From contig NZ_FWFT01000007.1 in NCBI RefSeq assembly GCF_900172275.1, positions 1 to 64,000 on the forward strand: 64,000 nucleotides of DNA. Direction: 5' to 3'. A program made the position numbers and the translations under genes. Below the pieces are notes generated by a model, which was not told the origin of the DNA, did no database searches, and saw only the letters and a program-made list of their open reading frames with translations. The stretch is from Pseudooctadecabacter jejudonensis (lineage in GTDB: Bacteria > Pseudomonadota > Alphaproteobacteria > Rhodobacterales > Rhodobacteraceae). How positions within the stretch are numbered: position 1 is the stretch's first letter; the number at the start of each line of letters is the position of its first letter. Positions 1 through 64,000 of the stretch are shown here, piece by piece.

Positions 1-528
1 AATTCGTAAAATTTGTGCGTCAGACAGCGCGTCACTGATCCGGGCATCAACATCCACCGGATTGGGCACACGCCTCCAGGCACGTTCATGAATGTATTTC
101 GGACAGTTTCCGAAGGTTTGGCGAACAGTGATGGCATAACCGCGTTTGGTTCGCCGAAGGACTCCGCTAAAGCGATTCCTGCGACGGCTGGCCAAGTCAA
201 TCCCAAGCACGCCAACATCCGCGCCATTTTCAAAACTGTGCACAAGCGGATCTGTAACATCCAACATGCCGGCAAGGTCAATACGGTGCGGATGGGGTGA
301 CGTCAAAAAGCCGTCAGGGCCATCCAGCATCGTGATCCAAACGCGCCCGCGTGTATCCGCACCGGACACCACAAGAAACGGCAGGCCCGTATGAAAGTCG
401 CGATGTTGCTCGGGCAAATAATCTCGGATGAACCCGCTTGCCCATTGCGCAACCTCTCCCGCGTCCGCGCAGGTTTGGGCGCGTCGTTCCCCTTCGTGGA
501 AGGGACTGATCTGATCACACTGCAACAT
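1..528 (-). CDS. PNPOx-family flavin-binding protein, 3' end beyond window
   Basis: The frame stays open for 176 codons from ATG 528 to the left edge, so this is the N-terminal part of a longer protein. The start has an AAGGA Shine-Dalgarno seven bases upstream. The protein contains a split-barrel pyridoxamine-phosphate-oxidase-like region: QHRDFHTGLPFLVVSG, then DTRGRVWITML, LGIDLASRRRNR and QTFGNCPKYIHER. This pattern is typical of the PNPOx-like flavin-nucleotide-binding family, often fused to a ferredoxin-reductase domain in longer homologues. Whether a reductase domain follows cannot be seen. The exact substrate is unknown. A terminator-like hairpin separates it from the upstream GST gene, so it may have its own promoter. 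Confidence 0.75.
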   Translation of the reverse strand, partial: MLQCDQISPFHEGERRAQTCADAGEVAQWASGFIRDYLPEQHRDFHTGLPFLVVSGADTRGRVWITMLDGPDGFLTSPHPHRIDLAGMLDVTDPLVHSFENGADVGVLGIDLASRRRNRFSGVLRRTKRGYAITVRQTFGNCPKYIHERAWRRVPNPVDVDARISDALSDAQILRI

Positions 529-542
529 GCGTCTTTCCTTCT

Positions 543-586
543 AAAAAAGTTGGCGTGTCGAAGCAGGGGGAGGACTTCGACACGCC
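543..586 (-). terminator. Rho-independent terminator after the GST gene
   Basis: Twelve-base perfect arms (552-563 and 575-586) with an 11-base loop. On the minus strand they are followed, three bases on, by a run of six T (plus-strand A run 543-548). It lies just past the GST stop codon. Confidence 0.8.
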
Positions 587-595
587 GGGCTTTCG

Positions 596-1222
596 TCAGG
601 CCATCTCTGGGAACGGAGAGGGGAGCATTCTGACGAAGCCGGCTTGCGCTTCGATGCGCGCAAGCCAAGCCCGAATGTTTGGATAAGGTGCCAGATCAAC
701 GCCGCCTTCCGGCGCGTGGGCGATGTAGCTGTAGCCTGACACATCCGCGATGGTGATGGTGTCCGTGGCAAGCCAGAGGCGTCCCGTTAAATGGGCGTCC
801 ATGACGGCAAACAACTCATGTGCTTTGGCCACTGCCGCGGCGTGATCGTGGGACGTGCCAAAGACCTTGACCAGTCGCGCAGCACAGGGCCCTGAATAAA
901 TGTTGTCCGCTGCAATCGTCAGCCATCGCTGCACCTCGGCCGCATCTTTGGGGTCAGCGGGGATCCAGCTGGACCCTTTGGCATAGGTTTGCACCAGATA
1001 GACCAGGATCGCGTTGCTGTCCGCGAGCATATGGCCGTTATCATCGATAGCAGGGACCAGACCAAAGGGGCTGATCTTCAGAAAATCTTTCGATTTATGG
1101 ACCCCGTTTGCCATATCCATATCAATCGCTTCATAAGGCAGACCCAATAGCGCAAGCATCAGTTCTGCGCGGTGGCAATGGCCCGATTTCGGGGTCCTAT
1201 AAAGTTTGATCGGCTTAGACAT
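596..1222 (-). CDS. Glutathione S-transferase family protein
   Basis: A 208-residue protein of usual GST length. The N-terminal thioredoxin-fold half begins KLYRTPKSGHCHRAELML and carries the conserved cis-proline stretch FGLVPAIDD and the glutathione gamma-glutamyl-binding ADSNAILVYL. The C-terminal half is the all-helical GST domain with TITIADVSGYSYI (the N-capping/hydrophobic staple region). Such enzymes conjugate or reduce electrophiles with glutathione in the cytoplasm; the substrate cannot be told from sequence. It lies 24 bases after the NTF2-like gene, probably in one transcript with it and the AhpD-like gene, and is followed by a strong terminator hairpin. Confidence 0.88.
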   Translation of the reverse strand: MSKPIKLYRTPKSGHCHRAELMLALLGLPYEAIDMDMANGVHKSKDFLKISPFGLVPAIDDNGHMLADSNAILVYLVQTYAKGSSWIPADPKDAAEVQRWLTIAADNIYSGPCAARLVKVFGTSHDHAAAVAKAHELFAVMDAHLTGRLWLATDTITIADVSGYSYIAHAPEGGVDLAPYPNIRAWLARIEAQAGFVRMLPSPFPEMA

Positions 1223-1246
1223 CCTGAGATCTCACATACAGTCCAA

Positions 1247-1723
1247 TTAGAACCCAAAATCGCTCAGACCGGGGTGGTCGTCGGGGCGGCGGCCCAGGGG
1301 CCAGCGGAATTTCCGGTCTGCCTCCGCGATAGGTTGTTCGTTGATAGAAGCATGGCGACTGGCCATGTAGCCGTTGTCGTCAAATTCCCAATTCTCATTG
1401 CCATAGGCGCGGAACCAATTGCCGCTGTCATCGCGATATTCGTAGGCGTAGCGCACGGCGATACGGTTGCCGCTATGGGCCCAAAGTTCCTTGATCAGGC
1501 GATAGTCCAACTCCTTGTTCCACTTGCGGGTCAGAAAATCCTCAATCTCCTGGCGACCGTTGGGAAACTCGGCCCGGTTGCGCCAGACGCTGTCGGGGGT
1601 ATAGGCCAGCGCCACTTTGGCGGGGTCCCGCCCGTTCCAGCCATCTTCCGCAAGGCGTACTTTCTCGCGCGCACTTTCGCTGGTGAAGGGCGGTAAGGGA
1701 TGACGAAGGTTTTGGGTGGTCAT
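1247..1723 (-). CDS. DUF1348 / NTF2-like protein
   Basis: A 158-residue protein of the SnoaL/NTF2-like fold, DUF1348 family. Visible family features are [17 protein letters not shown] near the start, [26 protein letters not shown], then RFAY-like [10 protein letters not shown] and NENWEFD, ending with [19 protein letters not shown]. These small cone-shaped proteins bind or isomerise small molecules, but no reaction is established for this family. AAGGAGG lies eight bases before ATG 1723, a strong start. Eighteen bases separate it from the upstream AhpD-like gene, and the GST gene follows, so a redox or detoxification operon is likely (inference). Confidence 0.82.
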
Positions 1724-1741
1724 GTTGGGGTCCTCCTTGGC

Positions 1742-2296
1742 TTATACGTGCGCGGCGGCAGTGGTGATTGGAGGGAAGTCGACCTCGGTCTGAAACACTT
1801 CATTGACGTAGTTCGACAATACATTCAGGGCGACGAGGCCTATGATTTCGATGATCTCTGCATTTGAAAAGCCGGCCGCACGGACGTTTGAGATGTCTTG
1901 CTCGCTGACCCGGCCTTTGGCAGTTGCTACTTTCACGGCGAAGGACACGGCGGCATGCGCCTTCGCGTCTTTCGAAGCGCCGGCACGGTTCGCCGCGACC
2001 TCCGCCTCGTCCAACTTGGCCAGTGTTTTCGCCAGAAACGTATGCGCCGCATTGCAGTAGTCACATCCGTTTGTATTTGCGATGGCAATCGCAATGCGTT
2101 CGCGGGTTGCAACACCCAGCTTCCCTTTGGACAACGCGCCATCCAGACCGAGATACCCCTCAAGCGCTTCCGGACTTGTCGCCAGAAGACGAAATAGGTT
2201 TGGGACAGACCCCAACGACTTTTCCACCGCATTCAGAAAGGGTTGCGATTCCACTGGCGTGGCAGCAATCGTCTGCGGTGTGTGAATTCGGGTCAT
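1742..2296 (-). CDS. Carboxymuconolactone decarboxylase/AhpD-like peroxidase protein
   Basis: A 184-residue protein with the AhpD-type redox motif: Cys78-Asp-Tyr-Cys81 followed by His85 (CDYCNAAH). It is preceded by RERIAIAIANTNG, the usual CMD-domain helix. AhpD-like proteins use the CxxC pair to reduce peroxides or to act as disulfide reductants, so a role in oxidative-stress defence is likely. This fits the GST gene downstream and oxyR/katG nearby. The start ATG 2296 has AAGGA seven bases upstream. The family also includes non-redox decarboxylases, but those lack the CxxC pair seen here. Confidence 0.88.
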   Translation of the reverse strand: MTRIHTPQTIAATPVESQPFLNAVEKSLGSVPNLFRLLATSPEALEGYLGLDGALSKGKLGVATRERIAIAIANTNGCDYCNAAHTFLAKTLAKLDEAEVAANRAGASKDAKAHAAVSFAVKVATAKGRVSEQDISNVRAAGFSNAEIIEIIGLVALNVLSNYVNEVFQTEVDFPPITTAAAHV

Positions 2297-2412
2297 GTCG
2301 TTTTCCTTTCAATGGGGCGTTGGCGAATAGTCTGGGCGGATGGATCAGCACGGCGCAAAAGCAGAGCGTCTACAAGATGATGAGCAGGCCCAGATGGGCG
2401 CACAGGCCCCCC

Positions 2413-2871
2413 TTAATTCAGACGCATCATCGGTTCGCGTTCGATCCGATACGTGTCCATCTCATCGATCATACGCTTTGTGAATTCGATGAGGTCCGGC
2501 GCATCGATTCCGAAGTTATGCGTATAAAGCGCCTGAATAAGCGCGAGTGTTTTGGGGTTTACGATCTCAGGATTGTCGACAAAAAATGAATCCATCGACC
2601 AATCAGACAGCTGCCGCGCTGGGATTGGCTGATCAATCAGCTTTACAAGATTTCGGTGTCGCGGATCGTCTTCAAGCTCTGCATAGAGCCGATCGAGATT
2701 GGCTTTTTCACCTTCGATCACTTGAAAGAAGTGTTCCCCTTGAAAGAAAAGAACGCCGGTGATGTCGGTCCGCGCATTCCGTCTCACCGCTGTCTTGGTG
2801 ATATTTGTCAGCTCAGCTTCTGCAAACCTGGGCGGAACGAGAGACGTAGAAACATATGAAATAAGGTGCAT
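2413..2871 (-). CDS. BLUF-domain blue-light photoreceptor
   Basis: A short BLUF protein of about 152 residues, essentially a single sensor domain with a short helical tail. Key flavin-site residues are visible: Tyr6 (ISYVSTS), Asn32 (RRNARTDITG) and Gln50 (FFQVIEGE), followed by DDPRHRNL and DWSMDSF, which carries the semi-conserved Trp/Met pair. BLUF domains bind FAD and relay blue light through protein partners. Short stand-alone versions have no output domain, so a partner is needed. ATG 2871 was chosen because AGGA lies seven bases upstream; the ATG at 2895 would put that site inside the gene. It has its own promoter-like sequence. Confidence 0.9.
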   Translation of the reverse strand: MHLISYVSTSLVPPRFAEAELTNITKTAVRRNARTDITGVLFFQGEHFFQVIEGEKANLDRLYAELEDDPRHRNLVKLIDQPIPARQLSDWSMDSFFVDNPEIVNPKTLALIQALYTHNFGIDAPDLIEFTKRMIDEMDTYRIEREPMMRLN

Positions 2872-2896
2872 GGGGCCATCCTTTCTGATGACCACC

Positions 2897-2925
2897 TATA
2901 AATCTGCAGAGACTAGAACCGTCAA
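2897..2925 (-). promoter_or_regulatory. Sigma70-like promoter of the BLUF gene
   Basis: On the minus strand TTGACG (2925-2920), a 17-base spacer, then TTTATA (2902-2897), about 26 bases ahead of the BLUF start codon. Spacing and boxes match a housekeeping promoter. Confidence 0.6.
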
Positions 2926-2951
2926 TTCACCTTGACACACACAATGTCACA

Positions 2952-3206
2952 TCAAGTTGACAATTTGACAATGATGCGATCGGTCTCAGCTTCAATATCA
3001 AATGCAGCACCATGCTCTTCAAGAACCTGACACACAGCATTCAAGGAAGACGCCCGGGGGGCATGTCCTGCCTCCATTCGAACGATTGTGGCCTTGTTGA
3101 CCCCTGCTTTCTCAGCAAGATCCCGCACCGTCAAATTCAATCCGGCGCGTGCCATTCTGATGTGACCGGCAGTGACCCTGCTGGTCTGTGTTTGCACATC
3201 ATCCAT
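2952..3206 (-). CDS. XRE-family helix-turn-helix regulator
   Basis: A small Cro/CI-type DNA-binding protein of about 84 residues: IRMARAGLNLTVRDLAEKAGVNKATIVRMEAG is a standard XRE helix-turn-helix, followed by a short beta-rich tail (GAAFDIEAETDRIIV) common in small alphaproteobacterial regulators. ATG 3206 is preferred because AAGGA sits six bases upstream; a longer start at 3227 lacks one. It is divergent from the exported rhodanese gene, and two inverted copies of a 14-bp palindromic element lie between them, overlapping the likely promoters. It therefore probably controls itself and the rhodanese gene (inference). Confidence 0.85.
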   Translation of the reverse strand: MDDVQTQTSRVTAGHIRMARAGLNLTVRDLAEKAGVNKATIVRMEAGHAPRASSLNAVCQVLEEHGAAFDIEAETDRIIVKLST

Positions 3207-3260
3207 ACGATTTCCTTCTTTGATCAAGACCGCTGAAGCAGAGATAGCACGTTATCTATA

Positions 3261-3318
3261 TTCGTACAATGTACTATTAAGCGTTGACATCATCACTCTT
3301 ATTTGTACATTGTACGAA
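3261..3318. promoter_or_regulatory. Paired palindromic operator between XRE and rhodanese genes
   Basis: TTCGTACAATGTAC (3261-3274) and its exact reverse complement GTACATTGTACGAA (3305-3318) are separated by 30 bp; each contains an 11-bp near-perfect palindrome GTACAWTGTAC. A TTGACA at 3284-3289 and TACATT at 3306-3311, 16 bases apart, form a plus-strand promoter whose -10 box lies inside the second copy. Repression by the adjacent XRE protein is the simplest reading. Confidence 0.7.
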
Positions 3319-3365
3319 CTATAGGGCGACTCGCCCGAACTTGCGTTTCCCGGAAAGGAAAACAA

Positions 3366-4007
3366 ATGACCAACTTTCGTGCATGCATGGACGCAATCGT
3401 CTCAAGCGTCGTGAACGCCGTCGTCGGCTCCTTTATATTCTTTGGATTGCTGGCAGCCAGCGGAGAGCTTCTCGCCGGAACGGCTGTACCCCAAAGATTG
3501 GCGGTGGATGACGTTCCCAAGCATGCGCAATTCCCCCTCCACAACTATATCTCTTCAATCGAAGCCGCCGAACTTGTCGCAGCTGATCCTGACATCTTGT
3601 TTGTTGACGTCAGGGATGAGGCAGAGATCGCGAACTTCGGTCGACCATTGCCAGTGAACGCAATCGTCCCTGTCCGCATCCAATCAGACACGTTCAACGA
3701 AACCCTGAACGAATATGTTCTAGTCGATAACCCTGATTTCCTGGACCAGATGGCCACTCTTCTGGCCAATCGAGGACAGGACCGCGGAACCATGATCCTT
3801 CTGACCTGTGGATCAGGCTATCGATCTGCCGTTGCGGCGCGGATCCTTGTTGACGCCGGATATACAAATGTCTGGCACATTCCGGATGGATATGATGGCG
3901 ATGAAAAACTCGGCCTGAACGCTCAGAACGCATGGCAGCTGGCCGGATTGGATTGGACATATCTGCCCCTCGAAAGCACAGCCCCAATGCAGCCTTTATC
4001 CAATTAG
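3366..4007 (+). CDS. Exported or membrane-anchored rhodanese-like protein
   Basis: A 213-residue protein with an N-terminal hydrophobic stretch (residues about 10-32, VNAVVGSFIFFGLLAAS) consistent with a signal anchor, then one rhodanese domain. The active-site loop is CGSGYRSA with Cys148, preceded by ILFVDVRDEAEIANFG, the usual start of the domain. The domain probably transfers sulfane sulfur or senses thiol redox in the periplasm. ATG 3366 follows GGAAAGGA; an upstream start at 3303 would run through the operator. It is divergent from the XRE regulator. The substrate is unknown. Confidence 0.85.
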   Translation: MTNFRACMDAIVSSVVNAVVGSFIFFGLLAASGELLAGTAVPQRLAVDDVPKHAQFPLHNYISSIEAAELVAADPDILFVDVRDEAEIANFGRPLPVNAIVPVRIQSDTFNETLNEYVLVDNPDFLDQMATLLANRGQDRGTMILLTCGSGYRSAVAARILVDAGYTNVWHIPDGYDGDEKLGLNAQNAWQLAGLDWTYLPLESTAPMQPLSN

Positions 4008-4130
4008 GCCCTTCTTTTCCGTAAGTTGGTATTTTCGGCGGGGCGAGTAAAGAATTGGCCTAAACTGAACGCTCAAAACAGGGGTGTCACGGCCCAACCC
4101 GCCGGGCGATGACAAGATGATCCGTGAACC

Positions 4131-5069
4131 CTATTCGTCGTTCTGAAGGCCTGAAATGGTCACATCCGCCTTCTCAATCTGGGACTGGCCAACTTGTCGG
4201 ATTGTCGCCCCCAGACTCATAAGCTGTTTGGAAAGTGGGTTCGACTTTCGCCATATCATGCCAATGGTCCGTCGCGGTTTGTTCTGCTTGAACCGTGACA
4301 CAGATACGTTTGTGCCTCTTGTTTCCAACGGAACAGCCATCTCAGGGAGGACTGTTAGGCCCAAGCCTGCATTGACCATCTGAACAAGCGTCGAGAGGGA
4401 TGATCCTTCCATGACGATACTAGGGTCGGTCGCACTTACGTCACAAAAGGACAGGGCCTGATCGCGAAAACAGTGGCCTTCCTCAAGCAACAGCAGCTTC
4501 ATGGCCTGCAGTTCCGTCGGATCTGGAACGGGCTGTTTTGCATCCTGATCCGATCGGATCAAAACAAACTCTTCGTCAAAAAGGGCAAATTCCCGCAAGG
4601 ACGGCTCAGACATCGGTAAGGCGGCGATCACAAAATCCAGGCGCGTTTGCTGAAGATCCTGCAAAAGGGTCTGTGTCACGGATTCCTTGGGCTTGAGTTC
4701 AAGTTCCGGAACAAGATGAGATAGGCGCTTCACGATCTCGGGCAGAAGGTAGGGAGCAACCGTTGGAATCATCCCCATCCGTAATGTTCCCTTCAAGGGC
4801 CCATCCGCTGTCCGCGCAAGGCCCGACATATCGTCGACATGCCTCAGGACAGTCCGTGTCCGCTGCACAAATTCCTCTCCTAACGTCGTCAGACGAATCC
4901 GGCGCGCGGTGCGTTCGACCAATGGCGCACCCAGAAGGGCCTCCAACTCCTTGATTTGAACTGACAACGCGGGCTGAGAAATAGAACAGGCCTCTGCTGC
5001 ACGTCCAAAATGCTCGGTTGTCGCAAGGGCGTCAAAATAGCGAAGCTGTTTCAGCGTAAACGGTAACAT
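4131..5069 (-). CDS. oxyR: OxyR, peroxide-sensing LysR-family activator
   Basis: A 312-residue LysR regulator with an N-terminal winged helix (TLKQLRYFDALATTEHFGRAAEACSISQPALSVQIKELE region) and a substrate-binding-like sensor domain. The two redox cysteines of OxyR are both present at Cys200 and Cys209 in EEGHCFRDQALSFC, matching E. coli Cys199/Cys208 in spacing (eight residues between). Oxidation by peroxide forms a disulfide that switches the protein to an activator. It is divergent from katG across 118 bp, the classic arrangement in which OxyR controls the catalase gene. Confidence 0.95.
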   Translation of the reverse strand: MLPFTLKQLRYFDALATTEHFGRAAEACSISQPALSVQIKELEALLGAPLVERTARRIRLTTLGEEFVQRTRTVLRHVDDMSGLARTADGPLKGTLRMGMIPTVAPYLLPEIVKRLSHLVPELELKPKESVTQTLLQDLQQTRLDFVIAALPMSEPSLREFALFDEEFVLIRSDQDAKQPVPDPTELQAMKLLLLEEGHCFRDQALSFCDVSATDPSIVMEGSSLSTLVQMVNAGLGLTVLPEMAVPLETRGTNVSVSRFKQNKPRRTIGMIWRKSNPLSKQLMSLGATIRQVGQSQIEKADVTISGLQNDE

Positions 5070-5175
5070 AAGATTTACCTATCGTGGATTTAAGAAAATA
5101 CAATTTGGAATTATGACTGGCGCCAAATAATTGAACACCAAGTTCGATTGTCACAGCCTCACAACAGCCCTCTGA

Positions 5176-7365
<2,190 letters not shown>

Positions 7366-7371
7366 AGCAAT

Positions 7372-7402
7372 TGTCCGGGCGACAGCCAATGTCGCCCGGA
7401 CA
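7372..7402 (+). terminator. Hairpin after katG
   Basis: Perfect 13-base arms TGTCCGGGCGACA and TGTCGCCCGGACA around a 5-base loop, six bases past the katG stop. There is no U tract after it, so it may act as an RNA-stabilising hairpin or a weak terminator. Confidence 0.6.
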
Positions 7403-7559
7403 TCCGCCTTGGTGTCTGACGTCAGCGCCCATGGAACTGACTTGAGGGGCGAGGGGGATCGTTTTCCCGACGCACGCGGGAGCCTCAATGACACGTGGTC
7501 GCTTTAGGCCAGCCTGCTCGTGACGACCCCGTAACAAGGGCACAAAAGCCAATCGCTAG

Positions 7560-7594
7560 AAAACCGCCCCGCCCCAACATAATGGGCAGGACGG
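7560..7594 (-). terminator. Terminator of the V8-like protease gene
   Basis: On the minus strand an 11-base stem (7594-7584 with 7574-7564; two pairs are G-U wobbles), loop of about nine bases, followed by four T. It lies 30 bases past the protease stop. Confidence 0.65.
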
Positions 7595-7624
7595 TCAAAG
7601 GCTGCGTCAAACGCCGAGGGCACA

Positions 7625-8701
7625 TCACTGCCCCAGCTGTTTCCACGTCTTCATGGTGTTGAACACCGCACGGTTGATCCGCGTCGACCGGTTGGCGCAG
7701 CCACCATAGTTGTGAATGCCGATCACATGACGGCGTTTGCGGGTCTTGTCATACCGCCACGTGGGGCTGCCGCTTTGGCCCGGTGCGGTATCAAACATAT
7801 AGGCCAGCCGCTGCGGTTCCGTGCCGACAATGCGGCCCGCGTTGTACCACTGCGTGCCAAAGGTTTTGTCGCCAGGATAGCCAGAATTATTGGCCAACAG
7901 ATCCTTCAACGATGCATCCGACAGCGCCGCGAAGCCAAACCACCCTGTCTGACGCCCAAGGGGGGCAGTCTCCGGCAGCACGATGCAGGCATAATCATCC
8001 GCAGGGCGGTGATCGTTCACCCAACCGCTGACGCTGTGAAACTGCGTGCTGATCGCGGACCCGAACGGGCGACGTGTCCCGCTCATGCCGGGGATGACCT
8101 CGATCTTGGTCGCCCAACCGCCGTTGCGTTTGGAATGCACGCAATGGCCTGCCGTCATCACAGTCCGCGGAGAGATAAACCACCCCGTACCGCGCGACCG
8201 TGTGCCATTGGCCATGGTGATGATCAACTGACAGATCATGCGCCAAGGTGGTGTGCCATTCTCACCCACCTGCACGCGGCCGTCATGGCCACAGACACTT
8301 TCCATCGGGGCGTCATCGAAATGGGCGGAACAGGCCATAGGAATATGATCATAGCCTTCGGGCAAGCCCACGGGCATTGTTTCGCCCAGGCCCCGGACCA
8401 TCGGGTCGAACAATTCGAACCCTTCAGCATATTCCAGTGATCCGCCGCCGTGGGTTTCAACATCCAACCCGTTCTCGACCATTTCGTCGCTGGCCCAGGT
8501 GTCGCTTTCGGCAAACTCATCCTGCGGTCCGCTGTTGATGAAATCCTCCATCATCTCGATGTCGGACGCCGCCACGGTGGGCGCGCTTTCGACACCACCA
8601 GAACATCCGCAACCGCAATCGTCCTCTTTGGCCTTTGTCTTAGATTTGGCCTTGCTCTGGCCCTTTGTGGACTTTGTTGTCTTTGTGCTTTTCGCCGCCA
8701 T
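7625..8701 (-). CDS. V8-like (glutamyl-endopeptidase-type) serine protease
   Basis: A 358-residue trypsin-fold protein. The triad is His186 (VMTAGHCVH), Asp236 (PADDYACIVL) and Ser310 (APGQSGSPTW). His330 in VIGIHNYGG sits where V8 protease has its S1-pocket His in GIHWGG, suggesting cleavage after Glu. The first 27 residues are rich in Lys, Ser and Thr, then DDCGCGCSGG follows, and residues 40-130 form an acidic, probably inhibitory pro-region. No classical signal peptide is seen. ATG 8701 has AAGGAGAGG upstream. It lies 69 bp after the acidic/cationic protein gene in the same direction, so co-transcription and processing of that neighbour are plausible (inference). Confidence 0.85.
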   Translation of the reverse strand: MAAKSTKTTKSTKGQSKAKSKTKAKEDDCGCGCSGGVESAPTVAASDIEMMEDFINSGPQDEFAESDTWASDEMVENGLDVETHGGGSLEYAEGFELFDPMVRGLGETMPVGLPEGYDHIPMACSAHFDDAPMESVCGHDGRVQVGENGTPPWRMICQLIITMANGTRSRGTGWFISPRTVMTAGHCVHSKRNGGWATKIEVIPGMSGTRRPFGSAISTQFHSVSGWVNDHRPADDYACIVLPETAPLGRQTGWFGFAALSDASLKDLLANNSGYPGDKTFGTQWYNAGRIVGTEPQRLAYMFDTAPGQSGSPTWRYDKTRKRRHVIGIHNYGGCANRSTRINRAVFNTMKTWKQLGQ

Positions 8702-8770
8702 GATCCTCTCCTTTTCAGTGGCAGAGATGGCCGGACCCCAAAGGAAGGGGCCCGACACATCAGGTTGGGA

Positions 8771-9295
8771 TCAGGCGCGTTGCGCGCGGATGCACTTGAA
8801 CGCCTCATAGGCGGCCTTGATCGCGGTGCCGTACTTTTTGGCCTTAAACGCCGTAATCGCGGCGACAATCTTGCCCACGCACTTGGCGTACTTGCCCAGA
8901 CGGCGGGCCAGTTCGACCATCTTCTTGATGATCTTCTTGGCGCGGTTCTTGATGGCATTCACAATCGGCTTCACACGGTCGCGAACCCAGCTGCCCAGGC
9001 CCTCTTCGCCATTGTCGCCGTAGTTGCCATCGGCCATTTCCAAAAGCGATAGCGTGCCGCCTGTTTCTGCTGCGGGGGCGGCAAAGGGCGTGCCCTCAGC
9101 GGCCTGATCAAGAAGGCTCGTCTGCGCGGTCTCAGCCTCAGGCGCCATAAAGGTTGTGCCAAAGTCTTCGTCGAATTGGACGAAGTCCGCCTCGATTGAA
9201 GCCACTTCTGCCGCTTCATCATCCATTGGGGCAGCGCTCAGCACCTGAGACGCAGTTGCAGAAGACCCAGAGTTGCTAACCAATTCATTGTCCAT
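8771..9295 (-). CDS. Acidic-leader/cationic-helix two-part protein (possible peptide precursor)
   Basis: A 174-residue protein of no recognised family. Residues 1-104 contain no Lys or Arg and about 21 Asp/Glu; residues 105-174 contain 21 Lys/Arg and only three or four acidic residues, in a helix-friendly run (for example NRAKKIIKKMVELARRLGKY and AAITAFKAKKYGTAIKA), with two Cys at 139 and 168. A Glu97-Glu98-Gly junction lies just before the cationic part. The design, an acidic pro-part neutralising a basic amphipathic part, recalls precursors of membrane-active peptides, but this is inference. AAGGA lies before ATG 9295. A V8-like protease gene follows and the BTAD regulator is divergent. 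Confidence 0.75.
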   Translation of the reverse strand: MDNELVSNSGSSATASQVLSAAPMDDEAAEVASIEADFVQFDEDFGTTFMAPEAETAQTSLLDQAAEGTPFAAPAAETGGTLSLLEMADGNYGDNGEEGLGSWVRDRVKPIVNAIKNRAKKIIKKMVELARRLGKYAKCVGKIVAAITAFKAKKYGTAIKAAYEAFKCIRAQRA

Positions 9296-9541
9296 GTCAT
9301 GTTTCCTTCAAAACGGAAGGCCCTTTAATATCTGCGGGCCATTTATGTTGCGCCGAAATGCGGCGAAGGTCCGGAATGAACCTTGCAGTCATCCAAACAC
9401 TCACCCCGTCAACGCAACGCCAGCCCGTCGTCTTTTTGGCGTTAATCTTTCGTAAAGGTTTTGAGCGGCTGACATGACGCTGGCCTTCCGCTACGCTGAC
9501 GCAGGGTAAAATCGGCGCGTCAGCAAGGGGAAGGGGACACC

Positions 9542-11545
9542 GTGGGTGACAATCGCATCATGCTCAGATGTCTCAGCGGCGCATGGGTTGAAGGCGCGAC
9601 CGCGGACGCAGAGGGCAACCTGCGCATCACGGCCCGCAAGAAGGTCGCCCTTCTGGCCTATCTGGCACTGGATCGACAAAGCGCACCGCGTGATTTGCTG
9701 GCAGGCCTGATCTGGGGCGACGTCCCCGATGCCAAGGCCCGCGCGTCCCTGCGTCAGGCGCTGTCGGAATTGCGGGCCGCCCATCCGGTTTTGCAACAGG
9801 CCCTCGTGATTGACCGCACGACCGTGTCGCTGGTGCCGGGGCACATCGATATAGAAACCGATGCGATTGTGGATCAGGTTACATCCGGCCAAATGCCCCC
9901 GCAATTGCGCGCGGGGGGTGAGACCGTCAACGACATTCTGTACGGGTTTGAAACCATCGGCGAGAGGTACGCCGACTGGGTCCGTGACATCCGCAAAGCT
10001 TGCAGCGATCGTATATTGCAGGCACTGACCACCACCGCAAACCGCGTCGATCTGCCCGCTGCCCTGCGCATTGATCTGGCCGAGGCCGCATTGATGCTCG
10101 ACCCCTTGAGCGAACGGAACTGCCGCGCCGCCATGCAATTGGCCCTTGGGTTGGGCGACACCGGCAAGGCGCTGCAAATCTACTCGACCTTTTATGCGCG
10201 CATGGAGGCCGAACTGGATATGGAGCCGTCCCTCGAAACCCAAGACCTCGCCGTCAGCATCAAACTCAACGGGATTGAGGCATCAGAGGCCCAGGCCACC
10301 ACTCCGACCTCATCGCCCACCGCACCCACGGTCCCGCCCCATCGCAACCATGGCCGCCCGACCCTTGCGGTGCTGCCGATGCAGGCAACCGGATCGGAGC
10401 CCATCGACGATTATCTGCCCGAACTGCTGGTCGACAATCTGGTGCTGCGCATCACCCGTACACGCGACATTTCTGTCATCTCGCGGGTGTCGATCCGGCA
10501 TCTCAGCGAACGGCCCGACATCGCGCAAGTGCTGCTGCACGAACTGGGCGTGCGGTATATCATCAGCGGGCACATTCGTCGGCAGGGCGATGTCTATCAC
10601 CTGAATGTCGAACTTTCCAAAACCGACGAAGGCGTGGTCCTTTGGGTTGACCGCTATCAAACCACCCTGCCCGATCTGGAAGACGCGCAAAGCCGCATTG
10701 CCGATGAGGTCGTAAACCGGATCCTGCCCAACCTGCAGGGGGCCGAACTCAGCGATGCGCGCCTGATCGACGTGGCCCACCTCAGTGCCTATCAAAAACT
10801 GCTGCGTGCCCAGGAACTCATCTACACCCTCTCCCAACCCAAATTCGAAGAGGCCGGGCGCCAACTGATCCAGACCATTGCAGACTGGCCAGATTTCACC
10901 CCCGCCCGCGTCAGTCTGGGCGATTGGCACAGCCTGCGGGTCGGGCAAGGTTGGTCCGACGGGGCAGCGAATGACCTTGCGCAGCTTGAAACCCAGCTTG
11001 AGGCCGCGTTGAAATCCGACCGTCGCAATGGCCGCGCCTTGGCCATGCTGGGCCACAACAAGGCGGTCTATGCCCGCCGTCCGGCTGAGGCCAAGGCCCT
11101 GTTTGATGAAGCCCTAAGCGCCGCACCCGGAGATGCGGAAACCTTGCTGTGGACCGGCCCCAGCCTTGCGTTTTCAGGGCAGGCCGATGCTGCGATTGAA
11201 CGATTGGAACACGCGCACAGCCTGAATTTCGACAACCCTTTGGGCTTTCGCTACGACCACTTCCGCGCCATCGCCTATTTCGCCGCCGACCGGATGGAAG
11301 ACGCCATGGCGCTGGGGCTTGCCTCCGCCCAACGCAATGGGCGCTATACCTCAAACCTGCGACTGACGGCGGCCGCCGCGGCCGCGATCCAGAAGAACGA
11401 TGTGGCGCATGAAATGGCCGCTCGGGTCCTCAGCCTTGAGCCTGACTTCAAAATCGCGCCCCTTGTTGCCGAAAGCCCGTTTTACGATCCTGCCAAACGG
11501 GCGCAATACGGCCAGCTTTTGTTTGCTGCTGGCCTGCCGAGTTAG
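9542..11545 (+). CDS. BTAD-type regulator with TolB-like and TPR domains
   Basis: A 667-residue protein. Residues 1-100 resemble an OmpR/SARP-type winged helix (LRITARKKVALLAYLAL, then RDLLAGLIWGD and ARASLRQALSELR), and residues 100-250 a bacterial transcriptional activator domain (YADWVRDIRKA, AALMLDPLSERNCRAAM, ALQIYSTFYARMEAELDMEPS). Residues 280-395 match the TolB-like module of adenylate-cyclase-type proteins (LAVLPMQATG, LGVRYIISGHIRR, VVLWVDRYQ), then TPR-like repeats to the end. The GTG start follows GGGGAAGGGG; ATG 9560 is possible. It is divergent from the cationic-protein gene and 113 bp upstream of the PAP2-like gene, so it probably controls this island. A shorter relative lies at 58.3-60.1 kb. 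Confidence 0.8.
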   Translation: MGDNRIMLRCLSGAWVEGATADAEGNLRITARKKVALLAYLALDRQSAPRDLLAGLIWGDVPDAKARASLRQALSELRAAHPVLQQALVIDRTTVSLVPGHIDIETDAIVDQVTSGQMPPQLRAGGETVNDILYGFETIGERYADWVRDIRKACSDRILQALTTTANRVDLPAALRIDLAEAALMLDPLSERNCRAAMQLALGLGDTGKALQIYSTFYARMEAELDMEPSLETQDLAVSIKLNGIEASEAQATTPTSSPTAPTVPPHRNHGRPTLAVLPMQATGSEPIDDYLPELLVDNLVLRITRTRDISVISRVSIRHLSERPDIAQVLLHELGVRYIISGHIRRQGDVYHLNVELSKTDEGVVLWVDRYQTTLPDLEDAQSRIADEVVNRILPNLQGAELSDARLIDVAHLSAYQKLLRAQELIYTLSQPKFEEAGRQLIQTIADWPDFTPARVSLGDWHSLRVGQGWSDGAANDLAQLETQLEAALKSDRRNGRALAMLGHNKAVYARRPAEAKALFDEALSAAPGDAETLLWTGPSLAFSGQADAAIERLEHAHSLNFDNPLGFRYDHFRAIAYFAADRMEDAMALGLASAQRNGRYTSNLRLTAAAAAAIQKNDVAHEMAARVLSLEPDFKIAPLVAESPFYDPAKRAQYGQLLFAAGLPS

Positions 11546-11658
11546 CCTCCCTCCCCCTGCGAATGTGGACGATGACGCGTCAAACGGCAGCTTGACGATG
11601 GCTTGACGCCCGCCCCGCTAAGATTCCCCGTATTATAACAACTTGATGGGAGAATTTG

Positions 11659-12699
11659 ATGTTTGGATTTTTTAACGGCGGCATGAATGGCGGCATGAAC
11701 GGCGGTATGAATGGCGGCATGAACGGCGGTATGAACGGCGGTATGAATGGGGGAATGAACGGCGGTATGGCTGCTGGCCCATCCTCTGGCGCCACCGGAT
11801 CAGGGGCCGGCACGTTGCCCTTTGACGGGGTCCTTCCCCTGACAAATATCGACACGGCCAAGGTGCCCCATGGCATGACGTTCCCCAAATCCAGCTGGTC
11901 ACCTGACCTGCGTGCCCAACTGATCTTGGGGGAATTCGGCAGCACCAACTGGCGCAGCCACGATGAGACAAAGACGGACCCAGGTGAGGTTTGGACCCAC
12001 GTCGATGGCTTTACCATCGCCCCTCCATCCCTTGATCACCTCGACAATGTTGAGGCTGAACTGGCCAATCTGCTGGAGCGTCGCTCGTTTGACCGCAATG
12101 GGCCCCGCATGGGTGAAATTGCCCATCAGGCGGATCATTCGATGGATTACTGGACCAACCTTTTGTCCCTGACCCCCGCCAACAAACCCGCCACCATGGC
12201 GCTGATGTCCAGCGGCTTTGCCATTGGTCAAATGGTCGGAATGTACTTTAAGGATTTCTTCGCCCGCGCCCGTCCTGCCCACCTGTTTCCGGCGTTGATG
12301 ACGGTGCTGCCCACGCCGAACCATCCGACGTTTCCATCCAATCATGCCCTGCAAAACGAACTCGTGGGGCTTCTGGCGCTGCGGTGTTTGCCCGATTGCC
12401 TGAAAGACGCCTACGGCGACGCCATTCGCAGCCTCGGCTACCGGATCGGGGAAAACCGCGAAATCGCGGGTCTGCATTTCACCCAAGACAGCGACGCGGG
12501 CCGCGCTGTGGCCCATTGGCTGAATGACACCTACTTGGGCAATCTGGGCACCGTGCAAACCCTTGTGGCACAGGCGCAAGAGGAATGGCAGGTGGACGGT
12601 CACCAAGAAGTCCATAACCTGCCCTATCTCAGCCCCGTGACCTACAGCGGCACCGCCTCCGGCGCCGCCGTGGATCCCGCGCTTGAACCAGCGGAGTAA
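11659..12699 (+). CDS. PAP2/vanadium-haloperoxidase superfamily protein with NGGM repeats
   Basis: A 346-residue protein. Residues 6-37 are eight perfect NGGM repeats, followed by a Gly/Ser/Ala linker. The body carries the three vanadate/phosphate-site motifs: Lys198-x6-Arg205-Pro206 (KDFFARARP), Pro226-Ser227-Asn228-His229 (usually PSGH), and Arg267-x5-His273 (NREIAGLH, usually SRx5H). These define the acid phosphatase/vanadium haloperoxidase superfamily, and length and motif spacing resemble bacterial haloperoxidase-like members more than small PAP2 lipid phosphatases. Whether it oxidises halide or removes phosphate cannot be told. ATG 11659 follows GGGAG; a TTG three bases upstream is less likely. 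The papain-like gene starts five bases after the stop. Confidence 0.8.
   Translation: MFGFFNGGMNGGMNGGMNGGMNGGMNGGMNGGMNGGMAAGPSSGATGSGAGTLPFDGVLPLTNIDTAKVPHGMTFPKSSWSPDLRAQLILGEFGSTNWRSHDETKTDPGEVWTHVDGFTIAPPSLDHLDNVEAELANLLERRSFDRNGPRMGEIAHQADHSMDYWTNLLSLTPANKPATMALMSSGFAIGQMVGMYFKDFFARARPAHLFPALMTVLPTPNHPTFPSNHALQNELVGLLALRCLPDCLKDAYGDAIRSLGYRIGENREIAGLHFTQDSDAGRAVAHWLNDTYLGNLGTVQTLVAQAQEEWQVDGHQEVHNLPYLSPVTYSGTASGAAVDPALEPAE
11674..11769 (+). repeat. Eight tandem 12-bp units encoding NGGM
   Basis: Units of the form AAYGGNGGNATG repeat eight times without interruption, with only silent third-position changes between them. They form residues 6-37 of the PAP2-like protein. Unit number could vary between strains by slippage. 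Confidence 0.95.
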
Positions 12700-12704
12700 G
12701 ACTG

Positions 12705-13667
12705 ATGGTACATTTCGGAACCTGCGCCCCCTCCCCAGAGGCCGCACGCGCCCTCAGAACCAAAACCGCAGCCAGCAACCCGATTGCATGCGAACAAAGC
12801 ACGCCGATCCGGCTGCATGACACGGCGCACCCTTGGCCTGTACGCGACCAATTCGGGCGCGGCACCTGTGTGTCCTTTGCCACCATCGCCGCGATCGAAC
12901 TTCTCAGCGCGCGCCGCGATGACATGCCGCCCGAACGGCTGTCGGAACAATACCTGCATGAGAGGATGCTGACAGCGCATCCTCTGCCCGATGATGTGCA
13001 GCCGACGATCCCCGAGGGCGGCGTGCTTTTGCAACAGGCCCTTCAGGCGCTTGGCAGCCATGGCGTCATCCCGTCTGCGATGATGCCCTACAAACCGTTC
13101 AGCGTCGGCCCCGACGGAACCCTGAACCCGCCCCCACCGGATGAAGCGATCTATTTGGGCCAATCCAATACAGTCGCCACGCAGGCCTATGGCACCATTG
13201 GACCGGCCAAAGGCTTGCCGCCCGCACAAGTCGACACAATCGTGCCCAAAACAGATCTGGCCCACAAATTGCTGTCTTATCTGCAAGAAGGCCTTCCGGT
13301 CGTGATTGGCCTGCCCTTGTTCCAACATGCCAGCGGCCTGTCGAACTGGACATTGCCCAACGTCATTGCAACCGGCGTGGTCCCCTGCCCCGAAGATGAC
13401 AAGGCGCCCGAGCTGACAGGCCCGCGAGACGATGGCCATGTCGTCTGCCTGACGGGGTTTGAACCGGACGCCACTGAACCCTTGGGCGGCTGGTTCATCT
13501 TCCGCAACAGCTGGGGTCTGGAATTTGCCGACCACGCAAAACGGCCCACGGACAGTCATGGGCCCGATCGCGGCGCAGGGCTTCGTGGTTACGGCATGTT
13601 GTCGGCCACCCATGTCAACACCTACTGCTGGGAATACCTGGTGCCGGCCACGCACAGTTGCACATAA
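12705..13667 (+). CDS. Papain-like (C1A) cysteine peptidase
   Basis: A 320-residue protein with the full papain active-site set: Gln49 (oxyanion hole) and Cys55 in VRDQFGRGTCVSFA, His245 in DDGHVVCLTGF and Asn268 in FIFRNSWG. No signal peptide or long inhibitory propeptide is evident; the catalytic Cys lies only 55 residues from the start, so the protein is either cytoplasmic or exported by a non-Sec route. The start ATG 12705 follows GGAG by eight bases and lies five bases after the PAP2-like gene, which makes an operon very likely. A strong terminator follows. The substrate is unknown; bacterial C1A proteins of this kind are often secreted or linked to peptide processing. Confidence 0.85.
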   Translation: MVHFGTCAPSPEAARALRTKTAASNPIACEQSTPIRLHDTAHPWPVRDQFGRGTCVSFATIAAIELLSARRDDMPPERLSEQYLHERMLTAHPLPDDVQPTIPEGGVLLQQALQALGSHGVIPSAMMPYKPFSVGPDGTLNPPPPDEAIYLGQSNTVATQAYGTIGPAKGLPPAQVDTIVPKTDLAHKLLSYLQEGLPVVIGLPLFQHASGLSNWTLPNVIATGVVPCPEDDKAPELTGPRDDGHVVCLTGFEPDATEPLGGWFIFRNSWGLEFADHAKRPTDSHGPDRGAGLRGYGMLSATHVNTYCWEYLVPATHSCT

Positions 13668-13702
13668 CATCGTGGTGACATCTCCCGCGCCACGATACTT
13701 CC

Positions 13703-13729
13703 CCCCGCGACCCTGTCGCGGGGTTTTTT
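13703..13729 (+). terminator. Rho-independent terminator closing the protease/PAP2 island
   Basis: Nine-base GC-rich perfect arms (13703-13711 and 13715-13723), 3-base loop, six T. It lies 35 bases past the papain-like gene. Confidence 0.92.
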
Positions 13730-13836
13730 GGTCCATACACACCGCCGCGCAAACCAATCCCACGCGGGAATGATTTGCATTCAAACGTCAAACTCGGATA
13801 GATGCGGCACAGATTCCCTCAAGACCGGCCTGTCCC

Positions 13837-14568
13837 ATGCGCGTAGCTTTGATGCATCTTCCCAAGACGGGAGGAACGACCCTCCACCGTTTGTTGGCAG
13901 AGCATTTCGAACCTGAGAAAACCTGCCCCGAACGTTTCAATGCGTTTGACAGGTTCACCCGAGAAGACCTTCAAAAGTATGACTTCTTCTCGGCCCATAT
14001 GGATTTTCACGGTCTGTCACGGGTTTCCCAGCCGGCCTACACGATCACCCTGCTCAGAGAGCCGAAGGCGCGCATCCTGTCGCTGTATTACTTCTGGAAA
14101 TCGCAAACCCGCGACCAGATCGAAAAGCTCAATTTGGTCGGCCCACGGTTTGCAAAAGACCGCACATTGTTGGAATTTTTGCGCGATATGCCGGACAACA
14201 TGATCCAGAATATCGACAATTCCTACGTTCGAAACCTGATGGGGCGCGTCGCTCTTGGTGGACGAAACAGGCTGCCAATCGCTGAGGACGAGGCGATCCG
14301 ACTGTCCATGCGAAACCTAATGCGCATCGATACAGTCGGATTTCTCGAAGATCTGCCCAAAGCAGTGGATGAGGTTTTTGCCCGCCTGTCCAAACCTGCG
14401 CCAAAGTCCATTCCCAAAACGCGCGCGCGCGAAACTTTTGGCGTCAGCGAACCCAATAGCGACAAGGTCGAAATCGAAGACGTGACACCGGAAATTGATG
14501 CTCTCTTGTCGTATTACACGCGGCTTGATTCCCGAGTGTATGATGCCGCCCGTCGCTTGTTTGCTTAG
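13837..14568 (+). CDS. Sulfotransferase family protein 1
   Basis: A 243-residue protein with the two PAPS-binding signatures of sulfotransferases: the 5'-phosphosulfate loop HLPKTGGTTL (residues about 7-16) and the 3'-phosphate helix LREPKARILSLYYFWK (residues about 73-88). It resembles the sulfotransferase_2 type that modifies carbohydrates. The usual cofactor is PAPS and the acceptor is probably the polysaccharide made by this locus (inference). The gene is flanked by a terminator upstream and the convergent TauE/SafE gene downstream, so it is probably monocistronic. The Shine-Dalgarno is weak. It is the first of six sulfotransferase-like genes in the window. Confidence 0.85.
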   Translation: MRVALMHLPKTGGTTLHRLLAEHFEPEKTCPERFNAFDRFTREDLQKYDFFSAHMDFHGLSRVSQPAYTITLLREPKARILSLYYFWKSQTRDQIEKLNLVGPRFAKDRTLLEFLRDMPDNMIQNIDNSYVRNLMGRVALGGRNRLPIAEDEAIRLSMRNLMRIDTVGFLEDLPKAVDEVFARLSKPAPKSIPKTRARETFGVSEPNSDKVEIEDVTPEIDALLSYYTRLDSRVYDAARRLFA

Positions 14569-14583
14569 CCTCGCCTTACGGGT

Positions 14584-15414
14584 TTAGGCACCAAAGGCCT
14601 CAAACAACATCTTTAGCCCGCTCAGTGCCAGAAAACCGGCAAAGGCCAGCCGCAGGGCGCGCGCATTCAACCGATGTGCAATATTCGCACCAATGGGCGC
14701 AAAGATGAACGTAGCGATTGAGATCACGATCGCCGCAGGCACATTAATGAACCCGACCGAAAATGGCAGCAGCCCACCAATGTCCTGACCTGCGAAAGCG
14801 TAGCCCAAGATACCTGGCACGGCGATCACCAAACCAAACAAGGCGGCCGTCCCCACGGCGCGGTGCACAGGAAAGGACATCAACGTCAATGCAGGCACCG
14901 ACAAGGTGCCCCCGCCAATACCCATCATCGCAGAAAACGCCCCAATCGGCCCCGCAATCGCAGCGCGGCCTACGGGGGACGCAGGCGGTGCAGCGGCAAG
15001 CACGATAGGGTTCGGGTTCAACATGTTCAGCACAACAAGGATCGCGATCCCCCCGAACACCGCCGACAAGGCCGCAGCATTCGCATTCGCGGCCAAAACG
15101 CCCCCAGCCAAGGCGCCCACAACAATAAACGGCGCCCATGCCCGGAACAATTCAACGTCGATGGATCCTTTGCGGTGATGCGCGCGAGCGGAAGAAATGG
15201 ATGTCGGGATGATCGTCAAAAGCGATGTAGCCACAGCGAAATGTATGGCAACGCTCGGATCTACGTCCAGCAGACCAACCTCGGTTAGCCAATACAGAAC
15301 CGGAACAATCACGATACCGCCACCCACGCCGAGAAGTCCGGCCAAAGTGCCGGCCACCGCGCCCACCGCCAACAAGAGCGGCACCAAAATTGCCAGTGTC
15401 GTGAAATCTGTCAT
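14584..15414 (-). CDS. TauE/SafE (TSUP) family permease
   Basis: A 276-residue membrane protein with about eight hydrophobic segments and two internal repeats marked by the TSUP glycine motif: GLLGVGGGIVIVPVL near the start and AMMGIGGGTLSVPAL in the middle. The family exports sulfite, sulfoacetate or other organosulfur anions across the inner membrane. The substrate here is not known, but placement next to a sulfotransferase gene is suggestive. ATG 15414 is chosen because the protein then begins right before the first membrane helix; a start at 15486 would add 24 polar residues. It is divergent from the WbpM-type gene. Confidence 0.85.
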   Translation of the reverse strand: MTDFTTLAILVPLLLAVGAVAGTLAGLLGVGGGIVIVPVLYWLTEVGLLDVDPSVAIHFAVATSLLTIIPTSISSARAHHRKGSIDVELFRAWAPFIVVGALAGGVLAANANAAALSAVFGGIAILVVLNMLNPNPIVLAAAPPASPVGRAAIAGPIGAFSAMMGIGGGTLSVPALTLMSFPVHRAVGTAALFGLVIAVPGILGYAFAGQDIGGLLPFSVGFINVPAAIVISIATFIFAPIGANIAHRLNARALRLAFAGFLALSGLKMLFEAFGA

Positions 15415-15635
15415 CGTCGCCCTGTGGTCTGCGCTCACCTGTGTGGGCCCAGACAAACCGTGCGCGCGCCTTGAATGCAAGCACATGTGTGTCCCCGCAT
15501 CCTCAATTGATCAAGCCGCCTCTGCCCAGACCTTTGACCTTCGGCCCCTTGCGCCTTATGGTTGTCGCGCGGCACGCCTGCATTCTGAAACAGGACCTGT
15601 GCCGCCGACGTAAGCTGTATTGCCCAAGGATCACA

Positions 15636-17618
15636 ATGAACGCAGTGTTTGAATGGGTTGGGCGTTTTGCGACAGGGCTGAATCGCCTCCAGAAAATTGC
15701 TATCCTTTTGCTTGTGGACATCGCCTTGGTGCCCTTGTCCTTGTGGCTTGCTCTCACATTCGTGCAGCCCGCGTCGATGTTCGTGCAGGCTGCCCCGATA
15801 GCTTCGATTCTGTCACAACCCTCCGAACTGTGGGTGCTGGTTTTGATCATGTCATTCAGCGGGGGCGTCTTTTCCTTTGCCTTAGGCTTGCCGCGGATCA
15901 AACTGAACGCGTTTGAACAGAGCGGCATTCAACGCACTGCGGGATATGCAACACTGGTCGGACTGGTGGGGATTGCAACAAGCCGGTTCTTGTTTGGCCC
16001 TGTCAGCCAAGCCAGCGACATGGTCGTGTTCACCATGGTTCTGTTGATCCTGTCGGTCAGCACCCGCCTTTTGCTGCGCAATCTGACGATCTGGCTTTAT
16101 CATCGGGGACAAGTCCGCCAAAGGGTGCTGATCTATGGTGCAGGCCAGACCGGCGTGCAATTGGCGTCGGCCCTGCAAACAGATGACGCCGTCGTGCCTG
16201 TGGCCTACGTCGACGACAATAAAACCCTGCAAAATATCACCGTGGGCGGCCTGCCCGTCTTTTCCCCCCTCAGAATTGAGGCGCTGATCAAGGAGCTGGC
16301 GATTGATCGGGTCGTGCTGGCGATGCCCTCGATCAGCCCGCCAAAACAAGCACGCATCGCACGCCGTTTCGAAGATCTCTCTGTTCAGGTTTCAACCCTG
16401 CCGTCTTTTGCCTCTCTCGTGGGGCAAGGCGAATTGCTTGACCGTATTCAACCGATGAACCCTTCGGATTATCTGGGCCGCGACAACCTAGAACACGATC
16501 TGCAGGGCTTGTCTGGCATTTACCAAGACCAAACGGTCATGATCACGGGCGCCGGTGGGTCCATCGGGTCCGAACTTACGCGGCAAATTCTGTCCTGTCG
16601 GCCAGCCCGCGTGGTGCTTTTTGAGAACAGCGAATACGCGCTATACCAACTGAATCACGAACTTGAAGACTTGCGCATCGCTGAGACCGGCATTGAAATT
16701 CACGCGGTCCTTGGATCAGTCACCGACGACACGGTGGTGCGCCGCACGATCGTCAATCACAACGTAAGCATCATATTGCATGCCGCCGCCTACAAACACG
16801 TCCCCCTTGTCGAAGAAAACCGCCTTGCGGGTTTGCACAACAACGTCATGGGCACAAAATGCGTGGCCGAGGCCGCGCGCGATCTGGGCATCAGCCACTT
16901 CATCCTCGTGTCGACCGACAAAGCAGTGAAGCCGACCAGCGTGATGGGAGCCTCCAAACGTCTTGCCGAACTGTTGGTGCAGGACCTGGCAACGCGCGCC
17001 AAAAGGACCCGTTTCGGCATCGTCCGCTTTGGCAACGTGCTGGGCTCAAGCGGATCGGTCGTGCCTCTCTTTTCCGAACAAATCGCCCGCGGCGGACCTG
17101 TGACCCTCACCCACCAAGAGGTGACGCGTTATTTCATGACCCTGTCCGAAGCCGCGCGTCTGGTTCTGATGGCGGGCAATTACACCGGTTTGGCCTCGGG
17201 GCATGGCGATGTGTTTTTGCTGGATATGGGCGCGCCCATCCCGATCCAACGGCTTGCCCGTCAGATGATCGAGGCCGCAGGGCATACCGTTTGCGATGCA
17301 GACAACCCCAACGGCGACATCGAAATTGTCATCACCGGACTGCGCGCAGGGGAAAAATTGCATGAAGAACTGGTCATGCAAAATCACGCGCAATGGCCAA
17401 CCCAGCACCCCAAAATCAATCGCGTCGAAGAAGAGCGCCTCTCTGAAATTGAGGCAGCAACCGCCCTGCGCGATCTCAACCGCGCCATTGAAGCGGGGGA
17501 TGAACACCTGGCGCTTGACGTGATAGACCGCTGGGTCTTTCCGTCCTTCAAGGACCGTGCGGCGCGGCGTATATCCGTGCCCGACCGCGCCAAAGACTCC
17601 GAGGCCCCATCCACCTGA
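15636..17618 (+). CDS. WbpM/CapD-type UDP-HexNAc 4,6-dehydratase (membrane)
   Basis: About 660 residues. The first 150 hold four to five membrane helices, then a CoA-binding-like Rossmann region (QRVLIYGAGQTGVQLASAL), then the catalytic SDR domain with MITGAGGSIGSELTRQIL, HAAAYKHVPLVEENRL and the SMK-type active site STDKAVKPTSVMGASK. This is the layout of WbpM, PglF and CapD, which make UDP-4-keto-6-deoxy-HexNAc for surface glycans such as QuiNAc or bacillosamine derivatives. ATG 15636 follows AAGGA; an upstream in-frame start at 15441 lies before the real one. The stop overlaps the start of rmlD (TGATG). Confidence 0.92.
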   Translation: MNAVFEWVGRFATGLNRLQKIAILLLVDIALVPLSLWLALTFVQPASMFVQAAPIASILSQPSELWVLVLIMSFSGGVFSFALGLPRIKLNAFEQSGIQRTAGYATLVGLVGIATSRFLFGPVSQASDMVVFTMVLLILSVSTRLLLRNLTIWLYHRGQVRQRVLIYGAGQTGVQLASALQTDDAVVPVAYVDDNKTLQNITVGGLPVFSPLRIEALIKELAIDRVVLAMPSISPPKQARIARRFEDLSVQVSTLPSFASLVGQGELLDRIQPMNPSDYLGRDNLEHDLQGLSGIYQDQTVMITGAGGSIGSELTRQILSCRPARVVLFENSEYALYQLNHELEDLRIAETGIEIHAVLGSVTDDTVVRRTIVNHNVSIILHAAAYKHVPLVEENRLAGLHNNVMGTKCVAEAARDLGISHFILVSTDKAVKPTSVMGASKRLAELLVQDLATRAKRTRFGIVRFGNVLGSSGSVVPLFSEQIARGGPVTLTHQEVTRYFMTLSEAARLVLMAGNYTGLASGHGDVFLLDMGAPIPIQRLARQMIEAAGHTVCDADNPNGDIEIVITGLRAGEKLHEELVMQNHAQWPTQHPKINRVEEERLSEIEAATALRDLNRAIEAGDEHLALDVIDRWVFPSFKDRAARRISVPDRAKDSEAPST

Positions 17619-18490
17619 TGCACGTCTTGGTGTTTGGACAAACCGGCCAGGTTGCGCAGGCCCTGCAAGACTGCGCGGTCGACAAGCCTGGCCTGATGCT
17701 GACCTTTTTGAACCGTGCCAAAGCCGACTTGACTGATCCAACCGCCTGCGCAGAGGCGATCCAGCGCATCCGGCCCGATGCCGTCATCAATGCCGCCGCC
17801 TACACCAACGTCGATGCCGCCGAATCCAACCCGAAGTTGGCAGAGGTGATCAACAGCAAAGCCCCCGCCGCAATGACGCGCGCCTGCGCGGGCTGCGACA
17901 TTCCCTTCGTCACCCTGTCGAGCGATTACGTATTCGACGGACAGGGCAACACACCGTGGACCCCAAAGGACACCCCTGCCCCCCTGAACATCTACGGTCT
18001 CTCTAAATGCAACGGCGAGAACGCGGTTCGCGACGCTGGGGGGCGTTGGGCCGTCCTGCGCACCTCTTGGGTGTTTTCCGAACATGGCACGAACTTCGTC
18101 AAAACAATGCTGCGTTTGGCCAAGGATCATGAAACGTTGCGGGTGGTCGATGATCAGATCGGCGGACCCACCTGCGCAAGCGACATCGCCAGCGCCTGTC
18201 TGACCATTGCCTCAAAACTGGCGCGTGACCCCATGAAATCCGGCATTTACCACTTCAGCGGCTACCCAGATGTCAGCTGGGCGGATTTCGCGCGTGCGGT
18301 GTTCGATTTGTCAGGTCAAACCTGCATCGTGGAACCGATCACAACGGCGGACTACCCCACTGCAGCGTCACGGCCTCTCAATTCCCGTTTGGACTGTCGG
18401 GCAACCACTGACATATTCGGCATCGAACGCCCTGACTGGCGCAAGGCCCTCAGCGGCGTTTTGAAAGAACTGGACACAGCGGCACCATGA
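17618..18490 (+). CDS. rmlD: dTDP-4-dehydrorhamnose reductase RmlD
   Basis: A 290-residue SDR enzyme of normal length that makes dTDP-L-rhamnose, using NAD(P)H, in the last step of the Rml pathway. The N-terminal nucleotide loop is VFGQTGQVA, with INAAAYTNVDAAE and LSSDYVFDG as family markers, and the catalytic Tyr126-x3-Lys130 in YGLSK. It overlaps the dehydratase stop by one base and rmlA by four bases (ATGA), so the three are translated together. The other half of the pathway, rmlC-rmlB, lies 20 kb away beyond the replication genes. Confidence 0.96.
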   Translation: MHVLVFGQTGQVAQALQDCAVDKPGLMLTFLNRAKADLTDPTACAEAIQRIRPDAVINAAAYTNVDAAESNPKLAEVINSKAPAAMTRACAGCDIPFVTLSSDYVFDGQGNTPWTPKDTPAPLNIYGLSKCNGENAVRDAGGRWAVLRTSWVFSEHGTNFVKTMLRLAKDHETLRVVDDQIGGPTCASDIASACLTIASKLARDPMKSGIYHFSGYPDVSWADFARAVFDLSGQTCIVEPITTADYPTAASRPLNSRLDCRATTDIFGIERPDWRKALSGVLKELDTAAP

Positions 18491-19377
18491 CCCATCCCTC
18501 CCCCCAATCCCGCAAAGGCATCGTTCTGGCAGGCGGCACCGGGTCCCGGCTGTATCCGATCACCTTGGGTGTCTCAAAGCAACTTTTGCCGATCTACGAC
18601 AAACCGATGATCTACTATCCACTGACCGTCCTTATGCTGGCCGGCATCCGTGAGATCGCGATGATCACCACCCCGCAGGACCGCCCCCAGTTCGAACGGA
18701 CCTTGGGCGACGGAAGCCAATGGGGCATTACGCTCACCTATATCGAACAGGCCAGCCCCGATGGCTTGGCGCAGGCCTATCTTCTGGCCGAAGACTTCCT
18801 TGATGGGGCCTCCAGCGCCATGATTTTGGGCGACAACATCTATTTCGGGCACGGCCTGCGGGACCTGTTGCAATCGGCCGATCAGGTGACCCAAGGCGGG
18901 GTCGTCTTCGGCTATCACGTCGTCGATCCCGAACACTACGGCGTTCTGGATTTTGACGCGCAAGGTCAGGTGAAAGCCATTGTCGAAAAGCCGACAACGC
19001 CACCCTCCAATTATGCGGTGACGGGCCTTTATTTCCTAGATGGAACGGCGTCTCAGCGGGCGCGGTCTGTGACCCCTTCGGCGCGGGGCGAACTGGAAAT
19101 CGCGACGTTGCTCGACAGCTATCTGCAAGACGGTCACTTACAGGTGCAACAGATGGGCCGCGGGTTTGCTTGGCTCGACACCGGCACCCACGCTAGCCTT
19201 CTGGACGCGGGCAACTTTGTACGTACCCTCAACAACCGACAAGGTTTGCAAACCGGCAGCCCTGACGAGGTGGCCTTCGACAATGGCTGGATAGACCGCG
19301 CAGCCTTGGCGGCGCGATCCAAAATTTTCGCCAAAACAACCTATGGCGATTATCTGTTCAAACTGGCGCAGGAATAG
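18487..19377 (+). CDS. rmlA: Glucose-1-phosphate thymidylyltransferase RmlA
   Basis: A 296-residue nucleotidyltransferase that converts glucose-1-phosphate and dTTP to dTDP-glucose, the first Rml step. Signature residues lie in VLAGGTGSRLYPIT (residues 13-26), followed by SKQLLPIYDKPMIYYPL and ILGDNIYFGHGL, all hallmarks of RmlA. Length matches the short homotetrameric family. Its start overlaps the rmlD stop by four bases. It is convergent with the ABC ATPase gene, 20 bp apart, with no obvious terminator. Confidence 0.97.
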   Translation: MTHPSPQSRKGIVLAGGTGSRLYPITLGVSKQLLPIYDKPMIYYPLTVLMLAGIREIAMITTPQDRPQFERTLGDGSQWGITLTYIEQASPDGLAQAYLLAEDFLDGASSAMILGDNIYFGHGLRDLLQSADQVTQGGVVFGYHVVDPEHYGVLDFDAQGQVKAIVEKPTTPPSNYAVTGLYFLDGTASQRARSVTPSARGELEIATLLDSYLQDGHLQVQQMGRGFAWLDTGTHASLLDAGNFVRTLNNRQGLQTGSPDEVAFDNGWIDRAALAARSKIFAKTTYGDYLFKLAQE

Positions 19378-19397
19378 CCCCGCGTTAGCTGCATGAC

Positions 19398-20063
19398 CTA
19401 CCTGACCAGCTGGGCCATATTGTGTTTATGCACCTGAATCGCCTCGTCGACGCTTTCGAAAAATTGCGCGCCATCGTCGCCCAACACCAGCGCGCAATCG
19501 CACAGACGTTTTACCTGATCCATCGAATGACTGCACACCACCGCGCTGGATGACTGCGTCCGGGCCTGGAACAAACGATCCGAACTTTCCCGAAACGCCG
19601 CATCCCCCACCGCGGTGATTTCATCAACCAGATAGATATCAAACTCGATCCCCATTGAGACGGCAAACGCCAACCGCGATTTCATACCTGAGGAATAGCT
19701 CCTCAACGGCATTCGAAAGTGTTCTTTGAGGCCTGCAAAATCCTCCACGAATTCAACGAGCCCGTCCGTATCGACCCCATAGATCCGCGAAATAAACCGA
19801 CAGTTCTGCAGCCCTGTCAGATCCGGGTGAAACGATCCTGCAAACCCAACGGGCCACGACACCAGACCTTCGGTCACAATCTGCCCGTATGTGGGTTCGG
19901 ACGTGCCTGCAATCATGTTCAAAAGTGTCGACTTCCCCGCGCCATTGCGCCCCAACAGCCCAAGCGATCTGCGCCCGGGAAGCGACAGGTTCAAGTCCGA
20001 GATGACCGTCTTGATTTTTCCATTGGTGACAAATTGCTTTGTCACATTGTGAAACTCGATCAT
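19398..20063 (-). CDS. kpsT: Capsule export ABC ATPase, KpsT/CtrD-like
   Basis: A 221-residue ATPase of the short capsule-export type: Walker A GRNGAGKST, signature YSSGMKSRLAFA, and Walker B YLVDEITAVGD with the E-I-T-A-V-G variant typical of KpsT/CtrD. It lacks the C-terminal glycan-binding extension of O-antigen Wzt proteins, consistent with capsule export. ATG 20063 begins MIEFHNVTKQF; a start at 20150 would overlap the preceding gene. It is 14 bp downstream of the KpsE-like gene, in the same transcript. The partner permease is the divergent kpsM-like gene at 21.5 kb. Confidence 0.93.
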   Translation of the reverse strand: MIEFHNVTKQFVTNGKIKTVISDLNLSLPGRRSLGLLGRNGAGKSTLLNMIAGTSEPTYGQIVTEGLVSWPVGFAGSFHPDLTGLQNCRFISRIYGVDTDGLVEFVEDFAGLKEHFRMPLRSYSSGMKSRLAFAVSMGIEFDIYLVDEITAVGDAAFRESSDRLFQARTQSSSAVVCSHSMDQVKRLCDCALVLGDDGAQFFESVDEAIQVHKHNMAQLVR

Positions 20064-20077
20064 GGCCGCCCCAAATC

Positions 20078-21418
20078 CTAACGGCGGTCCTTGATGGCAT
20101 AAAGCACCAACACACAGATCGACCACAGTAAGGCCAGAAACAGCGACCAAATGAACAACAGCGTCAACCGCTGCGGATACCGCGAACTTTCAGCCGTGGT
20201 GGGCAGCACAAAGGCCGCCAGATACCGGCTTTGACGACGGGCCTCAGCCAAGGCCGCATCATAGGTGATCTGAGAACTGGCAAACCGTTGTTCGGCAAAT
20301 TCGCGGTCTACAACCAGACGTTCATATTCTCCCAAAAGGTTGGCATAGGCCTCGCCTGCGTCCACACCTCCGCCGCCCAATTTGGCCCGTTCTTCTTCGA
20401 TCCGTCGCTGGATCACTTCGATCCGCAACTCCGCTTGGGACACCCGCGGATCGTTGGGCCCGTTGCCGGGCAGCATATCCAGTTCAATCAAGGCCTCGGC
20501 CAATTGTGCCTCAAGACTGCCCATCAGTCCTGCTTGGGTGGACACGTCCACTGACGGGTCGACCAGTTGGTTCACGTTGCGGAACTGCGTCACCTGCTGG
20601 CGCGCCTCACGTAGCAATTCAACGGCGGCGTCCAATTCTTCCCGGGCATAGCGAATTGCGTCCTCGCGGGCGATTGCGGACAGGCCGTTGATCATGTCGG
20701 TCGACTGGTCATAAAGGGTCTGCGCAATCAACGTCGCATCCGCCGGATCAAACGCATTCGCCCGCACCTCGATCAGCCCCGCCGCATCATCATATGAGAT
20801 GTGAACAAACCTGTTCCAGTGCTCAACCAGGTCCTCAATCGTCCCGTCCGTGTCAAAAGCAAAGATCGGATCATTTTCCGGCTTTGACCACATCGCACGC
20901 AGGTCAATCATGTCGTCAATGTCTGCAACCAGCTTTTGGCTTTGCAGGAACTCGTACAGAATATCTGTATCGCTTGAACTTGACCCCGACAGGTCTGTGA
21001 TCCCGCCCAAAAGCTCCAACGCGGAACTGGTCTCTTCCGTGCGCACAGAAAACGCCACGGTGGATGCGTATTGATCGCTGGCAAAAACCCAAAGGTAATA
21101 GGCAATCATGATCATCGGCAGCAGGACGAAAACGACAAAACTGCTGATCACGCCCCAATGACGCCGTTTCATGCGGGCCTGTGACGCAGGGCGTGACACG
21201 GCATGACCGGCCGGTTGATTTGCAGGCGGTGCCTTCGGGGCGGGTTGCGCCGCCGCGGGTGCCCCGACTGCGGGCGCATTGCCTTGTGGCGCGGGTGCTT
21301 GTACGGACGGCGCAGGTGCCGCCTGTTGCGCCGGCGCTTGGGGTCCGGCGGGGTTTTGCGCGTCGGCGGGCTGGGCCTTCGGTGGGCCCGGGGGGACGAG
21401 TTTGGGTTGATTTGACAC
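20078..21418 (-). CDS. kpsE: Capsule export inner-membrane protein, KpsE/CtrB-like
   Basis: A 446-residue polysaccharide co-polymerase/export protein. Residues 1-80 are Pro/Ala/Gln-rich and probably cytoplasmic; a membrane helix follows (SSFVVFVLLPMIMIAYYLW), then a long periplasmic part with coiled-coil segments (about 220-380), and a second helix near the C-terminus (FIWSLFLALLWSICVLVLY). This two-helix layout matches KpsE/CtrB/BexC, which bridges the KpsMT transporter to the outer-membrane KpsD/Wza-like protein. The long Pro/Ala-rich N-terminus is an addition not found in E. coli KpsE. It shares a 125-bp divergent promoter region with the kpsM-like gene. Confidence 0.88.
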   Translation of the reverse strand: MSNQPKLVPPGPPKAQPADAQNPAGPQAPAQQAAPAPSVQAPAPQGNAPAVGAPAAAQPAPKAPPANQPAGHAVSRPASQARMKRRHWGVISSFVVFVLLPMIMIAYYLWVFASDQYASTVAFSVRTEETSSALELLGGITDLSGSSSSDTDILYEFLQSQKLVADIDDMIDLRAMWSKPENDPIFAFDTDGTIEDLVEHWNRFVHISYDDAAGLIEVRANAFDPADATLIAQTLYDQSTDMINGLSAIAREDAIRYAREELDAAVELLREARQQVTQFRNVNQLVDPSVDVSTQAGLMGSLEAQLAEALIELDMLPGNGPNDPRVSQAELRIEVIQRRIEEERAKLGGGGVDAGEAYANLLGEYERLVVDREFAEQRFASSQITYDAALAEARRQSRYLAAFVLPTTAESSRYPQRLTLLFIWSLFLALLWSICVLVLYAIKDRR

Positions 21419-21450
21419 TGAACATCCAACTCTGCAGCAGGGAACCTGTT

Positions 21451-21465
21451 ATAGATAACTATCTA
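21451..21465. promoter_or_regulatory. Small inverted repeat in the kps divergent promoter region
   Basis: TAGATA-AC-TATCTA lies at 21452-21465 between the kpsE-like and kpsM-like genes. Its left flank ATAGATAAC (21451-21459) recurs in reverse orientation as GTTATCTAT at 3251-3259 beside the XRE operator. It may be a regulator site, but a short AT-rich repeat could arise by chance. Confidence 0.35.
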
Positions 21466-21543
21466 AATTCAACCGTTTGTGCTAGACAAGAACGCGTGGG
21501 TTAAGGCCGACTGACCTGCAACGCCCCGCCTTCAGAGATTTTC

Positions 21544-22365
21544 ATGACCACTCACGCTGATCTGCCCCCTCCCCTCAAACCTCGGGTTTCAAGACACTTG
21601 CCGCGTTTTGCCAGTGCCAGAACCGTCTTGGCGTTGATGTTACGGGAAATGTCGACGACCTATGGGCGGTCCCCCGGCGGATATTTGTGGGCGATCCTTG
21701 AACCCCTCGCGGGGATTGCTTTGTTGTCCATTATCTTCTCGATCGGGTTTCGCAGCCCCGCGCTGGGGATCAACTTTGCAATGTTCTATGCCACCGGAAT
21801 GCTGCCGTTTGTGATGTTCACCGACATCAGCGGAAAGTTGGGCCAGGCCCTGAACTTTTCAAAACACCTTCTGAGCTATCCGCGTGTGACGTTTCTGGAT
21901 GCCATCCTGGCGCGGTTTTTGCTGAATCTGATCACCCAGATCATGGTCAGCTATATCATTTTCATGGGCATCATCCTGACGTCAGAAACGCGGATCACGC
22001 CCGACCTCGCCATTCTTGTGAAAAGCTATTTCTATATGGCCCTGCTCGCGCTCAGCATTGGGACGTTCAACTGCTTCATGATGAAACGGTTTGATATTTA
22101 CCAACGGGCCTGGGGCATCCTGATGCGCCCATTGTTTTTGTTGTCTTGCATTTTCTTTTTGTTCGACACGATCCCACAGCCCTATCAGGACTATCTGTGG
22201 TTCAATCCGTTGGTTCACATTATCGGTATGGTGCGGGACGGGTTTTATGGCTCCTATGACGCCCATTACGTCAGTGAATCCTACGTCTTGATCGTATCGT
22301 TGATGTCGTTCTCAATCGGCCTGCTCATGTTGCGCCGGTTTCACAAATCGACCCTTGAACGATAG
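21544..22365 (+). CDS. kpsM: Capsule export ABC permease, KpsM/CtrC-like
   Basis: A 273-residue ABC-2 type permease with six hydrophobic segments. The conserved cytoplasmic entry LREMSTTYGRSPGGYLWAILEPL (residues about 33-55) and the late WFNPLVHIIGMVRDGFY are characteristic of KpsM/CtrC/BexB. It moves the lipid-linked or Kdo-linked glycan across the inner membrane together with the KpsT-like ATPase at 19.4 kb. It is divergent from the KpsE-like gene. Its last 54 bases overlap the convergent sulfotransferase gene. Confidence 0.92.
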   Translation: MTTHADLPPPLKPRVSRHLPRFASARTVLALMLREMSTTYGRSPGGYLWAILEPLAGIALLSIIFSIGFRSPALGINFAMFYATGMLPFVMFTDISGKLGQALNFSKHLLSYPRVTFLDAILARFLLNLITQIMVSYIIFMGIILTSETRITPDLAILVKSYFYMALLALSIGTFNCFMMKRFDIYQRAWGILMRPLFLLSCIFFLFDTIPQPYQDYLWFNPLVHIIGMVRDGFYGSYDAHYVSESYVLIVSLMSFSIGLLMLRRFHKSTLER

Positions 22366-23541
22366 CTCTGCGGTGAATTTCTCGATCCGTTTGCGCAGCG
22401 ATCCAAATCTTTGCTTCCGGTCCGCCTCGATCAGTTGATCCAGCATAACACTGATTGCCGCGTCCCATGTCTCAGTATCCGATCCCGCCGTTGGGGTCGG
22501 TGGAATCTCAGCGCGCGCACCCCTGATCTGATCCTGCGCCCGCAAAAGCCCATCTCGTATTGTGTCGAACAATTCCATCAGATCCGACATGTTCGTCAGA
22601 TCCGACGGGCCCTTGGCCAGAACATCATAATAGGGCTCATAGGACGTCCAGCGCGGGTCTTGCAGGGCAATGTCTGCCGCCTGCGGCGCAAGATCAAACA
22701 AGGTCTCGATGTCGCCCTCCAACATGTCCTTGAATTTCGCGATATGGCGTGGGGACAGGGCCCATGGTTTCTGGTGATGTGTGAACTGGCACCACCTTTG
22801 CACAGTGAATTCTGTCTCAACATCATGGCCCGTCGATCTGAACCGTGAGTTGCGCAACAAAAACCCGATCATTGCGGGGGTCTGCGTGGAATTTAACGCG
22901 CCAAGCTTTGGCAATGCGACGCCATATTCGTCCTCAAAGTTCGCAACAACATCGCCCCCAAACCGCAGCTTCAGGGTCACATTCGGCAGGTCCGCCCATT
23001 CTTTGAGAACCTGCCCCATCCGGACGGAAAGGTTCGTGCGGTCCATCCATGTCCCAACGGATTGCTTGCTCCATACGCCCCACTGGAAATAGGCCGCATT
23101 CAGCCAATCAATCGGGGGGCGCACGTAAGCGATGACCTCTATCTGGGGTGCTGTCGCGCTGGGTTCAAACCAATGGGGCAAAAGCTCTTGGAACACGCCA
23201 GCCCTTGAATACCACCCCTCTTGCGACACAACAGGCGTGAACCCCGGCGTGGCGGTCTGGTAAATCTTGTCCAATCCAGCAGCAATTTTCTGCCCATCTA
23301 CCGATTTCGACAGAAAGTTCGGACAGCTGACATAGCCGCCCACAGACATAGATCGGCCAATTTTCACAAGGCGGCCCGTCATCGGCACCCAATCCGTGCC
23401 CGACGGCCGCAACGCTGAATAGGACAAAACCTCACCGGTCTTAGATTTCAGGCGTGGCGCGGCCGACAATGCGGATTGCAAGGCAGACGATCCGCATTTC
23501 GGCGCACCGACATGAAGAATGATCCTGGGCCGTTTGGTCAT
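22312..23541 (-). CDS. Sulfotransferase-like protein 2
   Basis: A 409-residue protein. The start ILHVGAPKCGSSALQSAL is a good 5'-phosphosulfate-binding loop, and IAYVRPPIDWLNAAYFQW (residues about 145-165) fits the 3'-phosphate-binding helix. The remainder, including a polar C-terminal third, is not recognised. It probably transfers sulfate from PAPS to a sugar (inference from family). The start ATG overlaps the stop of the upstream glycosyltransferase fusion by four bases (ATGA), so they are co-translated and likely act on the same chain. The 3' end overlaps kpsM by 54 bp on the opposite strand. Confidence 0.75.
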   Translation of the reverse strand: MTKRPRIILHVGAPKCGSSALQSALSAAPRLKSKTGEVLSYSALRPSGTDWVPMTGRLVKIGRSMSVGGYVSCPNFLSKSVDGQKIAAGLDKIYQTATPGFTPVVSQEGWYSRAGVFQELLPHWFEPSATAPQIEVIAYVRPPIDWLNAAYFQWGVWSKQSVGTWMDRTNLSVRMGQVLKEWADLPNVTLKLRFGGDVVANFEDEYGVALPKLGALNSTQTPAMIGFLLRNSRFRSTGHDVETEFTVQRWCQFTHHQKPWALSPRHIAKFKDMLEGDIETLFDLAPQAADIALQDPRWTSYEPYYDVLAKGPSDLTNMSDLMELFDTIRDGLLRAQDQIRGARAEIPPTPTAGSDTETWDAAISVMLDQLIEADRKQRFGSLRKRIEKFTAELSFKGRFVKPAQHEQAD

Positions 23542-25739
23542 ATTGATCCTGTTGTGCCAAAGTCCTGTGCGGCCCTGATACAGGTCTCAATGGCCTTTGT
23601 CATTTCATGCCTGTGATCCAGAACATGGCCCAATCCGCCCTGCGCCACGGACTGCCTGACAGCATCCGCCTGTGCGCCCAAATCAAACACCAAAACTGGA
23701 AGGCCGGTCGCAATGGCCTCATGGGTCGTGAACGAAAACGTCTCAGGCCAGATGGACGGAATGAGCCAACAGGTTATCCCGTATTGGGCCACCAATTCAG
23801 GCAGATTGACCACCTCATATGGCCCGTGCTGGAGGGTTTCTTTGTCCAGTTCAAAACCAGGGTCCATATTCCCCAACAAGACAAGGTCTACGGTGTCATC
23901 CATCTGCACCGCTCTGCTCAGCTCCGCAACAAAGTGCGCTCCTTTTTGGGGCGACATATTGCCCAGAACGCCAATGGTCGGCCGCCTTCCCCTGCTGGGG
24001 GTCTGTGGTACGGCGACAGGCAAGGTGTGCGGCTCGCACACGACCGAGGTCAAATCCGGATAAGCGCCTTTGATGATGCCGACGCTGGCGAGGGAAAAGC
24101 AAAGGATCTTGTCTGCGCGGATCAGGAGCGACCGCCAATGATCCTGCCATTCTGCCAATGTGACGACCCCGCCCTTGGCCCGACGGCTTTGGTGACGGCC
24201 ATCCGCCGCATCAAGGGGCCAGCGAAAGACGTCCCCCTGCCCCAGTAATGTCACAGACGGGCTGACGACAAAGAAGTCATGAATAAGAACGTCAAGTCGC
24301 CCATCGGCCCCGCCCAACACATCCAGCACGAAGCCCGCGACCTCAATCGGGTCCACATCCCCGACGGCATTGGAATAGATCACATGTCTGTTTTTGACAG
24401 GCGTTAGCATCGCCACGATATCTGACCAGTCGTCTGTTCCAGCGGCAACGGGCTGTTCTAAACCCGGCCACCACAGTTCCAACGTAAACCTAAACGTGCC
24501 GCCAAACCGTAGGACAACGACGGCCTGATGGGTCTCAAAGTCGCCCTGAATGCGCCGGCGCAAATCAATTTCGGCCCCGCCGCCCATCGAATGCCCGATA
24601 TAGATCGGCAAGGCAGCGCCCTGCCCCGCGTCTACCGCCCAAGCCAGCCCCAAGAACACGCGCACCGTGACCAGTGGATCCCGCCGAACGAACCCGAAAA
24701 CCTCCGCATCGAACCGCGGGTAGCGGCGCGATAGGATGTCGGAATTGCGCGCAATCAGTCTCTGTTTCGCCTCAGATCCAAAGCTTTGCCCCCCCATGTG
24801 CGCCACAAACAGGGATGGCAGATAGACATGTTTCCCACCTTTGCGGGCGCCTTTTTGACACCAATCCACCTCCTCCCCATATCCAGGCGCAAAAACTGCG
24901 TCGAACTGGGGGATCTCGCGTAAGAATTGCGGCGCAAGGGCCATGCAAAACCCAACACCCGCCGGGGCCGTGATCCAGTCAGGCCCGCCTTCGATCTGGC
25001 GTGCATGATCGTCCAACCGATCCGCCAGCTCTTTGCTGATCTCCATGGGTTGGCTGATGGCAGGGACGCACCCCAGCTCCGCATCGTTTGACAGGGGCGT
25101 GACCGACGCCACCGTCCGATCAGTCCAGATCGGGCGCAAAAGCCGGGTGGCCCAGCGGTCTGGCACAAATGCATCCGTATTGAGAATAACAACGGGGTCC
25201 TCCCACGCGCGTGCGCGCGCCAGTCCCTCGTTCACAGTGCCTACAAACCCCTTGTTCGTGTCTTGCAGGACCAGATGGACCTTGTCGTCATGTGTCTTCG
25301 CAAAAGTCCCAAGGGCCGGACGCACAGCAGGATCCGGGCTGGCATCATCGATGAGGATCAGGCGCCAAGGCACATCCGTATGCGCCGCGACACGCCGCAG
25401 AGCCTCCATCGTCATCGTGCGATTGTTATAGACCGGCATAATGATCGTCACACCTGTCGCAACAGGTGCATCCGTAGGCGTCTGCGAAGACTCCAGCAGG
25501 CTGATATTTAGTGCAATCGGCGCAGGCCCTGACATGTCCAGTATCTGTTTCACCCGCGCCCGTGCTGTGGGGTCGCGGTATCTCGCCCACCGCAGGGCGT
25601 GTGGCAGAGCCTTTGCACCGGCAATTGCAAACCCTGGCATGAACCGCAAACGCGTCCCAAGCCGCGTCTGGTCATCTTCTGCGTGATAGGCCACATAGAG
25701 AGAGAAAAGACGTTTTATGCGATAATAGGGACTTATCAA
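23538..25739 (-). CDS. Two-domain glycosyltransferase, GT2 + GT4
   Basis: About 733 residues. Residues about 95-330 form a GT2 domain (VTIIMPVYNNRTMTMEALRR, LILIDDASPD, NKGFVGTVNEGL, then GYGEEVDWC with the acid/Trp motif). After a middle region (about 370-570) the C-terminal part resembles GT4 (TIGVLGNMSPQKGAHF, LIPSIWPETFSFTTHEAIATGLPVL). It should add two sugars in a row. The reading frame also opens at GTG 25760, but GAGGAGG then falls inside it, seven bases before TTG 25739, which is therefore preferred as start. It sits 46 bp downstream of the initiator gene, on the same strand. Confidence 0.85.
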   Translation of the reverse strand: MISPYYRIKRLFSLYVAYHAEDDQTRLGTRLRFMPGFAIAGAKALPHALRWARYRDPTARARVKQILDMSGPAPIALNISLLESSQTPTDAPVATGVTIIMPVYNNRTMTMEALRRVAAHTDVPWRLILIDDASPDPAVRPALGTFAKTHDDKVHLVLQDTNKGFVGTVNEGLARARAWEDPVVILNTDAFVPDRWATRLLRPIWTDRTVASVTPLSNDAELGCVPAISQPMEISKELADRLDDHARQIEGGPDWITAPAGVGFCMALAPQFLREIPQFDAVFAPGYGEEVDWCQKGARKGGKHVYLPSLFVAHMGGQSFGSEAKQRLIARNSDILSRRYPRFDAEVFGFVRRDPLVTVRVFLGLAWAVDAGQGAALPIYIGHSMGGGAEIDLRRRIQGDFETHQAVVVLRFGGTFRFTLELWWPGLEQPVAAGTDDWSDIVAMLTPVKNRHVIYSNAVGDVDPIEVAGFVLDVLGGADGRLDVLIHDFFVVSPSVTLLGQGDVFRWPLDAADGRHQSRRAKGGVVTLAEWQDHWRSLLIRADKILCFSLASVGIIKGAYPDLTSVVCEPHTLPVAVPQTPSRGRRPTIGVLGNMSPQKGAHFVAELSRAVQMDDTVDLVLLGNMDPGFELDKETLQHGPYEVVNLPELVAQYGITCWLIPSIWPETFSFTTHEAIATGLPVLVFDLGAQADAVRQSVAQGGLGHVLDHRHEMTKAIETCIRAAQDFGTTGSI

Positions 25740-25785
25740 ATCCGCGCCCTCCTCTTTCACTAGGTCGAACTTTGCACAGTCGGCG

Positions 25786-26571
25786 TTACGTGCCGTCTGC
25801 GATCACTTCGACACGTCTAACGGATCTGTCAATCGTGGCAATCGCCATCAGGACGCGGTCTTTCAGATGGGTTTGAATATAGCTTGCCGCAAATCTTGAG
25901 GGCGCCAGAAGAACCCAAACCTCTGTCTCACATTCGACAGGGACGAGATTGGCAAACCAAGACCGATAGGCGGCAGGGTCGCTTTGCGATAGGATTTCAG
26001 CAACCCGGGGCCAATTCGACCCATCCTCCGGTGGCAGAGAAACTTTGTCTCCATGCAAAGGCACGACATTGGGTGTCTCTGCGGGTTCAGGCGCACCCGT
26101 CATGCGTGCTGCAAAGTCTGGACCGACGGCGTCCCAATGGGGCGCGGTGCTGCGCAACAGAGCCGTGAATTCAATCCGGTGTTGGGCCACCCGTCCGCGT
26201 GCAGCTGGCCTTTCGACACTAATCCAGCCCAGACTGCGCATCTGCGCCATCTCACGTTTGGCGGTGCGTTCGGTCACGCCCCACATGCGGGCCAATTCCT
26301 TTAGACCTACATTAAAGGTCCCCATTCGCCAATTGAACCGCGCTGTGATCACAAGCGACAGTCGCCCCGCCAATCGGCCCAAAGACCCTGAATCATGTGC
26401 AACAGTCACTAAAAGTGCTGTGAGAACATCGTACTTGATCGCCGATGATCCCGGTCCGGTGATTTTGGTTTCGCGATACCCTTGGACTTTTGCAAAGGTA
26501 GATCTCGCGTGGGACCCATAAGTGTTCATGCCCTGCCCGCCTGTTATCCTGGTCTTTGCCAGTTGCCTCAT
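25786..26571 (-). CDS. DnaA-like plasmid replication initiator
   Basis: A 261-residue protein of the DnaA-like replicase group found on Roseobacter plasmids. Residues about 60-140 hold a winged helix (FNVGLKELARMWGVTERTAKREMAQM). Residues about 185-260 resemble the N-terminal domain of DnaA (WPRVAEILSQSDPAAYRSWFANLVPV, then LLAPSRFAASYIQTHLKDRVLMAI), without the AAA+ ATPase. It should bind the origin in the 431-bp region upstream. The start at 26571 has AGGAGG ten bases before it; ATG 26529 (GGGCAGGGC upstream) is an alternative that drops 14 residues. It is divergent from parA, as in other replicons of this class. Confidence 0.88.
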   Translation of the reverse strand: MRQLAKTRITGGQGMNTYGSHARSTFAKVQGYRETKITGPGSSAIKYDVLTALLVTVAHDSGSLGRLAGRLSLVITARFNWRMGTFNVGLKELARMWGVTERTAKREMAQMRSLGWISVERPAARGRVAQHRIEFTALLRSTAPHWDAVGPDFAARMTGAPEPAETPNVVPLHGDKVSLPPEDGSNWPRVAEILSQSDPAAYRSWFANLVPVECETEVWVLLAPSRFAASYIQTHLKDRVLMAIATIDRSVRRVEVIADGT

Positions 26572-26729
26572 CGGTAAGGCGCCTCCTCTTCTTTGAGAGG
26601 TTGGGTTTCGAACGCTTTTCCCGACTGTTGATTTATTTGCGTTGGAAAGGGGCGGGCTGTCAAGGATTCGGTTTATCCGTCCTCTTGCTTCATATCTTAA
26701 ATCAAATGAAAATTGGTATCTACGGTATT

Positions 26730-26806
26730 GGGGGACCTCCTGAGTGTCCCCTTATTGACGTAAGATGTCCCCACAAGACGTGGTGGAGGATGTCGAATGT
26801 CACCCC
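26730..26806. repeat. Iteron-like TGTCCCC repeat cluster
   Basis: TGTCCCC-N5-GACGT at 26745-26761 and TGTCCCC-N4-GACGT at 26766-26781 are direct repeats 21 bp apart, two helix turns. A degenerate TGTCACCCC is at 26798-26806 and an inverted GGGGGAC at 26730-26736. Same-face spacing suggests initiator binding sites. Confidence 0.5.
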
Positions 26807-26886
26807 AATATAAGTGTCTAATCCCAAGAATAGAGCCAGACCCGATTCGGAGGTGCGATGGTGTCTGACCGCCTGATTTAATAGGG

Positions 26887-26902
26887 CTTATCCGCGGATA
26901 AG
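26887..26902. repeat. Partition palindrome copy 1 (16 bp)
   Basis: CTTATCCGCGGATAAG, a perfect palindrome, in the origin region 101 bp before parA. It is the core of the 20-bp element repeated at 27981, 28311 and 29473 and is the probable ParB-binding parS site. Confidence 0.75.
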
Positions 26903-27002
26903 GTTCGAACACGTCTAATGAATATCATTCTCGACAAAATACGCAAATTGGGCGTAAATGCAAAACAGCAGTGAAATTACGTCCGAACGATAAGAGGCCA
27001 AA

Positions 27003-28355
27003 ATGCTCACCCATAAAGATTTGCAAGACATGCAGTCGCGATCCCTGAAGATGCAGGGCTGGATCCGGCAGCAAACATTCTCTCCGGAGAACGAAAAAAC
27101 CCTCCGCCGATTTTCAAGTTGGGAGGTGGCGGAGCTCATCTTTGGCGTGAACCAATCGACCCTGCGCGGGAAACTGGCGGCTGATCTGACCTTACCCGCG
27201 GGTAAGGTCGAGCCGGAGGGTCGGCAGCGGTGGTATACCTTGGAGGAGGTCAACACCCTGCGCCGCAAGCTGCGGCTGCGTGGCAAATCGCTGATCCCGC
27301 CGCGCCCCAAAGGACGCGCGTTCCGCACGGCCATCGCCAACTTCAAGGGGGGTGCGGGCAAGTCGACGGTCGCGCTGCACTTTGCCCATGCCGCCGCCCT
27401 CGATGGTTACCGTGTTTTGTGTGTCGATTTCGATCCACAGGCGACGCTGAGCCATTCTATGGGTCTGACCAATGTAAGTGAAGAGAATACCGTCTGGGGC
27501 ATCATGGCCCGCGACCTCATCCGAGAGACGGATGCGCAGAACACTGCGCCGCGCGGCGCGGCGTCAGGCACCGCCCTGCCCCGCCGGTCCATCCCCTCCA
27601 GCATCACCGATCTTGGATTGCAGGATCTGCGTATCGCGGATTTCATCCAGCCCACCAACTGGCCCACCATCGACATCATCCCGTCCTGCGCCAACGCGGC
27701 CTTCGTGGAATTTGCCAGCGCCCAGTACCGTCACCTGAACCCTGAATGGTCCTTCTTTGCTGCCGTCAATCGGTTCCTCGATCAACTGCCCGAGGACCAG
27801 TGGGACCTGATCTTTTTCGATTGCCCACCTGCCATTGGGTATCAGTCGATGAACGCGGTCTTCGCGGCGGATATGCTTTATATTCCATCGGGTCCTGGCT
27901 ACTGGGAGTATGACAGCACGACGTCCTTTATTGGCCAGTTGGCCGAAGCGTTGGAGGATTTGTCTTACGGGTTTGAGGGCACCTTATCCGCGGATAAGGT
28001 CACGCTGCCCAAGGTCTTTCACGACATCCGGTTCCTGTTGACCCGCTATGAGCCGGGCAACGATTTGCACCGCGCGATGCAGGAAGCCTTTGGTAAGGTC
28101 TTTGGCGACAAACTGGCCAAGCATCCGGTTGAGATGACCCGCGCGGTCGAACAGTCGGGGCGGTTCCTGTCGTCCATCTATGAGATGGATTACCGCGATA
28201 TGACGCGGGAGACATGGCGCCGTGCGCGGGCCAGTTTCGATCAGGCCTATGATGAATTTCACGGTGTGATGATGCCCTGTTGGGAGGGGATGATCGCACC
28301 GCAAGACGCGACCTTATCCGCGGATAAGGTCCACGCTGAAGGAGAGCAGGCATGA
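27003..28355 (+). CDS. parA: ParA-type partition ATPase
   Basis: A 450-residue large (type Ia) ParA. Residues 1-100 form a MerR/HTH-like DNA-binding region (SSWEVAELIFGVNQSTLRGKL, then YTLEEVNTLRRKL). The ATPase begins with the deviant Walker A FKGGAGKSTVALHFA at about 117, followed by VLCVDFDPQATLS and DLIFFDCPPAIGYQSMNAV. It should segregate the replicon together with ParB and repress its own promoter. Three parS-like palindromes lie inside the coding frame, all in the same codon phase, giving TLPAGKV once and TLSADKV twice. The stop overlaps parB by four bases (ATGA). Confidence 0.95.
   Translation: MLTHKDLQDMQSRSLKMQGWIRQQTFSPENEKTLRRFSSWEVAELIFGVNQSTLRGKLAADLTLPAGKVEPEGRQRWYTLEEVNTLRRKLRLRGKSLIPPRPKGRAFRTAIANFKGGAGKSTVALHFAHAAALDGYRVLCVDFDPQATLSHSMGLTNVSEENTVWGIMARDLIRETDAQNTAPRGAASGTALPRRSIPSSITDLGLQDLRIADFIQPTNWPTIDIIPSCANAAFVEFASAQYRHLNPEWSFFAAVNRFLDQLPEDQWDLIFFDCPPAIGYQSMNAVFAADMLYIPSGPGYWEYDSTTSFIGQLAEALEDLSYGFEGTLSADKVTLPKVFHDIRFLLTRYEPGNDLHRAMQEAFGKVFGDKLAKHPVEMTRAVEQSGRFLSSIYEMDYRDMTRETWRRARASFDQAYDEFHGVMMPCWEGMIAPQDATLSADKVHAEGEQA
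27189..27208. repeat. Partition palindrome variant inside parA (20 bp)
   Basis: ACCTTACCCGCGGGTAAGGT is a perfect palindrome that differs from the other copies by one T-to-C and the matching A-to-G change, so symmetry is kept. It is in frame and encodes TLPAGKV. Confidence 0.7.
27981..28000. repeat. Partition palindrome inside parA (20 bp, TLSADKV copy 1)
   Basis: ACCTTATCCGCGGATAAGGT, perfect 20-bp palindrome, codon-aligned in parA (TLSADKV). Confidence 0.8.
28311..28330. repeat. Partition palindrome at the 3' end of parA (20 bp, TLSADKV copy 2)
   Basis: Identical 20-bp palindrome to 27981-28000, codon-aligned in the last residues of ParA, 22 bp before the parB start. Confidence 0.8.
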
Positions 28356-29470
28356 GCAGAAAGCGCCGCGTATTCGACATTAACCTGCCGGACGAGGATG
28401 TGACCCCGCCCGATCTGGAAACGAAGTCAGCGATCCCGTCGCGCCGTGGGCCGATGGCCAGCGCAATTTCCGAGAACGCGGAGGCGCTGCAGGCGCGCAA
28501 GTCTGCCGCCGATGCGATCCGCGAGGAGAACGACGCGCTGGCCCATGAATTCGTCGCCCTGCGTGAGGCAGGCGGCGTGGTTGAGGACATTCCGCTGGAC
28601 GACGTGCACACCTATCTTCTGGTGCGTGACCGGATGCCCGGTGAGGATATTGAGCTGGAGAGCCTTGTGACCTCCATCCGTGAGTTGGGCCTGTCCAACC
28701 CCATCCGCGTGATGCGCCGGCCCGATGGGACGGGTGTGGAGCTGGTGCAGGGGTTCCGGCGGCTCAGTGCCTATAAGGCGCTGTTGGAGGAGACGGGAGA
28801 CGACACTTGGGCGCGTATCCCGGCGCTGGTTCTGGCCGGGGCCAATGATGTGTCCAGTCTCTATCGCCGCATGGTCGACGAAAACGTCATCCGCAAAGAC
28901 CTGAGCTTTGCGGAGATGGCGCGGGCGGCGCAGGTTTATGCGGGCGATCCTTCGACCGACGCCCATGATCTGTCGGGGGCCGTGGCTGCGCTGTTTCAGT
29001 CGGCGCCGTATTCCAAGCGCAGCTACATCCGGTCCTTTGCCTATCTGTTGGACCAAATCGGCGAGTACCTTTTGTACCCCACAGAGATCCCGCGCGCCCT
29101 GGGCGTCAGCGTCGCCCGCGCGCTGAAGGACCGGCCCGAGATCAAGGCGCGCATTCGCGACGACCTGCACGATTGGAACATGCGTGGGATCCTGGATGAG
29201 CTGGACGTGCTGCGCAAACACATCGGCTTTGACCCGATCGAGCCGGACGGCGAGGCAGACATCCCACAGGCTGTTGTGGGGCCCAAGAAGAAGGCGGCGG
29301 CGGATCCCAGCAAGACCAAGACGACGTTTGACATCCGCACCAGCGCGGGCCGCGTGAAGTGTACCGCAGGTGTCGGCCGGTTGGAGATCAAGGTTGATCG
29401 TGACTTTTCGACCATCGACCGCGCACAGCTGGAACGGGCCATCGCCGGATTGGTCGACGGGTTGGGGTAG
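28352..29470 (+). CDS. parB: ParB-type centromere-binding protein
   Basis: A 372-residue ParB. The conserved N-terminal CTPase/ParB domain is marked by IELESLVTSIRELGLSNPIRVMRRPDG, VELVQGFRRLSAYKAL and DENVIRKDLSFAEMARAAQVYA (box II type). A central HTH region follows (YSKRSYIRSFAYLLDQIG), then a variable linker and a C-terminal dimerisation part. It should bind the repeated palindromes around it and load the ParA system. Its ATG overlaps the parA stop by four bases. The last palindrome lies two bases past its stop. Confidence 0.95.
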   Translation: MSRKRRVFDINLPDEDVTPPDLETKSAIPSRRGPMASAISENAEALQARKSAADAIREENDALAHEFVALREAGGVVEDIPLDDVHTYLLVRDRMPGEDIELESLVTSIRELGLSNPIRVMRRPDGTGVELVQGFRRLSAYKALLEETGDDTWARIPALVLAGANDVSSLYRRMVDENVIRKDLSFAEMARAAQVYAGDPSTDAHDLSGAVAALFQSAPYSKRSYIRSFAYLLDQIGEYLLYPTEIPRALGVSVARALKDRPEIKARIRDDLHDWNMRGILDELDVLRKHIGFDPIEPDGEADIPQAVVGPKKKAAADPSKTKTTFDIRTSAGRVKCTAGVGRLEIKVDRDFSTIDRAQLERAIAGLVDGLG

Positions 29471-29472
29471 AG

Positions 29473-29492
29473 ACCTTATCCGCGGATAAGGT
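29473..29492. repeat. Partition palindrome after parB (20 bp)
   Basis: ACCTTATCCGCGGATAAGGT directly after the parB stop, identical to the two copies in parA. It is followed by a short TTTGCG/CGCAAA hairpin between the convergent parB and manB genes. Confidence 0.8.
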
Positions 29493-29550
29493 TTTGCGTT
29501 TAGCGCAAAGGTGCTGAGAAAAATCGTTTTTTATCAGTATGTTGCGTTAA

Positions 29551-30948
29551 TCACTGCCCGGCCAGCTGGTCTGCAAGTTTGGCCAGATGCGCCTCTACCA
29601 GTGATTTGGCCACCTTTGGGTCGGAATGTTCGACGTAGCAGCGACATTCCGGCGCGTTGCCCGACGGGCGCAGGTGTACAACCGCTCCACCCGCAAAGGA
29701 CACGCGCAAGCCGTCGGTCAAATCCACGGCCTTTTCCTCCCCCACGCCCTCAAAAAAGGCCGCCCGTGCGGTGCTGTCCGCGGTGAGGTCTTCGATCAGG
29801 GCGGAGGACTTATCCGTGGGGATGTTTTGCACGCGGCCTGCGGCGGTGAAACAGGCAGGCAAGGTTGCGGCAAGGGCCGACAGGGTCAGGCCCTGCGCCT
29901 GTGCAGCGACCAGCGGGGCCAGCATCGGCAGCAGGCTGTCGCGGGTCATCAAGGGGGGCAGGGGGCCTGCCGGTCCGGTGGCGGTGTAGCCCAACAGGAA
30001 GCCACCGTTCGCCTCATACCCTGCGACTTTGGCGTTGGGGTCGTGCGACAGGGCGGTTTCCATTCCGGCAATTACAAAGGGAGAGCCGATCCGCGTCCGC
30101 TGACAGCTGGCAAAGCAATCCATGTCGTCAATCAGGCTGTTCGATGAGACAGGCGTGATCAGCTGATCGGCGCCGAGGAATTGCGCGGTCAATGGCCCGA
30201 GAATATCGCCCGGGATGATCGCGCCGTCGGGGCCTGCAACCATGGGGCGGTCGCCGTCTCCATCGGTGGACAAGATCGCGTCCAGCCCGTGGGCGTGTGC
30301 CCAGTCCGCCAGCATGGTCTGGGTCTCTGGGTCGACGGCTTCGGTGTCGACGGGGATAAACACGTCGGAATGTGCGAGGGCTACGGGGGCGGCGCCCAGG
30401 GCGGTCAGCACCTCTACCATTACGTCCCGCGCCACGGAGCTGTGCTGATAGACACCGATCTTCAGACCGCTGAGGGCGCCAGTTCCAAAGGCGCTGACGT
30501 AGCGGTCCACATAGACGGGCAGGGCGGTCGTTTGGTGGTCAGTTGCGCCGTCCTTGGTGGGCGCAGGCTGGCCGAGGGCTGCGGTGATCGCGGCCTCGTC
30601 CTCTTTGCTGATTTCACCCTTCGGCACGTAGAATTTGAGGCCGTTGCGGTCGGCGGGGATGTGGCTGCCCGTGATCATCACAGCGGCCTGACCGGCGGTC
30701 ATGGACGCCAGCGCAAGGGCAGGGGTGGGCAGGGCCCCATGGCGAATTGCTGTCAGGCCCGCCGCTGTAACGGCCGCCTCGACAGCATCGGCAATGTTGG
30801 GCGACGACGGGCGCAAATCCTCACCGATATGCACAGCGCCGCCTGTGGGGCAGGCGGCAATGAAGGCGTGGATGTGATCGGACACCAAATCGTCCGTCAG
30901 CTCTGTCACGAGGCCGCGCAGGCCGCTTGTTCCGAATTTGGGTGCCAT
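29551..30948 (-). CDS. manB: Phosphomannomutase/phosphoglucomutase
   Basis: A 465-residue alpha-D-phosphohexomutase that interconverts hexose-6-phosphate and hexose-1-phosphate. The phosphoserine loop is MITGSHIPADRNGLKF (a variant of TASHNP), the metal loop is DGDGDRPM, the sugar-specificity loop is EANGGFLLGY and the phosphate site is RPSGNAPE. It most likely provides mannose-1-phosphate for ManC at 42-43.6 kb, or glucose-1-phosphate for RmlA. Start ATG 30948 follows AAGG. It is convergent with parB, from which it is separated by 80 bp. Confidence 0.92.
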   Translation of the reverse strand: MAPKFGTSGLRGLVTELTDDLVSDHIHAFIAACPTGGAVHIGEDLRPSSPNIADAVEAAVTAAGLTAIRHGALPTPALALASMTAGQAAVMITGSHIPADRNGLKFYVPKGEISKEDEAAITAALGQPAPTKDGATDHQTTALPVYVDRYVSAFGTGALSGLKIGVYQHSSVARDVMVEVLTALGAAPVALAHSDVFIPVDTEAVDPETQTMLADWAHAHGLDAILSTDGDGDRPMVAGPDGAIIPGDILGPLTAQFLGADQLITPVSSNSLIDDMDCFASCQRTRIGSPFVIAGMETALSHDPNAKVAGYEANGGFLLGYTATGPAGPLPPLMTRDSLLPMLAPLVAAQAQGLTLSALAATLPACFTAAGRVQNIPTDKSSALIEDLTADSTARAAFFEGVGEEKAVDLTDGLRVSFAGGAVVHLRPSGNAPECRCYVEHSDPKVAKSLVEAHLAKLADQLAGQ

Positions 30949-31153
30949 GTCGTGCGCCTTTTTGGTCTTGGGTCAATCTGAACGTGTGCGGGGTAACGTG
31001 GTTGTTGGGGCGGGTCAAACCCTGTGGGCTTTGGTTGTGCCCCATATGTGACTGTGGACATCTTTGATCTTCCTGCCTTGCGGGGGATGGGTTAGGTTGG
31101 CCGCGATAAGAACTGACGAAGGCCACCGCTGCTGATGGCCGTCCGGGGGGATC

Positions 31154-32263
31154 ATGGGTCGTTTTATTGCTGCTGTCTTGTGTTGCGCCATCCTGACGGG
31201 GTGTTCGTTGGTGCCCCGTGGGGCCGGCCTGCAATCAGAGGTTTTGTCTGCACGCGCTGAGGCCGATGACCAAGGCCGCCCGGAATTCGCGATTGAGGTC
31301 GTGACCCGCGACAATCTGGCGGTGTTCGCCGACTGGCCGACGATCAACACCCAACATCTTGGGTGGATCAGCCGTGTCGATCAGCCCAACAACCGCATCA
31401 TTGCCCCCGGCGATACACTGGCGATTACGATCTGGAGCACGGAGGACAATGGCCTTTTGATTGCCCCGGGGGAGAGATCCGTGACCTTGCCGGAGCAACG
31501 GGTGTCGTCCTCGGGTCGGGTGTTTTTGCCCTATGTCGGGGAGCAGCGTGTCAGCGGGATGAGCCCGGAACGGGCGCGGGCGGTCATCGAGGAGGAATAC
31601 CTTGATGTGTCGCCGTCGGTTCAGGTGTTGTTGAACCTGTCCGAAGGTCGCGCGCGTGCGGTCAGCGTCGTGAGCGGTGTGAACTCTCCAGGCAGCTACA
31701 CGCTGGCAGACAATGACGTCACCATTTTGCAGGTGCTGTCCGATGCGGGCGGCATTGATGCCAGTCTGACAAACCCGCAGGTTCGGTTGCAACGTGGGGG
31801 GGATTTGTATGGTGTCTCTGCGGATCGTCTGTTGAACCGCCCGTCGCTGAACACGACCCTGCGGGGGGGTGATACAATTTTCGTCGAAGCGGATGATCGG
31901 TCGTTCCTGTCGCTGGGGGCTGCGGGTACGGAAGCGATCCATCCATTTCCGCAAGACTGGGTCACGGCGTTGGAGGCGTTGTCGATCATCGGTGGAGTTG
32001 CCGAAACCCGCGCCGATGCCCAAGGCATTTTGATTTTGCGGCGCTATCCGGCTGAAACAGTGACACAAGGACGGGATGGGCCGGATCATCCGCGGACGGT
32101 ATTTACGCTGGATCTGACCACGGCAGACGGCCTGTTTTCGGCGGATCAGTTCGAAATTCAGCCAGGAGATCTGGTTTACGTCAGCGAAAGCCCATTGACG
32201 GCGGCAGGCAGCATTTTCGCCGCATTAGGGTCTGTTTTGGGATTGGCGGCGCGGATCAACTGA
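31154..32263 (+). CDS. Outer-membrane polysaccharide export lipoprotein (Wza/KpsD family)
   Basis: A 369-residue lipoprotein: signal peptide with lipobox LTGC (Cys17), then a poly-export domain (IIAPGDTLAITIWSTEDNG, SSGRVFLPYVGEQRVSGMSPERAR), followed by SLBB-type repeats (VSGVNSPGSYTLADNDVTILQVLSDAGG, and the LIL-containing second one), and a C-terminal LVYVSESPL segment. This is the octameric outer-membrane channel through which capsule leaves the cell. It completes the export set with the kpsM/kpsT/kpsE-like genes. It is convergent with the GT2 gene, 5 bp apart. Confidence 0.92.
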   Translation: MGRFIAAVLCCAILTGCSLVPRGAGLQSEVLSARAEADDQGRPEFAIEVVTRDNLAVFADWPTINTQHLGWISRVDQPNNRIIAPGDTLAITIWSTEDNGLLIAPGERSVTLPEQRVSSSGRVFLPYVGEQRVSGMSPERARAVIEEEYLDVSPSVQVLLNLSEGRARAVSVVSGVNSPGSYTLADNDVTILQVLSDAGGIDASLTNPQVRLQRGGDLYGVSADRLLNRPSLNTTLRGGDTIFVEADDRSFLSLGAAGTEAIHPFPQDWVTALEALSIIGGVAETRADAQGILILRRYPAETVTQGRDGPDHPRTVFTLDLTTADGLFSADQFEIQPGDLVYVSESPLTAAGSIFAALGSVLGLAARIN

Positions 32264-32268
32264 CCCTG

Positions 32269-33180
32269 TCAGATGCGGCCCAAGGCGGCGGCGAGGCGGA
32301 TCAGTTGCGTGGCAAGGGGCGTGTCACGGGTCATGCCGATCTGCTGACTGACCATCATGCGGCCCAGCCCCCATTGCGGTGCAGACTGCCACCGTTCAAG
32401 CCGCTGTTGGTTTTCCGGCAAAAGGACAGGGCCCGCTGTCTCTAATGCGGCGAGGTTTTGGGCCTGCCATTTGCCAAAAGTAGACCCTAACACAGCCAAA
32501 ACACGTTTGACGGAGGCCAACCGGCGTTGGTTGCCCCCAAGGACGTTGCCATCGTGTTGGCGGTAATCCAGCACCACATCCGGTCGCACGAGAACCTCCG
32601 CGCCGGTGCCGGTCATCAGCAGATAGAGCCACCAATCGTGAAAGGGCACGTCAACCGGTCCCACGGTTCGCACCAGATCAAGTGCGGCGGGGGTCAGTAC
32701 GGCGCAGTGCCCTGCGATGCGGTTCTGCACGAGGGCGTTTGCGAAATGCGGCTGGCCACGGTGCGGACGGCTGCGCCCGATCGGGTGCCCTTGTCCATCG
32801 ATATGGCGGCTTTGGGCGCTGTAAATGGCCGCGCCCCGTTTGCCCTGCAGGGTGGTGAGGGCATGGCTGAGTTTGTTCGGATACCAGACATCATCCTGAT
32901 CGCTGAGTGCGACATGTCCATTGGGCAAATCCGGATGGCAGAGCAGCGACATGAAATTCGCGGCGGCCCCCGATTGTGGGCCCTCTAGCAACCGAACGGT
33001 TCGATCCGGATGGGCATTTGCAAAGGCGCGAATGATGTCGCGGGTTTCATCGGTCGACCCATCGTCAGAGACCCAAAGGGACCAGTCTTTGTGATCCTGC
33101 GTGACAAAAGACGCCAGCTGGTCGGGCAGGTGTTTGGCCCCGTTGTAGGTGGCCATTAGGACATGAATGTGGGGCAGCAC
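32269..33180 (-). CDS. GT2 family glycosyltransferase (rhamnosyltransferase-like)
   Basis: A 303-residue GT-A enzyme. Motifs are HVLMATYNGAKHLPDQLASF, LWVSDDGSTDETRDII and ALSDQDDVWYPNKL (DQD/DxD metal site), with a late FHDWWLYLLMTGTG. The SDQDDVW form is typical of GT2 enzymes next to rhamnose genes, so an L-rhamnosyl donor is plausible but not proven. The frame begins with GTG 33180 (a weak ribosome site); the domain starts right after it, so no shorter start is credible. Confidence 0.87.
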   Translation of the reverse strand: MLPHIHVLMATYNGAKHLPDQLASFVTQDHKDWSLWVSDDGSTDETRDIIRAFANAHPDRTVRLLEGPQSGAAANFMSLLCHPDLPNGHVALSDQDDVWYPNKLSHALTTLQGKRGAAIYSAQSRHIDGQGHPIGRSRPHRGQPHFANALVQNRIAGHCAVLTPAALDLVRTVGPVDVPFHDWWLYLLMTGTGAEVLVRPDVVLDYRQHDGNVLGGNQRRLASVKRVLAVLGSTFGKWQAQNLAALETAGPVLLPENQQRLERWQSAPQWGLGRMMVSQQIGMTRDTPLATQLIRLAAALGRI

Positions 33181-33343
33181 GGAGTGGTCTTACCTTTGCG
33201 TTTGCAGATCAGCGGGGGGCGGTCTTCGGGGGCTTTTATTCAAACTTTAGCCGAAGCTTACAGATTTGCCCCTTTGGCGTCACGGTCTGTTCAAGGCGGC
33301 GTCATGGCGGCCCACCACATGCCTGGTCAATTGAATTTGACCC

Positions 33344-35959
33344 ATGGAGTGGTGCGTGCAGCTGGTTTACGAAGGAATTTGGCCGCCTTCCGCTGATAGT
33401 CTGCCCGGAACGATTGTTGACATCATGTGGGGCGGCCCGGGGCATGATGTGGTGTATACCACTGGCGGCGCTTTTGGGGCGCTGTCGCAGTGGACATGGG
33501 ATGGCGCCGCCCTTGAGGAGGCCGAGGTTGCCAATTTGCTGGGCGAAAGCGCGCAGTTTTCATCAGCCGATATCGCGATGTGGACCCTCGGAGGGGAGAG
33601 CTTTCTGGCGCTGACAGGCGGGGCTGTCGATGGCGTTGACCTGTATGACATAGACGGTGGGGGCCTGCCGGATTTGACCGCCATCGGGTCGGATGTGCCG
33701 AACCTGTCTGATGCGCTTTGGGTTCCGCAGAACGGCGGCGGTGGGTTGTTCATTGCCTCAATCAATGGAGAGCGGGGGCTGAGTGTTTGGACCGTCGGGG
33801 CGGATGGCCAGATGCAGGCGGTCGATACACTCATTACGGGTGAAGGTGGCGTGTTTTCGGGGGCATCCGCCCTCGCATTTGTGGAGCAGAACGCCCAGAC
33901 CTTTGTTGTGTCCTTGGATGTTGCAGGCAATGCGGTCACGCTTCTTGAGGTGTCAGAGACCGGGATCGCACGGTCGGATCGTCTGGATGCCAGCGATGGT
34001 TTGGCAATTTCCATGCCGACCGCCATTGATGTGGTGCATTTTGCAGGGGTGGATTACGCGATTGTTGCGGCCTCTGGGTCGAGTTCAGTTTCGGTGCTGG
34101 CGCTGGACAATGGCACCATGACCTTACGCGATCAGGTGGTGGATGACCTGAACACGCGGTTTGATGGTGTCGGCATTCTTGAAACGACGCAGGTCGATGG
34201 ACGTGTGTTTATTGCGGTGTCTGGCGCGGATTCTGGCCTGACGGTTTTCACGTTGCTGCCCGGGGGGCGGCTGATGACTATGGCCACGCTAGAGGATCAG
34301 TTGGGCGCGCCCCTTGATGACATTACGGCGATTGAGTTTGTCGAACGGGACGGAACGCTTGATATTCTTGTCGCAGGCGAGGGCTGGGATGGGCTTTCCG
34401 TGATCAGCGTCGAAACCGATGTGGGCCAGACGCTGACAGGTCCGCAATCTGGGGGGCAGGACGATCTGCTGCAGGCCGGATCGGGTGGCGGCACGTTAGA
34501 GGGCGGTGCCGGGGACGACATTCTGGTGGATGGTGCAGGTGCGGATGTGTTGTTCGGGGGAACGGGTGCCGACACCTTCGTTTTTTACGGCGATGGTGGG
34601 GTGACGGACACGATCCGCGATTTTGAAGTCGGCACCGACCAGATCAACCTTTCCTTTCTGGGTCGCGCCTATGACTTGTCAGCGTTGGAGTTTTCCAGCC
34701 TCGACGGTGGCATAGAAATCAGTTTTCGGGATGAAACCGTGCGTGTGTTCAGTGACACCGGCGAGGATATTCACGCCAGCGATCTGACGTATCAGATGCT
34801 GTTTGATGTGACCCATGTGTCGACCGCGCCGCTGCCTGTGCGCCCGCAAGAGGTGGTGGGCAGCGAAGGCCAGAACTTTCTGGTGGGGGGCGCTGGCGAC
34901 GACAGTTTGTTGGCTGGGGTCCAGAATGAGGCATTTGATGATGCCGCAGCGGCCATTGCACGCCTGTATCAGGCGGTGTTGGGCCGCGATGCCGATCCGA
35001 TCGGCCATTATCACTGGACCCAGCGGTTGTCAGACGGCGTGCTGGAGGGCGAAGAGATCGCGGAACGATTCGTTGATAGTCTGGAATTTGAGCTTGTTTA
35101 TGGCGGGTTGAGCAACGCAGATTTCGTGGAGTTGCTGTATCAAAACGTGCTGGACCGTGCCCCGGACGAAAACGGGTTTGCGGGCTGGACACGCAACCTT
35201 GATAACGGGATGGCGCGGTCGGATGTTGTTTGGCTTTTCTCCGAGAGTCAGGAATTCCAGAATGACATGGAGATTGACGTTCTGGCCTACACCTATTCGT
35301 CCTATGACGTCGGTTGGACCGACAATGTGTTCCGTATTTATCAGGCGATTTTTGACCGTGCGCCGGATGAGGTTGGGTTCAACGGTTGGATCAACAACCT
35401 GTTGCGCGGTATGGATTATCAGGAAGCGATTGGTTTTTTTGTGGACAGCGAAGAGTTCGCGATCACCTACGGTGAGGCCACCGACGAAGAATTTGTGACC
35501 CTTTTGTATCAAAACGTGTTGGGGCGGGCCCCGGACGACGCGGGCCAGGCGGGTTGGTTAAACAACATCGGTCGCGGCATGAGCCGCGAAGAAGTGGTGA
35601 CGTTTTTTGTCGACAGTGAGGAATTCATCCGCGACACGACGCAGGATTTGATCACCTACATGAGGGACGTCGGTGTTGACGACGTCCTTGAAGGGGGCGC
35701 GGGCGATGACCTTTTGCAAGGGGGCCGTGGGAGCGATGTCTTTGTGTTCGACATGGACGGCCACGGGGACGACATTGTCCTTGATTTTGAGCTTTGGGAC
35801 ACGCTGCAATTCGTAAATGCCGATTATGAGACCGCACAGGACGTGATCGCCGATTTGACCCAACAGGGTGATGATGCCGTGCTGACCCACTCCGGCGGAT
35901 CAATCACGTTGATGGATGTGGACATTGATGACCTTAACGATGCCACATTTCTGTTTTAA
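33344..35959 (+). CDS. RTX-type secreted protein with DUF4214 repeats
   Basis: About 871 residues, acidic, with no Sec signal. Residues 1-360 look like a beta-propeller-type region with repeated FxxxxGxxxLxV elements. Residues about 366-400 hold calcium-binding nonapeptides (EGGAGDDILVDGAGADVLFGGTGADTF). Residues about 535-770 contain four DUF4214 half-modules (LYQAVLGRDADPIGHYHW, LYQNVLDRAPDENGFAGW, IYQAIFDRAPDEVGFNGW, LYQNVLGRAPDDAGQAGW). A last RTX patch and an acidic hydrophobic-ended tail follow, as in type I secretion substrates. GTG 33356 (GGAG upstream) may be the true start. No type I secretion genes are in the window. Confidence 0.85.
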   Translation: MEWCVQLVYEGIWPPSADSLPGTIVDIMWGGPGHDVVYTTGGAFGALSQWTWDGAALEEAEVANLLGESAQFSSADIAMWTLGGESFLALTGGAVDGVDLYDIDGGGLPDLTAIGSDVPNLSDALWVPQNGGGGLFIASINGERGLSVWTVGADGQMQAVDTLITGEGGVFSGASALAFVEQNAQTFVVSLDVAGNAVTLLEVSETGIARSDRLDASDGLAISMPTAIDVVHFAGVDYAIVAASGSSSVSVLALDNGTMTLRDQVVDDLNTRFDGVGILETTQVDGRVFIAVSGADSGLTVFTLLPGGRLMTMATLEDQLGAPLDDITAIEFVERDGTLDILVAGEGWDGLSVISVETDVGQTLTGPQSGGQDDLLQAGSGGGTLEGGAGDDILVDGAGADVLFGGTGADTFVFYGDGGVTDTIRDFEVGTDQINLSFLGRAYDLSALEFSSLDGGIEISFRDETVRVFSDTGEDIHASDLTYQMLFDVTHVSTAPLPVRPQEVVGSEGQNFLVGGAGDDSLLAGVQNEAFDDAAAAIARLYQAVLGRDADPIGHYHWTQRLSDGVLEGEEIAERFVDSLEFELVYGGLSNADFVELLYQNVLDRAPDENGFAGWTRNLDNGMARSDVVWLFSESQEFQNDMEIDVLAYTYSSYDVGWTDNVFRIYQAIFDRAPDEVGFNGWINNLLRGMDYQEAIGFFVDSEEFAITYGEATDEEFVTLLYQNVLGRAPDDAGQAGWLNNIGRGMSREEVVTFFVDSEEFIRDTTQDLITYMRDVGVDDVLEGGAGDDLLQGGRGSDVFVFDMDGHGDDIVLDFELWDTLQFVNADYETAQDVIADLTQQGDDAVLTHSGGSITLMDVDIDDLNDATFLF

Positions 35960-36109
35960 CAATGCATAAACATTAACGAATGCTTGCGTCCGTTGTCATG
36001 AATGCAGTATTTAAACCACAAGTTGTTGGGATGTTCTGACCGATATGAAGCGTCAGAGGCACCCCAAAAGACAGAACGACCACTTCACCTGCCGCCGAGG
36101 GAACCATCT

Positions 36110-38962
36110 ATGTCTGATCCTATGACCACAAATCCGCTTGCGAGCAATCAATGGCACCTCGATCTACTCGGAGACATTGAGACCATCTGGGCCGACTACA
36201 CCGGTGAAGGCGTTGTTGTTGCCGTCTATGACGATGGTATGGACACCGATCATGAGGATCTGGTCGACAACTATGATGAAAGCCTTGAGTTGTCGTTCCC
36301 GGATGGCGATTTCAATGGGTCGGGCGATGGTCACGGCACGGCCGTCGGGGGGCTGATCGGTGCGGCAAACAATGACATTGGTGGTGTCGGCGTTGCCTAT
36401 GATGTCACGCTGGTGTCTGTCGATTTCCTCAACGATGCCGGGTCAAACTCGGCCTATTCAAGCGCCGTCAATGGCATGGCGAATTTCGATATTATCAACC
36501 AAAGCTACGGTTACACGCCCAACTTCAACCCCGCGCTGAGTTTCGCAGAAAGCGGAACGTTTGGTGCTTTCGATTATGACCTGTCCTATGAGGCGGCCTC
36601 GACGGGGCGCGATGGGCTGGGCACGATCATGGTTAAGGCTGTGGGGAACGATTCCAACAACCCCAACGCGCAGGCGGTCGGGATCTTTGGCAATGCGCAA
36701 GGCGATGCCACAAACAACTGGCATTTTGTCATCGGTGTCGGGGCATTGAACCCAGACGGTTCTGTGGCGAGCTATTCCAACTACGGCGCAAACCTGTTGG
36801 TCAGCGCGGGCGCTGGGTCCGTGACAACTGATCTGGCTGGCGGGGCTGGATATGACGCGTCAGATTATACCAATACCTTTGGCGGTACGTCTGCGGCGAC
36901 GCCGGTAACAGCCGGGGTCATTGCCCTGATGTTGGAGGCCAATCCTGATCTGACCTTGCCGGAAGTCCAGATGATTCTTGCGATTAGTGCATCCATGACC
37001 GGATCTGATTACGGTGATAGTGCTTCGGGGTTTGAAGCAGGGGAATGGCGTACCATTGGTGACGGCACATGGAACGGCGGCGGACTGACCTACAACGTAA
37101 GCTACGGCTATGGTGCTGTTGACGTGCACGCCGCTGTCCGGATGGCTGAGGTCTGGTCGTTGTTCAGCGATGGCCGAACCCTTGAGACGCAGTTGCGTGA
37201 AACGGTAAGCGACACAACCAACTATGTGATCAGCGACCTGTCGACGACGGATATTGTTCTGGATGTGACGGATGGTGTTGTGATCGACCACGTCTACGTC
37301 ACGATCGATATTCAGCACACCTATATTTCGGATCTGACGATCGAACTGATTGCCCCTGACGGGACTGCATTTGAACTGATGTCTGGTGATGGGGGCGGTG
37401 CAGAAATCGATTATGCCTGGACGTTCAGCGTCGCGGGCTTCCGCGGAATTGAGTCCGAGGGCACATGGACGGTGCGCATCATGGATGATGCCTTGGGCGA
37501 TACCGGTGTTGTGAACGACGTCGAGCTTGAGTTTATCGGGGCCCAGGAACGCGATAACGACGTTTGGCACTTTACCGATGATTTCCTTGAACTTGCGCAG
37601 GTTGATGCTGGCCGTCGCCTGATTGGCGGCGAGGCTTCGGAAAGCACCGAAGAGACGATCAATATGGTTGCCGTTACTGGCGATGTGATTGTTGACTTGG
37701 GCATTGATGGCGCCATTCGCGTTGACCGAGAATTCTGGGCGCGGCAGGAGACGGATGCGATCCACAACGTCCTGACAGGGGATGGTAATGATCGGATCAA
37801 CGGACGCGATTCCGACGAAGCGATTGTCTCTGGGCGTGGCAACGATTTGCTGTTCGGCGGTGGCGGGAACGATATCCTTCTTGGTGAGCAGGGCAATGAC
37901 GTCATTTTTGGTGATGAAAACGGGGGCTACGGCACGGAAGCGTCCGGCCAAGTGTATCGTATGTACAGCGCCATTTTTGATCGGACACCCGACACAGGGG
38001 GCCACCAAGTCTGGATGAACCGCCTGCTGACTGGTGAGTTGTCGATTGATGAGGTGGCTGCTGAGTTCATCCAAAGCCAGGAATTCATCAACACCTATGG
38101 GTCCACAACGAATAGTGATTTTGTCTTGTTGCTGTACCAAAACGTGTTGGGACGGGATCCTGATGAAAGGGGTTTCAATGGCTGGGTCAACAACCTGAAC
38201 AACGGCATGAGCCGGTCTGAAGTTGTACGTCGGTTTTCGGAATCTCAGGAACATATCAACAGCACGGCTGCGGGCCTTGAGACCTACGAAAACGATTCCG
38301 ATGCGTCGGTCTACACCGGACGTCTTTTCCGCCTGTACGAAGGTATCTTTGGACGCGCGCCTGATGAGGCTGGGTTCGAAGGCTGGATGAACAATTTTGC
38401 GAACGGTATGACCTTTGCGGAAGTTGCCGGCGCGTTCATGGCGTCGCCTGAATTCCAACTGCTGTATTCCGATACAACCGATGCGGATTTCGTTGAGCTG
38501 CTGTATCAGAACGTTCTTGGACGTGACCCCGATGAGGGCGGTGAGCGGGGGTGGTTGAACAACCTTGCCAATGGCATGCCCCGTGAGACCGTGGTTGAGT
38601 TCTTTATCGAGAGCCAGGAATTCATCAATACAACCACGGCTGACTTGATCGCGTTCATCACCGCTATGGGCGATGACGACGCCATCATTGCCGGGGCCGG
38701 GAATAACATCGTGGCGGGTGGCCGCGACGCCGACACCTTTATCTTCGATATAGAATCGCAGGGAACGACGACGATCCTCGACTTTGAATTGTGGGATACC
38801 ATTGTAGTTGATCTTGAGATCACAAATGATCTGGATAGCGCGCTGTCCCAGCAAGGCGACGATGTTGTCTTCTCGGCAAATGGGGTCGAGTTCATTTTGA
38901 TGGACACTGATCTTGATGACATTGGTGAAGATCAGATCATCTCTGGCGTTATCGACCTCTGA
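36110..38962 (+). CDS. Secreted subtilisin-like protease with P-domain, RTX and DUF4214 modules
   Basis: About 950 residues. Residues 15-340 form an S8 domain with Asp41 (VVVAVYDDGMDTDHEDL), His75 (GDGHGTAVGG) and Ser261 (GGTSAATPVTAGV). Residues about 370-480 match the proprotein-convertase P-domain (HTYISDLTIELIAPDGT, GTWTVRIMDDALGDTG). RTX nonapeptides follow (GGGGNDILLGEQGNDVIFG), then four DUF4214 half-modules and a C-terminal tail like that of the preceding RTX protein. No pro-peptide or Sec signal is seen, fitting type I export. ATG 36110 follows GAGGG; an in-frame start at 36002 has no site. A hairpin follows the stop. Confidence 0.9.
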   Translation: MSDPMTTNPLASNQWHLDLLGDIETIWADYTGEGVVVAVYDDGMDTDHEDLVDNYDESLELSFPDGDFNGSGDGHGTAVGGLIGAANNDIGGVGVAYDVTLVSVDFLNDAGSNSAYSSAVNGMANFDIINQSYGYTPNFNPALSFAESGTFGAFDYDLSYEAASTGRDGLGTIMVKAVGNDSNNPNAQAVGIFGNAQGDATNNWHFVIGVGALNPDGSVASYSNYGANLLVSAGAGSVTTDLAGGAGYDASDYTNTFGGTSAATPVTAGVIALMLEANPDLTLPEVQMILAISASMTGSDYGDSASGFEAGEWRTIGDGTWNGGGLTYNVSYGYGAVDVHAAVRMAEVWSLFSDGRTLETQLRETVSDTTNYVISDLSTTDIVLDVTDGVVIDHVYVTIDIQHTYISDLTIELIAPDGTAFELMSGDGGGAEIDYAWTFSVAGFRGIESEGTWTVRIMDDALGDTGVVNDVELEFIGAQERDNDVWHFTDDFLELAQVDAGRRLIGGEASESTEETINMVAVTGDVIVDLGIDGAIRVDREFWARQETDAIHNVLTGDGNDRINGRDSDEAIVSGRGNDLLFGGGGNDILLGEQGNDVIFGDENGGYGTEASGQVYRMYSAIFDRTPDTGGHQVWMNRLLTGELSIDEVAAEFIQSQEFINTYGSTTNSDFVLLLYQNVLGRDPDERGFNGWVNNLNNGMSRSEVVRRFSESQEHINSTAAGLETYENDSDASVYTGRLFRLYEGIFGRAPDEAGFEGWMNNFANGMTFAEVAGAFMASPEFQLLYSDTTDADFVELLYQNVLGRDPDEGGERGWLNNLANGMPRETVVEFFIESQEFINTTTADLIAFITAMGDDDAIIAGAGNNIVAGGRDADTFIFDIESQGTTTILDFELWDTIVVDLEITNDLDSALSQQGDDVVFSANGVEFILMDTDLDDIGEDQIISGVIDL

Positions 38963-38975
38963 GCGTGATGTATCG

Positions 38976-38997
38976 GCGCCGCCCCTTGGGACGGCGC
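38976..38997 (+). terminator. Hairpin after the subtilisin-like protease gene
   Basis: GCGCCG at 38976-38981 pairs with CGGCGC at 38992-38997 with one inner mismatch and further C-G pairs; GTGTTT follows. A weak terminator before rmlC. Confidence 0.5.
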
Positions 38998-39074
38998 GTG
39001 TTTCTGGTGGTTTTACATGATCGTCTGGCGTTTGAGAGACGCCGCCCTGACTGTCTAAAGACGAAGGATGAGAT

Positions 39075-39641
39075 GTGGCAAATCTCAGCGTGGAGACGAC
39101 AAAGCTGGACGGTGTGCGTTTGATCCAGCCCCACCGCTTCGGTGACAGCCGCGGGTTTTTCAGTGAAGTCTTTAACCTGGCCACATTTCACGGGGCCGGG
39201 TTTGACGATGTTTTTGTTCAGGACAACCAGTCGTTGTCAGCGCACGCTGGCACCCTGCGCGGGCTGCATTTTCAGGCCCCGCCGCGCGATCAATCCAAAT
39301 TGGTCCGATGCGGGCGCGGGTCACTTTGGGATGTTGTCGTTGATTTTCGTCTAGGCAGTGAGACGTTTGGTCAGTGGTTTGGTGCTGAACTGTCAGCGGC
39401 CAATGGAAAGCAAATGTATGTTCCGTCGGGCTTTTTGCACGGGTTCGTGACGTTGGAGCCGCAGACAGAGGTTTTGTACAAATGCTCGGATTATTACGTT
39501 CCCGACATGGAGGGGACGGTGGCATGGGACAGTTTAGACATCGATTGGCCTTTGGGTGGGCGCACCCCCATTTTGTCCGATAAGGACGCCGCCGCGCCGT
39601 CGTTTGAGGATGTGGCGAGCCCGTTTGGGGCGCTGTCATGA
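39075..39641 (+). CDS. rmlC: dTDP-4-dehydrorhamnose 3,5-epimerase RmlC
   Basis: A 188-residue cupin-fold epimerase of standard length. Family signatures are [16 protein letters not shown] at the start, [21 protein letters not shown] with the catalytic His region, [14 protein letters not shown] and [13 protein letters not shown]. It inverts C3 and C5 of the dTDP-4-keto-6-deoxyglucose made by RmlB. GTG 39075 is the start: AAGGA is six bases upstream, while the ATG two bases earlier is out of frame. It overlaps rmlB by four bases. Confidence 0.96.
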
Positions 39642-40651
39642 AGCTGTTGGTGACAGGGGGCGCGGGCTTTATCGGGTCTGCGGTTGTACGAAAGGCGATC
39701 ACGCGAGGTCATGAGATCGTCAACGTGGATTGTCTGACCTACGCGGGCTGCATCGAGAACGTGGCGAGTGTTCAAAGCCACCCGTCTTATGTGTTTGAAA
39801 AAGTGGATATTCGGGATGCGGCGGCCTTGGGCGCCGTGTTTGATCATCATCATCCTGACGCGGTTTTGCATCTGGCGGCTGAATCCCATGTGGATCGATC
39901 TATCGACGGCCCGGAGACGTTTCTGACCACCAACGTCATGGGGACATTCAATGTGCTTCAGGCAGCGCGCCATCAGGGCTGCAGAGTGGTGCATGTGTCT
40001 ACAGACGAGGTGTTCGGATCTTTGGGGCCGACGGGGGCGTTTACCGAAACCACGGCCTATGATCCGCGCAGCCCCTATTCGGCGTCCAAGGCGGCGTCGG
40101 ATCATTTGGCCCGCGCATGGCACACGACCTATGATCTGCCGGTTATTGTCACGAATTGTTCGAACAATTACGGGCCCTATCAGTTCCCTGAAAAGCTGAT
40201 TCCAACGGTCATTCTGAATGCGTTGGCGGGGCAGCCGATCCCTGTGTATGGGGCCGGTGCGAATGTCCGGGACTGGCTGTTTGTTGAGGATCACGCAGAT
40301 GCTTTGCTGTGTGTGTTGGACACAGGCGAGATTGGGCAAAGCTACGCGATTGGTGGAGAGGCCGAGGTGGCCAATATTGATCTCGTACGGATGCTGTGCG
40401 GGCTTCTGGATGAAGCAAAGCCGGGGTCTGTTCCCTATGCGGATTTGATCACCTTTGTGGAAGACCGGCCTGGCCATGATCAGCGATATGCCATTGATCC
40501 AAGCCACATACGCGACACTTTGGGATGGCGTCCAACCATGACGCTTGCAGAGGGATTGCGTCAGACTGTGGCTTGGTATCTGGAGAACCAGGATTGGTGG
40601 GATGCGGTGCTGAGCCGTGACGGTGTGGGCAGACGGTTGGGCCGCGGCTAA
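39638..40651 (+). CDS. rmlB: dTDP-glucose 4,6-dehydratase RmlB
   Basis: A 337-residue extended SDR enzyme that converts dTDP-glucose to dTDP-4-keto-6-deoxyglucose. It has the NAD loop [39 protein letters not shown] with the family-specific tail, [12 protein letters not shown] and the [11 protein letters not shown] catalytic Tyr/Lys. The start overlaps the rmlC stop (ATGA), giving an rmlCB unit complementary to rmlDA at 17.6-19.4 kb. Together they form a complete dTDP-L-rhamnose pathway. Confidence 0.97.
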
Positions 40652-40754
40652 GGGGCCGGAATTGGGTGGTGTTGCCTGGGGAGCGCACTGCCGTTTTCGG
40701 GTTTGTTAAGTGGGCTTTTCTACCTTCCTTCGGACATTGTCAGGAGGTTGCCCC

Positions 40755-41828
40755 ATGTCCGAAACATCGCCCATTCTGGGCTTGCCCTATATCCAGCCCG
40801 CCCAAGCACAAAAGCATGTCACCCATAACGAAGCCCTTGCCGTGCTTGAGGCCGCTGTTCAGCTGACTGTTGTCGCCCATGACGCAGTGACGCCGCCCGC
40901 TGCCCCTGCGGAGGGGGATCGCTATATTGTACCCGCGGGCGCAGAGGCGGCTTGGGGTGGTGCGCAAGGTGACATTGCCGTTTGGGATGGGGTCGGATGG
41001 AACATCATTTCCCCCAAGGCGGGCTGGCAGGCCTACAGTCAAGCCCTGCAATCGGCCTTGCGGTTCGATGGGACCGATTGGCAGGCCGATGGCGGAGGAT
41101 CTTCGACGCAGCAGACGTTGGGGATCAATACGACTGCGGACACGACCAATCGGCTGAGCGTTGCAGCGGATGCGACGTTGCTGAACCACGAGGGCGCGGG
41201 CCATCAGGTCAAAGTGAATAAGGCGGCTACACCAGATACGGCGAGCCTGTTGTTTCAGACGGGCTTTTCGGGCCGTGCTGAAATGGGCACCGCAGGTAAC
41301 GATGCCTTTGCGATCAAGGTCTCAGACGACGGTGCATCCTGGACGACAGCACTGTCGTTTGATCCGGCCACAGGCGTGGCCGATGGCGCGGCCATTCAGG
41401 CAACGCCAAATGACACCGGCACTGGTAAATTGGCACGTGCGGATTACGCCTATGGGCCAGGCAATGCCCTTGGTCCGGTGGGGATGGCAGGTGGCCTTCC
41501 GACCGGTGGCTTGATTGAGCGTGGCACGAATACGAACGGTGATTTCGTGCGCTTTGCGGATGGCACGCAAATCTGCTGGAGCCCCAATTTCGCGGTCAAT
41601 GTGACTGTGCCAGCCGGCGCGATTTTTCAATCTCCGCCTGTGACTTGGACATATCCGGCGAGCTTCGTCGCCGCGCCCAGCATGACCCAAGGCGGGCAAA
41701 ATCATGCGACGGTGTATTGGACAGTTGTCGGAACCGTTTCCATGTCGAGCGGGACCGCAAGTGCCATGTCTTTTCAGTCAATCAGTTCGCGGACGGTCAA
41801 GCTGATGGCCTTTGGCCGCTGGATCTAG
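40755..41828 (+). CDS. DUF2793-containing protein
   Basis: A 357-residue protein. The N-terminal about 110 residues match DUF2793 (TSPILGLPYIQPAQAQKHVTHNEALAVLEAAVQ, GDRYIVPAGA, WDGVGWNIISPKAGW), a domain common in alphaproteobacterial phage-tail and gene-transfer-agent regions and next to surface-glycan genes. The C-terminal half is Gly/Thr-rich with beta character (QICWSPNFAVNVTVPAG and TWTYPASFVAAP), like phage-tail or adhesin tips. The function is not known. AGGAGG seven bases before ATG 40755 marks a strong start. A 103-residue companion follows nine bases later. Confidence 0.78.
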   Translation: MSETSPILGLPYIQPAQAQKHVTHNEALAVLEAAVQLTVVAHDAVTPPAAPAEGDRYIVPAGAEAAWGGAQGDIAVWDGVGWNIISPKAGWQAYSQALQSALRFDGTDWQADGGGSSTQQTLGINTTADTTNRLSVAADATLLNHEGAGHQVKVNKAATPDTASLLFQTGFSGRAEMGTAGNDAFAIKVSDDGASWTTALSFDPATGVADGAAIQATPNDTGTGKLARADYAYGPGNALGPVGMAGGLPTGGLIERGTNTNGDFVRFADGTQICWSPNFAVNVTVPAGAIFQSPPVTWTYPASFVAAPSMTQGGQNHATVYWTVVGTVSMSSGTASAMSFQSISSRTVKLMAFGRWI

Positions 41829-41837
41829 GAGGAAAAA

Positions 41838-42149
41838 ATGACACACACTGTGACCCTGAATTTGACCCCCGTTCGTATGGACACCGATTTGAACATTGAA
41901 CGGCAGGGCGATGTCCTGATCGTAAATTCCAGCGCGATTGATCTTTCACAGATTGATGCCTTTGACCCTATGGATCCGCCGCCAGATGTCCATGAGATGA
42001 TCGTGGGCCCAATCCTGCCGACCAACGACGGGTATGAAATGACGGTCTTGTTGCCCTACGGCGCAGACCGGACGGCCACACCCCCATCCGCGCGCCGTGT
42101 GGCGCTGGCGGATGGGGAGGCCTTGACCATCAATCCCGCGGGCCTTTGA
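41838..42149 (+). CDS. Small unknown protein next to DUF2793
   Basis: A 103-residue protein not recognised as any family. It is beta-rich, with LNLTPVRMDTDLNIERQGDVLIVNSSAIDLSQI near the start and PDVHEMIVGPILPTNDGYEMTVLLPYG later. AGGAGG lies six bases before ATG 41838. It is nine bases after the DUF2793 gene, so they are probably co-expressed and may act together, for example as a surface or tail-tip pair (inference). It is immediately convergent with manC, with no base between the two stop codons. Confidence 0.75.
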   Translation: MTHTVTLNLTPVRMDTDLNIERQGDVLIVNSSAIDLSQIDAFDPMDPPPDVHEMIVGPILPTNDGYEMTVLLPYGADRTATPPSARRVALADGEALTINPAGL

Positions 42150-43562
42150 TCACGACCGGGCGTAGACGTCTTCGTAACGAATGATGTCGTCTTCGCCCAG
42201 ATAGCTGCCGGTCTGGACCTCAATCAGGACCATCGGCAGCTTGCCGGGGTTTTCCATGCGGTGGACCGCGCCGAGGGGGATGTAAACGGACTGATTTTCA
42301 GTCACCAGCTTGACCTCTTCATCTACGGTGACGCGGGCCGTGCCCTGAACGACAATCCAGTGTTCTGAACGATGCACATGGCTTTGCAAGGACAGGGCTG
42401 CGCCCGGGTTGACGTGGATGCGTTTGACCTGAAAGCGATCAGCCAGCACGAGGGTTTCAAACCACCCCCAAGGACGATGATCCACGGGCAGCTGATCGGC
42501 CTGCTTTGCGCCGCGTTCACGCAGGACTTTGACCGCCTTTTTGACGTTCTGGGAGTCGGACATATCCGCCACCATGACGGCGTCGTGCATGGCGACTGCG
42601 ACGGTGTCCTTGAGGCCAATGCCGACCAGTTCGATCCCATCACTTTCGGATCGCAAGAGCGAATTTTCGCAATCGAAGGCCGTCGTGTTGGTGGACAGAG
42701 CGTTGCCCGCGTCGTCCTTGTCTGTTTCCAGCCAGACAGCTTCCCAGCCGCCCAAATCTGTCCAATGGCTGTCAAAGCGAACGGCGGAGAGATTTGTGGC
42801 CGCTTCCATCACCGCGTAGTCGATGGATTCTTCGCGAACACGCGCCCAGTGGTCCGGGTCAATGCGGATGAAGTCGAGGTCTTGTTTGGCATTCTCAAAT
42901 GAGGCTTGCACGTCCTTGAGGATGTCTGCCGCGTGCTCTTTGAAGGCGTCCAACAAAACGGAGGCCTTGGCCAGAAACACGCCTGCGTTCCACAAATAGC
43001 GGCCGTCTTGCAAAAGCTCTTCGGCGCGGGCCTTGTCCGGCTTTTCCAGGAAACGGTGAAGTTTGAACACACGGTCCGCCGTTTCGTCCCCTGTTTCGAG
43101 CCAGCCGTAGCCGGTTTCCGCGCGGGTGGGGACAATCCCGAAGGTGACGATATCGCCAGCACGTGCTGCAGCTTGCCCATCGGTTACGGCATCGCGGAAG
43201 ATGTCGGGGTGGGCCACCGCGTGATCGGACGGGACCAGCAACAGCAGTGCATCAGGGTCTTGTTTGGCCACAAACAAGGCCGCGGCTGCGGCCGCAGCGG
43301 CTGTATTGCGCCCATCCGGTTCAATCATAATACCCGACGGCGTGATGCCGATATCGTCCAGCTGTTCGCTGACGATAAAGCGGAAAGGGTCGCCCGTGAC
43401 CACCAACGGATCTGCAAAGCCCTCCCCGACAAAGCGTCGCGCGGACGCCTGGAACAGGCTTTCCTCGCCCACGACATCGGTGAATTGTTTCGGATAACTT
43501 TTGCGGGACAGGGGCCAAAGGCGTGTACCGGATCCGCCGCAGAGAAGAACAGGATATATCAT
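42150..43562 (-). CDS. manC: Mannose-1-phosphate guanylyltransferase/mannose-6-phosphate isomerase
   Basis: A 470-residue type II bifunctional enzyme. The GDP-mannose pyrophosphorylase half starts with VLLCGGSGTRLWPLSRKSYPKQF, then LLLVPSDHAV and FLEKPDKA. The C-terminal cupin is the phosphomannose isomerase (RPWGWFETL, LSLQSHVHRSEHWIVVQGTARVTVD, YIPLGAVHRMENPGK). It can turn fructose-6-phosphate into mannose-6-phosphate and mannose-1-phosphate into GDP-mannose. With the phosphomannomutase at 29.6-30.9 kb it supplies Gmd. ATG 43562 follows GGAAG. Confidence 0.95.
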   Translation of the reverse strand: MIYPVLLCGGSGTRLWPLSRKSYPKQFTDVVGEESLFQASARRFVGEGFADPLVVTGDPFRFIVSEQLDDIGITPSGIMIEPDGRNTAAAAAAAALFVAKQDPDALLLLVPSDHAVAHPDIFRDAVTDGQAAARAGDIVTFGIVPTRAETGYGWLETGDETADRVFKLHRFLEKPDKARAEELLQDGRYLWNAGVFLAKASVLLDAFKEHAADILKDVQASFENAKQDLDFIRIDPDHWARVREESIDYAVMEAATNLSAVRFDSHWTDLGGWEAVWLETDKDDAGNALSTNTTAFDCENSLLRSESDGIELVGIGLKDTVAVAMHDAVMVADMSDSQNVKKAVKVLRERGAKQADQLPVDHRPWGWFETLVLADRFQVKRIHVNPGAALSLQSHVHRSEHWIVVQGTARVTVDEEVKLVTENQSVYIPLGAVHRMENPGKLPMVLIEVQTGSYLGEDDIIRYEDVYARS

Positions 43563-43671
43563 GTGTGACTTCCAAAATTGGGATTTAGCATTTTGTTCCT
43601 CGTGCTGGGGGACGGGTCAAAGGGTGGCGTACTTACATAAAGCCGATATTGCGACGGGATTGAAGGATTGA

Positions 43672-45192
43672 TCACAGTCCAAGCCATGATTGTGCGATGG
43701 TATAAAGCCGTTGATCCCAGGTTGTATATTTCTTCAGGGCTGATGTCTCTGCCGAGGTGAAGGCCGCCAAGGCCTCGGCCAACGCAGCGCGATCGATGGG
43801 GTCGTCTGCGCGTAATTGCGGCGTTGGCGAGATCAAACCCAGATCCGACAGCCGGGCCGCGAAGGCGCCGAAATGATCGGTCAGACCAAACACCATATCG
43901 TCGGCCAGAAGATGTTTGACGGCGCGGCGGAACACCGGCTGGGTCAGGGTATTGGTGTTCATCATTCCGGCGATGCGCCGGGTTTGGCCATTGTCGACCT
44001 CAGCCAACAGACTTGGATTTTCATGGACCTTTTGCACGAACGCACCAAAGGTTTCGGCGTGGGCCGTGGCCCATCCATGGGCGGGATGCTGTTGGTGGGT
44101 CAAAAGAAACTGGTGGAACGCAAATAGGCGGTCTTCGGGTTTGCGCAGAACGCACATATAAATGCAGGGGTGCGGCACCATATCGTGCAGGCCGTAAACG
44201 CTATGGCCCGCGATGACACGGACGTTTGCGCGCGCGTCGGCTGTCATATCGCGCAGTTTTTTGTTGGGGATACCGCCCGTGGCGGTCACGGTTTGCGATG
44301 CAGTCTGGCCTTGGACAAGTTTGGCGTTCAGATGGGTGGACCCGGATTTCGGAATATGCAGATGGATCAGGACATGTGGCCCACGCGGTTTGTCCTGACG
44401 GGAAGATGTGATCGCGGGTGTGGTCCCGTCGCCAAATCGGCTTTTGTATTCTTCGCTTTGTCTGAGGTGATCCATCAACATCTCGCGGGAGGCAAATTGC
44501 TGCAGGTGGATGATGTTTTTGTCTAAGGGGGGATGCCCCAGAACCGTATCATAGCATTCCAGCACATCGGACCGGCGCAGTGTCATGCGGGAAATAGCAT
44601 TGAACAGATTTTTGTCATAGTGACGAAATGCGTGATGTTGGGCGTCCCTGTCGTGATCGTGCAATCCGGACGCATTTTTGACGTCATCCCCCATAATGTC
44701 GGACACGGTCTGTTCGATCATCGTTTGATCGGGGGTGTGGTCGGGCGCCAAATGGCGGACGGCAAGGGACAGGGACAGGGCAGGGGCATCCCTCAGGTCA
44801 TGCAGATACAGGTGCAAGACATGATCCATGCGGGCAAAGTCTGAGGTCATCCAATCACGTTTGAACGCGAGGTAGCCGTCAAACGCCACTGACGCGGTGT
44901 CGCGGAATGCCTCAGGCATATCAGGTGTCCCGGAGGCCACCGCGTGTTGGAACAGGGTCAAAACGGATGTGACGTAGTCGCAGGACTGCACGATATATCG
45001 CGCGTCTTTTGTGCGGCGGGCTGTTTGGGTCAGGGCGTTCGTGGCCTCGAACGACACGACGCTGTCCGGCCCAGAGAGGAGTTTGGCGTAACGGTTCAGC
45101 AGCGCAACCAGCAGGTCCTGACCACTATCGGGCCAAGCCACCCCGATGCAGGGGTGAAACGTGACGATGCCAGACTCCCGTGATTTGGCCAT
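43672..45192 (-). CDS. Sulfotransferase-like protein 3 with DUF4214-like middle
   Basis: A 506-residue protein. Residues 1-190 are not recognised. Residues about 195-250 resemble a DUF4214 half-module (LECYDTVLGHPPLDKNIIHLQQFASREMLMDHLRQSEEYKSRFG). From about 275 the sulfotransferase domain starts (IHLHIPKSGSTHLNAKL, then VLRKPEDRLFAFHQFLLT). The acceptor is unknown, presumably a glycan of this locus. Its ATG follows the stop of the upstream glycosyltransferase directly (TAA then ATG), so they are translated as a unit. Combining a DUF4214-like piece with a cytoplasmic sulfotransferase is uncommon. Confidence 0.75.
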   Translation of the reverse strand: MAKSRESGIVTFHPCIGVAWPDSGQDLLVALLNRYAKLLSGPDSVVSFEATNALTQTARRTKDARYIVQSCDYVTSVLTLFQHAVASGTPDMPEAFRDTASVAFDGYLAFKRDWMTSDFARMDHVLHLYLHDLRDAPALSLSLAVRHLAPDHTPDQTMIEQTVSDIMGDDVKNASGLHDHDRDAQHHAFRHYDKNLFNAISRMTLRRSDVLECYDTVLGHPPLDKNIIHLQQFASREMLMDHLRQSEEYKSRFGDGTTPAITSSRQDKPRGPHVLIHLHIPKSGSTHLNAKLVQGQTASQTVTATGGIPNKKLRDMTADARANVRVIAGHSVYGLHDMVPHPCIYMCVLRKPEDRLFAFHQFLLTHQQHPAHGWATAHAETFGAFVQKVHENPSLLAEVDNGQTRRIAGMMNTNTLTQPVFRRAVKHLLADDMVFGLTDHFGAFAARLSDLGLISPTPQLRADDPIDRAALAEALAAFTSAETSALKKYTTWDQRLYTIAQSWLGL

Positions 45193-46878
45193 TTAGTTCG
45201 GTCCCTTAAGGCCCTTTTTGGTGTTGGCCAACGCGGTATGAATTTCATTGAGGCGTTTTGCATACCTCTGCCCGATCGGGTCGGTGGAGAATTCAGTTTT
45301 GATTTTGGTATAGGCCGCTTTGACACGTTTGGCCCGTTCGGCGGGATCGGAGACGATCTCTCGCATGGCGCGAACGGTGTCATCCAGATCAGGGTCGGCC
45401 CACTTTTGCCCTTCGCGTACAAAGATGTAGTCGTTGGGTTTCAATTCCACGAGGTCGCAATCCACCAGCCAGCAGGTGTCAGGCGCACAAAAATCCATGT
45501 TGCCCGAATAGGCCGTAGTGAGAACGGGCACACCAAGGTTCATCGCCTCGATCAGGCCAAAGCCCCAGCCTTCGGACCGGTGCAGAGAGATGTAGGCGTC
45601 AGAGCCTTTTTTGAGGCGCAACAGGTCTTTGTAGGGCAGGGTTTCGTTGATCAGTACAATCCGGCTGTCTTTTGCCAGCAGTTTGTCAATGTCATCCCAG
45701 ATCTTGAGCTGGGCCACATCCGCCACCTTGGTCCGGTTCTGGGTCTTGATGACCAGCCGGACCGATGCAGAGGCAGGGTCATCCTTCGGGAAGGCCGCCA
45801 TGAAGGCCTTGAGAACGCCAATCGGGTTCTTGCGTTGCACGAATGAGAAACTGTCAAACGTCACCATCATGACGAAGTGATCGGAGGTCAGTTTCGCGGT
45901 CTTTTCCAGAAACGCCCGCGCGTCGTCGCGTTCAATCTCGGGCATGTCTTCATAGCTCATCCCGACATTGGTGACGGGGATGTCGACATGCGATTGGAAA
46001 ATGCTGACGCCAAAATCGGTGCTGACCCAGATTTCATCCAGCATATCCATGCCCAGATAATGACAGGCGCCAGGGCTGTCCAATTCCCAAAAGAAATAAC
46101 CGATGTTGTAGCTGTCGGTGAAGGCATCGGGTTGATAGGCATAGGCCAAGGGAATGGCTTCGCCATTGAGGTGGATGATGTTGACCTTGGCTTCTTGATA
46201 ATTTGAGACCGCTTCTGCCCGCGAAAAGCCCTCAGGTGCTGGGTTGTCGAGGCCGAAATCAACCTTGTTGACGTCAAAGCCTTGTGCCTCAAGCATTTCG
46301 GCGGACAGGCGCACCGCTTGGCCCAACCCTGATGCTTTCTTGAACGGTCCGATGACCTGCACGTCAACAGGATCATCCGACGGGGCGATGGGTGGCAGGG
46401 CCGCGCATTCGACGCGGTGGCCTTCGGCGGTGAAAAACAGCCCCTCCATCGTATCAAGATCAAAATTCGCGTGCCGCATAGCTTGGGCATATGTGTCGCG
46501 TGTAATGCCCGCGAGGTCTTCATCAATCTTGGCGGCAAAGGTCGCGAAGGCGTCCTTTTTGTCAAACAGTCGGTCCAGCGTTCCGTCGGGCAGATACCGC
46601 CATGTTTCCGGACGTGAGGCCGCGCGCATCGCAAAGGCACACGTCAGGTCACGGCGGCCGTCCACGGTGGACAGATCGAAGACGCCGAATGTGGGGATTT
46701 CCATTGTGACACGGCGCATATAATCGCTGATCGGAAACGGCACATCGTCTTCAACCCGCTTGAGACGTTCGACCATGAAATCAGGCACAAGACAGTCTTC
46801 GCAATGCAGCGATTTGACCTGCAGATGCGCCCACCAGAAGATCGCCCAGTCATACCAGTCTTTGTCCTGAAGGTTCAT
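45193..46878 (-). CDS. GT4 glycosyltransferase with large N-terminal extension
   Basis: A 561-residue protein. Residues 1-165 are not recognised. From about 165 comes a GT-B fold (VQVIGPFKKASGLGQAVRLSAEML, NIIHLNGEAIP, FFWELDSPG), and the C-terminal half holds the GT4 donor site (YKDLLRLKKGSDAYISLHRSEGWGFGLIEAMNLGVPVLTT with its E-x7-E). The PFKKASGLGQ opening is a variant of the G-GLG motif of this subgroup. It should extend the capsule or O-chain in the cytoplasm. It lies between the unknown 275-residue gene and the sulfotransferase-like gene, in one operon with gmd. Confidence 0.88.
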   Translation of the reverse strand: MNLQDKDWYDWAIFWWAHLQVKSLHCEDCLVPDFMVERLKRVEDDVPFPISDYMRRVTMEIPTFGVFDLSTVDGRRDLTCAFAMRAASRPETWRYLPDGTLDRLFDKKDAFATFAAKIDEDLAGITRDTYAQAMRHANFDLDTMEGLFFTAEGHRVECAALPPIAPSDDPVDVQVIGPFKKASGLGQAVRLSAEMLEAQGFDVNKVDFGLDNPAPEGFSRAEAVSNYQEAKVNIIHLNGEAIPLAYAYQPDAFTDSYNIGYFFWELDSPGACHYLGMDMLDEIWVSTDFGVSIFQSHVDIPVTNVGMSYEDMPEIERDDARAFLEKTAKLTSDHFVMMVTFDSFSFVQRKNPIGVLKAFMAAFPKDDPASASVRLVIKTQNRTKVADVAQLKIWDDIDKLLAKDSRIVLINETLPYKDLLRLKKGSDAYISLHRSEGWGFGLIEAMNLGVPVLTTAYSGNMDFCAPDTCWLVDCDLVELKPNDYIFVREGQKWADPDLDDTVRAMREIVSDPAERAKRVKAAYTKIKTEFSTDPIGQRYAKRLNEIHTALANTKKGLKGPN

Positions 46879-46914
46879 GTTCTGGGCAAAAGCGGGCGTG
46901 TCGAGGGCAATCGT

Positions 46915-48766
<1,852 letters not shown>

Positions 48767-49033
48767 TTACAATATACAAAACGGACAGGGTCCGTGTCTG
48801 ATGGTCCGCATAATGCGCGTCTCATTGACTTGCAACCGGCTTAACCAATTTCGGAACATGTGCGCGGAAATTGATGTGTGGCTGTGTTTCGACACTGCCA
48901 CATATAAACGATCTCCTTTCAGTTGCATGCGGTCGTCCATCTGCCTAAGGGGGACGAACGATGCGGCATCGTCATCGGGCCGTCGTCTTGGGACGGCTTG
49001 GGGCGATGTGGGTGAAACGGAGAAGATGTAGAT

Positions 49034-50179
49034 ATGACCCTCGTTATTGATTGCACGACGGCCCATAGGTATGTGGGTCACTCCGCTGTCGGTATTGTTA
49101 GGGTGGAACGGGAAATCACGCGATACGCCCTGACCAGTACAGACGCGGTCTTTGTCGTCTATGACCACAACTCTCGCGAATACAAAGAACTGACACGCGA
49201 CATGGTCGAAGAGGTTCTGAAGGATGATAAAGAGGCTGGCGCATCACTGCCGCCTGTTTGGAAACTTCCGCGGTTCCGGTTCCGGCGCAAACATTTCCTA
49301 ATCATTGCGGGGCTGCCTTGGGACAACAACCAGCTGAGCACTGTTTATGCCAAAAAGCAGCGGCGCCAGTTCAAGGTCGGCATTGTGCTGTACGATATCA
49401 TACCGGTGGTGATGCCTGAGTATTGCGTCCCTGAGATGAATTCGAAGTTCACCCGTTTCGTCCTGGATCTGGCCCATACCGCAGATGAGGTGTTCTGCAT
49501 TTCGGAACACACCGCGCGGGATTTCAAAGCCTTCTTGGGCAATCTCGATATGGACGCGCCCAAGACGTCCATCTTCCGTCTCGGCAGTGACACATGGGGC
49601 GACGGTGATCTGGAGGGGGTCGATTTCCTGCCGGAGAACCCCAACGGCTACATCGTTTATGTGTCCAGCATTGAGCCACGCAAAAACCACCCCTTGTTGT
49701 TCAATGTGTGGCGGGAACTGCACGATGCCCGCGGGGATGACATTCCGACCCTTTTGTGCGTGGGCAAACAGCAATGGAACGTCGAGAATTTCATGGTGTC
49801 CGTCCAGCTGAGCGATGTGCACCGCAAGGGGCTTTTCAAAACGGTGCAGAATTTGACCGACGCACAGCTTGCGGCGGTTTATCGCAACGCCAATTTCACG
49901 GTTTATCCATCCCTGTATGAAGGGTGGGGCCTGCCCATCGTGGAAAGCATGACCTATGGCAAAGCGGCCTTGATCTCCGACAGATCTTCCATGCCTGAGG
50001 CTGGCGCTGGGATTTGTCCGATGCTGGATCCTTATGATCATGCGTCTTGGAAAGCGGCGATTGAAAACTGGATAGATAATCCCGCCGCGTTGTCTGCGGT
50101 GGAACAGACCGTGCAGGACAAATTCTCGTTCTTTTCTTGGGATGACGCCGCACGGACACTTGTTGAGGGGCTAGAATAA
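49034..50179 (+). CDS. GT4 family glycosyltransferase A
   Basis: A 381-residue GT-B enzyme. The acceptor half includes VGIVRVEREITRYA and IPVVMPEYC; the donor half has IVYVSSIEPRKNHPLLFNVW, and YRNANFTVYPSLYEGWGLPIVESMTYGK, with the E-x7-E motif of GT4 retaining enzymes. The sugar is not predictable. ATG 49034 follows GGAGAAG. It begins a plus-strand operon running to the last sulfotransferase-like gene, and the next glycosyltransferase starts two bases after its stop. Confidence 0.88.
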   Translation: MTLVIDCTTAHRYVGHSAVGIVRVEREITRYALTSTDAVFVVYDHNSREYKELTRDMVEEVLKDDKEAGASLPPVWKLPRFRFRRKHFLIIAGLPWDNNQLSTVYAKKQRRQFKVGIVLYDIIPVVMPEYCVPEMNSKFTRFVLDLAHTADEVFCISEHTARDFKAFLGNLDMDAPKTSIFRLGSDTWGDGDLEGVDFLPENPNGYIVYVSSIEPRKNHPLLFNVWRELHDARGDDIPTLLCVGKQQWNVENFMVSVQLSDVHRKGLFKTVQNLTDAQLAAVYRNANFTVYPSLYEGWGLPIVESMTYGKAALISDRSSMPEAGAGICPMLDPYDHASWKAAIENWIDNPAALSAVEQTVQDKFSFFSWDDAARTLVEGLE

Positions 50180-50180
50180 A

Positions 50181-51797
50181 TTGACCCATTCGATTTCCAT
50201 TTTATCCCCGTTTCCGTACATGTCCGATCCGTTCTTTGGTGGGCAAATTCGGGCGCAACATATTTTGCAGACGATCAGTGCTGCGGGCTGGCCCACCAGC
50301 GTGATTAGCGTGTTTGAAGGTCAGAACTTCTCAGAGCCGACCCTGCCTGAGGTGAACGACCGCTTGATTGATGCAGAGACCCGCGCCTATCTGATGCAAG
50401 ACGGAATGCAGCCCGATCTGGATTTGGGTGACGCAGTGTTGCGAAGTGCAGCACTGCGCGATCAGATCATCGCGGATTTGGAGCATGCAGATTCCGAGAT
50501 TTTGCTGCTGGAACATCCGTGGCTTTGGGCTGTTGCCAAAGAATATCTGAAGAAAACCGACCGGCAGCCGATTATCATCTACTCGTCCTACAACAACGAA
50601 ATGCAGCTGTGCCGAGAGTTGCAGGCGTTGAATCCGACCCCGCATTCGGACGCGGTCAACGCGCGGATGAAGACCCTTGAGATGGAGGTTTTGACCGCCG
50701 CCGATGCGGTCATCTGTGTGTCCCAAGAAGACGCCGACAGCTATGTTGCGTTGGGCTTTGAGGGGGATACATTGGTTGCCCCCAATGGGGTGTCGCCGAT
50801 GCGGCAGATGGGCGGTCTGGATTATTGGGCGAAGGAGCTTCAGGGGACGCAATGCGCGACCTTTATCGGGTCCTACCACCTGCCCAACGCCACCGGTCTT
50901 TTGGAAATGCTGGAACCGGGTTTGCAGGGTTTGAAACCCGACATGCACATCAATGTGCTTGGTGATGTCTGTCGTCTGTTGGACACCATCGGCAACCACG
51001 GCCGCGCGCGCACCACGATTTTCCCGCGGCTGTCATTGTTTGGGAAAGTGGACCGGCCGACCATCAACACATTTGTTGAGCTGTCGCGGGTGATCTTGCT
51101 GCCGATCGTGTCGGGTGGGGGCACCAATCTGAAAACCGCCGAGGCTCTTTATTCCGGCAAGCCGATTTTGGGCACGACAAAAGCGTTCCGCGGCTTCGAG
51201 AATTTCATGGATCGGGACAATGTCCACATTTGCGATGATCCGGCGGAATATGTCGCGACCCTTGAACAGCTGCTGACATCGGCCCCGAAGCCCACGAAAT
51301 TGGAATTGGACCGGGCCCAACTGCTTTGGTCTGCGACGATGAATGGTCTTGATACCTTTCTTGGTTTCTTGACGGCAAAGCACATAGGTCGTCTGACAAA
51401 GGACACTGGCATTGATCTGACCGAGGTCGCGACAGATGGCTGGGGAACAGTCGATGGCGCAGGGCTGCTATGGAGCCTGGACGTCCGTTCTGTGTTCGAA
51501 ATGCCGGTGTCCGTCGGTTCGGAGAATTTGCGCGTTCGGTTTGAATTTGGTCTTTTCAATCCCACCAATGAGAAGCGGATGATCAAAATCACGTCTCCCA
51601 ACTTGGACGAGCCACTATTTGAGGATCATGTGGGGTCTGAATCCAACATTGTCGACGTCGTCATTCCGACGTTGAACGAACAGGATGTGACGATCGTTTT
51701 CGAGATAGACAGACTTGTCTCGCCTTCGGATCATGGGTCACCCGACACTAGACATTTGGGCACGTTTGTTCGAGGCTTGAGGTCGAGCGAGCAATAA
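50181..51797 (+). CDS. GT4-type glycosyltransferase B with C-terminal extra domain
   Basis: A 538-residue protein. The GT-B part starts at ISILSPFPYMSDPFFGGQIRAQHIL, with CATFIGSYHLPNATGLLEML, and the donor site VILLPIVSGGGTNLKTAEALYSGKPILGTTKAF, where the second Glu of E-x7-E is not clear. Residues about 400-538 form an extra beta-rich part (VRFEFGLFNPTNEKRMIKI). The start is TTG 50181, one base after the preceding stop, with GAGGGG ten bases upstream: translational coupling with the previous gene. The function is sugar transfer to the glycan; the donor is unknown. Confidence 0.82.
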   Translation: MTHSISILSPFPYMSDPFFGGQIRAQHILQTISAAGWPTSVISVFEGQNFSEPTLPEVNDRLIDAETRAYLMQDGMQPDLDLGDAVLRSAALRDQIIADLEHADSEILLLEHPWLWAVAKEYLKKTDRQPIIIYSSYNNEMQLCRELQALNPTPHSDAVNARMKTLEMEVLTAADAVICVSQEDADSYVALGFEGDTLVAPNGVSPMRQMGGLDYWAKELQGTQCATFIGSYHLPNATGLLEMLEPGLQGLKPDMHINVLGDVCRLLDTIGNHGRARTTIFPRLSLFGKVDRPTINTFVELSRVILLPIVSGGGTNLKTAEALYSGKPILGTTKAFRGFENFMDRDNVHICDDPAEYVATLEQLLTSAPKPTKLELDRAQLLWSATMNGLDTFLGFLTAKHIGRLTKDTGIDLTEVATDGWGTVDGAGLLWSLDVRSVFEMPVSVGSENLRVRFEFGLFNPTNEKRMIKITSPNLDEPLFEDHVGSESNIVDVVIPTLNEQDVTIVFEIDRLVSPSDHGSPDTRHLGTFVRGLRSSEQ

Positions 51798-51821
51798 TAA
51801 CAAAAAGAAGGAGTGTCTGAG

Positions 51822-52598
51822 ATGACAACCCGGGATAACTTCGACGGCACGATGGCGTTTCTTGAGTACGTTCGGAATTGCCTCGGGATCAATTTGAACT
51901 TCAATGCCATGCAAATCGCGTTGTACCGGAAATTGGTAAAGCCCGGTTGGTCCGTGGTTGATATCGGCGCCCATTCCGGCGTGCATACACGCGTATTTTT
52001 GAACCTTGTCGGTTCAACAGGGCGCGTCATGTCTTTCGAACCCAATCCCTTTTTGAATGATAAAATTCTGGCCGATATGGGTGACGTTGAGAACCTGACA
52101 CTCCGTCGTGAGGCCTTGTCCAATGAGGTGGGCAATGCAGAATTTTGGGTTCTGCCCGATTTTCCCGAGGAAAGCGGCCTGCGGTTGCGATCAAACCGTG
52201 CGGATGCAACCAAAAAGGAAAAAATCGAGGTCCAGGTCGAGTGCTTGGACAATATCGTTACGAACGGAACAGCCGTCGATCTGATCAAGATTGATGTAGA
52301 AGGTGCTGAGATGCCTTTGCTTGAGGGCGCACGTCAGGTGATCTTGAAAGCCCGCCCGATCCTTTTTGTGGAATATGGCCACACTGCATTTGAAGTCTAC
52401 GGTTCAAAGTTTGATGATCTGAACGAATGGGCGCGTCTCAATCAGTATGATATTTTTGATTTGTTCGGGAACCGACTGTCAGAGCTGGATCGTTGGCACA
52501 GCATTCCGCAAGGTCTGATCTGGGACTACGTTTTGGTGCCATCGGAGAAGGTGGACGATACCCTATCGGATATCTTTGAGCCTTTGCCGAACAGATAG
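51822..52598 (+). CDS. FkbM-family methyltransferase
   Basis: A protein of about 258 residues with the FkbM SAM-binding fold: VVDIGAHSGVHTRVF (motif I), VMSFEPNPFLND with the acidic end of strand 2, LDNIV and IKIDVEGAEMPLLEGARQVI, the family hallmark. Such enzymes O-methylate sugars in surface polysaccharides and natural products. ATG 51822 follows AAGGAG by eight bases; a GTG nine bases earlier is less likely. It stands between glycosyltransferase and sulfotransferase genes, so the methyl acceptor is probably the same glycan. Confidence 0.9.
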   Translation: MTTRDNFDGTMAFLEYVRNCLGINLNFNAMQIALYRKLVKPGWSVVDIGAHSGVHTRVFLNLVGSTGRVMSFEPNPFLNDKILADMGDVENLTLRREALSNEVGNAEFWVLPDFPEESGLRLRSNRADATKKEKIEVQVECLDNIVTNGTAVDLIKIDVEGAEMPLLEGARQVILKARPILFVEYGHTAFEVYGSKFDDLNEWARLNQYDIFDLFGNRLSELDRWHSIPQGLIWDYVLVPSEKVDDTLSDIFEPLPNR

Positions 52599-52667
52599 CG
52601 CCTGCACCTGTGGGCGTGTGATGGTGCAAGACTGACGGTCGCAATGGCGTAAGCAGGAGATTGGTGA

Positions 52668-53519
52668 ATGGCAGGTTTTCATCAGATCGGGCGTTGTATT
52701 GTTGACCATGTGGTTCCTGACGACCAGGCCTTTGACAGGCTTGTTTTTCTGCATATTGAGAAAGCTGCGGGAAAAAGTTTAAAGACTTTTCTGGATCTTA
52801 CATTTCCGGCTGGCGTGGTGTCGCCACATACGGATTATACGTCATTTGAACAGGTGGCCCCTGATTATGGACTGAGTGTCGGGCACATTGATCGTCAATA
52901 TTGCGGCCGGGTCTTGGGAGAATTCAAATGGTTCACTGTCCTACGTGAACCCGTGGAACGTGTCGCATCGCTGATGAATTACTGGGCGCAGGTGGCACAT
53001 CCTGCGTCGTGGATTTATCGCGATGCGTCAGAAGTTGACCGTGCGGCCTACGATCTTGCGCGGACGGCAACGCTTGAAGAATTCGCAGCGTCCGACAATC
53101 AAAAGATTGTTGATCAGGTGCATAACTTGATGTGTTTTCGGATTCTTGGCGCGGTCCAGGGCAATTCGACTGATCAGGAATACGCTGACAAAGCCTTCGA
53201 TCTGTTGCAGTCCGAGGCCTTGTTTTTTGGTTTGCAATCCCAACTGCCTATGACGCTTTTGCAGATACCGCTTTTGCTTGATCTGCCCGCCCGCGATGTC
53301 CGTCTGCCCAAAGCCCGTGTCAACGAAACCTCCCTTGCTCGTGTATCCGCGCACGACAGCAGAATTGAGGATCTGCCGAGCCTTCGGGCGGACATGCTTC
53401 TTTATCGCGCGGCGGAAAAGCTGTTTCATCAGCGTATGTTATCTATCACCGAAATTTACCTCAATCGTACGACATACCAGAGGGTTCATGATCGTTTGCC
53501 AACGTCGGCGTCGCATTGA
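52668..53519 (+). CDS. Sulfotransferase family protein 4
   Basis: A 283-residue protein. The PAPS 5'-loop is LVFLHIEKAAGKSLKTFL (residues about 25-42; the HIEKAAG form occurs in the sulfotransferase_2 family), and the 3'-phosphate helix is TVLREPVERVASLMNYWA (about 90-107). The remainder fits the variable acceptor part. AGGAG lies eight bases before ATG 52668. It follows the FkbM gene by 69 bp. The target is likely a sugar of this locus. Confidence 0.83.
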   Translation: MAGFHQIGRCIVDHVVPDDQAFDRLVFLHIEKAAGKSLKTFLDLTFPAGVVSPHTDYTSFEQVAPDYGLSVGHIDRQYCGRVLGEFKWFTVLREPVERVASLMNYWAQVAHPASWIYRDASEVDRAAYDLARTATLEEFAASDNQKIVDQVHNLMCFRILGAVQGNSTDQEYADKAFDLLQSEALFFGLQSQLPMTLLQIPLLLDLPARDVRLPKARVNETSLARVSAHDSRIEDLPSLRADMLLYRAAEKLFHQRMLSITEIYLNRTTYQRVHDRLPTSASH

Positions 53520-53657
53520 TGTTTGGGGTCTACGAAACCAACTTGCCTGTCGTGAGGTCACCGCATAACAATCATATTCTATCGCACATGGCGCCCGGCG
53601 TTTTGCGAGATTTGATCCGTACGACCTAGAAAAGTCTGCCCGAAAGAGAGACCCGAC

Positions 53658-54407
53658 ATGACGCAGCAACCTCAGATCCTTCTTGTTGGTGGGACGCCGC
53701 GATCTCAGACAAGTGCGCTGTCGGTTCTGCTGAATACACACCACGACATGTTCATCGGGATGGAACGGTTTTATTTTAAGGTCTTGAGAGATTTTACTTT
53801 GGACCGTACGGATTTTGAACCGCCGCGGTTCTACGAATTGCATCCGGGGGATACCTTTCACGAGTCGATTTTTCCTGACGTCGACGTAACGGGAAAGATC
53901 GATCGGTTTGCCGATCTGTCTTATGTTGGGGACAAAATCCCGACTGTTTATGAAAAGATCGACGAGGTGCGCAGCGCAATTCCCGAGGCCCGTTTCCTGT
54001 TTATTGTCCGCGATGTGATTGATGTGGCTGCGTCCTACAGGGACCGCGCGGAGCGGAATGATCCGACATGGCCCGCTGACAAAGACCATCGACAAGGTGT
54101 TGAGGATTGGAACCAAGCCAACCGCATTTTGGGCTCTTTGGACCCTTCGTTAGACGCCAGCATTATACTTGCGCGACAGCTCTTTGATGCGACAGACAAG
54201 GCAGAAAAGCTTTATGCGCATCTAGGGTTGAACCCAAAGGCCTATAATGAGGAGCATGTGAACCTCATCTATGAAAAGGCCTCTTCTATTCTTGAGCGGC
54301 CGGTGCAGCGAAACTTTTCACAGGCGGCCTTGGATGAGATCGCGCAAAGTGCCGATTTTGAAAGCTATCAGAAGCTGTTGACCTCGCCGCATTTCGTGTC
54401 GCTTTGA
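53658..54407 (+). CDS. Sulfotransferase family protein 5
   Basis: A 249-residue protein with LVGGTPRSQTSALSVLL as the PAPS 5'-phosphosulfate loop (GGTPRSGTS-like; Gly replaced by Gln) and ARFLFIVRDVIDVAASYRDRA (residues about 110-130) as the 3'-phosphate helix. This corresponds to the sulfotransferase_3 type. The change in the P-loop may affect PAPS binding. It is in line with proteins 4 and 6 and is separated from protein 4 by 138 bp. Confidence 0.8.
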   Translation: MTQQPQILLVGGTPRSQTSALSVLLNTHHDMFIGMERFYFKVLRDFTLDRTDFEPPRFYELHPGDTFHESIFPDVDVTGKIDRFADLSYVGDKIPTVYEKIDEVRSAIPEARFLFIVRDVIDVAASYRDRAERNDPTWPADKDHRQGVEDWNQANRILGSLDPSLDASIILARQLFDATDKAEKLYAHLGLNPKAYNEEHVNLIYEKASSILERPVQRNFSQAALDEIAQSADFESYQKLLTSPHFVSL

Positions 54408-54468
54408 AGGGCGCGCGTTGATCTGACGGCGCTTGTCATAAGTTGAACAAGAAGATGGGTCAGCCCGA

Positions 54469-55203
54469 ATGGCAAACTTCACCATTTTGACACACCATAA
54501 ATGTGCAACCCAGATGTGTAGGTTGTTCTTTGTTGATCTTGCCACGCGAAACGGGCTTACGGTTCAGCACTCGCATTTGAGTACGGCCACCGCATCAGTG
54601 GAACATGATCTTTCGCTGCTGACGAACGCGACCTATGAGGTGCAGTCGCAGGCGCACCCCGGTCGCTGTGTCCACGTTATTCGCAATCCGCTGAGCATCG
54701 TGGCCTCCGCCTATTTTTCCCATCGGTATTCCCATCCAACGGAGTATTGGCCCGAACTTGCGGCCCAGCGGGATCGTCTGGCGGGCGTGTCTCAAGCGGA
54801 TGGAATGCGCGCTACGATGGATTTTCTGGAAGCCGAGGCCTTCGGGTGGAACACGGTCGGGCCGCTTTATGCGTTGTCCCGTTGGGATTTTGATGATCCC
54901 ACCTTTGAGGTCTTGTGCATGGAAGACCTTGTCAGCGACGTCGTGGGCCATTTGATGCCCCGCTTGGAGGCGGGTTTTGAAACGCCACTTGTGGCGCCCC
55001 GTGCTGCGGATTTTACGTTTGAAGCCTTGTCAGGGGGGCGATCGAAAGGGTCGGAGAACGTGCGGTCCCACTATCGTTCTGGTGTAGTTGACAGTTGGAG
55101 AACGGATCTTCCACAGGATGTGATCGACCGGCTGTGCGACACCTACAGGCCATTGTTGCAACGGTTCTACCCGGACACGCTTTTGAACGCTCAGGGCGGT
55201 TAG
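54469..55203 (+). CDS. Sulfotransferase-like protein 6
   Basis: A 244-residue protein. FTILTHHKCATQMCRLF replaces the common PKSGTT loop, while VHVIRNPLSIVASAYFSHRY matches the 3'-phosphate helix. Near the C-terminus, SGGRSKGSENVRSHYRSGVVDSWRTDLP resembles the RKGxxGDWK PAPS-binding motif. It is probably a PAPS-dependent sulfotransferase acting on a sugar. It is convergent with kdsA, 10 bp apart. The ribosome site is weak. Confidence 0.78.
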   Translation: MANFTILTHHKCATQMCRLFFVDLATRNGLTVQHSHLSTATASVEHDLSLLTNATYEVQSQAHPGRCVHVIRNPLSIVASAYFSHRYSHPTEYWPELAAQRDRLAGVSQADGMRATMDFLEAEAFGWNTVGPLYALSRWDFDDPTFEVLCMEDLVSDVVGHLMPRLEAGFETPLVAPRAADFTFEALSGGRSKGSENVRSHYRSGVVDSWRTDLPQDVIDRLCDTYRPLLQRFYPDTLLNAQGG

Positions 55204-55213
55204 AGACCCTGTG

Positions 55214-56044
55214 TCATAAGCCCTTATGCAGGGCGTCAAACGCACGGAGCTGGCCGATGAGGTCGCCCATTTGATCCACGGGGATCATGTTCGGCCCGTC
55301 TGACGGCGCGTTGTCCGGATCCTGATGGGTTTCGATAAACAAGGCGGACACGCCAACGGCACAGGCCGCGCGCGCCAGCACAGGCGCAAACTGACGTTGA
55401 CCGCCGGAAGTGGTGCCCTGACCACCGGGTTGTTGTACGGAATGCGTGGCATCAAACACAACCGGATAGCCCGTGGCGGCCATGGTGGGCAGGCCGCGGA
55501 AATCGCTGACGAGGGTGTTGTAGCCAAAAGATGTGCCCCGGTCGCACAGCATGATGTTCTCGTTGCCGGTGCTGGCCACTTTCTCGGCCACGTTGCCCAT
55601 ATCCCAGGGGGCCAGAAACTGACCTTTCTTGATGTTGATGGCGCGGCCCGTTTCGCCTGCGGCCAACAACAGGTCAGTTTGACGGCACAGAAACGCGGGG
55701 ATCTGGATGACATCCACGACCTCACCCGCGGGGGCACATTGGGCCGTGTCGTGCACATCCGTCAGAATGGGGCAGCCGAATTCATCGCGAATCTTGCTCA
55801 GGATCGTGAGGCCCTCGTCCATGCCAAGGCCCCGCTGGGTGGTGATCGAGGACCGGTTGGCCTTGTCGTAGCTGGCCTTGAAGATGAATTGCGTGCCGGT
55901 GGGGGCGCAGGCCGCGGCGATCTTGTCGGCCATCATGCGGGCGTGGTCCAGACCCTCAAGCTGGCAGGGGCCGGTGATGAATGCGACGGGGTTATTGGCA
56001 CCGATGGCGATGTCACCCACGTGAACGATTTTGGGGTCGGTCAT
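55214..56044 (-). CDS. kdsA: 3-deoxy-8-phosphooctulonate synthase KdsA
   Basis: A 276-residue DAHP/KDO8P-synthase-family barrel that joins phosphoenolpyruvate and arabinose-5-phosphate to give Kdo-8-phosphate. The signatures are FITGPCQLEG, FIFKASYDKANRSS, GCPILTDVHDTAQCAP, DVIQIPAFLCRQTDLL, NIKKGQFLAPWDM and CDRGTSFGYNTLVSDFRG. It is a plasmid-borne partner of kdsB, probably serving capsule anchoring rather than lipid A alone. The start overlaps the kdsB stop by four bases. Confidence 0.96.
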   Translation of the reverse strand: MTDPKIVHVGDIAIGANNPVAFITGPCQLEGLDHARMMADKIAAACAPTGTQFIFKASYDKANRSSITTQRGLGMDEGLTILSKIRDEFGCPILTDVHDTAQCAPAGEVVDVIQIPAFLCRQTDLLLAAGETGRAINIKKGQFLAPWDMGNVAEKVASTGNENIMLCDRGTSFGYNTLVSDFRGLPTMAATGYPVVFDATHSVQQPGGQGTTSGGQRQFAPVLARAACAVGVSALFIETHQDPDNAPSDGPNMIPVDQMGDLIGQLRAFDALHKGL

Positions 56045-56838
56045 GTCATGTCCCTTAAGGCTTTTTCGATGCGGGGCTTGTCTTCGGGGTTGTTGAGTTC
56101 CCAGAACACACGGCCTTTCGCGTCCACAATCACGCAGGCCACGGTCATCCCGTTTTCCAGAAACCGCAGCTGCTCCAACCCCTCGCGCGTCTCAAGCGTG
56201 CCTTCGGGGAAGGTCGTGTATTGGGCCAGTGCGGCAGGGCGGTAGGCGTAAACGCCCACGTGGTGAAAGACGGGGATGTCGGTGTCCGGCACCTTGCCAG
56301 GGTCGATGTAGGGGATCACTTCCTTCGAGAAATAAAGCGCATGCCCTTTGGTGTTGAATACAGCCGTGGTGCCGCCGACGCGCCCGGCCTGCCGGTCTTC
56401 GACAAACATGGCGTAGGTTTGCGCGTCGCACTGCAAAACAGGGGTGGCCACCTGAGCCGACGGGTCGTCCTGCATGGCCGCAATCAGGTCTTCAAGAAAC
56501 CACGCGGGCGTCAGCGGGGCGTCGCCTTGCAGGTTCACTATCAGATCAGCCTCGATCCCCGCACGGGTCAGTGCATCTGCACAACGGGCTGTGCCGTTCT
56601 CGCATGCCTCAGCGGTCATGATCACGTCGGCCCCGAAGGCCCTCGCGGCGTCCGCGATGCGGTCATCGTCCGTGGCCACAAAGACGGCATCAACGCCATT
56701 GACCTGACGGGCCACGTCCCATGTCATCTCAATCAGGGTTTTGCGGGTGCCATCGGGTTGGTCCAGCGCAACCAGCGGCTTGCCCAGATAGCGCGTTGAG
56801 GCATAGCGGGCGGGGATCAGAATGACGGTTTTCATCAT
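56041..56838 (-). CDS. kdsB: CMP-Kdo synthetase KdsB
   Basis: A cytidylyltransferase of about 265 residues that activates Kdo with CTP. Signatures are VILIPARYASTRYLGKPLV at the start, VFVATDDDRI, TAEACENGTARCADAL, and NLQGDAPLTPAWFLEDLI. The ATGATG start leaves two options (56838, 56835); AGGA lies three or six bases upstream, favouring the second. Its position next to kdsA and a GSCFA protein suggests a capsule Kdo supply. The Kdo-transferring KpsC/KpsS enzymes are not in the window. Confidence 0.95.
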   Translation of the reverse strand: MMKTVILIPARYASTRYLGKPLVALDQPDGTRKTLIEMTWDVARQVNGVDAVFVATDDDRIADAARAFGADVIMTAEACENGTARCADALTRAGIEADLIVNLQGDAPLTPAWFLEDLIAAMQDDPSAQVATPVLQCDAQTYAMFVEDRQAGRVGGTTAVFNTKGHALYFSKEVIPYIDPGKVPDTDIPVFHHVGVYAYRPAALAQYTTFPEGTLETREGLEQLRFLENGMTVACVIVDAKGRVFWELNNPEDKPRIEKALRDMT

Positions 56839-56856
56839 GGGTCCTGTCTGCAGCAA

Positions 56857-58146
56857 TCAGGCCGCTTTTGCGTCTGCTGCGTCACAAATCTGGTGGATCA
56901 GTTTAACCATCGCCTGATGGATTTTGTCGTCCTTGGACAATGTCCTCTCTTCGGTCAGGGACCGCAGACGTGTGTAATTCTTGCGTTTGATCAGACGCGC
57001 GACCTGAGGCAGAACAAATCCGCATTCGGCCAAAGCGATGGCAAGGTATTCGTTCAGATCGACCTCATCCCCGTCTTCGGGAATACACCAGACGTTTTCA
57101 AACAGATACATGATGAACTGCAACACGTCGTCCTTTGGGTGGCGCATGTCTGCCTTCATCGCGCCGGCAAACACATCCTGCACCATTTCATAGGACGGCC
57201 AATAATAGAGATCGTCGTCGCCTGCCTCTCGGATGAATTCGTCCAATGCCACGCGCAACGTCGCCTTGGAGACGGCGTTCGATGCCATGCAGGACTGATC
57301 GCGGAAGGTCGCGTAAAGGGGGACGGGTGACAATGTGACGATAAACTTCGCATCGGGGCGGTGTTTACGAATGAGCTGGCGGATCGCCTCAAGGTTTTCC
57401 TTGTTCTCGCCAACGGTCGAGACCCGGAATTTGTGGCGTTCTGGATCATAGCTGTCTTTGGGGATGGTGCGCCAAAAGACATTGCCCGTAGGCTCATCAT
57501 ACCAGATCTCGGACAAGCCGACGGTCAGGATAAACACATCCGTCTGATCAAAGATGTCGCGTGTGGCGATGCGGACGCTTTCGTCATATCCGTAGGCTTC
57601 TTTGTCGTAGCCATGCCAAAGGTCTTGATCAAACTGGCGGTTTTCCCAGGCCCATTCAAATTGCTGGCGCAAAACGAAGGTGTTTACCATGCCTTCGCCG
57701 CAACGGATCACATAGGCTTTGCTTTCGGCCTCTTTCTGGCCCGCAATGTTGAAATTACGTGCCGCGAGGTGGTTGGAAATGTTGGCGGCAAAGCAACTGC
57801 CGAATGCGGTGATGCGGGTGGATTTGTCAATCACGGGGGCGGCGGGTTTCAACCCGTGAAGAACGGCAGTTTTCACTTCATCTGCCGAATAAAGCTGATG
57901 ACGCTGGGGCAGAATATTGGTGTGCTCACCGCGGTACCAACTGACATGGCGCGATTTGTCAGAATGGTTTTGCATGTCGACCATGCTGGATTTTTTGCGC
58001 TGACGGACACTGATGACGGTGTCTTTGTCTGACGTTTTGGCCACGTTCAAAACCACTCTCTGCTCTTTTTGATTGATATATGGGGTAGCAACCGACCGGT
58101 GCGAATGCAACCACGGCGAACCCTGTGGGGTTGTCGAAATCGCCAT
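56857..58146 (-). CDS. GSCFA-domain protein
   Basis: Up to 429 residues. The GSCFA signature is TRITAFGSCFAANISNHL (residues about 110-130), followed by NTFVLRQQFEWAW, TVGLSEIWYD and KFIVTLSPVPL, which mark an SGNH-hydrolase-like domain typical of this family found with capsule and polysaccharide genes. It may act as an esterase or acyl-transferase on the glycan; no activity is established. The start is uncertain: the longest frame (58146) has no ribosome site and the conserved part begins near residue 65, so ATG 57984 or GTG 58044 are possible. It lies upstream of kdsB on the same strand. Confidence 0.85.
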   Translation of the reverse strand: MAISTTPQGSPWLHSHRSVATPYINQKEQRVVLNVAKTSDKDTVISVRQRKKSSMVDMQNHSDKSRHVSWYRGEHTNILPQRHQLYSADEVKTAVLHGLKPAAPVIDKSTRITAFGSCFAANISNHLAARNFNIAGQKEAESKAYVIRCGEGMVNTFVLRQQFEWAWENRQFDQDLWHGYDKEAYGYDESVRIATRDIFDQTDVFILTVGLSEIWYDEPTGNVFWRTIPKDSYDPERHKFRVSTVGENKENLEAIRQLIRKHRPDAKFIVTLSPVPLYATFRDQSCMASNAVSKATLRVALDEFIREAGDDDLYYWPSYEMVQDVFAGAMKADMRHPKDDVLQFIMYLFENVWCIPEDGDEVDLNEYLAIALAECGFVLPQVARLIKRKNYTRLRSLTEERTLSKDDKIHQAMVKLIHQICDAADAKAA

Positions 58147-58261
58147 CGTGTTCGGGCAGATTTACACGGTTTGCGGCCCCTATGGTCCGGATTGCATTCG
58201 ACACACCGCGTCATCAGTGCATAGTGGGGCAGTGGGGCAGGTGGTTTCGGCGGCGAAGGGT

Positions 58262-60133
58262 ATGGAAACGGTACAATCTCGGTTGTCGTTTGTTCGCAGC
58301 CTTCGGCTGCGGAAATCGCAGGCCGTTTTGCTGTATCTGGTGGCCACGCCGGGACGATTTTACCGCAACGAAATGATCACCCAGCTTTTGTGGGATGGAT
58401 CGGACGAGGTCAAAGCGGGCAATTCCTTTCGTCAAGCGGTCCGGCAGATCAGGGTTGCGTCAGAAACAGGCCAACTGTCGGCCCTTGTGACGCGCAATGG
58501 CACGATCGGTTTTGAGGCGTCAGATCGACGGCCTATTGAAGATGTCTTGGCCGCACAATTGCGGATGCAAGGGGCACAAGGGCCTGCGATGCAGGACATC
58601 CGGACGTATTTACATTTGCTGGATGTGTTGTTGGGGGTCTCGACGCCGTTCGACAGTTGGTTGACCTATGCCCGCACCCAGACCCTTGCAAAAACGCAGG
58701 CTGTGCTTGATGCCGCAATGGCCGGGACAGACATGGCTGTTGCGCGGCGGGCGGCGGAATGCACGATTGAACTGGAGCCGCACAACGAAACGGCGGTCCG
58801 GTTCATTATGCGGGATTTGTGGCAATCGGGGGCGGCAACCCGTGCGATTGCGATCTACAATGACCTTTACGCCCATCTGGATACGTTTTTCGATCAGGAG
58901 CCGGAGGCGGAGACGGTCGATCTTTTGGCCGCGATTACACTGGATCCCGAAGGTCAGCGGTCCAACATGCGCGGTGGACCTGAAAAACCGCGCATCACGC
59001 TTGAGGTTGTGGCCGCTGACAAGCCCACCAACACGGACCACGATGCGAGCCTGCAGGCTGTGTTGGTGTCTGATTTGCGCATGCGATTGGGGCGTTTTCG
59101 GGAATGGGAAATTCAACCGGATGCCGCGCGCGACCCCGCGTTTTTGTCGATTAGGTGTTATCTCCACAGCGTCGGTGATGCGCGGTATTTGTCGGTTGAT
59201 GTCGAACGCCCTGATCTGGGCACGGTCATTTGGTCTGAGATGATCGACGCCCCGAATACGGACTGGACCCGTAAGGTGCGTGGGCTTGTTGTGAACATCG
59301 CGAATGCGCTGAGTGTGGTGGTGTCCCATCGCAAGCATCATGACACCAATGCTGTGATCTATGACAAGTGGCTTGAATCCCAGACGCTGATTGGCACGTG
59401 GAAACGGCAGGATGAAGAACAGGCGATCCGGCTGTTGCATGAGGTCACCGGCGCGGCCCCCGATTTTGGCCCCGCTCATGCGGAACTTGCCGGAGTTTTG
59501 AACGTCCGGCACATCTTGCGGCCCGGCACGCGCCATACCGAAGAGGCGCAGGTGCTGGCCTTGAACCATGCGTTGGATGCTGTGGCCAGCGACCCTATGG
59601 ACACGCGCGCGCACCGGGTATTGGCGTGGTGTTATTGTCATGCCGGAAAATTCGACATGGCAGAATTTCACTTTGAACAATCGCTGCTTTTGAATCCACA
59701 AAACCCCATGTCGCTTGCATCCGCTGCATTGGGGTTTGCGTTTTCGGCCAATACTGCCCGCGCACAGGAGCTGATCGACGATGTCGAAGGCCTTCCCCTT
59801 ACGATGGAGCCGTTCCACCTGATCTATTTGGCAGCGTCAAACTACCTGTGCGGAAATGATCAGATCGCGGTTGATCAATGCGCCCAAGGGGTGGGGTTGA
59901 TGTCAACGGTCGGGGGATGGCACGCCGCGGCCTTGATGCGGATCGGCCGGCCCGATGATGCACGCGCGCGGCTGCACAGCTATGTGGCAGAAATTGCGGA
60001 TCAATGGTGCGGGACTGGACCCGCAGACCCGCAGGCCGTCATCACATGGTTCGTCTCTTGTTTCCCGTTACGAGACAAAACCGTGAGAGAGGATTTACGC
60101 GCCACGTTGATGTCTGTTGCGGCTTTGGATTAA
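58262..60133 (+). CDS. BTAD-type regulator with TPR domain, second copy
   Basis: About 623 residues, related in layout to the regulator at 9.5 kb. It has an N-terminal winged-helix-like part (SLRLRKSQAVLLYLVATPGRFYRNEMITQLLWDG, SFRQAVRQIR), an activator domain (AAECTIELEPHNETAVRFIMRDL, AIAIYNDLYAHLDTFFDQEPE), a degenerate TolB-like part, and TPR-like repeats (AEFHFEQSLLLNPQNPMSLASAAL). The start is uncertain: ATG 58262 is used, but upstream GTGs at 58217-58238 are possible. It is convergent with the peroxidase operon and divergent from the GSCFA gene. Confidence 0.75.
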   Translation: METVQSRLSFVRSLRLRKSQAVLLYLVATPGRFYRNEMITQLLWDGSDEVKAGNSFRQAVRQIRVASETGQLSALVTRNGTIGFEASDRRPIEDVLAAQLRMQGAQGPAMQDIRTYLHLLDVLLGVSTPFDSWLTYARTQTLAKTQAVLDAAMAGTDMAVARRAAECTIELEPHNETAVRFIMRDLWQSGAATRAIAIYNDLYAHLDTFFDQEPEAETVDLLAAITLDPEGQRSNMRGGPEKPRITLEVVAADKPTNTDHDASLQAVLVSDLRMRLGRFREWEIQPDAARDPAFLSIRCYLHSVGDARYLSVDVERPDLGTVIWSEMIDAPNTDWTRKVRGLVVNIANALSVVVSHRKHHDTNAVIYDKWLESQTLIGTWKRQDEEQAIRLLHEVTGAAPDFGPAHAELAGVLNVRHILRPGTRHTEEAQVLALNHALDAVASDPMDTRAHRVLAWCYCHAGKFDMAEFHFEQSLLLNPQNPMSLASAALGFAFSANTARAQELIDDVEGLPLTMEPFHLIYLAASNYLCGNDQIAVDQCAQGVGLMSTVGGWHAAALMRIGRPDDARARLHSYVAEIADQWCGTGPADPQAVITWFVSCFPLRDKTVREDLRATLMSVAALD

Positions 60134-60174
60134 GCGGGCAGCCGCGGAGGAATACCGGGAGGGCAGCTGCCCGC
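60134..60174. terminator. Inverted repeat between convergent regulator and peroxidase operon
   Basis: GCGGGCAGC (60134-60142) and GCTGCCCGC (60166-60174) are perfect inverted arms around 23 bases; an extra palindrome GGGCAGCTGCCC lies at 60161-60172. There is no U tract. It may serve as a weak two-way terminator. Confidence 0.45.
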
Positions 60175-60186
60175 TGCGCTGCTGGA

Positions 60187-60894
60187 TCACTTACACATCA
60201 GGGTAATATAAATGCCCACCGCGCGGTAGTACGACACGATCTTCTGTTCAAGAACCGCCTGTTTGCTCAGCACGTCGGGGCGGGTTTCCCCGTCAGCCAC
60301 TTTGTAGCGGCCCAACAATTCCTGTCGGACATGATCTTGCAGGGCGTTTTGCTGTTCCTCGCTGAGTTTGAGGGACGCATCATCGGGTGAGAATGATGAG
60401 ATCGCGCGCAAAATGGTTTTGATCTGGCTGGCAAGGACCAAAGCTTCATCCAGCGGATAGGTCAGCGGCGGCGTGAAGCCGATGCCCGCAGGGTCGTCTC
60501 GCAACGTCTCGATGTTGACCGTGTGTGTGTTGTCGGCGGGGATCACGATGATCCGCGTGTTGGCATCTGTGTCGCCCACAGGCACGCGGCTGTCCCATTG
60601 CAATTGCACGGTCGTGTTCTGCCAAATCGCTTCTTTTTCGGCGTCGGACAGGGTGCCGCGCGGCTGTTCGATCACCTGTAGGGCGTGTTTGAATTCGCGC
60701 ACCACCTGTTCATAGTCATCGGAGCCTTCGGCCAGCGCGCCGTGTTCCGAAAGTTCCACCACACGTTGGCCAATGTACGCCACCGTTAGGGGTATGCTGT
60801 TTTCACGGCGTGTGGTGTCGATGCTTTGGTCGGGGTGTAGGAAATATTTTGCTTCGCCGACCTCGCGGCCAACGATGATATAATTGTTAGACAT
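60187..60894 (-). CDS. Unknown protein downstream of the heme peroxidase
   Basis: A 235-residue protein with no recognised family. The visible parts are YIIVGREVGEAKYFLHPDQSI at the start, a central TDANTRIIVIPADNTHTVNIETL, a helical C-terminal third, and a final hydrophobic IVSYYRAVGIYITLMCK ending with Cys-Lys. ATG 60894 has AAGGA six bases upstream and overlaps the peroxidase stop, so the two are translated together. It is the last gene of the YcaO-like/peroxidase operon. The role is unknown. Confidence 0.75.
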   Translation of the reverse strand: MSNNYIIVGREVGEAKYFLHPDQSIDTTRRENSIPLTVAYIGQRVVELSEHGALAEGSDDYEQVVREFKHALQVIEQPRGTLSDAEKEAIWQNTTVQLQWDSRVPVGDTDANTRIIVIPADNTHTVNIETLRDDPAGIGFTPPLTYPLDEALVLASQIKTILRAISSFSPDDASLKLSEEQQNALQDHVRQELLGRYKVADGETRPDVLSKQAVLEQKIVSYYRAVGIYITLMCK

Positions 60895-62338
60895 AGTCAT
60901 TCCTTCTTAGGGTGTGAGTGATTTCAATCATGGAGCTGAGTTCGTCAGGGCCGCCTTCGGGCATGTCGTCCTGACCGTATTGGATCCGGTCCATCAGGTC
61001 AGAGATCTTGCGCCGGAACACGACACTGCTCAGGGGCCCCAGATGACCCGGCCCGCCATAGAGGTGCGCCTCGATCATCAAGAGGACATAGAGAGGCATC
61101 CGGTTGAATGCAGCGGCAGGAAGGTCCCCCCCGATGTGGGGTGCAATCACGGAATTGAACGCCTGGCTCAACGCGTCTGGCGTCAGCTGATCACGCCATG
61201 TCTGCTGGGGTAGGGCCTGAATGACGGCTATCATTTCCGGTGAGCCCAGACGTTGCGGGCCTGCATCGACGGCGGTCTGAAAATCCCGTTGGATAAGATG
61301 TCTGAGGGCATGTGTAAGGCTGGCAGAGATGCCCGTCTTATCCGCTGTTTCGTTCGACTTATCGAACATGCGGGCCAGATCGAGTTTCCAGCCGCTTTCT
61401 TCCCCTTTGGAGCGTTTTGGCAGATCTGTCGCGAGTAGATCGAGCAAGGATTGGGTACCCGCCTCTTTCATCTGATAATCTGCCCTTGGCATGCAATGGA
61501 ACGTGCGGAACACGCCGTGTTGAAGGGTTGCCTCATCAATGATGGGAATGCCGGACATGGCCTCATCTGACATGGCTGCGACGTCAGGATGTAGAAGGGT
61601 CGCCAGATAATCGTCACGGATCACGCGGTGCCACGTGGCCAGCACAAATTTACGGGCTTTTACAAAGGTCCGGATCGCCAGACCCGCCCGCCAGTTGGCC
61701 ATTCGTTTCAGATCGGGTTCAAACGTTAGGGCGACGAAGTTGTGATAGTGCATCCAAGTCACGGCCAATTGGTGCACCATCAGGTTGTCGCGATTTCGGA
61801 CATCATAAAGCGCGTAGATATGACGGTTTTTGCCGTGGCTAAGATTGACCGCAAAGGGATCGCGCGGGTTCACCCGAAACAGCATCGTAATCGGATCAAA
61901 CAGATGGTGAAGCGTCACCGGGCCCGACCCGTACAGCGTTTCAAACGCCAGAGGGTTTTCAATGATGTTATAGCGCCCGTTGTTGGCTCCGTTTGGCCCG
62001 ATCTGAACGCCTTTGTTGTCCTCATCCGCATCGTTGGGTTGAGGGGTGGTGCTATGCTGCACATGGGGAATGTGATCGGCCCGACGGCTGTCGCCCGCAT
62101 CATGCCCGATCAGTTGCCCTAAATAAGTATAGCCAGCGGGAATATGGCCCTTTTCATTCATGCACCGGCGGCGCCAGTCCGGGTTTGTGAAGTCCAGCTT
62201 GGGCAGATCCCGTGGGAGGGCCTCATCGGTGATCAAAGCTTTCAGTTGTAGGCCGCGAGGATCTACGACCGTGCAACACTGCCCCATCCGCGCGGAGGCA
62301 AAGTTGAGGCTGATTTTGGGCGATGGTGTCGTCGTCAT
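60887..62338 (-). CDS. Animal-type heme peroxidase
   Basis: A 483-residue protein of the peroxidase-cyclooxygenase superfamily. The distal histidine lies in GYTYLGQLIGHDAGDS (compare the GQWVDHD of mammalian peroxidases), and RDNLMVHQLAVTWMHYHNFVA and ATWHRVIRDDYLATLL correspond to the conserved RxxEN...HN and heme-side Arg regions. The proximal His cannot be placed with certainty. Bacterial members make hypohalous acids or radicals and are sometimes secreted; no signal peptide is seen here. It lies 15 bp after the YcaO-like gene in a three-gene operon. Confidence 0.85.
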   Translation of the reverse strand: MTTTPSPKISLNFASARMGQCCTVVDPRGLQLKALITDEALPRDLPKLDFTNPDWRRRCMNEKGHIPAGYTYLGQLIGHDAGDSRRADHIPHVQHSTTPQPNDADEDNKGVQIGPNGANNGRYNIIENPLAFETLYGSGPVTLHHLFDPITMLFRVNPRDPFAVNLSHGKNRHIYALYDVRNRDNLMVHQLAVTWMHYHNFVALTFEPDLKRMANWRAGLAIRTFVKARKFVLATWHRVIRDDYLATLLHPDVAAMSDEAMSGIPIIDEATLQHGVFRTFHCMPRADYQMKEAGTQSLLDLLATDLPKRSKGEESGWKLDLARMFDKSNETADKTGISASLTHALRHLIQRDFQTAVDAGPQRLGSPEMIAVIQALPQQTWRDQLTPDALSQAFNSVIAPHIGGDLPAAAFNRMPLYVLLMIEAHLYGGPGHLGPLSSVVFRRKISDLMDRIQYGQDDMPEGGPDELSSMIEITHTLRRNDYV

Positions 62339-62353
62339 TCGTGGCGTCCTTGT

Positions 62354-63226
62354 CTATTGGGCCATGAAGGGATGATCTGGTGGGGCGACTTTGGAGGAGG
62401 GCATCCCGTCGATTTTGCACAGCCAAACAGGGCGTGAGGCGGGATCGGCGGTCAGATCCGTCAATGTGTGGGGCGGCATGGTGCTGGACAGCGCACCATG
62501 GCTGGTATTCAGGTCAGCAGGATCGGCCGGAATGGAGGGCAGCAACGCGCCCCTGCGGGCGGCATACTCGCGTATTTTGGCCTCAATGCGGTCCTGATCC
62601 GAGGTGTCGCGCCCACCGCGTGCGGCCATAACCGTGTAAAGGTTCAATTCCATCAACATGACTTCGGTCGCGGCCAGCCGGGCGGCGGCCTGTGCTTGTG
62701 TCGCGGTGCCGAAACCCAAAATCATGTCCTGCCCCATGCGATTGGCCGAACATGCCACAACGCAATGGCAGGGCAGGGGCGACGTCAGGTGCCAGAACTG
62801 TGTGTCCCGAAATGCCGTCGCGCCTGTGCGGGCCTTTTTTACGAAGCTGGTGATCTGGTGGTCGTCCAGCCAGTTGGCGGGAATTTTTTTGGCCAGACCA
62901 TTGCCGCGCCACCATGACAACACGGCCTTGCGCTGCAGGGCCTCAAGCATGGCGTTGTGCTGCGCAAGGGTCACATCGGGATGGGCGGCCAGCCCGTCGG
63001 TGATCGGGTCGAATTCCGGCAGGACATCTTCCAGTGCAAGAATTTCGGCGGTTTCACTCAGACACTTTTCAAATGCGATGTCGCGCGTTGCGTCTGCACC
63101 GCTGGCCGTGCGTCCGCTGAGCGTCTGGCTTTGCAGAATGGCAAGGGACGGGGCGTAGATGCTGTCCGGCCAAATCGGAGACCGCCAGACCGTCTTAAGA
63201 TTCATGTCCGATGTGATGATCTGCAT
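62354..63226 (-). CDS. YcaO-like (degenerate) protein
   Basis: A 290-residue protein resembling the C-terminal part of SagD/YcaO-type cyclodehydratases: ARAL-like residues 50-64 (IAFEKCLSETAEILA), GLAAHPDVTLAQHNAMLEALQRKAVLSWWRGNG (79-110), HLTSPLPCHCVVACS (146-160) and ILGFGTATQAQAAARLAATEVMLMEL (169-194). YcaO proteins phosphorylate backbone amides to make azoles or thioamides in peptides. Here the ERDA motif is QRKA and the N-terminal ATP-binding part seems missing, so catalysis is doubtful. It is the first gene of an operon with a heme peroxidase. The match is pattern-based and moderate. Confidence 0.55.
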   Translation of the reverse strand: MQIITSDMNLKTVWRSPIWPDSIYAPSLAILQSQTLSGRTASGADATRDIAFEKCLSETAEILALEDVLPEFDPITDGLAAHPDVTLAQHNAMLEALQRKAVLSWWRGNGLAKKIPANWLDDHQITSFVKKARTGATAFRDTQFWHLTSPLPCHCVVACSANRMGQDMILGFGTATQAQAAARLAATEVMLMELNLYTVMAARGGRDTSDQDRIEAKIREYAARRGALLPSIPADPADLNTSHGALSSTMPPHTLTDLTADPASRPVWLCKIDGMPSSKVAPPDHPFMAQ

Positions 63227-63399
63227 ATCGCGCGGATCCTTTTGCCCTGTCGTGGGAGTGTTCGCCGTTTTCTCATTTCAAACAAGATGCCTGTGATTTT
63301 GTTGTGAATTCTGTGGCGGGGGCAGATCACAATTAAATCACAGCTCTCCGTTTTGGTGATCCTCACCCCGTCGATTTCGACCAGTGGAGGGAGAGGAAC

Positions 63400-64000
63400 G
63401 TGAACAAAACGATATGTATCAGGAACGGAGCAGCATCCGTGGCCATTGTGGCTATGACGGCCTGCACCCAACCTTTGACAGAGGACCAGGCCAGCCGCCT
63501 GACCAACACATCCCAGCAAATTGGTGCGTCATTGTCGTTGTCGGCCACGCTGCAACAGCAGGCCCATGACAACGCCTATACTACGCAGAATTTGTGCCGG
63601 TATTTGGCGGGCCAGTCGGACTATGGGCTTGGTCAGCTCGCGCCGGAGCTGGACATCGGACAGACCGCCAAAGACCGTTTGGCGCTTGCCAGAAAGTTGA
63701 CTGCGTATCTTGAGGCCCTGATCGAGGCGAGCCGCGGCGAAAGTTTGAATGACCTGGAAACGGCGCGCGATGACTTCGTGGCGGCCGCTTCGCGTTTGAC
63801 ACCAACCACCGCGCCGATTGAGCCCGTTTTGGGGGGCAGCCTGCGTTTGTTTGGGCGGATTGCAGAGGCCCAACGTCAACGCGAAATCCGATCCATCATG
63901 GACGGGGTTGCCGATGCCATCAGCACGCTGCCTGTCATCCTACGAGGTGATCAGGCGGCCGTTCTCGCGGATGTCGAGGCGCAGATCGCCCGCTATGAAC
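63400..64000 (+). CDS. Lipoprotein of unknown function, 3' end beyond window
   Basis: The GTG at 63400 follows GGAGGGAGAGGAAC and opens 200 codons that run off the right edge. The N-terminus is a lipoprotein signal: ICIRNGAASVAIVAMTAC, with Cys22 as the lipidation residue. The mature part is alpha-helical and rich in Ala, Gln and Leu (for example SLSLSATLQQQAHDNAY and LARKLTAYLEALIEAS). No family is recognised. It is divergent from the YcaO-like gene across 173 bp and may belong to the same island. Confidence 0.75.
   Translation, partial: MNKTICIRNGAASVAIVAMTACTQPLTEDQASRLTNTSQQIGASLSLSATLQQQAHDNAYTTQNLCRYLAGQSDYGLGQLAPELDIGQTAKDRLALARKLTAYLEALIEASRGESLNDLETARDDFVAAASRLTPTTAPIEPVLGGSLRLFGRIAEAQRQREIRSIMDGVADAISTLPVILRGDQAAVLADVEAQIARYE

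Follow-up and report, generated by a model that had tools for sequence, protein, structure and literature searches.

Leaderless cationic helical bacteriocins, for example those of the aureocin A53 type, are small, Lys-rich proteins comprising several helices. Animal α-defensins and cathelicidins arise from precursors in which an anionic propiece and a cationic mature peptide are held in charge balance, and in avian cathelicidins the propiece is taken off by serine proteases, according to PMC4571063. Bacterial gasdermins are masked membrane-active proteins encoded next to a protease gene, as PMC9612521 describes them.

Here we analyse a small gene in a 64,000-nucleotide stretch of Pseudooctadecabacter jejudonensis DNA (the window; contig NZ_FWFT01000007.1), whose product divides into an acidic and a basic half and is encoded beside a protease. 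Our tentatively favoured reading, whose likelihood we place just short of even, is that the protein serves as a precursor, neutralised in charge, from which the neighbouring protease would free a cationic helical membrane-active peptide. If this holds, bacteria would possess a peptide precursor masked by charge in the manner supposed for host-defence peptides of animals, with the gene for its activating protease alongside, and known to date from a few Rhodobacteraceae only.

As in defensin and cathelicidin precursors, a precedent that favours this reading, the two halves of the protein nearly cancel: in all six family members the front half carries a net charge of −20 to −22 and the back half +15 to +19, for a total of −3 to −5. 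Killing activity of the basic half is a candidate property only. Unlike those precursors, the small protein is bacterial, displays no evident signal peptide by eye and gave no sequence match; its acidic half runs without Lys or Arg over a long stretch and has a conserved helix, and its gene lies beside that of a candidate protease. The arrangement resembles that of bacterial gasdermins in that a protease gene comes next or next but one in all six members, and differs in that the small protein matches no Pfam family (E up to 0.1), is predicted to be all-helical and would be masked by its acidic N-terminal half. Any likeness to aureocin A53-type bacteriocins does not extend to the 98-residue acidic half that precedes the basic part.

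A small protein split by charge

The small gene and its parts are as follows:
8771..9295, minus strand: charge-split protein gene, 174 aa from ATG, read from the open reading frame and its homologues
9002..9295, minus strand: acidic Lys/Arg-free putative pro-half, residues 1–98, net charge −21
9161..9226, minus strand: acidic helix predicted by AlphaFold2, residues 24–45 (mean pLDDT 87 for residues 31–40)
8999..9007, minus strand: Glu97-Glu98-Gly99 junction, a candidate Glu-specific cut site present only in S1-linked homologues
8774..9001, minus strand: basic half with three predicted helices, residues 99–174, net charge +18, containing Cys139 and Cys168

The initial annotation gave no strand; the plus-strand frame of 8771–9295 is interrupted by stops. 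In the window as well as in the two close relatives, an AAGGA lies eight bases 5′ of the ATG. Residues 1–104 contain no Lys or Arg and 21 Asp or Glu, and residues 105–174 contain 21 Lys or Arg and 3 Asp or Glu, with both Cys in the basic half. The split reported by the initial annotation, with two Cys in the basic part and Glu97-Glu98 just ahead of it, is therefore present as described; its 21 basic residues stand, and its figure of about 4 acidic residues there is corrected to 3.

None of 20,000 composition-preserving shuffles of the window protein reached the observed split. When 4,700 six-frame open reading frames of at least 70 aa, from the window and all collected loci of at least 7 kb, were scanned for such a split, eight rows were returned: seven belonged to this family, two of them from the same contig, and the eighth was an unrelated, lower-scoring frame in locus L116. 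A Lys/Arg-free run of at least 74 residues is by itself common: among the putative genes of the window and 40 loci, 39 of 637 have one. This tells against giving the acidic stretch alone much weight as a sign of a precursor. The unusual feature is the coupling of such a stretch to a basic helical half.

Conservation and distribution of the family

Six full-length family members were found, that of the window included. Identity to the window protein is 81% for G010, 74% for L030 and 43–46% for G326, G794 and G800. The last three belong to one genus, which we infer to be Tritonibacter from matches to T. mobilis plasmids and shared neighbour genes. Homologues lacking the acid/basic split, which would have spoken against the initial annotation, were not encountered: all six retain it, G010 with a single Lys at residue 75. 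Retention of the split down to 43% identity, with the total charge staying between −3 and −5, argues for a charge-neutralised precursor. All six members share residues E30, E35, F38, D42 and F45 in the acidic helix, and the FKAKK and CIRA stretches of the basic half together with Cys139 and Cys168; the constancy of this Cys pair likewise speaks for the precursor. The three distant members have two further Cys. Basic-half dN/dS values of 0.19 (window versus G010) and 0.09 (G010 versus L030), with dS saturated for the third pair, point to purifying selection on this half. Because the family is known from just two sub-lineages, these counts of conserved features reflect few independent events, a point that weighs against the precursor.

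Family profile searches gave no credible match for the small protein, nucleic-acid-binding families included, and structure searches gave no credible fold match, only generic helical bundles. The family result bears on a different explanation, in which the protein binds nucleic acid or another polyanion, the acidic half mimics the ligand and the protease neighbour is incidental. The composition of the basic half would suit such a role (11–14 Lys and 6–7 Arg, net +15 to +19). Against it stand the lack of a credible match to any family, such families included, the conserved Cys pair and the linkage to a protease gene in six of six members, and we regard it as very unlikely.

The family is rare and patchy, in the manner of accessory genes, and this patchiness fits a precursor of a membrane-active peptide. 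All frequency counts include the window's own genome, and the samples take in, for the most part, a single genome per genus. The small protein occurs in 2 of 41 relatives and in 3 of 18 genomes of the Tritonibacter-like genus; within the window's genus, its gene is present in 2 of the 19 genomes. A family-wide search of 394 genomes, sampled almost one per genus, gave 2 credible matches; the other 23 of the 25 matched genomes, with E 0.003 to 0.095, were rejected, most of their matches lying in frames that are long and unrelated. At the level of the class the protein was found in 1 of 385 genomes, and with the basic half as query in 1 of 299 genomes of the phylum, one weak match having been rejected in each search. 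By comparison, 3 of the 19 genomes in the window's genus have a match to the SARP protein, the third partial at 33%.

Two T. mobilis plasmid records match residues 1–103 of the G326 protein. On the T. mobilis F1926 plasmid (L035:8818–9207), the open frame of the small-gene copy stops with the acidic half. The copy is decaying, because its frame ends there while the match continues past the stop. No cluster partner was recognised by eye within the 18 kb read around it.

Protease neighbours and the candidate cut site

Genes flanking the small gene in the window are:
7625..8701, minus strand: S1 serine protease, 358 aa, glutamyl-endopeptidase-like, starting at the ATG at 8701 that relatives use
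9542..11545, plus strand: SARP/BTAD-TPR regulator, divergent from the small gene
11656..12699, plus strand: PAP2/vanadium-haloperoxidase-like protein with eight NGGM units near its N terminus (PAP2 E 0.0026, under the curated cut-off)
11674..11769, plus strand: 12-base tandem DNA repeat encoding the NGGM units
12705..13667, plus strand: C1 (papain-like) peptidase homologue (E 0.0021, under the curated cut-off)

A protease gene follows the small gene in all six members: an S1 protease directly in three, and an S8 subtilase after one intervening small gene in the other three. In the window, G010 and L030 the S1 protease is the next gene (69 nt downstream in the window) and a divergent SARP regulator lies on the other side. 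The Tritonibacter-like order runs small gene, small acidic protein, S8 subtilase, LuxR, SARP, PAP2 and a second S8. The conserved small acidic protein of this order (L027:8602–8871, with homologues in L036 and L037), which in L027 has 89 aa and a net charge of −14, is possibly a partner or antidote. A regulator-site search in the spacers yielded two inverted pairs in the 9290–9560 spacer and one terminator-like site versus 2.6 expected; the spacers held no direct repeats and no promoter-like site, and one guessed pattern was without a match.

The neighbouring protease matches PF00089 and PF13365 above their cut-offs. It has a trypsin fold with catalytic residues, His186 in TAGHC, Ser310 in GQSGSP and three candidates for the Asp (230, 235 and 236). 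Of the 11 solved sequences it matches at E up to 1e-5, eight bear the name glutamyl endopeptidase, one is V8 protease and two are other serine proteases; the best is 1p3c (E 1.2e-19, aligned over 199 query residues). His330 (in GIHN, counted from the ATG at 8701) aligns with the GVH/GIH histidine of the glutamyl endopeptidases (S1B; 1p3c, V8 protease), which we take to be the residue setting Glu specificity. The V8-like neighbour and specificity histidine proposed at the outset are thus borne out, and the protease is closest to the glutamyl endopeptidases, with cleavage after Glu as the predicted activity. Unlike these enzymes, it bears a long extension at the N terminus, where a Lys-rich start precedes CGCGC and a 77-residue Lys/Arg-free stretch, and it shows no evident signal peptide. 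The Lys-rich start and CGCGC recur in the L030 protease, and a Tropicibacter S1 protease beside radical SAM genes likewise has a Lys-rich start.

Each of the three S1-linked members (window, G010 and L030) has the EE-G junction. The segment that holds it is missing from the three Tritonibacter-like homologues, whose neighbouring protease is a subtilase, so a cut at EE|G does not hold as a general rule. Across the six members, Glu is concentrated in the acidic half (12–14 residues versus 0–2 in the basic half), and cutting after every Glu would consequently leave basic ends of 72–76 residues in four of them, L030 and the three distant ones. The window protein and G010 each have two Glu inside the basic half (Glu128 and Glu164 in the window), which would also be cut unless the helical bundle protects them. 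In our judgement the protease linkage, the specificity histidine, the EE-G of the S1-linked three and the skewed Glu distribution may be counted for a cleavable precursor; the missing EE-G in three of six and the two inner Glu count against it.

The same neighbourhood could be explained if the small protein were an inhibitor, or a pro-region acting in trans, that binds and controls the adjacent protease, its basic bundle meeting the Lys/Arg-free acidic stretch of the protease and its acidic half the Lys-rich start. We consider this unlikely. The partner switches protease class, S1 or S8, while the design of the small protein stays constant, and S1 homologues exist without the small protein. 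One lies at locus L113; moreover, S1 matches at E up to 1e-20 occur in seven genomes, and the small protein is matched only in the window's own. Since six of the seven S1-matched genomes are without it, the coupling is not obligatory from the side of the protease, which also tells against the precursor reading. Nor does the acidic half resemble the front of the protease beyond shuffles: a motif that it would share with this front part, the 89-aa neighbour or the subtilase was tested and rejected, with 260 to 1,496 of 2,000 shuffles as good.

A further candidate, a ribosomally synthesised and modified peptide (RiPP) suggested by a Tropicibacter trypsin with radical SAM and by HExxH with ThiF in Rhizobium, was dropped, as no such genes were seen beside the window's small gene.

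Predicted structure and a model for peptide release

AlphaFold2, run on three sequences for the full-length small protein, predicts the acidic helix 24–45, basic helices 100–133, 137–151 and 155–173, and no strands. The full-length model has a pLDDT of 66.7 overall and a pTM of 0.58, with block means of 80–89 for residues 111–170. Predicted alone, the basic half again forms three helices (mean 83.1, pTM 0.62). The basic half had been described beforehand as amphipathic, and this holds for one helix of three: shuffles of the window protein reached the observed amphipathicity in 29 of 5,000 cases for 100–133, compared with 1,303 and 2,160 of 5,000 for 137–151 and 155–173, so that only the long helix exceeds chance. 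In the G326 protein, stretches 76–97 (89 of 5,000) and 118–136 (227 of 5,000) are amphipathic beyond shuffles, and 98–115 (1,412 of 5,000) is not. Three predicted basic helices and an amphipathic helix 100–133 fit a membrane-active peptide; that two of the three do not exceed chance, and that the fold matches are generic bundles, does not.

We picture a masked cationic peptide working as follows. The acidic front half, above all its conserved helix 24–45, would fold against or otherwise mask the cationic three-helix back half. The adjacent protease, a predicted Glu-specific S1 enzyme here and a subtilase in the Tritonibacter-like members, would cut between the halves or digest the acidic half. 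Such a cut would free a +18 helical, probably disulfide-linked peptide, which may then act on negatively charged membranes, either those of competitors after release or the cell's own. The S1/S8 difference amounts to a natural experiment on the co-evolution of mask and protease.

The evidence on where the peptide would act, outside or inside the producing cell, points both ways: there is no evident signal peptide, yet the Cys pair is conserved. Read by eye, neither the small-protein starts (MDNELVSN..., MSDYTAAE..., both hydrophilic) nor that of the protease displays a Sec signal peptide, and for this reason secretion of the two proteins is an assumption. No signal peptide, exporter or immunity gene was recognised, which weighs against the precursor reading.

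Another explanation is an intracellular suicide effector of gasdermin-like logic: stress or phage would activate a protease, which would cut the masked protein within the cell and so let the helices permeabilise the cell's own membrane. The patchy distribution of the small gene and its lack of an evident signal peptide fit this logic, and the layout of protease beside effector is that of bacterial gasdermin operons, as described in PMC9612521. A trypsin-like peptidase system governs cell lysis in Caulobacter, according to PMC13236601. We nevertheless judge this explanation distinctly unlikely: no sensor or NLR-like gene was recognised, PADLOC returned nothing for the small protein and just two weak hits for the protease, Avs1b (E 4.4e-4 over 30 residues) and LmuA (E 0.064), and the conserved Cys pairs would suit an oxidising compartment better than the cytoplasm.

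A wider SARP, PAP2 and peptidase module

SARP regulator, PAP2-haloperoxidase-like protein and peptidase make up a widespread module, of which the window's locus is one variant. Among 394 genomes of the family, taken at close to one per genus, 128 gave a match at E up to 1e-15 to a PAP2 profile built from eight proteins. We examined the loci of the 40 best-scoring PAP2 matches (L084–L123), besides two already in the set, and identified module partners by HMMs derived from the window and the loci collected earlier, counting weak matches down to E 1e-4. Of the 40 loci, all 40 contain SARP, 31 contain S8, 6 heme-peroxidase homologues, 5 S1 and 3 C1. Of the 41 PAP2 genes, 38 have SARP directly upstream; directly downstream, 30 have S8 and 3 have C1. 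The small protein is absent by sequence from these 40 loci, where the split scan gave just the unrelated L116 frame; the module therefore works without it, a further point against the precursor reading. Literature searches found no paper on a module of SARP, repeat-bearing PAP2 and peptidase.

The residue pattern K-x6-RP, P[ST]xH and R-x5-H-x3-D, presumably the vanadium haloperoxidase/PAP2 motif, is present in all 49 PAP2 proteins examined, that of the window included; the activity may be halogenating or that of a phosphatase. The module invites the more elaborate, and in our view unlikely, idea of a bacterial counterpart to a granule arsenal. A SARP-controlled island would join haloperoxidase-like enzymes, at some loci heme-peroxidases as well, several proteases and a stored charge-masked peptide, with protease class and cut site having changed together (S1 with EE-G, S8 without).

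Elsewhere in the window, 36002–38962 (plus strand) encodes a subtilase with a P-domain and RTX and DUF4214 repeats, and 58073–60133 (plus strand) a second SARP/BTAD-TPR regulator.

Tandem repeats at the N terminus of PAP2 proteins

The NGGM units of the window's PAP2 protein belong to a general pattern that may matter more than the small protein. Counting perfect tandem repeats of at least three units of 2–6 residues within the first 160 residues, we found one in 49 of 49 PAP2 proteins; among the remaining putative genes of these loci with 150 aa or more, 0 of 614 had one. The 49 proteins are those of the 40 loci, one of which has two PAP2 copies, together with the window's own and those of seven loci collected earlier (L027, L028, L047–L050 and L053); eight of the 49 are the profile's own seeds. 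As the sample is the top of a ranking, a bias to repeat-bearers is possible, yet several matches began past the front part of the profile.

The units vary between genera (NR, NK, SR, NSF, GAY, GGY, TGW, GGI, GPH, NGGM and others), and of 36 PAP2 pairs that are at least 55% identical when the repeat is left aside, 16 have a unit in common. The four members with C1 as the next gene (window, L100, L108 and L116) all have units of the NGGM/NGGL type. That the repeat persists while its letters change suggests that selection acts on repetitiveness itself. The repeat-headed PAP2 enzyme poses a bench-testable question within a widespread module. At L053:5500–12953, in Rhizobium ruizarguesonis, SARP, PAP2 and S8 are followed by an aKG-HExxH-type peptide β-hydroxylase and a ThiF adenylyltransferase, a context that raises the question of whether the PAP2 repeat (NK there) is a substrate for modification.
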